Shown here: positions 1-38,637 of the stretch, piece after piece | Position numbering within the stretch: the first letter of the stretch is position 1 | Layout: every line of letters begins with the position of its first letter | Source of the DNA: Microcaldota archaeon | GTDB taxonomy: Archaea > Micrarchaeota > Micrarchaeia > Micrarchaeales > CABMGC01 | Assembly: GCA_021802765.1 (NCBI GenBank) | Contig: JAJZRI010000005.1 | Coordinates: 1-38,637 of the forward strand | Direction: 5' to 3' | Length of the DNA: 38,637 nt | Made by a program: the position numbers and the translations under genes | The notes under the pieces: model-generated | Databases searched by the model: none | What the model was told of the DNA's origin: nothing | Seen by the model: only the letters and a program-made list of their open reading frames with translations

Positions 1-189
1 CTGAACGTAGCCGTCGGCTCCTCCGCTAATCGGAGCCTCCTGCCTTGGTTGCATCAAGCTTAATCCACTCATACTCTTAATCCCCTCTTTCCCCTCCGAG
101 CAGCGAGCCGTGGGGGCTGGAAATGGCTTATCCTCACTTGCTTGTGTAGTACTGCTTAGAAACAGGCTAAGGGGCTTTTGGCGTTGCAT
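1..189 (-). CDS. Partial ORF at left edge, candidate N-terminal integrase fragment (IntN)
   Basis: An open frame on the minus strand runs off the left edge. It begins at ATG 187-189, with an alternative ATG at 70-72 that has a purine-rich GAGGGG sequence about 8 bases upstream. A TATA-like box at 218-226 places transcription start near 197, which favours the first ATG. The visible 63 residues are polar and low in complexity and show no domain. Position and direction are what an SSV-type integrase N-terminal piece would have: minus strand, at the end of the element opposite the C-terminal piece. This is inference, and a non-coding RNA is also possible. Confidence 0.35.
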   Translation of the reverse strand, partial: MQRQKPLSLFLSSTTQASEDKPFPAPTARCSEGKEGIKSMSGLSLMQPRQEAPISGGADGYVQ

Positions 190-217
190 ATTCGAACCTA
201 TCGTAATGTGCCTAAGA

Positions 218-226
218 GATTTATAA
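218..226 (-). promoter_or_regulatory. TATA-like box for the left-edge minus-strand gene
   Basis: The minus strand reads TTATAAATC, a good archaeal TATA box. It sits about 30 bases before the ATG at 189, so the transcript would be nearly leaderless. Confidence 0.45.
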
Positions 227-261
227 GGAGGCGGGGTTCAGAAAAAGAATTTCACTTAGAC

Positions 262-269
262 TTATATAG
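262..269 (+). promoter_or_regulatory. TATA-like box for the element's rightward operon
   Basis: TTATATAG lies 21-28 bases before the ATG at 290, the right spacing for a leaderless archaeal start. It may drive the small ORF, the ribbon-helix-helix gene and the genes after them. Confidence 0.45.
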
Positions 270-289
270 TTTTTTATTGAAGTATTAGT

Positions 290-409
290 ATGAAATATGA
301 GCTTAAGGGACAGAAGAGGAAAATACAGCAAATATTACAATATTACACTTTGGCTCTGTTTTTTTTTGAAAGAAAATATTACATTTGGGTGAATTTATGG
401 CAAAGATAG
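290..409 (+). CDS. Hypothetical 39-residue protein
   Basis: A short ORF begins exactly where a leaderless transcript from the TATA box at 262-269 should start. The product begins with a Lys/Arg/Gln-rich helix-like stretch, followed by an aromatic-rich tail (LALFFFERKYYIWVNLW). The 3' end overlaps the start of the ribbon-helix-helix gene in another frame, suggesting translational coupling. No family is recognised. It could instead be only the leader of the next gene. Confidence 0.3.
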   Translation: MKYELKGQKRKIQQILQYYTLALFFFERKYYIWVNLWQR

Positions 410-531
410 TTGTAAGCGTGCGAGTGGATGACGAAGTTTGGCAAATTGCTAAAAGATATTCGGTAGAAAGAAGGCTGTCTCTTGGTAATCTTGTAGAAAC
501 CTCACTATTACACGCAATTCAAAAACGGTAG
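397..531 (+). CDS. Ribbon-helix-helix (CopG/Arc-like) DNA-binding protein, 44 residues
   Basis: The product starts MAKIVVSVRVDDEVWQIAKR, a beta strand with alternating residues followed by a helix, then ERRLSLGNLVETSLLHAI as a second helix. This is the minimal ribbon-helix-helix fold that binds DNA as a dimer, common as copy-number or transcription regulators in archaeal viruses and plasmids. A GGTGA ribosome-binding site lies five bases before the ATG. It opens the element's rightward gene cluster, so an autoregulator is the likely role. Family assignment rests on pattern and length. Confidence 0.7.
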   Translation: MAKIVVSVRVDDEVWQIAKRYSVERRLSLGNLVETSLLHAIQKR

Positions 532-577
532 ACAAGCTTTTTAAGCCTTGCGAGCCATTATTTCTCCAGGTGAAGTT

Positions 578-1729
578 ATGGTCGTCGAATGGCTTTCAAA
601 TGATGGGAAAAACACGCTTGGACACGTTAGCGTGCTTGAGCTTGAAGGGAATAAGACTACGGGACCGCATCACGCATTGACCAATCGTGATTACCAAGCC
701 ATAAGAAACATCAATGATGAAGAGCATTTGCTAACAAACAGCTTAACAGCGGCAGGAGAGGCATTAAGCTATGCTACCTTTCAGAATATTGGTACTGATG
801 CTAATGTTACAGATGCACTTACCAAACGCATTGAAAATAGAATAGTATCCAATACCATAAATTTGGCATATACGAGAATTCCAAGCTCTTATGATATAAA
901 TGGCATACGGGTGCCAACAGAGGATAGGGTAAGCGTCCTTAAAGCTTCTGCGTTGGTTGGTGCTCAGCTTGATGCTGGAGTAAGTGCAGTTGTACCTCCA
1001 CTACCTAACGGTTTGTCCTCAATTCCAATATTCAAGAGGATAATGCAAAGAACAACGTCCGAAATTGAGCTATTTGACAAAGATAAAGAGATTGTTGGAC
1101 TTATTCCAGCAATGTCTAAGAATCTTGACAAAATACCGCAGATAGTAAAGGAGTATGTCAAAAATGACGTTAGAGTATTTGCAATGGACTTTAGTGGCGC
1201 TGCATTACCACGTTCATTCATAAGAACCACAGTAAGAGCGATAAGAGAATCACTTAAAATCAAAAAGGATAATGAACCTCAGGAAAAACACTATTACTTG
1301 CACGCATTCAATACGAGCGTGAATATGAAATCCTCACTCCCAGTTACACCAGTTGCAGATATACTCACTCACGCCTACAGTGTGGACAGTACGAGTAGTG
1401 TTATGTGGGGTGGAGGAGAACTTGAGTTTGAGAAGCTCAGGTATTATAACATTGGAGATTATGGGGCATATAGGATTGGAAAACTTGACGATTATTCTAA
1501 TGTGAAAGTGCCTTTTGCTCTGCCGCAAGATGACCCAGTTGAAGCATATAATCGACTGCGTGCACATAGGATTATAGACTATGCACAAGATTGCAAGACT
1601 ACAATATCACAGAAAATTGGCAGCAATACCCCGAATTCAGATTATGCGGCTTATCTATTAAGCAAACCTCGTACCGTGAATCAAGTACAAAATATACTGA
1701 CAGATGTTGAAGAAATAAAGGCGGTGTGA
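578..1729 (+). CDS. TIM-barrel-like element protein, possibly related to tRNA-guanine transglycosylase/DpdA
   Basis: A 383-residue soluble protein. The frame opens at TTG 548, but ATG 578 is preferred because GGTGA lies four bases before it, matching the ribosome-binding site of the gene upstream. The sequence alternates hydrophobic strands and helices as in a TIM barrel. Segments such as EIVGLIPAM, VRVFAMDFSGA, HYYLHAFNT and DILTHAYSVDSTSS line up by eye with the order of strands in TGT-family enzymes (GVVQG, YAIGGL, YLMGVG, GVDMFDCV). The TGT zinc site is absent, with only one Cys in the protein. I cannot name it; the TGT/DpdA link is a weak inference. The next gene starts two bases after its stop. 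Confidence 0.55.
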   Translation: MVVEWLSNDGKNTLGHVSVLELEGNKTTGPHHALTNRDYQAIRNINDEEHLLTNSLTAAGEALSYATFQNIGTDANVTDALTKRIENRIVSNTINLAYTRIPSSYDINGIRVPTEDRVSVLKASALVGAQLDAGVSAVVPPLPNGLSSIPIFKRIMQRTTSEIELFDKDKEIVGLIPAMSKNLDKIPQIVKEYVKNDVRVFAMDFSGAALPRSFIRTTVRAIRESLKIKKDNEPQEKHYYLHAFNTSVNMKSSLPVTPVADILTHAYSVDSTSSVMWGGGELEFEKLRYYNIGDYGAYRIGKLDDYSNVKVPFALPQDDPVEAYNRLRAHRIIDYAQDCKTTISQKIGSNTPNSDYAAYLLSKPRTVNQVQNILTDVEEIKAV

Positions 1730-1730
1730 T

Positions 1731-2090
1731 ATGCCAAACAGAAACGATCACTTGTTGTACGGCTTCTTAGGAGGAGCTTTAGGTTATATACTGATAAGGT
1801 TGATAGATAATGCTGAGATAAAACCTGAAAGTGTTTTACTTGCTGGAGGGATAGGGGCTGTTGCAGGTCTTGCACCAGATATTTTAGAGCCTGCTGTTAA
1901 CCCAAATCATAGAGCTACATTTCATAGCGTGGCTGCAGTAACAGCAATAACAGTAGGTGCAAATGAAGTACATAAAACAGAATTAATTGATTCTGATGCA
2001 GATGCAGTTTTGCTTGGAGGTATTGCTGGAGGTTATCTAAGCCATTTAGCTGCTGACAGTACAACCCAGAAGGGTTTACCTTTGATTTAA
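1731..2090 (+). CDS. YdjM-like (DUF457) membrane-bound metal-dependent hydrolase, small
   Basis: A 119-residue protein with two or three hydrophobic segments (about 8-25, 34-50, 90-108). It has the metal-ligand pattern of the YdjM/DUF457 family: an acidic motif after a glycine-rich segment (GLAPDILEP), then NHRATFHS, and near the end SHLAADSTTQKGLPLI, equivalent to the family HxxxDxxTxxG motif. Substrates of the family are not well defined; it is often found on mobile elements. It starts two bases after the upstream stop, with a GGCGGTGTG ribosome-binding region, so it is in the same operon. Confidence 0.6.
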   Translation: MPNRNDHLLYGFLGGALGYILIRLIDNAEIKPESVLLAGGIGAVAGLAPDILEPAVNPNHRATFHSVAAVTAITVGANEVHKTELIDSDADAVLLGGIAGGYLSHLAADSTTQKGLPLI

Positions 2091-2099
2091 GGAATTAGT

Positions 2100-2283
2100 A
2101 TGTTAACAATAGTACAAGCAACTTTAGCTATATCTCTAATTATTTTAGGATTTGGTATCGCTCCGACTGTAGAAAGTATATACAATATAAAAGAAAAACA
2201 TCCGAATGGCATGGTTAGTGCTTTTAGGTTGTTTAATTGCTGTAATACTGAGTTTCTTAATAGTATTATCTGTAAATAATTAA
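2100..2283 (+). CDS. Small two-helix membrane protein in two frames (frameshifted gene or overlapping pair)
   Basis: An ORF from ATG 2100 (AAGGA eight bases upstream) encodes one membrane helix (ATLAISLIILGFGIAP) and a charged linker, then a polar tail ending at 2279. In the +1 frame an ORF from ATG 2206 to 2283 encodes a strong second membrane helix (WLVLLGCLIAVILSFLIVL). Read together with a +1 shift near the A-rich stretch about 2190-2205, they make a normal 60-residue two-helix protein. This may be a sequencing or natural frameshift, programmed shifting, or two overlapping genes. Confidence 0.45.
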
Positions 2284-2294
2284 TATTTTGTGGG

Positions 2295-3113
2295 ATGATG
2301 AGAGACTTAAGTGAAATTGTAGAATTTATTCGAAATACTCAGGCTAAAGACAAACTTTCAAATAAAGAGAAGGATAAATTTCTTGAAAAAGAAATAATAA
2401 CGATAAAGAGATATCGTAGGTTTATACGGCTTTTTATTTTGTTTGCAGCGGTTTTAACATTATCTTTAATAGTAAGCGTAAGTTTTAAGGTTATAACGCC
2501 AGTGCTGTTTGCTTCGCTTCTTGTTATTGAATATGCAGTAGGATTTATTGCAATAATTTTGTTTTGGGATTATTACGAATTAACTGAATATGTCGAGATA
2601 GGCATTGCAATTAAAAAAATTGCAGAGTTCAGAAAGAGTATTACAGATACATTTTTGTCTGAAATTCAAATAAATCAGATGGAGGATTACATTGATTTAA
2701 TAGATTTGAATGCAGATGTAGACCCATTTAAAAAATTCTCTCTTTTAGAGGATGAAAGATTTATTTTGAAAGAGCTTTTTAATAATATAAGAATTATACA
2801 AAGAGCATTGTTTATCACAGATAAAAAAACATTTGACAAGTTATATCCACATTTAATTGGTCTTTCAGAAGCTTTAGAAAGGCCTTCGCTTAGTGAAGTT
2901 ATTGAAAAATATAGATTTTTTGCTAATTATAAATTCTCTACTGAATTAATTGCATTAGAAAAAACAATAAACAAAGATAAAAGAAAACAGAGGAATTTAT
3001 ATTTAGATTTTATAGAAAAACATCCTACAACAACATTATTATTGAGCGGATTGATAAATGCGATTATATTAGTTTTGGGAATAGTATACCTAAAAACAAT
3101 AGTAGCGCCATAA
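2295..3113 (+). CDS. Hypothetical membrane protein with cytoplasmic helical domain
   Basis: A 272-residue protein of no recognised family. Residues about 1-42 are charged and helical; about 43-66 and 70-93 are two membrane helices; about 95-240 is a Lys/Glu/Ile-rich helical domain; about 247-268 is a third membrane helix. Base use is very A/T-rich, as in the rest of the element. A weak GTGGG lies just before the double ATG (2295 and 2298). A role at the host membrane is plausible but not shown. Confidence 0.6.
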   Translation: MMRDLSEIVEFIRNTQAKDKLSNKEKDKFLEKEIITIKRYRRFIRLFILFAAVLTLSLIVSVSFKVITPVLFASLLVIEYAVGFIAIILFWDYYELTEYVEIGIAIKKIAEFRKSITDTFLSEIQINQMEDYIDLIDLNADVDPFKKFSLLEDERFILKELFNNIRIIQRALFITDKKTFDKLYPHLIGLSEALERPSLSEVIEKYRFFANYKFSTELIALEKTINKDKRKQRNLYLDFIEKHPTTTLLLSGLINAIILVLGIVYLKTIVAP

Positions 3114-3165
3114 TTAATTGCACAAATAAGATAATTGCTATTAGCGTCTTCTCTTTATCACTCAT
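3064..3165 (-). CDS. Possible 33-residue single-helix membrane protein after the integrase
   Basis: An ORF on the integrase strand starts at ATG 3165, overlapping the integrase stop codon (ATGA arrangement). It encodes a short charged start (MSDKEKT) and one long hydrophobic helix. Its last 50 bases overlap, on the opposite strand, the end of the 2295-3113 gene. The stop-start overlap hints at translational coupling. Length and antisense overlap keep confidence low. Confidence 0.25.
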   Translation of the reverse strand: MSDKEKTLIAIILFVQLIMALLLFLGILFPKLI

Positions 3166-4097
3166 TTAGTCAACCTCCTTTTCATAGCATCAATATCACC
3201 CACACCAACTGAATCTATAGCCTCATAAAGCTCGTGCTTGTCTACGTGGATATATCTGATTGTCGTGCTCGGCTCTGAGTGACGGGCAAACTTAGAAGCT
3301 AATAGGACATTACCATTCGTAGCCCTTGCGAATCTCGTAATTGCAAAGTGCCTCAAGCTATGTGTGGTCAATAAATGCAAGTTCCTTCTTGACCTGCTCG
3401 GGTCGGATTCCTCGCTCGTATCATAAACTTGGTCTAAGCCCGCAAGCTGTATATACTCCCTGAATACCTTGCGTACGTAATTCTGCTCTAAGTAGGGCTC
3501 CTCCCTCTTTGCGTGTGATGAGCTGTCCCTAAAGAAGATGTAGCCTTGGGCTCTCTCGACTTCGCTCTGGTTTGCCCTTACGAACGCTACAAGCTCCTTA
3601 AAGAGCTCTATTGGAACGATTAGGCTGTCGAGCCTGCCCGATTTCTCGCTTCGTAGCTTGAGCTCACGGGTCTTAAAATCGATTTGACTTATGTTTATGC
3701 GTATGACCTCCCCTATCCTGAATCCGAGGTTAGCCATCATGCCGAAAAGAAGCCTATACTTAGCCTTGTCGATTACCCTGAAGAACGCCTGAACCTGCCA
3801 GTCATCAAATCCCTTATTGAGATGCCCATATTTAGGGGTATTTCTGTGCTTGTACGTCTTTACGTAGTACTGCCGTATTATGTGGGTGAGCTCCTCTATC
3901 TGGTGCTTGGCGAGCTTAGGCAGATGCTTCTCTACATATTCCCGCAGTTTCTCGGGTTCACTTATGGCGATGTTTTCGAACCTACTAACTATCTCACGAT
4001 TGTTAGCATTCCCACTACCTATGAGCAGTTCTGATATAAGAGAATTGGTGCTTGGGGTTGCGGGGATTTGAACCCCGACATGCAGGTAACGCCTATT
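3162..4097 (-). CDS. Tyrosine recombinase (SSV-type integrase), C-terminal fragment split at tRNA-Trp
   Basis: The catalytic half is clear: MMANLGFRIGEVIRI carries the first catalytic Arg, TTHSLRHFAITR carries HxxR, and SEPSTTIRYIHVD carries the Tyr nucleophile. The frame is open without a stop from 4097, inside the tRNA-Trp gene, to 3162 (311 codons). There is no ATG, GTG or TTG in frame before the ATGATG at 3740-3735, yet the 119 upstream codons encode plausible SAM-like core-binding protein (for example EKLREYVEKHLPKLAKHQ, KGFDDWQVQAFFRVIDKAKY). This is what is left when an SSV-type integrase gene, whose attP lies inside it, is cut by integration. In the circular element it would regain its N-terminus. 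A short protein starting at 3740 is possible but would lack the core-binding domain. Confidence 0.85.
   Translation of the reverse strand, partial: NRRYLHVGVQIPATPSTNSLISELLIGSGNANNREIVSRFENIAISEPEKLREYVEKHLPKLAKHQIEELTHIIRQYYVKTYKHRNTPKYGHLNKGFDDWQVQAFFRVIDKAKYRLLFGMMANLGFRIGEVIRINISQIDFKTRELKLRSEKSGRLDSLIVPIELFKELVAFVRANQSEVERAQGYIFFRDSSSHAKREEPYLEQNYVRKVFREYIQLAGLDQVYDTSEESDPSRSRRNLHLLTTHSLRHFAITRFARATNGNVLLASKFARHSEPSTTIRYIHVDKHELYEAIDSVGVGDIDAMKRRLTK
4053..4097 (-). other. Presumed att core at the 3' end of tRNA-Trp
   Basis: The integrase frame is open through the tRNA's TPsiC arm and acceptor 3' strand and stops only at a TGA (4100-4098) in the tRNA intron. The recombination core therefore lies within these bases. 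The second copy is not in the window, so the exact limits cannot be set. Confidence 0.55.
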
Positions 4098-4106
4098 TCA
4101 CAAGAT

Positions 4107-4129
4107 TCATAGCTCCAAATCCTAATCAC
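4107..4129 (-). ncRNA. Box C/D-like guide within the tRNA-Trp intron, aimed at wobble C34
   Basis: On the minus strand the intron has a C-like box GTGATTA (4129-4123), a 12-base spacer GGATTTGGAGCT (4122-4111) and a D-like box ATGA (4110-4107). TTTGGAGC in the spacer pairs with the tRNA's own anticodon-loop sequence GCTCCAGA. The fifth base before ATGA falls opposite C34, as the box C/D rule requires. A GGGC-AAC-GCCC hairpin lies just before the C-like box. Euryarchaeal tRNA-Trp introns are known to guide C34 methylation. The boxes here are imperfect, so this is a candidate. Confidence 0.45.
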
Positions 4130-4270
4130 AGGGCGTTGCCCTCATAAATTCAGTTAAACATCTGGAGCCTGCCGCGCTGCCAAGTTACGCCACAACCCCT
4201 TGCCATACTATTAAGAATGCTAATTTTAATAAGCTTGTCAAGAGATAACTAATTGCTGGAGTTGCTTATC

Positions 4271-5119
4271 ATGTCACTTGTCAAGCAGGTCGGAATGCTA
4301 TTTGCAAAAAAGTGGATAGGCGGGGTTACAGTCCAGGATGTAGTATCGCAAGCCAAAAGGTCAAATGACTCTGGAGAGAAGGTCATAATCAACTATCTTG
4401 GAGAGGATTATTTTGACAAGTCGAGGATAAAGCAGTCGGTTGCAACGTATTCAAGACTGCTATCCCAAATGAAAAATGAAGGCATAGCGGGAGATATTGC
4501 GGTAAAGCCAACGCAGCTCGGATTAAGCATTGGCTACGAGCTCTTCCTGTCGAATTATATGAAGGTGGTGGAGCTGGCTGGTAAGAGCCATATGTTCGTG
4601 TGGATGGATATGGAAGACCACATGTTTGTGGACGACTCAATAAGAGCATATTTGACTGCACTTAAGAGCCATAGGAATGTTGGGATCTGCATACAGTCAA
4701 AGCTTATGAGGAGCCTGTGGGATATTAAAAGAATAGTTAAATCTGGGGGTAAGATAAGGCTTGTGAAGGGAGCCTATCCTGCAAGAAAAGGGATAAGCTA
4801 TTTCGACAAGGCAGAAGTTGACAGGAATTACATAAAGTGCATGGAGTATCTTTTTAAGAACTCTGAGGAATTCATGCTCGCAACTCATGACGACAGGATG
4901 ATAGAAATGGCATTAAAGCTGCGAAAGAAGAGCAAGGCGGTGGTCCTTTTCGGGATGCTCAGGGGCATAAGGGGCAGCCTAGCCAGAAAATTGGCACTTG
5001 ATGGAGAGAGAATGTACATCTACATCCCGTTCGGACCGGAGTGGCTCGAATATTCGGTAAGGAGGCTTAAGGAGATGGAGCACTCTACTCTGATAATAAG
5101 ATCAATTATAAGTGATTAA
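4271..5119 (+). CDS. Proline dehydrogenase (stand-alone PRODH domain)
   Basis: Oxidises L-proline to pyrroline-5-carboxylate with FAD in a (beta/alpha)8 barrel. Family motifs appear in order: VKPTQLGLS, WMDMEDH, VGICIQSKL, KIRLVKGAYPARKG, ATHDDRMIE, and the C-terminal YIPFGPEWLEYSVRRL (normally YVPYG..W..Y..RR), which binds substrate and flavin. The 282 residues match the single-domain form. Start ATG 4271 is chosen over TTG 4253 because of GGAG about nine bases upstream. No pyrroline-5-carboxylate dehydrogenase is nearby. It stands alone between the tRNA and proS. Confidence 0.9.
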   Translation: MSLVKQVGMLFAKKWIGGVTVQDVVSQAKRSNDSGEKVIINYLGEDYFDKSRIKQSVATYSRLLSQMKNEGIAGDIAVKPTQLGLSIGYELFLSNYMKVVELAGKSHMFVWMDMEDHMFVDDSIRAYLTALKSHRNVGICIQSKLMRSLWDIKRIVKSGGKIRLVKGAYPARKGISYFDKAEVDRNYIKCMEYLFKNSEEFMLATHDDRMIEMALKLRKKSKAVVLFGMLRGIRGSLARKLALDGERMYIYIPFGPEWLEYSVRRLKEMEHSTLIIRSIISD

Positions 5120-5225
5120 CCTAATCCGAAAGTGAGTTGTACCGATCCCAACAGCATAATTCATAAATATCGGGCCCAAAGTTAGGCTTAAAGAAGTTTT
5201 GAATCAAATTAGAAGTGGTGTAACA

Positions 5226-6674
5226 TTGGCAGTGGATGAGAAAGTAGAACGCATAGAGGCTAGGAAGTCCGAAAATTTCTCCGAGTGGTACACCCAAGTG
5301 CTTATACGCACCGGATTTGTCGATTATTCTGAAGTATCAGGATGCATAGTCTTCAAGCCGCCTGCATATTTTGCATGGCAGACCATAATGAATGCGATTG
5401 ATGCGGAGTTCAAGGAAGTCGGGATAGAGGATACATATTTCCCGCTCCTCATACCTGAAAAACTCCTGGCAAAGGAGAGCGAGCATTTCGAGGGATTCAT
5501 ACCGGAAGTTGCGTGGGTGACAGAAACCGGCAAGACGAAGCTTGATGAGAGGTTGGCGATAAGGCCCACTTCTGAGACGATAATGTACCGGAGCTTTTCG
5601 AAGTGGATCAGATCGTGGAGGGATCTCCCGCTCAGATACAACCAGTGGAACAATGTGCTTAGGTGGGAATTCAAGCACCCGACGCCTCTGATAAGATCAA
5701 GGGAATTCCTGTGGAACGAAGGCCACAGCGTCTTTGCCACTGAAGAAGAGGCCATAGCTGAGAGGGATCAGGTCATAGGTATCTACCTTAAGATCCTCAA
5801 GGAATATTTCGCTGTGCCAGGGATAGTGGGCAGGAAGAGCAACAATGAGAAATTTGCTGGCGCAGTGGCAAGCTACAGCGTCGAGCATGTGATGCCCGAT
5901 GGCTGGGCTCTGCAGGGTCCGGACCACCACTATGATGGCAGGAATTTCTCAGAGGCATTCGACATAAAGTTCCTGGACAAGGAAGGAAAGATGGTTTATG
6001 CATACCAGAATACCTTTGCGATATCTAGCAGGGAGCTTGCCGTGCTTGTTGCGACCCATGGTGATGATCGTGGGCTGGTCATGCCGCCAAAGCTCGCCTA
6101 TGTGCAGATAGTCATAGTGCCGATATACAAGAAGGATAACAAGGATAGAATAGATCTATTCGCTAAAAAGGTATACGAGCAGCTCAAGAAGCACTTCAGG
6201 GTGAAACTTGACGACAGGGATGGATACTCGCCAGGTTACAAATACAATGATTGGGAGATGAAAGGAGTCCCTGTCAGGCTGGAAATTGGGGAGAAGGATA
6301 TAGCGAACGATTCGGTAATGTCAGTGAGAAGAGACACTGGTGAAAAGGCACCCATAAAAGCATCAGAAGTGGAGCACGAAATTAGGTCAATGATGACCGC
6401 AATACACAATAATCTTTACAATAAGGCTGCCGAATTTCTCAAGTCGCACGTGCATAGAGCGCACACTTACGACGATTTCAAAATGATATTGGAGGAGAAG
6501 AAGGGGATAATTACCGCACCGTGGTGCGAAGGACGTGAATGCGAAGTCAGGATAAAGGAGGAGACTGGAGCGAAGATAACAAACATACCCGTCGAGCAGG
6601 GCAAATTCGCAGACAGGTGCATCTACTGTGGAAAGAAGGCCACGTGCGAGGCAAACTTTGCGAGATCTTATTGA
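5226..6674 (+). CDS. proS: Prolyl-tRNA synthetase, archaeal/eukaryotic type
   Basis: Class II synthetase charging tRNA-Pro. Visible are motif 2 (LRWEFKHPTPLIRSREFLWNE region), the motif 1 area (PRODH-unrelated VFKPPAYFAWQTIMNAID), motif 3 near the HGDDRGLVMPPKLA segment, an anticodon-binding domain (VQIVIVPIYKKDNKDR), and the archaeal/eukaryotic C-terminal zinc-like domain (APWCEGRECE and DRCIYCGKKATCE). It ends in Tyr, as these enzymes do. The frame opens at TTG 5199; TTG 5226 is preferred because GTGGTG lies just upstream. A TATA-like box CATAAATAT is at 5162-5170. Confidence 0.94.
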   Translation: MAVDEKVERIEARKSENFSEWYTQVLIRTGFVDYSEVSGCIVFKPPAYFAWQTIMNAIDAEFKEVGIEDTYFPLLIPEKLLAKESEHFEGFIPEVAWVTETGKTKLDERLAIRPTSETIMYRSFSKWIRSWRDLPLRYNQWNNVLRWEFKHPTPLIRSREFLWNEGHSVFATEEEAIAERDQVIGIYLKILKEYFAVPGIVGRKSNNEKFAGAVASYSVEHVMPDGWALQGPDHHYDGRNFSEAFDIKFLDKEGKMVYAYQNTFAISSRELAVLVATHGDDRGLVMPPKLAYVQIVIVPIYKKDNKDRIDLFAKKVYEQLKKHFRVKLDDRDGYSPGYKYNDWEMKGVPVRLEIGEKDIANDSVMSVRRDTGEKAPIKASEVEHEIRSMMTAIHNNLYNKAAEFLKSHVHRAHTYDDFKMILEEKKGIITAPWCEGRECEVRIKEETGAKITNIPVEQGKFADRCIYCGKKATCEANFARSY

Positions 6675-6689
6675 TCATTCTTGAACGTT

Positions 6690-6747
6690 AGTGTCAGAGA
6701 CTCTCTTTTTCATCACGAATCAGAAATACCTCATCTCATCATACGGT
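6690..6747 (-). ncRNA. Box C/D sRNA (2'-O-methylation guide)
   Basis: All four boxes are present on the minus strand in order and spacing: C ATGATGA (6742-6736), 12-base guide GATGAGGTATTT, D' CTGA (6723-6720), a 3-base gap, C' GTGATGA (6716-6710), 12-base guide AAAAGAGAGTCT, D CTGA (6697-6694). This is the standard compact archaeal design used with L7Ae, Nop5 and fibrillarin. Predicted targets are the A in AAAU(A)CCUCAUC and the U in AGAC(U)CUCUUUU; I cannot place them on a known RNA. A TATA-like GTTAAATAAC at about 6766-6776 is correctly placed for its own promoter. Ends are approximate. Confidence 0.85.
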
Positions 6748-6826
6748 TAGGTATTATCCAGGCCGTTATTTAACTCCAGCAGTTAGCAAGGCCGATTACG
6801 CATCCTGAAAGTATTCCAAAATATGG

Positions 6827-8044
6827 TTATGGCCCATGAATCCTGTCGGATAAATCGATAAAGAATTTTTCCCCATCTTCGTGGCTTCCTGCCTTTATTA
6901 TGATTATCTCCCCCTCTTTTGCGGATAAGACATCCTTGATGAAATCCGACTCTTTCTCGTGTATCTGGCCTGCAGTGTATATGTTTGCATAGCGCCCAGT
7001 TGCATACATGCCTGCGAGGTGATCTTTATGCTCCGCAGGTATTTTTGCCGCTAGCACCCTGCCGCCTGATGAAATGGTATGCGCTATCGCAATTTCTCCG
7101 GTGTTCTGGAATGCGCCGGTTACGTCGAATATTGTGAATTTGCTCTTTGTCTTGTATGTCCCACCAACCTTGTCAACGGATTGGATCAGTATGCCTATTG
7201 CTCCGAGCAGTGCTATCAGGATGTAATAGGCCTGTATCTGCTGACCAAGTATCAGATATGCGAATATGAAGGTAATGAATGGCGAGAATATGCTCATGTT
7301 GGCAACTACGGTGGCTTTTAGCACTCTTAGGGCTGCCCAGAACATCAGGCCGTTTAGTACATTGTATTCTATTGCAACATAAAGCATTGCTCCCATGGCT
7401 TTTGGCGTAAGTGCGGAAGTCGGAAATCCATTGATGGCAAAAAGCAAAAAGAACACTGCCAAATTTGCGATGCTAAATATTGCCACCGCGCAATCGACAT
7501 CATAGGTGTGCTTCTTGACCATCAGGTTTCCTATGGCTGCAGATACTGCCAGGAAGACCAAAAGCGCCATTATTGTCGGGTTATATCCGGAAAATAGGTT
7601 AAGTGAACCGCCGGTAAAGACTATGAATATGCCTGCGAATCCAATAAGAAGCGCCGCAAGCTGGTACTTGGTTATTCTCTCCCTGAGTATCAGTGGAATG
7701 AAGGCCAACATCAGGAGAGGGAATGTCCTATACACTACGCTTGCTAGCGGCACGCTGACAAACTTCTCAGCATAAGCGAGCCCAAACTCCATTAAGGCAT
7801 AGTTTGTTATGCCCATTAGGCCTATTGTGGCGAACTGGCGGCTGTTGCCGAGGTATTCTTTTAGCTTGCCCCATTTTCCTTTCAATACGACGTATGAAAG
7901 GGCGACTACAGTTGAAACTACGTATGTAAGGAACATGAATTCGAAAAGGTTTGCCCCGGAAGCTGCCTTGAGCATTATTGGCACCAGGGCGCCGAAGATT
8001 ATTGCTAATGCAGTATAGGCGTAAGCTAGCCTTTTTATATCCAT
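6827..8044 (-). CDS. DMT-superfamily (EamA) transporter with a soluble C-terminal domain
   Basis: A 405-residue protein. Residues 1 to about 290 form ten membrane helices in two EamA repeats (for example VPLASVVYRTFPLLMLAFIPLILRERIT in the first and VANMSIFSPFITFIFAYLILGQQI in the second), as in drug/metabolite transporters that export small molecules. Residues about 300-405 form an extra soluble domain not typical of the family (FTIFDVTGAFQNTGEIAIAH, and a Lys/Glu/Asp-rich end). It is divergent from a double Lrp-like regulator with an 82-base shared promoter region. The minus strand has TATTTAAAT about 25 bases before the ATG, implying a leaderless start. Substrate unknown. Confidence 0.85.
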   Translation of the reverse strand: MDIKRLAYAYTALAIIFGALVPIMLKAASGANLFEFMFLTYVVSTVVALSYVVLKGKWGKLKEYLGNSRQFATIGLMGITNYALMEFGLAYAEKFVSVPLASVVYRTFPLLMLAFIPLILRERITKYQLAALLIGFAGIFIVFTGGSLNLFSGYNPTIMALLVFLAVSAAIGNLMVKKHTYDVDCAVAIFSIANLAVFFLLFAINGFPTSALTPKAMGAMLYVAIEYNVLNGLMFWAALRVLKATVVANMSIFSPFITFIFAYLILGQQIQAYYILIALLGAIGILIQSVDKVGGTYKTKSKFTIFDVTGAFQNTGEIAIAHTISSGGRVLAAKIPAEHKDHLAGMYATGRYANIYTAGQIHEKESDFIKDVLSAKEGEIIIIKAGSHEDGEKFFIDLSDRIHGP

Positions 8045-8126
8045 GATGTTGATTGGCAGGCAAGCAATTTAAATATTGAGAAAAATAACATAATATAGAA
8101 CAAAATTTGTTAATTTGGTTGATTGA
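8045..8126. promoter_or_regulatory. Divergent promoter region, transporter and Lrp-like gene
   Basis: Leftward: TATTTAAAT at about 8068-8076, set for a leaderless transporter start. Rightward: ACATAATATAG at about 8088-8098, ahead of ATG 8127. The compact shared region fits control of the transporter by the adjacent regulator. Confidence 0.5.
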
Positions 8127-9185
8127 ATGGGAGTGCAGGATTACAGCTTCGAGAGCGAATTCAATAGCAGGAATAACCTGCTCACCAGGAAGATGATAAG
8201 GCTGCTGTCACAGGATGCACGCATGCCAATATCCAGCATTGCCAATGCGCTCGGGGTGTCAAGGATAAGCGTGAGAAAGAGGCTTGAGAGGATGGAGCAG
8301 GAGTTTGGAATGCGCTACGTTGCGGAGTTGAACGAGGAAGTGCTCGGATTCGCGGCGCAGCATCTTATATCCGTAAAATTTGATAAGAAGCCAGATTATG
8401 AGACGATAGGGAAGATGCTTGAAAAATCCTACATACCTCAGCTGGCATTTACCACAAGGGGAGCGTATGACTTGATAATATATGCGATATCAGGATCGAC
8501 GATGGAATACGCTCATTGGGACCGTAGCATGCAGATACTCCTTGCAGAATATGGTGCGGAGTGGAAGACCTCCGAAGTGGTGCATAAGCACCTCGGATTC
8601 TGTCCGGTGAGACCAGAGCTGCTGGACAGACTGAATATGCCTGAAAAGTATCGTGGGATGTTGAAGATACTTGATAATAATGCCCGAACTTCGTTCAAGG
8701 ATATGTCAACAAAGCTGGGCATGCACTTCAACACTGTTGCGTACAATTTCAACAAGATGGTGGGGAGTGGATATGTTAAGAGATTTACTGTGACAATGGA
8801 AAAACCTAAGGACATAAGCGTATACACCTTCCTTATAAGGTTCAAGCCAGGGGAAGAATTCGAAAAAGCATCTGCTCGGGCAAGGAAGTTTGTTATGATT
8901 GATGATAAGAATCCCCTCATAAATAGAGTGCTGCTGAGCGCAAATCTAATAGGAAACTATGACTTGCTCCTCGTCAATGCTTTTGACGATGTAGAAGCTG
9001 CATTGAAGAAGTTCCTTGCTCCTTACAAAAAGACGTATGAGTCGCAGGGAGTAAAGGTTATAGGCGGCGAAGTGGACAAAGTAATACTTGGAAGGCTACC
9101 GGTGCGCAGCGTTGATACAACAAAAGAATATGACACGATAACCTGGGATCCAAATTTTGAGAATAAGGCACCTGTAAATCAGTAA
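8127..9185 (+). CDS. Lrp/AsnC-like transcription regulator with two winged-helix units
   Basis: A 352-residue protein with two tandem halves. Half 1 has an HTH (KMIRLLSQDARMPISSIA / LGVSRISVRKRLERMEQ) followed by a beta-rich region (FAAQHLISVKF). Half 2 has a second HTH (MLKILDNNARTSFKDMSTKLG / HFNTVAYNFNKMVGSGYVKRFTVT) and a RAM-like ligand-binding region (VYTFLIRFKPG, LIGNYDLLLVNAFDD). Lrp/AsnC proteins are usually about 150 residues, so this is a fused duplicate. The divergent transporter is the obvious candidate target. Effector unknown. Confidence 0.8.
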   Translation: MGVQDYSFESEFNSRNNLLTRKMIRLLSQDARMPISSIANALGVSRISVRKRLERMEQEFGMRYVAELNEEVLGFAAQHLISVKFDKKPDYETIGKMLEKSYIPQLAFTTRGAYDLIIYAISGSTMEYAHWDRSMQILLAEYGAEWKTSEVVHKHLGFCPVRPELLDRLNMPEKYRGMLKILDNNARTSFKDMSTKLGMHFNTVAYNFNKMVGSGYVKRFTVTMEKPKDISVYTFLIRFKPGEEFEKASARARKFVMIDDKNPLINRVLLSANLIGNYDLLLVNAFDDVEAALKKFLAPYKKTYESQGVKVIGGEVDKVILGRLPVRSVDTTKEYDTITWDPNFENKAPVNQ

Positions 9186-9322
9186 CACGAGTTATAGGAT
9201 AAATCAATTAAGCATGGCAGGGATTGCCATAATCAGCATGGACAAATTTGACAAGTAGTACATTGATTTTGAGTAAAAGTAAAAGCAATATATATGAAAA
9301 AGACCACTAACATATTGGTAGT

Positions 9323-9895
9323 ATGGGTTATCTAAGGCCGCTTAATAGTAAGAATCCTTCAGAAGCGTTTACACTGATGGTCGAACTAACATTGCAGCAG
9401 AGTAAGGAAGCTAGAAAGACATTTGCAGAGAAGATAGAAAGGGCAAATGGAGGAATTCCTACAGAGATTTCAATAATATTGGAAAGCGATGATGCAGAGT
9501 TGAGGGGAAGGGCGGTAAAGTATCTAAAAGATATGAGAGAATCTAGGACCTGGGACACGAAAAAGGATATTTTGGAGTTTTTAAGACGAAACTATCCTGA
9601 GGAAATGGAGATAGCAAAGTCGAAAATCACACATGAAGTTGGGTCAATTACTAGGGTGGAGCTTGCTTTGAGGAAAGGCGATGAAGGCAGTGACGAAAGG
9701 GTGAAATTGGCAGGAGTGATAGAAGACAGGAATAGTGGTATTCCCACACCAATTTCAATAGCCCTGTGCAGCGAAGATTTTATACTAAGAAACATTGTTG
9801 CTGATGAGCTGCAAGCTAAAAGAAAGGCGAATGCAGTGGGAGCACTGCTCAAGGAAGTTATGTCGCTTGTGAGACACTCGCATTCTGTTGAATAG
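9323..9895 (+). CDS. Hypothetical protein with a duplicated ~60-residue helical domain
   Basis: A 190-residue soluble protein of no recognised family. It contains an internal repeat: residues about 12-72 and 104-167 align, most clearly GGIPTEISIILESDDAELRG against SGIPTPISIALCSEDFILRN. Each unit looks helical and begins with a VELxLxxxxxxR segment. A TATA-like AATATATATG at about 9287-9296 lies some 30 bases before the ATG. It stands alone between the Lrp-like gene and tRNA-Gln. The repeat and strong promoter argue for a real gene. Confidence 0.7.
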   Translation: MGYLRPLNSKNPSEAFTLMVELTLQQSKEARKTFAEKIERANGGIPTEISIILESDDAELRGRAVKYLKDMRESRTWDTKKDILEFLRRNYPEEMEIAKSKITHEVGSITRVELALRKGDEGSDERVKLAGVIEDRNSGIPTPISIALCSEDFILRNIVADELQAKRKANAVGALLKEVMSLVRHSHSVE

Positions 9896-9922
9896 AAACA
9901 GTATCCGTACTCTAGAGCATAA

Positions 9923-9995
9923 TAGTCCCAGCCAGATTCGAACTGGCGTACGCGGGTCCAAAGCCCGCGGTCCTTGGCCGCTAGACGATGGGACT
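9923..9995 (-). tRNA. tRNA-Gln (TTG)
   Basis: Cloverleaf on the minus strand: acceptor AGTCCCA/TGGGACT, D stem GTCT/GGAC, anticodon stem GCGGG/CCCGC with loop CTTTGGA (anticodon TTG), T arm GCCAG-TTCGAAT-CTGGC, A73. 73 bases, no intron, CCA not encoded. A TATA-like TTATTTATAGG lies upstream at about 10020-10030. Confidence 0.95.
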
Positions 9996-10006
9996 ATGAT
10001 TTCGTT

Positions 10007-10129
10007 TTAGTAGTAATTCCTATAAATAACGTAGCATGAACCTTGGCGCGCATATCTGGGCTTCTGGTGTCCTTTTTTATTGTAAGTAACTGTAGCCTTG
10101 CCCGGCCTGCAAGGTCCGGACTGGGCCAT
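10007..10129 (-). CDS. Possible 40-residue basic protein after uvrC
   Basis: An ORF 19 bases downstream of the uvrC stop on the same strand. The product is basic and aromatic-rich (CRPGKATVTYNKKGHQKPRY, ending CYVIYRNYY), which is unlike random sequence. Codon choice resembles the neighbouring genes. No strong ribosome-binding site is visible, and the 3' end overlaps the promoter of tRNA-Gln. No family is recognised. Confidence 0.4.
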   Translation of the reverse strand: MAQSGPCRPGKATVTYNKKGHQKPRYARQGSCYVIYRNYY

Positions 10130-10148
10130 ATCTTAGCGTGTTTTGGAT

Positions 10149-11753
10149 CTATTCATTGAACTCGCTGCGCATCTTCATCTGCCTGCGCTTCTTGTTGTAG
10201 GTTATGGCGAAATTGTGAGTTGCGTCCCTTATCCTTCGTAACAGAAGCATCATCTTGCTGTTGTTGTCAAATCTCCTTGGCATCGCTTCATCCGGTAGGT
10301 ATATCTCTTCAAACTTCTTGGCAAGGCCTATTACAGGAATCGTAAGGCCTAGCGAATCAAGAGAGTCTTTTGCGGATTTGAGCTGCTCTGCGCCTCCGTC
10401 TATTAGTATCAGGTCAGGCATCTTTGCCTTCTCCTCAAGGAGCCGCTTGTATCTGCGATATATTACCTCGCGCATGCTTGCAAAGTCATTGGCCTTCTTC
10501 ACTGTCTTCATTTTGAATTTCCTATAACCGCTCTTGTCAGGTTTCGCGTCAACAAAGCGCACCATTCCGGAAACTATGTGCTCGTTTCCTATGTTTGATA
10601 TGTCAAATGACTCTATCACGAGCGGCAGGCTTGGAAGATTGAGGGCCTCCTGAAGATCCGTGAGCGCACTATCGTGCTCCATGTTCACCTCTATGTTCTT
10701 GGTGGCGAGATCCACAAGCGCCCGCTTGTCTCCTTTGAGCGGTACTATGAGGCTTACCTGCGCGCCCCTTGACTTTGAAAGGAATTCTTCAAGTGCAGTC
10801 TTTTCAGCTTCGTCAGTCCAGCACTGGTGGCTAAGTATTATCTCGCGCGGAATCGGATTGGAAGAGTAGAAAGCCCTGAGGAACTCTCTTTCGAAGTTTT
10901 CCTGATTATCAATCTCGAAGTCTTTCTTGCCTAAAAGCACACCGCGCCGCACGCCCATCTGCGCGACTATTACGCGCTCGCCTGTTTTCTTGAACGCAAT
11001 TATGTCCTGGTCGAAATCCCTTTCGTGGTCGACTATCTGCTTTGTGGCTAGAAGGTTTATGCTGCTTAGCTGGTTTCTAAATTCAAGTGCCCGCTCATAT
11101 CTCCCTTCCTTTGACGCCTGTGTCATGCGTTCTGTGAGCATCTTTACCGTACGCTCGCTGCCGCCCTTGAGGAATGCCCTTGCATTATCTACTTGCTCAC
11201 CATACTCATCCTCTGCCACCTTTCCGATGCATGGGGCGGTGCAGATGCCTATGTGATAATTGAGGCAGGCCCGGTTTGGAAGCGTCCTGCACGTCCTTAT
11301 CTTGAAGACGCTGACTATTAGCCGCTGGAGTTCCCTTCGCCTCATCGCATCGGTGTAGGGCCCGAAGGACTCGAGGGACGGACTGGTCTTTCTCGACGCG
11401 AGGATCCTTGGGAATTTATCCTTTGTAAAGGAGATGTATGCAAATGTCTTTGAATCCTTTAGGTTGATGTTGTATCTTGGAGAATGCTGCTTTATCATTT
11501 TGTTCTCAAGAAGTAGGGCCTCGACCTCGCTGCGCACGACTATCCAGTCTATCTTCCTTGTCTTTGATACAAGCAGCCTTGTCTTTATTGCGAGTCTGTC
11601 CTGATTTGAGAAATAGTTTCCGACCCTGTTGCGCAGGTTCTTCGCCTTGCCGCAGTAGATGATCACGTCTTTATCGTCCTTGAAAAGGTAGACTCCGGGG
11701 TTTGTTGGAATATGTTTGGCGCAGAAATCCGCGGTTTTTTTTATCTCCATCAT
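10149..11753 (-). CDS. uvrC: UvrC, excinuclease nuclease subunit, without C-terminal HhH domain
   Basis: Makes the two incisions flanking a lesion marked by UvrA and UvrB. The order is: GIY-YIG nuclease (residues about 15-48, PGVYLFKDD then IIYCGKAKNLRNRV), UVR motif (SKEGRYERALEFRNQLSS), then the RNase H-like nuclease with IESFDISN, PDLILIDGGAEQLK and the His of THNFAITYNKKRR. The protein stops about 15 residues after that His, at 534 residues, whereas bacterial UvrC is near 600 and continues into a tandem helix-hairpin-helix domain. No HhH is visible downstream in the frame I followed on. It overlaps uvrA by four bases. Confidence 0.95.
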   Translation of the reverse strand: MMEIKKTADFCAKHIPTNPGVYLFKDDKDVIIYCGKAKNLRNRVGNYFSNQDRLAIKTRLLVSKTRKIDWIVVRSEVEALLLENKMIKQHSPRYNINLKDSKTFAYISFTKDKFPRILASRKTSPSLESFGPYTDAMRRRELQRLIVSVFKIRTCRTLPNRACLNYHIGICTAPCIGKVAEDEYGEQVDNARAFLKGGSERTVKMLTERMTQASKEGRYERALEFRNQLSSINLLATKQIVDHERDFDQDIIAFKKTGERVIVAQMGVRRGVLLGKKDFEIDNQENFEREFLRAFYSSNPIPREIILSHQCWTDEAEKTALEEFLSKSRGAQVSLIVPLKGDKRALVDLATKNIEVNMEHDSALTDLQEALNLPSLPLVIESFDISNIGNEHIVSGMVRFVDAKPDKSGYRKFKMKTVKKANDFASMREVIYRRYKRLLEEKAKMPDLILIDGGAEQLKSAKDSLDSLGLTIPVIGLAKKFEEIYLPDEAMPRRFDNNSKMMLLLRRIRDATHNFAITYNKKRRQMKMRSEFNE

Positions 11754-14614
11754 GCTTTTTGCGCCTCGAGGGTTGGTTTTAGGAACTGGCCGGTGTATGA
11801 CTCCTTTACCTTGGTTATCTCTTCTGGCGTGCCTATTGCAACAACCTTTCCTCCAGCCGTTCCTCCTTCTGGACCTAGGTCTATTATGTAATCGCAGCTT
11901 TTTACAACATCAAGGTTGTGCTCTATCACAAATACGCTGTTTCCCTTTGCAACCAGCTCATTGAGAACGCCTATGAGCTTTTTTGTGTCATCGAAATGAA
12001 GGCCCGTAGTAGGTTCATCAAGCATATATACCACATGCCCCTGCTTGTATTTGCTTAGTTCCCTTGAGATCTTGACTCTTTGGCTCTCGCCGCCTGAAAG
12101 GGTAGTTGCGCTCTGCCCGAGCTTTACATATCCGAGCCCGACCTCCACAAGAGTCTTGATCTTCCTTGCAATTGGAGGTATGTTCTGGAAGAACTCGTAC
12201 GCTTCTTCTATCTCCATGTTTAGGACTTCGGAGATGTTTTTGCCTTTGTAGAGTATTCTGAGAGTCTCCTTGTTGTACCTCTTGCCGTGGCACTCGCTGC
12301 ACTCGACATATACGTCTGGCAAGAAGTTCATCTCTATCTTTAGGACCCCGTCCCCCTCGCAGGTCTCGCAACGACCCCCTTTCACGTTGAATGAGAACCT
12401 TCCTTCCTTGAATCCCTTGACCTGGGCATCCCTTGTCGATGCGAAGAGCTTTCTTATCTCGTCGAATACCTTTGTGTACGTGGCTGGATTGCTCCTTGGG
12501 GTCTTGCCTATCGGATCCTGACCTATCGTTATCACATTCTCCACCCATTTAGGTACAAAGAAGTACAGGTGCTCGCCTATGTGGTCGGCCTGCTCCCCGA
12601 ATCTTTTTTTGAGAAGAGGCATTATTGTCTGGTTCATAAGGGTGCTTTTGCCGGAACCTGACACTCCAGTTATGCCGCATAGAACCCCAAGCGGCAGCCT
12701 TGCATTTATCTCCTTGAGATTATTCTCTTTTGCGCCCTTTATTTCCATGTAGTCTATGGGCTTCCTCCTGGTCTTTGGCGTGTCTATCTTAAGGTCTCCG
12801 GATAGATAACGCCCAGTAAGGCTATTCTTGCTCAGCATTATCTCTTTTGGCGTGCCTTGCGCGGATATGTGGCCGCCATGAACCCCTGCTCCTGGGCCCA
12901 TGTCTATTACATAATCAGCAGCAAGTATAGTATCCAGGTCATGCTCCACGACTATCAAGGTATTTCCTATGTCCCGCAGACCCTGCAAGGTACGTATCAG
13001 CTTTTCATTGTCCCTTTGGTGAAGGCCTATGCTTGGCTCGTCGAGGATGTATAGCACGCCCATTAGGTTGCTTCCTATCTGCGTCGCGAGCCTGATCCTC
13101 TGCGCTTCGCCTCCGGATATGGTCTTTGCACTCCTTGAGAGGGACAGATATCCGAGCCCGACATTCTTGAGGAAGCCGAGCCTTTCGTTTATCTCCTTGA
13201 GCACCTGCTTTGCAATGGCAAGCTCCTTCTCTGGGAGCTTTGATGGGAGATTACCAAAGAAGTCAACTGACTGGTCTATGCTAAGGTCTGTGGCGTCTAT
13301 TATGCTCTTTCCCTCAATCTTGACTGCAAGCACTACAGGCTGGAGCTTTTTGCCCATGCACGTCTTGCAGAGCTCGCCAGTCATGAACTTCTCTATCTCC
13401 TCTTTTCTCCATTCACTCTTCGTCTCCCTGTAAAGCCGCATTGTCTGTGGTATTACGCCTTCAAAGCCCCCGTTGTCTCGGCCGTGAAACAACCTTGCCT
13501 TTTCGGGCTGCGGCTCCTTATCCCCGTAAAGCAGAACGTCGAGCTGCTTCTTTGTGAGCTTCTCTATTGGAGTCCATATATCAAATCCATGCCTCTTCCC
13601 CGCCTCGGCTATCTGCTGCGCCCTCCAGGCGAGGTCGAACTTGCCATATATCTCGATGGCTCCATCCATTACGCTCTTTGACCTGTCAGGTATCAGAAGA
13701 TCAGTTGATATCTCCGTTATCTCCCCGAGGCCATGGCATGCAGGACATGCGCCGAACGGGCTGTTGAATGAGAACATCCTTGGCTCGAGGCTTTCGAATA
13801 CGATTTCCGGATGGTTGGGACATGCCCCGAAGGTGCTGTACGAGGTCTCGTCTGCAAACCTGTCAAGCTCCTTCTTCTTGTCTTTTGCCTGGCGGCTGCT
13901 TATTACTATCATCTTTCCCTTGCCCACAAGCAGGGACTGCTCGACTGCCTCTGAGATCCTTGAGCGTTCCTCGTCGCCGACCTTTATTGTGTCTATGACC
14001 GCCTCTATCCAGTGCTTCTCATATCTTGCAAGCTTTGCCTCCTGCTTTACGGTATCTGAAGAATAGATCCTCTGGTCGATTCGTATCTTTGAGAAACCCT
14101 GCTTTCTTAGATCGTCTATTATCTGGTCGTGGGTTCCTTTCTGGCCCCTTATTATCGGCGCCAGGAAGACTAGCGTCTGGTCCTTTGACGCAAGGATGAG
14201 GCTTGTTATGTTCTCTGCGCTCTGAGGCTTTATCGAGCTGTTGCATTTGGGACAGTGGTGGGTGCCGATCCGCGCATAGAGTAGCCTTAGATAATCGTAA
14301 ATCTCCGTGACTGTCCCTACGGTGGACCTTGGATTCTTGTTGGTTGTCTTCTGCTCTATGCTTATTGCTGGGGAAAGCCCGTCTATGCTGTCTACGTCAG
14401 GTTTATTCATGAGCCCTATAAACTGCCTTGCATATGCGGATAGGCTCTCCACATACCTCCTCTGCCCCTCCGCATATATGGTGTCAAAGGCAAGGGTGGA
14501 CTTTCCTGACCCGGAAAGGCCGGTTATGACTATAAGCTTGTTCCTTGGAAGTTCAACGTCTATATTTTTGAGGTTGTGCTCCCTCGCCCCCTTTACAATG
14601 ATATTGTCTCTCAT
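11750..14614 (-). CDS. uvrA: UvrA, excinuclease ATPase and damage sensor
   Basis: Dimeric ABC-type ATPase that finds DNA damage and loads UvrB. Both ATPase halves are complete: Walker [10 protein letters not shown] and GVSGSGKST, signatures [12 protein letters not shown] and [15 protein letters not shown], Walker [11 protein letters not shown] and [10 protein letters not shown]. The first zinc module has CPNH instead of CxxC before [14 protein letters not shown], so one ligand would be His. The second (CETCEGDG to CSECHGK) is standard. 954 residues, normal length. Overlaps uvrB upstream and uvrC downstream by four bases (ATGA), a translationally coupled operon. UvrABC is bacterial in origin, so archaeal copies reflect old transfer. 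Confidence 0.97.
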
Positions 14615-16545
14615 TTTACCAGCCTGCCTGCCTGTTTTTTCATATCTTCTATCCTGTCGCGCATCGCTATGGCTTTCTCGAACTCCAGGTTCTCTGCAAA
14701 GACCTTCATCTGTGCGTCCATCTTTGCCAATTCTTTTTGTATGTCTGATTTTCCAAGATGCTTAATCCCCTTCATTTCACCCTTCTTCGCCTCTATCTTC
14801 TTGACTATGGTCTTTGGGGTTATGTTGTACTTTTTGTTGTACTTCATCTGTGCGAGCCTTCTTTGCTGCGTTATACGGATCGCCTCCTTCATCGAATCCG
14901 TCATTACGTCGGCAAAAAGCACCACGCGGCCTTCGACATTCCTTGCGGCCCTGCCTATTGTCTGTATCAGGCTCCTTGCATCCCGCAGGAATCCTTCCTT
15001 ATCCGCATCGAGTATGAATATTGTGCCGACCTCAGGTATGTCTAAGCCTTCGCGCAGTAGGTTTATTCCCACAAGTATGTCGAACTCCTTTGCACGCAGC
15101 TGCCGTATTAGCTCTATCCTCTCCAGGCTCTCTATTTCGCTATGAAGGTACCTGACCTTGAAGCCCTCCTTTGCGAGATAGTCGGTGAGATCCTCTGCTG
15201 ACCTCTTAGTGAGCGTTGTTATCAGCACCCGGTTGTTCATGGCTATTGTGGCCTTCGACTGCTCCATAAGATATTTCATCTGCCCTTCCATCTTCCTTAC
15301 CTCTACAATCGGGTCGAGCAGGCCCGTGGGTCTTGTTATAAGGTCCACCTTCCTGCCGCTTTTGCCAAGTTCGTACTGGGCAGGAGTTGCGGATACAAAG
15401 AGTGTAGTTCCCATCTTTGCCTCGAACTCCTCGAACTTTAGCGGCCGGTTGTCAAAGGCGCTTGGGAGCCTAAATCCAAAATCGACCAGGTTTTTCTTGC
15501 GCATGAAGTCACCATTGTACATCGCCCTTGCCTGAGGTATCGTCTGGTGGCTTTCATCTATTATCATGAGAAAATCCTTTGGAAAGTAGTCTATGAGGAC
15601 ATGTGGCGGCTGGCCCGGAGATCTTCCGTCGAAATGACGGCTATAGTTCTCTATCCCGCTGGTATAGCCCATCTCCTTTATCATTTCCAGATCGTATTTG
15701 ACCCTTCTTTCAAGCCTCTGCGCCTCTAGCGCGCCTAGCCTTGGCAACTGCTGCGCAAGTTCCTCTCTTATGGATCCCATAGCCGCCTGCTGCTTTTCAG
15801 GCGGAATGACGAACTGCCTTGCAGGATATATGATTATGTCGTCTATCTTCACCACCATGTCTCCTGTGACCGAGTCAATCTCTTTTATGCTGCCTATCTT
15901 ATCGCCTTCGAGCTCTATCCGGATTATGCTGCTCTCGTATGCAGGTATGACATCTATGGTATCGCCGCGAACCCTGAATTTCCCAGGTTCAAGGTTCTGG
16001 TCATTGCGCTGGTACTGTATCTCGACAAGGGAGGAGAGCAGTCCCTTTCGCGATATGACAGCACTCTTGCTAAGATGCACAGACATTTTCATGAAATCGT
16101 CAGGATTTCCGATGCCATATATGCAGCTGATACTTGCAACGACTATAGTATCTTTCCTGCTTAGAAGGCTCGATACCGCATGCAGCCTCATCTTCTCTAT
16201 CTGCTCGTTTACCGAGGAGTCCTTCTCTATGTAAGTGTCTGTAGTTGGAATGTATGACTCTGGTTGATAGTAGTCATAATATGAGACAAAGTACTCGACC
16301 CTATTTTCAGGGAAGAATTCGCTTAATTCAGTATAGAGTTGGGCTGCAAGAGTCTTGTTGTGAGCTATTATCAGGGTAGGCTTTTGCAGCTTTTGTATAA
16401 CGTTTGCCATGACGAACGTTTTGCCGCTCCCGGTTATGCCTAGAAGAGTCTCCTTCTGGAACTGTGAGAATCCGGATACGATCTCGCTTATCGCCTGCTC
16501 CTGCCCTGGCGAGGTCTTGTAGTTGGATTTAAGCGCAAATTTCAT
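14611..16545 (-). CDS. uvrB: UvrB, excinuclease helicase-like subunit
   Basis: Receives the lesion from UvrA, verifies it and recruits UvrC. Visible are Walker [15 protein letters not shown], the beta-hairpin region [20 protein letters not shown] that clamps one strand, DESHQTIPQ (Walker B), helicase motifs V and VI ([24 protein letters not shown]) and the C-terminal UVR motif ([19 protein letters not shown]). 644 residues is typical. First gene of uvrBAC. TATA-like GATATAAAAGC on the minus strand near 16577-16588 lies upstream of the ATG. Confidence 0.97.
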
Positions 16546-16801
16546 TGACCATCATCGTTTTTCTCTATCTGTCTTTCAAAGCTTTTATATCCCTACTCAA
16601 CCTTCGCATAGAGCCTACCAGTGCAGCACGCAGTGGAATGCCACTTAGGCATTGCGGGATTCCTGGCAGATTTAAAGGTGTTAAATTGTATTTTTGATTT
16701 GCGATCAAAACTGCTTAAAGTAGTTCATCTTTGGGAATCGCTACAAAAACAATATATAAATACTTATCCAATGTAAGTCATAAAACCGAATCGTTGATCA
16801 A
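16546..16801. promoter_or_regulatory. Divergent intergenic region between uvrB and a basic protein, with inverted repeats
   Basis: Leftward TATA-like box at about 16577-16588 for uvrBAC; rightward AATATATAAATAC at about 16750-16762 for the next gene. Between them are two inverted repeats: AATGCC-ACTTA-GGCATT (16637-16653), flanked by GGAAT/ATTCC, and TTTTGAT-TTGCG-ATCAAAA (16692-16710). They could be operators or RNA hairpins. No gene is seen in this stretch. Confidence 0.4.
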
Positions 16802-17110
16802 ATGCCAAATAAGAAATCCTCAAAAGGAAAATCGTCAGGTAAGCTCGCCGCATTTAATAGAACCCAGGAGATATATAAGCTTTTAGAGAAGGGAATTATC
16901 GAGAGCGAAGCGCTTCTGAGCACCGCGGCGGACAGGCCCACAGATGATGCGCATGTACTGGATCTCCTTGAAAGCGCAAATGCCCCTGGCGCGCATTCTT
17001 ATTCTGAATCTTCTAGGAAGTCCGGGCAATCAAAGAGACATAGGGCTGCAAAGCCTTCAAAGAGCTCTAAAAAGAAGATTCCGGCGTCTGGAAATAAAAG
17101 AAAGAGATAA
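16802..17110 (+). CDS. Hypothetical small basic protein
   Basis: A 102-residue protein with Lys/Ser-rich ends (start MPNKKSSKGKSSGK, end SKKKIPASGNKRKR) and a helical middle (NRTQEIYKLLEKGIIESEAL and ADRPTDDAHVLDLLE). The tails suggest nucleic-acid contact. A clear TATA-like box lies about 45 bases upstream of the ATG. It is convergent with the response regulator, five bases apart. No family is recognised. Confidence 0.6.
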   Translation: MPNKKSSKGKSSGKLAAFNRTQEIYKLLEKGIIESEALLSTAADRPTDDAHVLDLLESANAPGAHSYSESSRKSGQSKRHRAAKPSKSSKKKIPASGNKRKR

Positions 17111-17115
17111 GCAGG

Positions 17116-18309
17116 CTAGTCCTCCTTTGTAGCCTTGCCTATAGAGAGCCTTACACCCCCCTGACCTCTGGTTATGGTTATATCAAGGTTCTCGCTTCCG
17201 AACATGCGTCTTAGCTCGTCGTAGGTGTAAGAGCCTATTGAGGTCTTGTCCTTGCCCTTTAGGATCTCGCTCCTCTTCGCCTTCAGGTAGTCCTTCTCTA
17301 TCGGAGTGTATGACAGGTCCAGTTTAGGAGCCTCTGCGCCATATATATCATCTATTCCAAGCTCAATGGGCTTGTAACCCTCGCTCTGGTATATGAATGG
17401 GAGTACGGCTGCGAATTCTGACCTTGTATCAGGTATCATCCGCTCAAGCTTGCCCTGGTCACCGCCTATGACGAAGTCGTCGCTATTAAGGAATCCGACA
17501 AACACGTCCGAGCCACGCTCCTTGACCTTGTCCTGCAGCAGCTGCGAGACGAGCCTGAGTATCGTTATCCCAGAATCCGTTCCAAATCTCTGTGCAAATT
17601 CTGCTATTCCCTCGACCCGTATCCTCCCAAGCTCATAGTTGCTGTCGTTGCTTTTTACCGCTTTCTCAACCGCATCAGATATCTTAGCCTCATTTGGGAG
17701 GTCTACCAGCGGGTCGAACTTCTTCCCCTTCTTCTTGAGGAAGATCGTTACAAGGCTCCTGAGTTCGACCGGGTCGAATGGCTTCTTTATGTAGTAGTCT
17801 GCACCGTACTTTATTCCCTTGAACCGGTTGGACGTCGGATCCATTGCGCTTACTATTATTACTATCGTGTCGCTAAGGCTTGGCGACTTCTTTATTGTCT
17901 GGCATATCTCAAGGCCGTCGAGCCCAGGGAGCATCAGATCGAGTATGACCAAGTCCGGCTTCTCGTACTTTATCTTCTCGAGTGCCTCCTTTCCGTCATA
18001 CATCTGTGTTATCTCAAAGCCGCTGCCCACGCTTAGTGACATTAGCTTGTTGATGTTCTTGTCATCCTCTACTATCACTATCCGTCTAAGAACGTTCTCG
18101 TTCTGCAGAACATAGTATGTGAGTATGCCCCCGCTGCTCCTTGATGCAATCGTGTTGGCATCCTCAAGCTCCTTTAGGCTCTTCTTTAGCACATCCTCTG
18201 TGGTATTGAGCGAGGATGCAAAGCTCCTTAGCTCGCTATATGTAACTTCCTGCCGGTCATTTATCATTGCTACTATGTCAGGTTTTATGTCCGAACTTAG
18301 AGAGTCCAT
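17116..18309 (-). CDS. Response regulator: winged helix, receiver, degenerate GGDEF
   Basis: A 397-residue protein. Residues about 8-70 form a winged-helix-like domain. Residues 75-190 are a receiver domain with acidic pocket E81/D82/D83, phosphoacceptor D124 (VILDLMLPGLDG), S154 and K175. Residues about 198-290 follow the GGDEF pattern (FDPLVDLPN, RFGTDSGITILRLVSQLLQ, VFVGFLNSDDFVI), but the GGDEF signature reads NSDDF, so cyclase activity is unlikely. Start ATG 18309 is preferred over 18381 because a TATA-like TTATTTATTC at about 18340-18350 lies inside the longer frame. The PAS/GAF histidine kinase nearby is its likely partner. Confidence 0.85.
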   Translation of the reverse strand: MDSLSSDIKPDIVAMINDRQEVTYSELRSFASSLNTTEDVLKKSLKELEDANTIASRSSGGILTYYVLQNENVLRRIVIVEDDKNINKLMSLSVGSGFEITQMYDGKEALEKIKYEKPDLVILDLMLPGLDGLEICQTIKKSPSLSDTIVIIVSAMDPTSNRFKGIKYGADYYIKKPFDPVELRSLVTIFLKKKGKKFDPLVDLPNEAKISDAVEKAVKSNDSNYELGRIRVEGIAEFAQRFGTDSGITILRLVSQLLQDKVKERGSDVFVGFLNSDDFVIGGDQGKLERMIPDTRSEFAAVLPFIYQSEGYKPIELGIDDIYGAEAPKLDLSYTPIEKDYLKAKRSEILKGKDKTSIGSYTYDELRRMFGSENLDITITRGQGGVRLSIGKATKED

Positions 18310-18407
18310 CCGATCGCCAATTCTAATAGCCAACAAAGGAATAAATAAGTTCTTTATCTTGCTGCTCCTCCATGTTCGCAAAATATAAAAGCTATGTACA
18401 TCTTAAT
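18310..18407. promoter_or_regulatory. Divergent promoters, response regulator and surface protein
   Basis: Leftward TATA-like box at about 18340-18350; rightward AAATATAAAA at 18381-18390, about 25 bases before ATG 18408, implying a leaderless start. Confidence 0.5.
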
Positions 18408-19382
18408 ATGCAGTGTTTAGGTGTATTTGTGCAGTTGGGAGTAAAGGGCATTGGAGTAATAATACTGATAATATTGGCAGTTGGAGCTTACCTTGCCCTT
18501 GGACAAGGCCCATCGACGCTGTCTAGCAAGACTACGGTTTCGCTTCCACGGAACGGGAGCTACAACTTCTACCTTTATGGAAGCCAGAATGTCTCGTCAA
18601 TGCTTGTGCAATCTCTATCGCCATCAAACGTCACCATATATCTTGGCAAGAGGCCGCTACTGCTAAACAACATAGTGGTGCTGCACCTTTCGCCTGGGGA
18701 GGCAAACAATGTCAGCCTTAAGGGTTCGCATACCGCCGACCTTAATGTCATGCTCGAGTCTGCCACATCTTCAGCTGCAACGGTTGTTCTCACATATGTT
18801 CCCGCAGGCTTTGGTGTGGGGGTCACGCCAGGCCTGAAGTACATAAGCCTGACCGGATCGCAGCCACTGCAGGCAGCAACGACAACTGCGGCGCAGGCAA
18901 CCACCACGGTAACCGCAGTACAGACCACAACAAGGCCAACCACGACGGTGCAGGCAAATAATAGCCTCTCTGCGCTCGAACAGGTGAATTCATCTAACCT
19001 AGGCCAGATGGTAAGCGGATATAATATCCTCTTCCAGAAGGATTTCAAGGCCTGCACACAAAGCACATATGACACCGAATTTGCTACGCAGTACGGCATG
19101 GTGCCCACAGGGAGCATGAGCTTCTATAACGCGACGCTTCAGGTGCCACAGAGGATGTCAAGCAGTGTAAAACCAATAGGAGGAAGCATATTCAATGTAA
19201 CTTATGAGGAGGTTACTGGATCTGGCAACAGGAAGTTCGGGACTGTGAGCTACAACCTAACTGGACAATTCATAGTTACTTCAGTCTTTACTGGTGACTT
19301 TGGAAGAAGCTACAGCGCCGTCCTTGAGAATTATACTGTACTAAACAAGTCAACAGACAATTGCGCAACATTCGGAGTGTAA
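18408..19382 (+). CDS. Membrane-anchored or secreted Thr-rich protein
   Basis: A protein of about 324 residues with one N-terminal hydrophobic helix (VIILIILAVGAYLALG), so it is anchored or exported. A beta-rich region with several N-x-S/T sites follows, then a Thr/Ala-rich linker (TTTVTAVQTTTRPTTTVQ) likely to be glycosylated, then a second beta-rich domain with spaced Cys. The start is placed at ATG 18408 because the TATA-like box lies at 18381-18390; GTG 18429 with AGGTG upstream is an alternative. It lies between a histidine kinase and a response regulator. No family is recognised. Confidence 0.7.
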   Translation: MQCLGVFVQLGVKGIGVIILIILAVGAYLALGQGPSTLSSKTTVSLPRNGSYNFYLYGSQNVSSMLVQSLSPSNVTIYLGKRPLLLNNIVVLHLSPGEANNVSLKGSHTADLNVMLESATSSAATVVLTYVPAGFGVGVTPGLKYISLTGSQPLQAATTTAAQATTTVTAVQTTTRPTTTVQANNSLSALEQVNSSNLGQMVSGYNILFQKDFKACTQSTYDTEFATQYGMVPTGSMSFYNATLQVPQRMSSSVKPIGGSIFNVTYEEVTGSGNRKFGTVSYNLTGQFIVTSVFTGDFGRSYSAVLENYTVLNKSTDNCATFGV

Positions 19383-19387
19383 AAGGA

Positions 19388-21640
19388 TTAGGATTGGTGC
19401 TCGGCCTTATTGTATTTTAGCGTCTTCTTTGGTATCTTTGCCTTTATCGGCAAAGTGAACCTAAATGTGGTTCCTTTGCCTACGTCAGAGTCCAGCACTT
19501 TTATCATGCCGTGATGGAGATGGACTATCTCGCTCACTATAGATAGGCCCAGACCGGTTCCTGACCCTTCCTGCTTGACCATACCCCTCTTTAACTGGTA
19601 GAATTTCTTGAATATCTTTGGTATGTCTGATTTGCTGATTCCTATTCCGGTATCCGAGACGTCCACGCACACCGTGCCCTTCGTCCTTGTGACCTTGATC
19701 TTTATGTAGCCCTTCTCGGTGAATTTCAGCGCATTGCCTATGAGGTTTGAGAAGATCTGTATCACCCTATTTGGATCTGCAGTTATTTCTGGCACATCAT
19801 AGTCGACCTCCCATAAGAACTCGAGTCCCTTGTTCTCGCACGCTTCCTGAAGCGACTTGATGCTTGGGTTGTTTAATATGTCCCTGAAGTTGACAGGCTG
19901 CAGGTCGAGCTTGACTATACCGGATTGCAGCTTTGCAACGTCAAGTATCTGCTTAACCAGCTGCAGGAACCTGTCAGATTCATCGTATATTATCTGCAGG
20001 TACTCTTTTTGCTCTTTTGATAGATTGCTTGCGTTGTCCGTAAGTAGCAGCTTTGAGAAGCCCATTATGTTTGTTATGGGAGTCTTCAGGTCGTGGGATA
20101 TGTTGTATATGAACTGCGACTTGAGATCGCTCTCTGCCTTTTGCTTCTTCGCGTCGTCCTCGGCGCGATCCTTTGCGTCCTCAAGCTCCTGGAACTTGCG
20201 TTTTGTGAGCAGTTCCCGGCACATTATCAGGAACCTTGAAATGTTTCCATTCTGATCGATTATCGCTTTAACGGTCTGGTCGCATGGGACTTCTGTCCGG
20301 TCCTTCATTTCCAGCATGGAGACATAGACATCCTTTATGTAACCATTGCTCCTGGCAACTGAAAACGATGTAGCCAGCTTCTTCTGACTCTCCCCATCTG
20401 CACAGAGGGAGTATACTTGCGTGCCTACAAATCCGTTGCCCATGTTGAAGAGCATCTCTGCTGCGCGATTATATGACATTATGTATCCTGAGGAATCGAC
20501 CTCTATCATGGGATCGTTGGAGAGCCTGACTACGTCCTGAAGCAGGCTGCCTGCGAATTTTGATATGCGCTCATAGTCCTTTGAGACTATGCAGTAGATG
20601 TCATCTTTGGTCTCGTATGCTGCCAGATTTGCATAAAACTCTATCTCATTGCCGAAGTTGAGCTTTATCGGAGACGACAGCCTGCCTGAGGAAAGCTTCC
20701 TGAGCGAGTCGGATATATTTGACGGGGATATTATAAAATCAGTAAACTTCTTTCCCACGAGCATGTCTCCTTGTATCCCGAAGAGGTCTCCAGATGCGCC
20801 GCTGACCCAGGAGATTAGTAGATCCTTGTCAAGGGACATGAAGACGCTTTCACTGCTTTTGTCCAGAAGTTTTGCTCGTTCCTCGGCCTCGCGAGATTCG
20901 CTCACCTCGTTTATCATCAGATGCGTTAGGCCGTCGCTGATCTTGCTTGGCGATATCTCGAATATCTTGCCCTGGTATAGCTTCCCGGATGATTCAATGA
21001 GCATGCCTTTCCTGAGCCGGTCCATTGCGGCGCTGTCCAGATCGAATATGTCAGTGATGTTTGTACCTGTCAGCTCCTTCTGACTCCTGTTGAAGTAATT
21101 GAGCGCGGATTTGTTTGCCCGCACTATGGTGCCTTCGAAACTTACAAGCATCTGCGGGAGCAGATTGTTGAAGGATGCATCGAAGTACTTGGCTACGCTA
21201 AGACTCTTATCTCTCTCGAACTTTGAACCGGACTCGCTGCTTATGATGCCCGATGCTATGGAGAAGAGGACATTGTACTCGGGGTTAAATCCGTCTTCAT
21301 CGGCCGATAGGAGAGTTATTGTGCCGAAAGACTTCCCATCCTTTGATATTGGCAAGATAGCGCAGCACTTGTAACCTCGGTTAGCGTAGCTTATAAGTTC
21401 CGTAGCAGAATAGCCGCTGAGCCCATTCTCTACATAGGGCTTCCCGGTATTGAGCGCCGTCTCCTCTATCGGATTGAACTGCCGGTTTGGAGAGGATTCG
21501 TTTATTATTACCTCGTTTATGCCCAACTTTGCCTTTGCGTATTCTGCGAACTTGAGCATCAGTTCGCGGTATCCCTGCGACTCCCTGCTAAGCTGAAGGA
21601 TATCGATGCTAAGTCTGTCTGCCGGAATTGAGGGTCGCAT
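19388..21640 (-). CDS. Soluble sensor histidine kinase, GAF-PAS-PAS-PAS-HisKA-HATPase
   Basis: A 750-residue kinase without membrane helices. Residues about 10-140 look like GAF (KCCAILPISKDGKSFGTITL); three PAS-like units follow at about 155-250, 262-360 and 368-480; a coiled coil spans about 480-508. The HisKA H-box is FIYNISHDLKTPITNIMG (H516). The ATPase has NRVIQIFSNLIGNALKFTEK, DTGIGIS and GSGTGLGLSIV. It senses a cytoplasmic signal, perhaps redox or a small ligand. The response regulator at 17116-18309 on the same strand is the probable partner. The start shares a compact region with fibrillarin on the other strand. Confidence 0.92.
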   Translation of the reverse strand: MRPSIPADRLSIDILQLSRESQGYRELMLKFAEYAKAKLGINEVIINESSPNRQFNPIEETALNTGKPYVENGLSGYSATELISYANRGYKCCAILPISKDGKSFGTITLLSADEDGFNPEYNVLFSIASGIISSESGSKFERDKSLSVAKYFDASFNNLLPQMLVSFEGTIVRANKSALNYFNRSQKELTGTNITDIFDLDSAAMDRLRKGMLIESSGKLYQGKIFEISPSKISDGLTHLMINEVSESREAEERAKLLDKSSESVFMSLDKDLLISWVSGASGDLFGIQGDMLVGKKFTDFIISPSNISDSLRKLSSGRLSSPIKLNFGNEIEFYANLAAYETKDDIYCIVSKDYERISKFAGSLLQDVVRLSNDPMIEVDSSGYIMSYNRAAEMLFNMGNGFVGTQVYSLCADGESQKKLATSFSVARSNGYIKDVYVSMLEMKDRTEVPCDQTVKAIIDQNGNISRFLIMCRELLTKRKFQELEDAKDRAEDDAKKQKAESDLKSQFIYNISHDLKTPITNIMGFSKLLLTDNASNLSKEQKEYLQIIYDESDRFLQLVKQILDVAKLQSGIVKLDLQPVNFRDILNNPSIKSLQEACENKGLEFLWEVDYDVPEITADPNRVIQIFSNLIGNALKFTEKGYIKIKVTRTKGTVCVDVSDTGIGISKSDIPKIFKKFYQLKRGMVKQEGSGTGLGLSIVSEIVHLHHGMIKVLDSDVGKGTTFRFTLPIKAKIPKKTLKYNKAEHQS

Positions 21641-21707
21641 CCCGATCGCATAATAATTAATCCGGCAAACGTTATAAAGTTAGTGCAACGAATTATCTAT
21701 TGTTTCA
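21641..21707. promoter_or_regulatory. Divergent promoter, histidine kinase and fibrillarin
   Basis: GTTATAAAGTT at about 21669-21679 can act as a TATA box in both directions (AACTTTATAAC on the minus strand), about 30-38 bases from each start codon. Nothing else is seen in the 67 bases. Confidence 0.4.
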
Positions 21708-22364
21708 ATGATACAGAAGCTGTTTGACGGAGTATACCGAATTGACGGCAAGCTTGCCACGCAGAACATGGTCAAGGGAGTCAGAGTATATAACGAGGAT
21801 CTGGTAGAAGAGGATGGGAAGCAATACAGGCTCTGGAATCCCTACAGGAGCAAGCTCTCCGCTGCGATAATGAACGGGCTTATGGAGCTTGGCATAAAGA
21901 AGGGCTCGAAAGTATTATACCTGGGTGCTGCGAGCGGGACTACGCCAAGCCATGTAAGCGACATAGTGGGCGACAAGGGCATTGTGTTCTGCGTCGAGAT
22001 ATCCGAGAGGAGCATGCGTGATCTGCTCAAGGTCTGCGAGGTTAGGAAGAACCTTCTTCCCATACTTGAGGACGCAAGGAACACGGGCGCGTATTCCAAT
22101 GATGTTGGTGAAGTCGACATAATATACCAGGATGTTGCCGCGCGGGACCAGGACCAGATACTGCTAAGGAACGCAGCTATGCTCAAGAAGGGTGGACTGG
22201 CATATGTCGCAATAAAATCGCAGAGCATAGACGTGGCAAAGCATCCCAAGCTTGTTTTCGAAGACTTCAAGAGATCTATCTTGCAGGTATTCGAGATAGT
22301 GCAGGAAGTGGACATAGAACCCTACGATTCTATGCACCTTTTCATAGTACTAAGGAAGAGATAA
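21708..22364 (+). CDS. flpA: Fibrillarin-like rRNA/tRNA 2'-O-methyltransferase
   Basis: The methyltransferase of the box C/D ribonucleoprotein, working with Nop5 and L7Ae on sites chosen by guide RNAs. Features: N-terminal beta region (GVYRIDGKLATQNMVKG), RLWNPYRSKLSAAI with the conserved Lys, SAM-binding VLYLGAASGTTPSHVSDIVG, IIYQDVA, VAIKSQS and the C-terminal SMHLFIVLRK with the conserved His. 218 residues, normal length. Nop5, usually adjacent, is not in the window. The C/D sRNA at 6690-6747 is a local client. Confidence 0.95.
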   Translation: MIQKLFDGVYRIDGKLATQNMVKGVRVYNEDLVEEDGKQYRLWNPYRSKLSAAIMNGLMELGIKKGSKVLYLGAASGTTPSHVSDIVGDKGIVFCVEISERSMRDLLKVCEVRKNLLPILEDARNTGAYSNDVGEVDIIYQDVAARDQDQILLRNAAMLKKGGLAYVAIKSQSIDVAKHPKLVFEDFKRSILQVFEIVQEVDIEPYDSMHLFIVLRKR

Positions 22365-22405
22365 CTGCGCAACAGTTAAATTCTGTTTCATTCATAGTGT
22401 TAAGC

Positions 22406-23242
22406 ATGAAGCTTGATGGCTACATAAAAAGGCTTGACTTGGCTATGCAGACCGACCTGGTATGCAGGAGCTGCGGGAACATGGTTGTCTCGTTTTCAGG
22501 AGTGCAGGAATCCATATGCAATTTCTGCGAGTCACATGTGCAGATGCCTGATAAGGACTTTGTGCATAGCAGCAAGGAGATAGAGGATGGCCTTACGCTT
22601 ATGCAGAAAAGTGCGGGCGAGGGGAACTGGATAGATGGCGCGCAGCAGGCGGATGTCTTAGGAATGGGCAAGGATCCGTACCTGGCATTTGGTGCGGCGA
22701 GCTTCTACAGGTTCTTCTCGGATTATACTTATTATTCGGTGGATTACACTCTTGGCGGATTTATGTATGGCAATGCTGAAAAGAGAAGCGACGAACCCAA
22801 AAAAAACATGCACAATGCGATTGCATTGATATCAAAATCGAGAGACTTCCTCTTCAGGACGCTAAAGCTCATGGACACAATGAAGTACGATGATGATTCG
22901 GCAATGCTCATGAGGCTTATTGCAAACTTGAGGCTGAAGAGGAGAACGCATGCGCAAGTCGTACTGGAAAGGATAGACAAGGAATCCAAAAATTCCATAA
23001 TACGGGATTATGCGCACCTTGCATTCGACTACAATGAAAGAAACGGCGGGAAGCGGCTTGACAACCTCATGTCTCTTGGGGTCGTTAATTCATTTTATTA
23101 CATGGCACTGCGTGAGTCTGCGCACGGAAACATTGACGGTGGCATAAGGATGATGGATGCGCTTGCATCTAAAACCAAAATGCAGCTGGCCCTATATTCA
23201 GGGATAAGGCTTAGGGCAGTCAGGGAGGCTTCTGGATTGTGA
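22406..23242 (+). CDS. Hypothetical zinc-ribbon protein with helical repeats
   Basis: A protein of about 278 residues. An N-terminal zinc ribbon has two CxxC pairs (LVCRSCGNMVVSF and ESICNFCESHV); the rest is helical and repeat-like (DGLTLMQKSAGEGNWIDGAQ, SIIRDYAHLAFDYNERN). Start ATG 22406 is taken over GTG 22397. It follows fibrillarin after 41 bases and overlaps the next gene (TGATG), so all three may be co-transcribed. No named family is recognised. Confidence 0.7.
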   Translation: MKLDGYIKRLDLAMQTDLVCRSCGNMVVSFSGVQESICNFCESHVQMPDKDFVHSSKEIEDGLTLMQKSAGEGNWIDGAQQADVLGMGKDPYLAFGAASFYRFFSDYTYYSVDYTLGGFMYGNAEKRSDEPKKNMHNAIALISKSRDFLFRTLKLMDTMKYDDDSAMLMRLIANLRLKRRTHAQVVLERIDKESKNSIIRDYAHLAFDYNERNGGKRLDNLMSLGVVNSFYYMALRESAHGNIDGGIRMMDALASKTKMQLALYSGIRLRAVREASGL

Positions 23243-25011
23243 TGCAGATGGAAAAGGAGACAGGATATGTTTTCCTTTCAAATTCAAGAACCTCCGCTCT
23301 TGAGAAGGACGGGGAGATAGTGTGGTTTCCATGCCCAAGGTTTGATTCGCCGTCCATATTTTCAAAGATACTTGATGAAAAATCTGGGGGGTCACTATCG
23401 CTTCGGCCGGAGGCCAAATGCGATATTACAACGTCTTACATCGGGGATGGACTTATAGCAAAGAGCGTATTTTCAACCGATGTGGGAAGGCTCGTTGCAA
23501 TTGACTTCATGCCGCTTGCCATGCCTTCAATAATACGGATAATAGACTCAGAAGTTCCTTTCTCGGTAAAGATAAATCCTCGTTTTGTTTATGGAAAGGC
23601 AGGTGCAAATATTGCAATCAAGTCTGATGGTATCAGTTTTAGGGAACGGGGTATGGAAGGGAGCTTTGATGTAAGAATCAATGGCAATTACAGGTACAAA
23701 GGAAACGGAGCATTCCAGTTTGGCCGCGGAAAGGCGAGCCTGATGTGCCTCTATTCAAAGAATTTCAAGTATGGGCTTTTTGGTGCGTCAGGTCACGTCT
23801 ATCCAGAACCTAAAGAAGCACTTGACAGAACGCAGGAATACTGGAGGACGCAGATTGCTACGGCACGCAGGTCAGGGATATTTGTTGAGGAATACAAACG
23901 ATCGCTTGCAGTAATAATTGGGCTCACATACGCACCGTCAGGAGCCATAATAGCAGCCCCAACCACATCCTTGCCTGCAATAATCGGGAAGGGCAGCAAT
24001 TGGGATTACAGATATGTGTGGATACGGGATGCATCATATGCCGTTGAGGCTCTGGCAAAGGCAGGGCTTGTTTATCGCGCGCAAAGGGCACTGAGCTTCA
24101 TGGCAAGCACAATAGACCTATCGCTAAAGAACTTCAACCATCCGCTGTTCGAACTTGATGGAACCGCCCCTGCTGCTGAGGAGGAGTTGAAATGGCTTGC
24201 GGGACACAGAAACTCAAGGCCGGTCAGGATAGGCAACGGAGCTTATGTGCAGGTGCAAAAGGACATTGAAGGAGAGTTCATGAATGCGCTTTACACCTAT
24301 TTTGCCATCTCAAAAGACGCGGGCTTCATAAAAGAAAATATGTGGGCTATTGACGCGATAGCGTCATGGTGTGGCAGGACTTGGAATGACAAGAGCACAA
24401 GCCTGTGGGAAGAGCGTGACCAAAAGCAGCATTTCGTTCATACGAAGCTTATGAACTGGGTTGCGATAGACAGGGCACGCAGACTAAAGCTTGCTGTAGG
24501 AGAAGACGACGGCGTTAAAGACCTAAATAGGATATCCGACAAGATACGCGATGAAATTATGAAGAAGGGCTTTTCGAAGAAGCACGGCTCATTCGTAAAG
24601 CATTACGGAAGCGATAGCGTTGACGCGTCTCTTTTGCTGCTTCCTCTGTATGGATTCATAGATGCTAGGGATGAAAGGTTTATGAGCACAGTGAATAGGA
24701 TAATAGAGAGGCTTGGCGCAGGCGACGGACTTTTGAATAGAACTGAGAATGATTATGAAGGGGAGGATTCGGAGCCGTTCACTCTCACAAACACTTGGCT
24801 TGCAAGGGCGTACATTAGGATGGGTAGAAGGAGAAAGGCGATTTTGGCCCTTAAGGCCCTTGCCAATACGTCAACCAAGTTGATGCTGTTTGGCGAAAGG
24901 GCCAATTCCAGTACTGGCCATGCGCTTGGCAATTTTCCACAACTCTTCCCGCATGCAGGATTCGTCACTGCAGTCGCAGAGTACTGCAGCGCTGATCTGG
25001 CGCAGGTCTAA
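23242..25011 (+). CDS. Glycoside hydrolase family 15 (glucoamylase/trehalase-like)
   Basis: An (alpha/alpha)6-barrel hydrolase releasing glucose from alpha-glucans or trehalose. N-terminal beta domain (TSALEKDGEIVWFPCPRFDS), then barrel motifs WDYRYVWIRDASYAVEAL, SLWEERDQKQHFVHTKLMNW with the probable catalytic acid Glu, VDASLLLLPLYGFI, FTLTNTWLARAY and HALGNFPQLFPHAG near the end, preceded by a Glu (LFGERA) where the catalytic base should be. 589 residues, typical for archaeal and bacterial members. The start codon overlaps the upstream stop. No signal peptide, so it acts in the cytoplasm. Glucoamylase and trehalase cannot be told apart by eye. Confidence 0.9.
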   Translation: MQMEKETGYVFLSNSRTSALEKDGEIVWFPCPRFDSPSIFSKILDEKSGGSLSLRPEAKCDITTSYIGDGLIAKSVFSTDVGRLVAIDFMPLAMPSIIRIIDSEVPFSVKINPRFVYGKAGANIAIKSDGISFRERGMEGSFDVRINGNYRYKGNGAFQFGRGKASLMCLYSKNFKYGLFGASGHVYPEPKEALDRTQEYWRTQIATARRSGIFVEEYKRSLAVIIGLTYAPSGAIIAAPTTSLPAIIGKGSNWDYRYVWIRDASYAVEALAKAGLVYRAQRALSFMASTIDLSLKNFNHPLFELDGTAPAAEEELKWLAGHRNSRPVRIGNGAYVQVQKDIEGEFMNALYTYFAISKDAGFIKENMWAIDAIASWCGRTWNDKSTSLWEERDQKQHFVHTKLMNWVAIDRARRLKLAVGEDDGVKDLNRISDKIRDEIMKKGFSKKHGSFVKHYGSDSVDASLLLLPLYGFIDARDERFMSTVNRIIERLGAGDGLLNRTENDYEGEDSEPFTLTNTWLARAYIRMGRRRKAILALKALANTSTKLMLFGERANSSTGHALGNFPQLFPHAGFVTAVAEYCSADLAQV

Positions 25012-25017
25012 ACCTGG

Positions 25018-26457
25018 CTATCCCTTGATCACTGCGACAGGAATGTTCCTAGATACAGGCATTGCTATCTTGCTCTCCTTGACCACCTTTACGACTTCGT
25101 CGATGTCCTTGTAGGTCCATTCGGCCTCCTCGCTCACGAGCTTTCTGGTTCTTATCCGTATCGATATTCCCTTCTTCATCAATGAGCTAAAGGTCCTCTC
25201 GGCGGGAATCTCCCTTAGCGCCTGGTGCCTTGACATAACTCTTCCTGCGCCGTGGCATGCCGAACCGAACGTCTCCCTCATCGCCCCCTCACCGCCATAG
25301 AGTACGTAACTTGCGGTACCCATGCTTCCAGGTATCAGGACAGGCTGCCCGACTGAGCGATAGAGTTTAGGCACGTCGGGATGGCCCTTTGCAAATGCCC
25401 TTGTGGCCCCTTTCCTGTGAACATATATCTTCCGGCGTACGCCGTCAACAACATGCTCTTCAAGCTTTACTATGTTGTGGGAAAGGTCATATAGTATATC
25501 CATTCCGAGGGCATCTGCACTCTTGTGGAATGTGTCCTCAAAGCTCTTCCGTATTGAATTGGTTATTATCTGCCGGTTGGTGAAAGCAAAATTTACGGCG
25601 CTCTTCATCGCGGCAAGGTAATTTGCAGCCTCATTGTCACCTATTTTCGCGTAGCTTAGTTCAGGGTCCACAAGACTTATGCCGCTTCTCCTCTGATATT
25701 CTACAAGCGTGCGAAGATAATCGCTGCAGATCTGATGCCCGAATCCTCTTGACCCGGTGTGCACCATTACGACCATCTGGCCTTCATGCAGGCCGAAGGA
25801 CTTCGCAGCCTTTTCGTCTAAAATTCTCTCCACTTTCTGCACTTCTAGGAAATGATTCCCTGCGCCAAGCGTACCAAGCTCATTGAGGCCCCTGGACTTT
25901 GCCTCCTTGCTAACCTTTGAAAAATCCGCGCCGTCCATTCCGCCCTTCTCCTCTATCCTATTGACGTCATCTTCAGTGCCGAATCCTTTCTTTATTATGT
26001 AATCAACGCCTTCCTCGCATATCCTTTCCAGATCGGAATTTGTAAGTCCGATCTGCAGCCTGCTCCCAACTCCGCTGGGTATGTTCTTGAATAGAGCATC
26101 GGAGAGCGCATCCACATTGTCTCTTACCTCCTTCTCGGATAGATTCGTCTTGATAAGGCGCACTCCGCAATTTATGTCAAAGCCCACTGCGCCTGGCGAT
26201 ACAAGACCCTCTTCTGCATCGAAGCCCATCACCCCGCCTATTGGAAATCCATATCCCTCATGGCCATCGGGCATTACCATGACGTTGCCTGCAAGCCCGG
26301 GCAGTGTCGAGGCGTTTGCTGCCTGCTGCAAAGTATGGTCAGAACGCATCTTCTCCAGAAGTAGCTTGTTTGTATAAAGCATAACGTCAGTTCTCATGCC
26401 CGGCATCGCAGATTTCCTGACAGCGTATTTGTTCTCGTTAATTTTCTCAATTTCCAT
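25018..26457 (-). CDS. rtcB: RtcB, RNA-splicing ligase
   Basis: GTP- and Mn-dependent ligase that joins 2',3'-cyclic phosphate and 5'-OH ends; in archaea it seals tRNA exons after intron removal. Motifs: VMVMPDGHEGYGFPIGGV, GAVGFDINCGVRLI with the metal-binding Asp and Cys, LGAGNHFLEVQKVE, VMVHTGSRGFGHQ, GSMGTASYVL, and SACHGAGRVMSRHQA with the guanylylated His. About 479 residues, full length, no intein. ATG 26457 is chosen over GTG 26466. TATA-like GATATATAAATC lies at about 26488-26499. Two intron-bearing tRNA genes in the window are natural substrates. Confidence 0.96.
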   Translation of the reverse strand: MEIEKINENKYAVRKSAMPGMRTDVMLYTNKLLLEKMRSDHTLQQAANASTLPGLAGNVMVMPDGHEGYGFPIGGVMGFDAEEGLVSPGAVGFDINCGVRLIKTNLSEKEVRDNVDALSDALFKNIPSGVGSRLQIGLTNSDLERICEEGVDYIIKKGFGTEDDVNRIEEKGGMDGADFSKVSKEAKSRGLNELGTLGAGNHFLEVQKVERILDEKAAKSFGLHEGQMVVMVHTGSRGFGHQICSDYLRTLVEYQRRSGISLVDPELSYAKIGDNEAANYLAAMKSAVNFAFTNRQIITNSIRKSFEDTFHKSADALGMDILYDLSHNIVKLEEHVVDGVRRKIYVHRKGATRAFAKGHPDVPKLYRSVGQPVLIPGSMGTASYVLYGGEGAMRETFGSACHGAGRVMSRHQALREIPAERTFSSLMKKGISIRIRTRKLVSEEAEWTYKDIDEVVKVVKESKIAMPVSRNIPVAVIKG

Positions 26458-26571
26458 CGTATGCACAGGTTTTCCTTCAGGAAGATTTATATATCAGAAA
26501 ATGCCCCATTAACAGGCCAGATATAAATCGAGATGAAACTTTAAATATAAGTGGTTGTAATTACTAGGTGT

Positions 26572-26673
26572 GCAGGGATGGCGGAGCCCGGTCAAACGCG
26601 GCGGACTCAAGATCCGTTGGCTTAGGCCTGCGGGAGTTCAAAAAACATTGAATAAATCTCTCTCCCTGCACCA
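26572..26673 (+). tRNA. tRNA-Leu (CAA) with an apparent 14-base intron in the T-loop, CCA encoded
   Basis: Acceptor GCAGGGA/TCCCTGC, anticodon stem GCGGA/TCCGT with loop CTCAAGA (CAA), long variable arm, T stem GGGAG/CTCTC, A73 and an encoded CCA (26671-26673). The T-loop should be seven bases (TTCAAAT) but is 21 (26637-26657). TTCAA and TTGAA can pair around an AAAACA loop. Removing 14 bases restores TTCAAAT and a normal 85-base tRNA plus CCA. The exact cut sites are ambiguous in the A-rich loop. TATA-like TTAAATATAA lies at 26541-26550. Confidence 0.9.
26637..26657 (+). other. Expanded T-loop containing the putative 14-base tRNA intron
   Basis: 21 bases separate the two T-stem strands. The hairpin TTCAA-AAAACA-TTGAA lies inside, giving a possible splicing-endonuclease substrate; RtcB next door would ligate the exons. 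Introns outside position 37/38 are known in some archaeal tRNAs; one this short in the T-loop is uncommon. Confidence 0.65.
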
Positions 26674-26705
26674 TTTGGTGTTTAAACAAGATAAAACGTG
26701 ATGAT

Positions 26706-27470
26706 ATGCCTAAACCTTTGAGAAAAACGAGCGGAAGAAGCAAGCCTACGAATAAGAATTCCAGATCTGCGGCAAAGAAACCCATAAGAAGGCCTGCAAA
26801 GAGAGCCTCTGCTCCAAAGGCAAAGCTAAAGGAGAAGGTCCTTTTTGAGATAGAACATTATCCGCAGACGGAGGAGTTCACAAGCTCTGCTGCATGTGCA
26901 ATGATGGTCCTCAGGCATATAGACTCCAACTTCAAGATGAAGAAGGAGGAGGAGTACAGCATATGGCAGGAGGCGGTTAATGGAAGCGTATGGCACGGCT
27001 CAAAGTATGGCCTTGCGCACTCCATAGCAAAGAGAGGAGGCAGGGTAAAGATAATCAGCAATACGAAGGATGAGGGGTACGACAAGAAGCTTGCAGTTTA
27101 CGAGAACGTAAACCTTGATACCCTCACGTCGGCTTGGAACGAGGTGAAGAAGAAGTCCGAGGACGCGAAGATACCTGAGGAGTTCACCAGCAACGTCTCG
27201 GTGAACGCGATAAAGAAGGAGCTCTCTACAAATCACATACCCATAGTGCTAATAGATGCCAATGCGTTGAATCCGTACGTGGAATCATCGCCGCACTGGA
27301 TAGTGGTCAAGGGCTATGACAAGGATGCCTTTTACATAAATGACCCTTATTCTGACAGCACGATAACGCTCGACCATGACGCCTTCAAGCAGGCTTTGGG
27401 ATTCGACAACAATTTCCACATGGTACTCACAGACGTGAGGCACAGGCCTTCAGACAAAAAGAGAAGGTAG
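26706..27470 (+). CDS. Peptidase C39-like family protein with basic N-terminal tail
   Basis: A 254-residue protein. Residues 1 to about 42 are very Lys/Arg/Ser/Pro-rich (RKTSGRSKPTNKNSRSAAKK). The rest resembles C39-like cysteine-protease folds: a Cys at the start of a helix (FTSSAACAMMVLRHID), a His in SPHWIVVKGYD and an Asp in FYINDPYSD. The usual Gln before the Cys is not obvious, so activity is uncertain. No signal peptide or neighbouring ABC exporter is seen, so it is not a typical bacteriocin-processing C39. It starts 32 bases after tRNA-Leu. Confidence 0.65.
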   Translation: MPKPLRKTSGRSKPTNKNSRSAAKKPIRRPAKRASAPKAKLKEKVLFEIEHYPQTEEFTSSAACAMMVLRHIDSNFKMKKEEEYSIWQEAVNGSVWHGSKYGLAHSIAKRGGRVKIISNTKDEGYDKKLAVYENVNLDTLTSAWNEVKKKSEDAKIPEEFTSNVSVNAIKKELSTNHIPIVLIDANALNPYVESSPHWIVVKGYDKDAFYINDPYSDSTITLDHDAFKQALGFDNNFHMVLTDVRHRPSDKKRR

Positions 27471-27479
27471 GATTAGGGT

Positions 27480-28349
27480 CTAGAACCTTGAGATCCATGC
27501 ATTTATAGCGCTTGAAAGCGCCTTTTCCTTCCCATGGAATGAATGGTCAGCGCCGCGTATGAGCTTCTTTGAGAAGTTTCTTGATGTGCTGCTTTTTTCT
27601 AGAAGGTCCAGGCACTTTGCAACATTCCTGGTTGAATTCTCCTCTTCCGATCCGAAGATTGCAAGTATTGGGATTCTTATCTGCCCAAACTCCTCGAGAC
27701 TTCCTTCGTAATTGAATAGCCTGCCTTCGATTCTTTTCGGATTTAGTATGGAGTCCAATCTCTGCGCAGAAAGACCGCTGCCTCCTGGCGCAGGTGCATT
27801 TCCTCTTCCGGACCTGACCATTCTCAAGCACTCTTTTGCAATGCTTGAAGCTTTACCGCCGAGATTTTTAATGAACAGGTTGTGGTCGTCGGTTGGAGCC
27901 ACTAGAACAACACCTTTTACCCTGCTGTCGGCGCGCTTGTAGAGATAGTATGCGGCCTTCTGGCATCCTGTACTATGTCCGCATAAGATTATTTTTCTGT
28001 ATCCCAGCCTTGACGCGGCGTTCACTGCGCCCTTGATATCAAAGATCGAATCATCGAACCTTTCAAGCTGCGTGCCGGCAAGAAATCTGCGCCTGGTGCG
28101 CCCTGTTCGCTTTGGAAAGCCCGAAACGAGCCCCATGCCGCGGTTGTTCGCAAGAAATACTGCAGCGTTTGGCTTTGCGGTTGCGAGTGCAAGTCCAACG
28201 TTTGCAAATGCGCCGCTGCCCATACCAGGGATGAATATTATGCATGTCTTGCTCCGCTCATTTGATGAGAGGACGCCGGTGAGGCCCAGCCCGTCTGATG
28301 CCTCAAATCTCACGACCATGCTTCTCTTGCCAAGATATGACGTGTCCAT
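27480..28349 (-). CDS. Alpha/beta hydrolase (serine hydrolase)
   Basis: A 289-residue alpha/beta-hydrolase-fold protein with oxyanion strand CIIFIPGMGSG, nucleophile elbow ILCGHSTGCQKAA (GHSTG Ser), an acidic residue after ILAIFGSEEE, and catalytic His in GADHSFHG. It resembles the KANL/YqiA-like or DUF1749-type cytosolic hydrolases; substrate unknown. No signal peptide. Convergent with the C39-like gene, divergent from tRNA-Lys. Confidence 0.85.
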   Translation of the reverse strand: MDTSYLGKRSMVVRFEASDGLGLTGVLSSNERSKTCIIFIPGMGSGAFANVGLALATAKPNAAVFLANNRGMGLVSGFPKRTGRTRRRFLAGTQLERFDDSIFDIKGAVNAASRLGYRKIILCGHSTGCQKAAYYLYKRADSRVKGVVLVAPTDDHNLFIKNLGGKASSIAKECLRMVRSGRGNAPAPGGSGLSAQRLDSILNPKRIEGRLFNYEGSLEEFGQIRIPILAIFGSEEENSTRNVAKCLDLLEKSSTSRNFSKKLIRGADHSFHGKEKALSSAINAWISRF

Positions 28350-28407
28350 AAGCAGTATAACTCCTATGAAGTATTAATAAATTTAGCAGAGTAGTCATAT
28401 CTACTGC

Positions 28408-28482
28408 GGGCCTGTAACTCAGCTTGGCTAGAGTGGAAGGCTTTTAACCTTTAAGTCGAGGGTTCAAATCCCTCCAGGCCCG
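28408..28482 (+). tRNA. tRNA-Lys (TTT)
   Basis: Acceptor GGGCCTG/CAGGCCC, D stem ACTC/GAGT, anticodon stem GAAGG/CCTTT with loop CTTTTAA (TTT), T arm GAGGG-TTCAAAT-CCCTC, G73. 75 bases, no intron, CCA not encoded. A TATA-like TTAATAAATTT lies at about 28374-28384. Confidence 0.95.
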
Positions 28483-28622
28483 TTCTCATGCATTGATAGA
28501 TTTGAAAGGATAAGTGCACTTCATATGCATTTTCTGATTATTATATGTCTGCATTTTCAGCGCATATGTTGCAGGATAGCAAGATAATTAAGCTTTGAAA
28601 GAGCAGTATTATTGATGAGTCA

Positions 28623-29216
28623 ATGGCCCTTGAAAATATTGATTTCCTGCTATTCCTGCTTGGAGCCGCATCGGCGATAGTTTTTTACCTTACCGTGGTC
28701 TCCTTTGCAAGATATATTAAGCCAGAAAAAGTTGACATGTACAAGATAGTTGGCGGAGGAATAATGCCGATATTAATTATTGGTATCTGCATGTTTTTGA
28801 TATCTGCATATATGAAAGTAACGATGCAGATGCCTGAACCGTACAGCTACCTGATACTAAATCCCCTAATGGCCGCATCGATAGTATTCATGGCTTTTGC
28901 GCTTACGGTATGGGCTAAGCAAGAGGCGCATTATGTTGGTCTTCTCGCTATGCTTACCGGTCTACTCACGCTATATTATGGAGTGGCTGGCTATCAGTTG
29001 GGCATAACCAGCGTCCCTGTGGATTTTGGCATATTGTATGCATCTTTTGGTATGGTTGGGATTCTTGCATTCCCCGTGTCACTGATAATGGACATCGTGC
29101 CAGGTATGACAAAAAGGCATAGCCGGATGTGGGGCGCTTACCTTACCATGTTCTGGGTATTTTTGGCTATAGGCATAGCAACAGCGTTCCTTGCAATAGT
29201 CTTCAATGGCCCCTGA
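28623..29216 (+). CDS. DUF981-like integral membrane protein
   Basis: A 197-residue protein made almost only of membrane helices (about six): IDFLLFLLGAASAIVFYLTV, MPILIIGICMFLISAYM, NPLMAASIVFMAFALTVW, LLAMLTGLLTLYYGVAGY, ILYASFGMVGILAFPVSLIM, LTMFWVFLAIGIATAFLAIV. Length and composition resemble the archaeal DUF981 family, of unknown function. The 140 bases between tRNA-Lys and this gene show no other gene. Confidence 0.7.
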   Translation: MALENIDFLLFLLGAASAIVFYLTVVSFARYIKPEKVDMYKIVGGGIMPILIIGICMFLISAYMKVTMQMPEPYSYLILNPLMAASIVFMAFALTVWAKQEAHYVGLLAMLTGLLTLYYGVAGYQLGITSVPVDFGILYASFGMVGILAFPVSLIMDIVPGMTKRHSRMWGAYLTMFWVFLAIGIATAFLAIVFNGP

Positions 29217-29319
29217 TTACACGGGGATGAATGATCAGGACTTCCCTCTGACCGAGATAAAAAAGCTTATAAATTCCCGCTCCTAGTCTAACATCAGTTA
29301 GTTATCGCAGGAGAATCCA

Positions 29320-30537
29320 ATGGCCGATGAAAGAGTTATGGGAACGGCAGTATTCATAATATTAATCGCATTGGCGATTGTATATGTATATATAAATAGG
29401 GCAAGTCCCGGTTCTCCGGTTACTACCACTGTGCAGTCAGGCTCCACAAATACTGCAATTACGAATAATAGCGGTACGAAGATAGTGGTTTACAAAAATC
29501 AAAGCTCGACTAACAGCACATCTAACACCATTGTAAAGAATTCTACAACAACAATGTCAGCGATAAATTACGTGCCCATATTGATAAGAAACAGTGCCGG
29601 GACGGCATTGCCTGCCGGTTTCCAGGAGATGCTTGTGGTGGACAGCAAGAACTATTCCGGGCAGATAAGCAGCAGCTGGAACAACGTAGAATTTACCACT
29701 GTGCCGCAGGGAGGAGGGGCACACGTATTTGCATGGGTGGAGAGCAATGCAAGCTCAAGCTCAAATGCAACGATAGTGTGGGTTAAGCTTCCTTATGCGA
29801 TAACTCCGCACAATTCGATTACAATATACATGGATTTCATGCCTTTTGCGGTTATGTCTAAATACGGGCCGACTGGAGAGGCTCCGGAGCTGGGCAGAAA
29901 TTATGGCGCTTACGATAATGGAGGAGAGGTCTTCAATTTCTATGACAACTTTTCGGGAACTAAGCTTAACACAAATCTGTGGATAAACTCCTCGCAATTT
30001 GCATCCAACCCCATAATTGTCAGGGATGGGCTCACAATAGGTGAGGCGACCTCCAAGCAGAATAACGGATACAGCGCCGTGCTCTCCCTGCGCTCGTTTG
30101 GCATGGGTGTTGTAGATTTCTATGGCACGCTGCGCAATAATTCAACGCAGCCACACTATCAGGACGTCGGTCTGGTGCCTGCTTCATCCAACAATGCCTG
30201 CAATCTCATAGATATCGGGTCTTTCGTCGGGCCGGGATACGGCGGGTTACAGGTAATAAACAGCTATTGTACTGCAACTTATGCACAAGGACTCAGATTC
30301 GGCAGCCCGCAGACGTACTCTATAATGGTTCCGAGCCTGAATCCAAACAATGTCACTGCAATGGTGAATTACTCGGATCCTATATCATTGTCATTTTCAG
30401 CCATAACTCTACCCCAGAATATAGGATTTGAGAATCAGGGTAGCGGTGGTAACCTGGGACCGATATATTGGATAAGACAGCGAGACTATCCTTACGGAGG
30501 AATAATGCCCCAGGCAAGCTTTGGCAGGATGCAGTGA
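29320..30537 (+). CDS. Surface-anchored protein with DUF2341/lectin-like domain
   Basis: A 405-residue protein. One N-terminal membrane helix (VFIILIALAIVYVYI) is followed by a Ser/Thr/Asn-rich stalk to about residue 80. A beta-rich domain then resembles DUF2341 and concanavalin-like lectins: YVPILIRNSAGTALPAGFQE, SWNNVEFTTVPQG, LPYAITPHNSITIYMDF, FNFYDNFSGTKLNTNLWINS. Such proteins are abundant on the surface of small archaea and may bind glycans. Ribosome-binding site GGAG about eight bases before the ATG; TATA-like GCTTATAAATTCC at about 29267-29279. Confidence 0.75.
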   Translation: MADERVMGTAVFIILIALAIVYVYINRASPGSPVTTTVQSGSTNTAITNNSGTKIVVYKNQSSTNSTSNTIVKNSTTTMSAINYVPILIRNSAGTALPAGFQEMLVVDSKNYSGQISSSWNNVEFTTVPQGGGAHVFAWVESNASSSSNATIVWVKLPYAITPHNSITIYMDFMPFAVMSKYGPTGEAPELGRNYGAYDNGGEVFNFYDNFSGTKLNTNLWINSSQFASNPIIVRDGLTIGEATSKQNNGYSAVLSLRSFGMGVVDFYGTLRNNSTQPHYQDVGLVPASSNNACNLIDIGSFVGPGYGGLQVINSYCTATYAQGLRFGSPQTYSIMVPSLNPNNVTAMVNYSDPISLSFSAITLPQNIGFENQGSGGNLGPIYWIRQRDYPYGGIMPQASFGRMQ

Positions 30538-30572
30538 AGACATGGCAATAAATTAGATTGGATTGTGATTTT

Positions 30573-31142
30573 ATGTCTGCAAGGGACGTGTATTTTGAGC
30601 TCCTGATGATATTTATCATATCATTCCTCATACTTTACTTTTCCAGGAGCGTAGGAGAACAGCTGGTATTCATGCTCATAGCATTCATACTGAGCAGCGT
30701 ACTTGGCGAACTGTTCATAGGAGGAGTGAAGGGGCTTGTCAAGCATCCGATCATAGCACAGGGCAAGGGAGCTGCAACAAAGGAGGAGAGACTGCATGAA
30801 AAGAGATACGTCTTCCTGCTCTTCTTCATCTTTATATTGGGATCTACGATTCTTGGGGGATTGCTATCCACATACATAGTTAACAGCGTCCTTTATCCAT
30901 CGATTGGCAGCCTTCAGGGAGGCATAATCGTCAGTGGGATGATAACGCTTGTGCTGTACGTCACCATGCTCTGGCTGTTCGATGAGAAGCTCATCAACAG
31001 AACCTCAATAGGCCTGATCATAATACTCATCATCTTGATGGGGCTCTTTGTTTTCTTCTCAGGATACACCAATGTCCTGATAAATTACTTTGCACCCTCT
31101 TTTAGCCTTCTTACGCAGTATGCGGGCAAATTAGGAGTATGA
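30573..31142 (+). CDS. Hypothetical four-helix membrane protein
   Basis: A 189-residue protein with about five hydrophobic segments (ELLMIFIISFLILYF, LVFMLIAFILSSVLGEL, YVFLLFFIFILGSTILGGLL, GGIIVSGMITLVLYVTMLW, IGLIIILIILMGLFVFFSG) and a short cytoplasmic loop of Lys/Glu residues. ATG 30573 is chosen over the upstream TTG; GTGAT lies just before it. It follows the surface protein after 35 bases, probably the same transcript. No family is recognised. Confidence 0.65.
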   Translation: MSARDVYFELLMIFIISFLILYFSRSVGEQLVFMLIAFILSSVLGELFIGGVKGLVKHPIIAQGKGAATKEERLHEKRYVFLLFFIFILGSTILGGLLSTYIVNSVLYPSIGSLQGGIIVSGMITLVLYVTMLWLFDEKLINRTSIGLIIILIILMGLFVFFSGYTNVLINYFAPSFSLLTQYAGKLGV

Positions 31143-31299
31143 GTACCGGAAATCGGGCTGAGCTGGCGAATGCGCGATGCGTTTATAAATTTCTTTATGC
31201 AGTTTAACATCATCCCAGATCTTTCGGATTTGAACGGAAAATGGGATCATTTATGCCGATGCGGGCTTTACCAATCAGGCATTTTGCACGGTTGTTATT

Positions 31300-32847
31300 A
31301 TGGAAGGCAGGACAAAAGAGGAGATGCGCGGGAAGCACTGGACCGAGATACTTGTAGACCAGTTACTTGATGAGAAGAAAGCGCCATATTCAATAACTGG
31401 AGGCATGACAACAAGCGGTCCTGCCCATCTTGGAACCATATGTGAATTCCTCTATCCTGCAGTGATAAAACAGTCGCTCAAGAACAAGGGAGTCGAAGCT
31501 GACTTTAATTTCATAGGGGACATACTCGATGCATTTGACGGAATACCCTTTGAGTTGCAGAAATATTCCGACGTGCTGACCCCTGAGCTCGGGAAGCCTT
31601 TGGTGTACACGATTGACCCGATGGGATGCCACACGTCTTTTGGCATGCATTACCTAGAGCAGGCCAAATCCCTGATGAAGCTGCTTTCACTTGACATAGA
31701 GGTTTTGACTGCGCAGGAGCTGTATGCAGGCGGTAGGATGGATAAGTACGCCTCACTCTTCCTCCACGAGGAAAAGTCGGTCAAGGAGGTAGTCGCAAGG
31801 ACCTCTATGAAGAAGGTAGGAGACCTTAAAGGATGGAGCCCGATAATGCCAATCTGCGATAAGTGCGGGAAGATCGCCACCACAGTAGTTACATCGCATA
31901 CGGACATCGAATACGAATACTCTTGCAACAGGGACGTTGAATACACGAAAGGATGTGGATTCTCAGGGCGGGCGAAGCTCTCGGACCACAGATACAAGCT
32001 GCAGTGGAGGCTGCACTGGCCTGCATGGCAGGCGGTCTTCGACTCCAGCATAGAAGGCAGCGGAATAGACCATATGACAAAGGGTGGAAGTGCTACCACA
32101 GCCTACTCGATCCACAAGGAAATACTAAAGCGCGATCCTCCGATACTCTTCAAATACGGATTCATACTGATAAATGGAAAGAAATACTCAAAGTCAAAGG
32201 GAATAGGAATGAGCGCAATGGAGCTTACGCAACTGATACCTCCAGAAATACTCAAGTACGCACTGATAGAACCAGACATACAAAGCGACAAGGACATAGA
32301 TCCTACCGGGGACAAGCTCGTACTCCTGTATGATACGGTTGAAAGGACCAGCAGGCTTGCAGCTGCAGAGAACAGGGCGGATGAGAAGAGGCTGCTCGCA
32401 TTCAAAGTGGCAATAGGAAAGCTCCCATGGAAAGCATCTTTTGTCGACATGCTCCTGAACTACCAGATATACAAGGACTGGGACAAGGTTGCCGAGATAG
32501 TAAACGACAGTGAGGGCGTTGGATATCTCTCAGAGTACATAGAAAGATGGATAGCGATGGGATATGCTCCTGAAAGGTATAACTTCTCGATAAAGAGCGG
32601 CAAGATAAGCAAAAACCATGAAGTGGTTGGGAAGTTCGTGCAGGGCCTTAGGCCTGGAATGACAGATCTTGAGGTCCACAATCTTGTCTATGATACTGCA
32701 AAGGCCCAGGGTGTTGACGCGAACTCGCTGTTCGCTTCGATATACTTGGCAATAATAGGAAAGGAGAAGGGACCACGTATGGGGAAGCTTCTTTGCGCCA
32801 TAGGTATAGAGAAGGTCAGACAGATGCTTGAATTCTCAATAAGCTAG
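31300..32847 (+). CDS. lysS: Lysyl-tRNA synthetase, class I
   Basis: Charges tRNA-Lys using the class I fold found in most archaea. HIGH-type motif in GPAHLGTICEFLYPAV, zinc-like cluster CDKCGKIATT and SCNRD..KGCGFSG, the GGSATTAYSIHKEIL region, KMSKS-type loop KKYSKSKGIGMS, and a C-terminal helical anticodon-binding domain. 515 residues is typical. Two TATA-like boxes lie upstream (TTTATAAATTT near 31180 and CATTTATGC near 31245); the second gives a shorter leader. The preceding 157 bases hold no other clear gene. Confidence 0.96.
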   Translation: MEGRTKEEMRGKHWTEILVDQLLDEKKAPYSITGGMTTSGPAHLGTICEFLYPAVIKQSLKNKGVEADFNFIGDILDAFDGIPFELQKYSDVLTPELGKPLVYTIDPMGCHTSFGMHYLEQAKSLMKLLSLDIEVLTAQELYAGGRMDKYASLFLHEEKSVKEVVARTSMKKVGDLKGWSPIMPICDKCGKIATTVVTSHTDIEYEYSCNRDVEYTKGCGFSGRAKLSDHRYKLQWRLHWPAWQAVFDSSIEGSGIDHMTKGGSATTAYSIHKEILKRDPPILFKYGFILINGKKYSKSKGIGMSAMELTQLIPPEILKYALIEPDIQSDKDIDPTGDKLVLLYDTVERTSRLAAAENRADEKRLLAFKVAIGKLPWKASFVDMLLNYQIYKDWDKVAEIVNDSEGVGYLSEYIERWIAMGYAPERYNFSIKSGKISKNHEVVGKFVQGLRPGMTDLEVHNLVYDTAKAQGVDANSLFASIYLAIIGKEKGPRMGKLLCAIGIEKVRQMLEFSIS

Positions 32848-32884
32848 GCCGTCCCTGGCATAAGCATCGGACCAAGTGCTCTAC

Positions 32885-33466
32885 TTACTTAAGGACGCTC
32901 TCGCCCATCCTCTCCAGCATCTTAAACAAGACTGCAAGCGGCAGGCCGGTGATATTGTAGTAATCACCCCTTATCCATTCGACGAGTATCGCGCCCTTGC
33001 CCTGTATGCCGTAGCTTCCTGCCTTGCCCATTGGCTCGCCTGTGCCGACGTACCAGCTTATCATGCTCTTGCTTAGGCTGCGCAGCTTGACATAGGTAGT
33101 TGCCGAACAGGACTGGGATGCGCCTGTTGCCGCATCGATTATGCATACCCCTGTAGTAACCTTATGAACCTTGCCGCTAAGGAAGCGCAAGGTGGATATC
33201 GCATCCGAGCTGTCAGCTGGCTTTCCTATTATTTTATTGCCTACTGAAACAACAGAATCTGCGCCGATTATTATTCCGTCCTTATATGACTTTGCAACCG
33301 ACCTGGCCTTCATTGTAGCGAGCCTCTTAACGTAAGTGGACGGGCGGGACAGGCTTATGCTCCTCTCATCAAAACCGCTGGGCACGATCTTTGGATCAAT
33401 TCCCATCTGCCTTAGGAGATTTGCACGCATGGGAGAGCCTGATGCCAATATTATCCTCTTGGTCAA
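32885..33466 (-). CDS. maf: Maf-like nucleoside triphosphate pyrophosphatase
   Basis: A house-cleaning enzyme hydrolysing non-canonical or modified nucleotides (often dTTP/UTP or m7GTP) to monophosphates. N-terminal ILASGSPMRANLLRQMG is the family signature (SxSPRR), followed by VPSGFDERS, ATMKARSVA, IIGADSVVSVGNKIIGKP and TGVCIID. 193 residues, full length. TTG start with GGTGG about six bases upstream; TATA-like TTATTTATGC at about 33497-33506. Convergent with lysS. Confidence 0.93.
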   Translation of the reverse strand: MTKRIILASGSPMRANLLRQMGIDPKIVPSGFDERSISLSRPSTYVKRLATMKARSVAKSYKDGIIIGADSVVSVGNKIIGKPADSSDAISTLRFLSGKVHKVTTGVCIIDAATGASQSCSATTYVKLRSLSKSMISWYVGTGEPMGKAGSYGIQGKGAILVEWIRGDYYNITGLPLAVLFKMLERMGESVLK

Positions 33467-33530
33467 TTAACCACCGCTTTAATCTGGGCAGGATATGCAT
33501 AAATAACAGGCTAGCTTGCATATTGCCTCG

Positions 33531-35300
33531 TTATCCCACGGCGCGTTTTTGTGGCTTGAAACCGATTTCATGATTTGCCTTTGATGCACCGAAGGGCTTG
33601 TAAGTAACATTGCTGTTGAGAGCAGGCTCTATGTCGTTTAGAGCTTTTACGAAGTCCTTCATGGATACGCTCTTCCTTCCCTCCCTTATCGCCATCATGC
33701 CGGCCTCTCTGCAGATGTTCTCAAGCTCCGCGCCGCTGTACTTCTCAGTTGATGATGCAAGGATATTCAGGTCTACATCGGCGGCGATTGGCATCTTTGC
33801 GGTATGGATCTTTAATATAGATAGCCTTGCCGCATCGTCTGGGATTGGTATCTCTATCAATCGGTCGAACCTGCCGGGCCTCAAGAAGGCAGGGTCTATC
33901 AGGTCTGGCCTGTTCGTCGCACCTATGACTACCACATCCTTGAGCTCGTTTACACCATCGAGCTCTGTGAGCAGTGCGTTGAGTATCCTGCTGCCGACGC
34001 CTGAATCAAGATTTCTGCCGCTTCTCTCTCCGGCAATAGCATCTATTTCGTCTATGAATATCACTGCAGGCGCCGCACCCCTTGCCCTCTGGAATATCTC
34101 CCTCACCTTCCTCTCGCTCTCGCCTACGTACATGTTGAAGAGCTCGGTGGCCTTGACCGATATGAAGTTTGCGTTGCTCTCGTTTGCAACGGCCTTTGCA
34201 AGAAGCGTCTTCCCGGTTCCTGCAGGACCATAAAGAAGTATGCCCTTTATAGGCCGCACTCCCATTCTGGTGAACGCTCCTGGATTGGTGAGGGGAAGCT
34301 CTACGGCCTCCTTTATCTCGTTCTTGACCTTTTCAAGTCCGCCGACATCTCCCCACTTAACCATCGGCACTTCAACCAGGCTGTCCCTCATCGTGCTTGG
34401 CTTTACGGTATCGAGTGCTTTTATCACATCGTTGGTGGTTATCTTCACGTGCTCTGAGCCTATTACAGAGGAATTATTGCTGTAGAGTGTGTCCTTGTCC
34501 CGGAGTAGGTCTTTCTTCTCAAGGACTCGCTTTATCGCTATTAGGGCTGATTCCTTGATTAGCGAGTGCAGGTCTGCGCCGGTGTATCCGGATGTCATTT
34601 CGGCAACCTTGTTCACGCTGATGCTGGATCCTGCGTTCTGGTTCTTGATCAGTATCTGCAGTATCTCTGTTCTTGCCTTTTTGTTTGGGATGCCTATTTC
34701 AATCTCATTCTCAAGCCTGCCTTCCCTCCTTAGATAGCCTCCAAGCTCCTTAAGGTCATTTGTTATGCCTATTACAAGAGGTCCGTTCTTGTACTTCACT
34801 GAAAGCTCCATGAACATGGCAAGAAGCGTCTCTGATTTCCTTGCGACCAAGTCTATATTGTCGATTATTATGACTGAATTTGGCTTGGAGCGCACCTGCT
34901 CAAACAGATCTAATAGGATGCTGTTAATTCCTGGCTCATTGCGCAGTCGCGCACCGTCTATGAACTTGAATTCCATTGGAACGCTCTTTGTCAAGGTCTC
35001 TGCAAGAAGTGTCTTTCCTGTGCCCGCGGGGCCATGTATCAATATGCCGCTCGTGCGCCCAAGCCTGGCCTCATTAAAGAGTGACCCGTATTTTATTGGA
35101 AGGTATACGAGTTCCAGCAGCCTGTTTATTTCCTTGTCAAGACCGCCCACAGCGCTGAATTTTTCGGAGATTTTTGGTATGGGAAGAGGATTTGGAGTTG
35201 GCACCGTTATTTGGGGCTTGGGAGATTCCTCTCTTTGCTGGGAGACAGGGCTAACGCTATCGCCGTTTATATCGTCATCTCCGCCCATATCATTTACCAT
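33531..35300 (-). CDS. Double-AAA+ ATPase of the Cdc48/VCP type, short N-terminus, altered D1 site
   Basis: A 589-residue protein with two AAA+ modules. D1: Walker A GPAGTGKT (90-97), Walker B IIIDNID (144-150) with Asn148 where the catalytic Glu should be, and no aromatic pore loop. D2: Walker A GPAGTGKT (358-365), Walker B VIFIDEID with Glu418 intact, pore loop NMYVGES, sensor and Arg fingers LRPGRFDRLIEIPIPDD. The usual ~180-residue Cdc48 N-domain is missing; a short Pro/Gln-rich segment takes its place. Expected to unfold proteins for the proteasome, or to act in remodelling. D1 probably binds but does not hydrolyse ATP. Confidence 0.9.
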   Translation of the reverse strand: MVNDMGGDDDINGDSVSPVSQQREESPKPQITVPTPNPLPIPKISEKFSAVGGLDKEINRLLELVYLPIKYGSLFNEARLGRTSGILIHGPAGTGKTLLAETLTKSVPMEFKFIDGARLRNEPGINSILLDLFEQVRSKPNSVIIIDNIDLVARKSETLLAMFMELSVKYKNGPLVIGITNDLKELGGYLRREGRLENEIEIGIPNKKARTEILQILIKNQNAGSSISVNKVAEMTSGYTGADLHSLIKESALIAIKRVLEKKDLLRDKDTLYSNNSSVIGSEHVKITTNDVIKALDTVKPSTMRDSLVEVPMVKWGDVGGLEKVKNEIKEAVELPLTNPGAFTRMGVRPIKGILLYGPAGTGKTLLAKAVANESNANFISVKATELFNMYVGESERKVREIFQRARGAAPAVIFIDEIDAIAGERSGRNLDSGVGSRILNALLTELDGVNELKDVVVIGATNRPDLIDPAFLRPGRFDRLIEIPIPDDAARLSILKIHTAKMPIAADVDLNILASSTEKYSGAELENICREAGMMAIREGRKSVSMKDFVKALNDIEPALNSNVTYKPFGASKANHEIGFKPQKRAVG

Positions 35301-35414
35301 TTAGCCACATACCCCAATAGGATAGAAGCCATCAATGTTTAAGAATTTTATCTGCTAACTTTGGTAAACGAAAAACAGTAGATGCCACAAAAAATGCATT
35401 CGAGGATCGGCGTT

Positions 35415-35621
35415 TTAGTGCCTTCTTAGTACTTTGAGCGCGGCGGCTACTCCAGTCACTGCGCCCACTGCAGCATAAGGTAAGACTTCCTTTACAGTTA
35501 CAGGAGCGCCGCGAAGTCCGTACTCAAATTCGCTTATCACAGAGCCCATGGCGGCGCCATAAGCGCCTAATGCAGTCAATGCAACACTTTTGGTAAACTT
35601 ATTGAATTCCAAATACTTCAT
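35415..35621 (-). CDS. Small hypothetical two-helix membrane protein
   Basis: A 68-residue protein with two hydrophobic stretches (SVALTALGAYGAAMGSVIS and VLPYAAVGAVTGVAAALKVL) rich in Ala and Gly, with a basic C-terminus. TATA-like TTTTAATATC at about 35649-35658 precedes the ATG by about 30 bases. No family is recognised. Confidence 0.6.
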   Translation of the reverse strand: MKYLEFNKFTKSVALTALGAYGAAMGSVISEFEYGLRGAPVTVKEVLPYAAVGAVTGVAAALKVLRRH

Positions 35622-35732
35622 AACATCAATAGAGATAACTGATTTACTGATATTAAAACCTACTCATTTTGGACAAAGTTGCGGGCAGAATGTAAATCTT
35701 GGAACGCCGATTTAAAAGTGGTCCGGATATGC

Positions 35733-37637
35733 CTAAATCACGCTCGCTTTGTAGCGGCTGGCCCTTGCCTTTGAAGGCTCTGCATCATTTGACCTTGCGG
35801 CTGACTTGAGTGGAACTGAACCAACTTCACGTGAAAGCTGCAAGGCGTAACTTGAGAGCCTTTCTTTGTTTATTATAAACTCTCCGGAATACTGAGAAAG
35901 CATTGGTGCCTCGCCTACATAATCGCTAACAGTCCTTGCTTTTCTTATCTGCTCGTATTCCTCGGCGCTTATCTCACGTCTCTCTCTGCTTTCGAGCGCT
36001 GCAACCTTTTCGAGCACCAACTTCATCTGCAGCGCCTCTTTTGTGTTTAGGAATAAGGAATAGCTCTCCGCGCCGCTGCCGTATCCTATAAATACGACTT
36101 CCTTTCCCCTCAGCTGCTCTGGATTTGAATGCAGTATATGGCTCTCAAGTGCAAGGAATGCCGAGCCAGTGTATATGTTCCCCGTAACTGACGGCACCTT
36201 TAGGGACTCTCCAACGCCGAGCTTTGAGTATATCTGCTTGAATGCCTCAGTTTTCCTAACCTTTCCATTGAAGGCGTTGTGCATGTCCTCGAAATCGTTG
36301 ACTACGCCCTTTGACCTTGGGTCGAGGCAGTATATTCCTGATAATGCGGATATTAATGAGTCGAGAGTGCCGCCGTTTGCAGCTATGACAGAGAGCTTCG
36401 CCTGCGCCGCTGTTATTGCTGCTGCGAGCCTGGAATCGGCCTTTATCTCGTACTTTTGCATTATTTGATCTAGCCGCTCGCTCTTCGCTTCTGCTATGAC
36501 CCTGCTGTTGTCAGAGATGGACTTCTCCTTGTAATTTGCGCCTCGGCTTATCTGCTCTCTCTCCACCTCGAGTTTTAGTACTATGTTAGCGACGTCCTGT
36601 ATGAATTCGAATGCCTTCTCTTGAGTCTTGAAGCCATTGAGTTCTGGCATCTTCGCGCCGTCGCCAATCTCTGAAAGTATCTGGTCTTTGAGCAGATCAT
36701 TGCTTCTCATGAAATGCACTACAAGGTTTCCTACGGCCTTATTGACCATGCCAGGATAAGGCACGTGCCCTATTATCGTATATTTGCCTGTGAAATTTTC
36801 GAGGTCGTCTATGTCCATGCCCGATCTCTCGAATAACTGCTTCATGGATTTGTAAGTATGCAGAAGGTAGACATATTCCGAGTACTTGCCGAAAACTATG
36901 GCATACTTGCTGACCATGGCCATGCCCTTTGTCTCGTCGTTTGGCGAGTCTATAGGCTTTACGAAATCGACAACATTGGACCTTGAGGACCCGGCAATCT
37001 CGCTCACCGTTACTCCGCTCTTTGCCTTTGGATCCAGAAGTATTGCCATGGCACCAAAACCGGCAGTCTCGTCTGCATTTGTACCGAACTTGTATCTGGC
37101 ATCGTCGGCAGTAATTATCAGTGACTTGCCTCTTATTCCGTTAGTGCTTATGTTCGATAGCATTGCGACACCTGAGACACATGCTGACTGACTATGCATT
37201 ACTATTACGCTATCGGAAAGGTCGCCGACATTTATGCCAGCCTGCTTGCGCAGCGTCCTGCTCATCTGGTTTACGGCATTTATTACGGCTATGCCGTTGT
37301 TCTGCGATATATCGTTTGACGACTCAGTGTTGTAGTAAAGATTCTGTACATCAGAGAGGTTTATGTTGTATGAAATAGCCATCTTAATGACTGCCATTGC
37401 AGCGGCAGTTATCGGCGTCTCACCCACGTTGGCAACAGATCCCTTATGGATTCCAAGACCCTTCTTGACCTTCTCTGCCTCGGCAGCGAAGTCGTCCACC
37501 CCGTTTATTGTCTTTGCCTTCTCTTCGGCCGTTATGCTTAATTCCCCAGTATAGTGCATCATCGCAACTATCCTAAGCCGCTCTTCCTGCCCCTGGACAT
37601 CTTTATCGCTTTTTGAGCTTGCCAAAAAAATCACCAT
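35733..37637 (-). CDS. HMG-CoA synthase with a ~170-residue internal insertion
   Basis: Condenses acetyl-CoA and acetoacetyl-CoA for the mevalonate pathway to archaeal lipids. Catalytic residues fit: Glu105 (YYNTESSND), Cys153 (SQSACVSGVAM), His291 (IIGHVPYPGM), then GNIYTGSAFLALES and IGYGSGAES. The 634 residues far exceed the usual 350-460. Extra parts are an N-terminal ~20 residues, a helical, Lys/Glu-rich insertion at about 310-480, and an extended C-terminus. The ATG at 37637 lies about 25 bases after CATTTAAATAAT, a leaderless start. Confidence 0.85.
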   Translation of the reverse strand: MVIFLASSKSDKDVQGQEERLRIVAMMHYTGELSITAEEKAKTINGVDDFAAEAEKVKKGLGIHKGSVANVGETPITAAAMAVIKMAISYNINLSDVQNLYYNTESSNDISQNNGIAVINAVNQMSRTLRKQAGINVGDLSDSVIVMHSQSACVSGVAMLSNISTNGIRGKSLIITADDARYKFGTNADETAGFGAMAILLDPKAKSGVTVSEIAGSSRSNVVDFVKPIDSPNDETKGMAMVSKYAIVFGKYSEYVYLLHTYKSMKQLFERSGMDIDDLENFTGKYTIIGHVPYPGMVNKAVGNLVVHFMRSNDLLKDQILSEIGDGAKMPELNGFKTQEKAFEFIQDVANIVLKLEVEREQISRGANYKEKSISDNSRVIAEAKSERLDQIMQKYEIKADSRLAAAITAAQAKLSVIAANGGTLDSLISALSGIYCLDPRSKGVVNDFEDMHNAFNGKVRKTEAFKQIYSKLGVGESLKVPSVTGNIYTGSAFLALESHILHSNPEQLRGKEVVFIGYGSGAESYSLFLNTKEALQMKLVLEKVAALESRERREISAEEYEQIRKARTVSDYVGEAPMLSQYSGEFIINKERLSSYALQLSREVGSVPLKSAARSNDAEPSKARASRYKASVI

Positions 37638-37753
37638 GGGACTTGGAAAAATTAATTATTTAAATGTCGTATTGATGGACGTCGAAAGACGAAATAGGGT
37701 CTTTAATAAGGCATAAATATCATCAGCACTCAGTGCATACTGAGGATGTTGCG

Positions 37754-38422
37754 ATGTTGAAGATAGGGCATAAGGGAACGTCGGAGAAGGGGATTCCGGA
37801 GAACACGCTTGCAAGCATAAACTACGCGATAAAGGCCGGCGTTGACGGCGTCGAATTCGACCTTAGAAGGACAAAGGACAATGTTGCCGTGGTCATACAC
37901 GATGACACTGTTGACAACATGACCAATGGCACTGGAAGAGTGCGCAACATGGAGCTTGCGCAGCTCAAGAGGCTTGAGATAAAGAATTCCGGGGAGAGGA
38001 TACCTACCCTTGACGAAGTCCTAAAAGTCATAGGAAACAACCTTGGCCTTGCATTCATAGAGATAAAGGACAAGGGACTGGAGAGGCATACCCTTGATGC
38101 CATATACAAAAATGGCATGCAGGAAAATGCGGTGATAATCTCGTTTAGCAAGCAGATACTTAGGAATGTTCGGTCGATGGACAAGAATATCAAGCTTGGG
38201 CTTGACCACAAGGGACCGCTGAATGCAATAAGTTTCGCTGTGGAGATAGGGGCAAGCTATCTTATATCCAAGTCGCAGAACATAACGGCAAGGTTCGTTG
38301 AGAAGGCTAGGGATAAGGGACTTGCAGTTGTGGCGTGGACTGTCAATGACGTAAAGGAAATGGACAGACTGCGTGGCGCCGGAGTACAGGGAATAATAAG
38401 CGACTACACGAATTTGTGGTAA
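37754..38422 (+). CDS. Glycerophosphodiester phosphodiesterase (GDPD, UgpQ-like)
   Basis: Hydrolyses glycerophosphodiesters to glycerol phosphate and alcohol in a metal-dependent TIM barrel. Motifs: LKIGHKGTSEKGIPENTL (family H-R-G, here H-K-G), GVDGVEFDLRRTKDNVAVVIHDDT with the metal-binding Glu/Asp and catalytic His, RIPTLDEVL, LAFIEIKD, AWTVND and GIISDYTNLW. 222 residues, typical. ATG 37754 is chosen over GTG 37733 because of GAGGAT eight bases upstream; TATA-like CATAAATATC at about 37711-37720. Confidence 0.93.
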   Translation: MLKIGHKGTSEKGIPENTLASINYAIKAGVDGVEFDLRRTKDNVAVVIHDDTVDNMTNGTGRVRNMELAQLKRLEIKNSGERIPTLDEVLKVIGNNLGLAFIEIKDKGLERHTLDAIYKNGMQENAVIISFSKQILRNVRSMDKNIKLGLDHKGPLNAISFAVEIGASYLISKSQNITARFVEKARDKGLAVVAWTVNDVKEMDRLRGAGVQGIISDYTNLW

Positions 38423-38489
38423 GCCTCCGGTGGTCTTATTACCTTAAGTAAGCTTTAACCCTCTTGACGTCTTATAATAAATCACCAAA

Positions 38490-38538
38490 AGCTTTATATA
38501 TTATATCAACTTATATATTATATAGATATATAACTAGG
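38490..38538 (+). promoter_or_regulatory. A/T-rich promoter with a near-perfect 17-base direct repeat
   Basis: TTATATATTATAT occurs twice, 17 bases apart (about 38493 and 38510), followed by GATATATAAC. One copy should be the TATA box for the winged-helix gene; the doubling may give two start sites or a binding site. Confidence 0.5.
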
Positions 38539-38547
38539 TGAAAATGA

Positions 38548-38637
38548 ATGCAAGAACAACAGATGATACACTATCCGAGGTTGGATACTGTGCTTATGGT
38601 AGAAGACGCATTAAAGAATGCAAAGGAGTACCCATCA
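38548..38637 (+). CDS. Winged-helix protein, N-terminal part only (runs off the right edge)
   Basis: The first 30 residues include IHYPRLDTVLMVEDALKNAK, the opening helix seen in small archaeal winged-helix proteins of unknown function. GGTGA lies about five bases before the ATG. ATG 38544 in another frame gives an unlikely product. The rest of the gene is outside the window. Confidence 0.65.
   Translation, partial: MQEQQMIHYPRLDTVLMVEDALKNAKEYPS

Follow-up and report, generated by a model that had tools for sequence, protein, structure and literature searches.

A 14-nucleotide insert held at one T-loop site of tRNA-Leu(CAA) across an order of Micrarchaeota is probably a non-canonical archaeal tRNA intron

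The tRNA-Leu(CAA) gene of a Micrarchaeota genome contains, inside its T-loop, 14 bases that are most probably a non-canonical archaeal tRNA intron located between positions 58 and 59 and spliced out of the precursor, a reading based on comparison of related genes to which we give a probability of about 0.94. The gene lies at 26572-26673 on the forward strand of the window, which is the whole 38,637-nucleotide stretch of DNA that was analysed. This is a known kind of intron and not a new phenomenon; its site is unusually well conserved across the order, and the turnover of its body is fast.

A tRNA match is found at 26572-26670 (+) with the T-loop insertion included (Rfam RF00005, 42.5 bits, E 7e-6), the anticodon is CAA, and the variable arm is long and of the leucine type. 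As encoded, the T-loop is TTCAAAAAACATTGAATAAAT and has 21 nt; minus 14 nt it becomes TTCAAAT, which confirms what had been noticed from the sequence alone. ARAGORN reports no tRNA at this locus in the unedited window, but when positions 26642-26655 are removed and the genomic flanks kept on both sides it calls tRNA-Leu(caa) at the same place. The insert thus hides the gene from a common tRNA finder, and its removal from an otherwise complete tRNA gene restores the consensus, as judged by ARAGORN and by intron-free relatives. Exon 1 (26572-26641, +) comprises the 5' strand of the acceptor stem, the D arm, the CAA anticodon arm, the variable arm, the 5' strand of the T-stem and the T-loop bases T54, T55, C56, A57 and A58, and is supported by the Rfam match, by 60 relatives and by compensatory changes in the stems. 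The predicted 14-nt intron, AAAACATTGAATAA, occupies 26642-26655 (+), and exon 2 (26656-26670, +) supplies A59, T60, the 3' strands of the T-stem and acceptor stem and the discriminator A73. Upstream, at 26535-26549 (+), GAAAC-TTTAAATATA is a probable BRE and TATA element by its sequence and spacing. Adjoining the discriminator is an encoded CCA (26671-26673, +), which several members of the genus also have, which was not found in many relatives, and which is mostly absent from the other tRNA genes read in the genome; it may be there by chance.

The gene was matched in all 60 of the nearest relatives searched, with the T-loop extended in most of them. When the whole class was searched with a sequence pattern, the interrupted gene turned up in 134 of the 164 genomes of this order within the Micrarchaeota, spread over two families, with inserts of 10-21 nt always at the same site; judged by this recurrence, the insert is not a product of chance. 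No interrupted gene was detected in the 137 genomes of other orders of the same class, a zero that is limited by the conserved exon sequence that the pattern demands. Because the pattern already demands GRRY, that set is excluded from the pairing statistics given below. Uninterrupted genes, with the T-loop TTCAAAT or TTCGAAT, occur in eight genomes from four genera of the order and also in several that do not belong to it, Fermentimicrarchaeum among them, and the remaining genomes of the order, many of them incomplete, match neither pattern. On this distribution the simplest history would be that the intron was gained once, at the root of the order or close to it, and lost a few times afterwards. 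Between sister genomes the body of the intron changes fast and the site and pairing are kept. Four assemblies (G237, G182, G184 and G227) each contain two copies of the gene, all interrupted, and the two introns of G237 differ from each other; these duplicates perhaps come from mixed bins.

A comparison of 66 distinct spliced sequences, all of the same length, shows almost complete pairing in the acceptor, anticodon and T stems, together with compensatory exchanges; at the third pair of the anticodon stem, counting from the loop, G-C has for instance become A-T, 29 sequences against 37. Such changes in the exon stems indicate that selection acts on the gene as a tRNA; on this comparative evidence it is maintained as a working tRNA and so must be processed somehow.

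The structure of the intron was derived from 94 distinct introns of 10-21 nt (mode 13 nt), taken from two sets of relatives not selected on intron sequence; the parsed 'intron' of locus L096 was left out since it belongs to a different tRNA-Leu. In every case the loop continues with AA after TTC, and T60 is preceded by A. Towards the 3' end of the intron, four bases read GAAC in 70 introns, GAGC in 9, GGAC in 8 and GAAU in 7, and in 94/94, a count from related genomes and hence not of independent events, they can pair with the invariant exon bases G53UUC56, every departure from GAAC giving a G-U pair. In the window the two strands of this central helix are at 26636-26639 (+, exon) and 26650-26653 (+, GAAU). 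An inner stem, closed by a pair between intron base 2 and the base before GAAY, forms in 81/94 introns where 61.6 would be expected by permutation, and with one intron per genus in 31/39 against 20.6, a value reached in none of 20,000 permutations; its A-T pair is replaced by T-A, G-C and C-G in relatives. This covariation speaks for a first bulge of three bases, A57 A58 N, placed in the window at 26640-26642 (+, A57 A58 A), with the inner stem-loop AAACATT following at 26643-26649 (+). The second bulge, A A A59, is placed at 26654-26656 (+); its first two bases vary among relatives (AA, AC, TA), and A59 never does. In the thirty genes whose intron starts with T the 5' site cannot lie further downstream, and endings in AC rule out 3' sites further upstream, so that 58/59 is the single position consistent with all of the introns.

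A second bulge of three bases requires the T-stem to slide by two, pairing 49-52 with 60-63, and all four of these pairs are possible in 92 of the 94. The outer stem could be slid, or unslid with a five-base bulge; we infer the slid form, and in that register a central helix of four pairs can form, flanked by the bulges AAN and NNA, of three bases each. Energy folding of the isolated arm does not pick this strict bulge-helix-bulge, which is less stable than the open loop in 81 of the 94, and folding to minimum energy often yields a longer hairpin; comparison was accordingly used as the guide to the fold instead. Either the enzyme or the fold of the tRNA must then favour the strict form, or a bulge-helix-loop is used. 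The sequence-only reading had proposed a spliced T-loop intron folded by a TTCAA/TTGAA hairpin. The comparison of site, pairing and covariation strongly supports the intron; it does not support that exact hairpin, which is what energy minimisation gives for the window sequence, whereas the conserved fold is the four-pair helix with its two three-base bulges.

The genome encodes the enzymes that such an intron would need. Its single splicing endonuclease has 388 aa and is of the epsilon-2 (ARMAN-2) type, aligning over nearly its full length to ARMAN-2 EndA (PDB 4fz2/9w2k, E 7e-147), with duplicated units seen as two PF01974 and two PF02778 stretches. Alignment to 4fz2 shows the Tyr-Lys pair of the specificity loop, present as GSYKAS, conserved at the position of Y160/K161, residues required for cleavage by the ARMAN-2 enzyme (PMC12397907). 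By orthology the endonuclease would be a homodimer of broad specificity. An enzyme of broad specificity had been expected from the sequence alone, and the type encoded agrees with this; however, a near-strict bulge-helix-bulge needs no relaxed enzyme. A gene for the RtcB tRNA-splicing ligase (25018-26466, -; Pfam PF01139, E 3e-162) is divergent from the tRNA gene and 105 bases away. The adjacency does not hold as a rule, since RtcB stands beside only 48 of 110 loci and the intron is present in nearly all. Nor is a joint origin of the intron and the epsilon-2 enzyme supported: an endonuclease frame of 385-430 aa is also present in many genomes outside the order.

From the insert, its conservation, its pairing and covariation, together with the two enzyme genes and the failure to find an alternative gene, we infer cleavage, ligation and exact cut sites as follows. 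In the precursor, G53UUC56 would pair with GAAY close to the 3' end of the intron, and the outer T-stem would shift by two bases, leaving the bulges AAN and NNA on either side of the four-pair helix. The epsilon-2 endonuclease would cut each bulge between its second and third base, as described in the 9w2k structure paper (PMC12397907). In the window this rule predicts cuts between 26641 and 26642 and between 26655 and 26656, giving exactly TTCAA plus AT, and ligation of the exons by RtcB would produce the T-loop TTCAAAT.

A variant that overlaps with the splicing reading is that the intron is excised from a relaxed bulge-helix-loop: TTCAA would pair with TTGAA, and the 5' cut would fall in the loop or at the end of the helix. 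It is the fold that energy calculation prefers for the window sequence, and bulge-helix-loop substrates are cleaved in vitro by the ARMAN-2 enzyme (PMC12397907). The base facing A57, however, is not T in 26 of the 94 introns, and in 13 of those 26 it matches intron base 2, as in an inner stem with a free three-base bulge; we consider the relaxed form possible but distinctly the less likely substrate.

Bases 59 and 60 of a tRNA are normally flipped out, and the insert sits exactly there. It could be argued that it is simply retained, the mature tRNA tolerating a long T-loop with a small hairpin, and general knowledge of tRNA suggests that the T54-A58 contact and those of 55/56 with the D-loop could survive. 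Against this, what chiefly constrains the sequence of the insert is its pairing with G53UUC56, which would wreck the T-loop fold of a mature tRNA, its length spans 12-21 nt inside the window's own genus, intron-free relatives have a normal loop and the splicing enzymes are encoded; retention is very unlikely. Less credible still is a dead copy, leaving UUG to tRNA-Leu(UAA) or to a second, undetected tRNA-Leu(CAA). The host genome (872 kb) is 81% complete, so a further gene might lie in the missing part, and decoding of UUG by tRNA-Leu(UAA) is possible in principle. However, 134 genomes have interrupted copies only, and the exons hardly vary, with compensatory changes in the stems. A functional second gene, with this one silent, had been named beforehand as what would refute splicing; none was found in this 81%-complete genome, and no uninterrupted copy accompanies the interrupted gene in any of the 134. 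A group I intron can be dismissed, since 14 nt compares with about 200 nt or more including a catalytic core, and there is no Rfam intron match in the window.

Fujishima 2011 reportedly describes the tRNAs of ARMAN-2 as much disrupted by introns. The published lengths of archaeal tRNA introns run from 11 to 129 nt, and their median is 15 (PMC3218864), and the 14 nt seen here fall inside that range. The sequence-only reading had placed this intron among the shortest, which does not hold for a length near the median when relatives reach 10-11 nt, the 10-nt form at L054 lying just below the range. Its description of the site as unusual is weakened too: the intron is in the T-loop, outside the anticodon loop, and T-arm introns are already known in archaea (PMC12397907, PMC6379350, PMC3293823). 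The non-canonical introns of the Thermoproteales, Caldiarchaeum and others are likewise short, of bulge-helix-bulge form and outside the anticodon loop, T-arm included. Unlike those, the intron described here is held at one site in one tRNA across a DPANN order while its body turns over. The tRNA introns of Candidatus Micrarchaeum acidiphilum (ARMAN-2) come from the same lineage, with the same epsilon-2 type of enzyme as the window genome; that enzyme and the multiple introns of ARMAN-1/2 tRNAs have been published (PMC4033280), as has relaxed-motif cleavage by the ARMAN-2 enzyme (PMC12397907). Permuted tRNA genes of Thermofilum pendens and Cyanidioschyzon merolae have junctions at 59/60 (PMC3218864, PMC3978253), also in the T-loop and processed by the same kind of machinery; those genes are permuted, whereas tRNA-Leu(CAA) has a simple intron, one base away. 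A limited literature search, which is weak evidence, found no description of a tRNA-Leu(CAA) intron in Micrarchaeota.

Why the intron persists is a separate matter. It is conceivable, if doubtful, that it has been kept across the order, down to a 10-nt form shorter than the published minimum of 11, for a function such as shielding a preferred integration site at the 3' end of the tRNA or acting as a checkpoint before T-loop modification. The idea that tRNA introns guard against integration has been discussed (PMC3218864), and tRNA genes of this lineage are targeted by integrating elements, as shown by a 9-kb integrase-bearing element in tRNA-Asn of the same genome. About 100 natural intron variants at one site, together with a solved enzyme from the same lineage (4fz2, 9w2k), form a series that could test the smallest epsilon-2 substrate and the reason why a non-canonical intron persists.

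The tRNA-Asn element (L253, G000:C6:245500-256500) is marked by a 55-base partial copy of the tRNA 9 kb from the full gene and encodes an integrase, a cytosine DNA methylase, a Vsr endonuclease, an ATPase and an AlbA_2/Schlafen protein. In the window, a short integrase (3162-3740, -; 192 aa, Pfam Phage_integrase) is probably the remnant of another integrated element. It lies a few hundred bases from a tRNA-Trp(CCA) gene (4053-4199, -) whose anticodon loop is interrupted by a long intron; the tRNA-Trp intron of other archaea holds a C/D box guide RNA (PMC3218864). In genome G040 (C1:206247-210964; L090, L091 and L099), several partial 3' ends of another tRNA-Leu stand in a row within 5 kb, looking like attachment sites from tandem integrations.

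Directly downstream of tRNA-Leu(CAA) is a C39-peptidase-like gene (DUF3335; 26706-27470, +; Pfam PF11814), which follows the tRNA at 105 of 110 loci, often at a distance of tens to a few hundred bases, suggesting a shared transcript; it is absent beside the four uninterrupted loci outside the order. On the other side of the tRNA, RtcB is itself interrupted by inteins in several relatives, after about residue 95-100 at L157, L166 and L183, one of them a short intein, and by its gap the RtcB of L152 appears similar.
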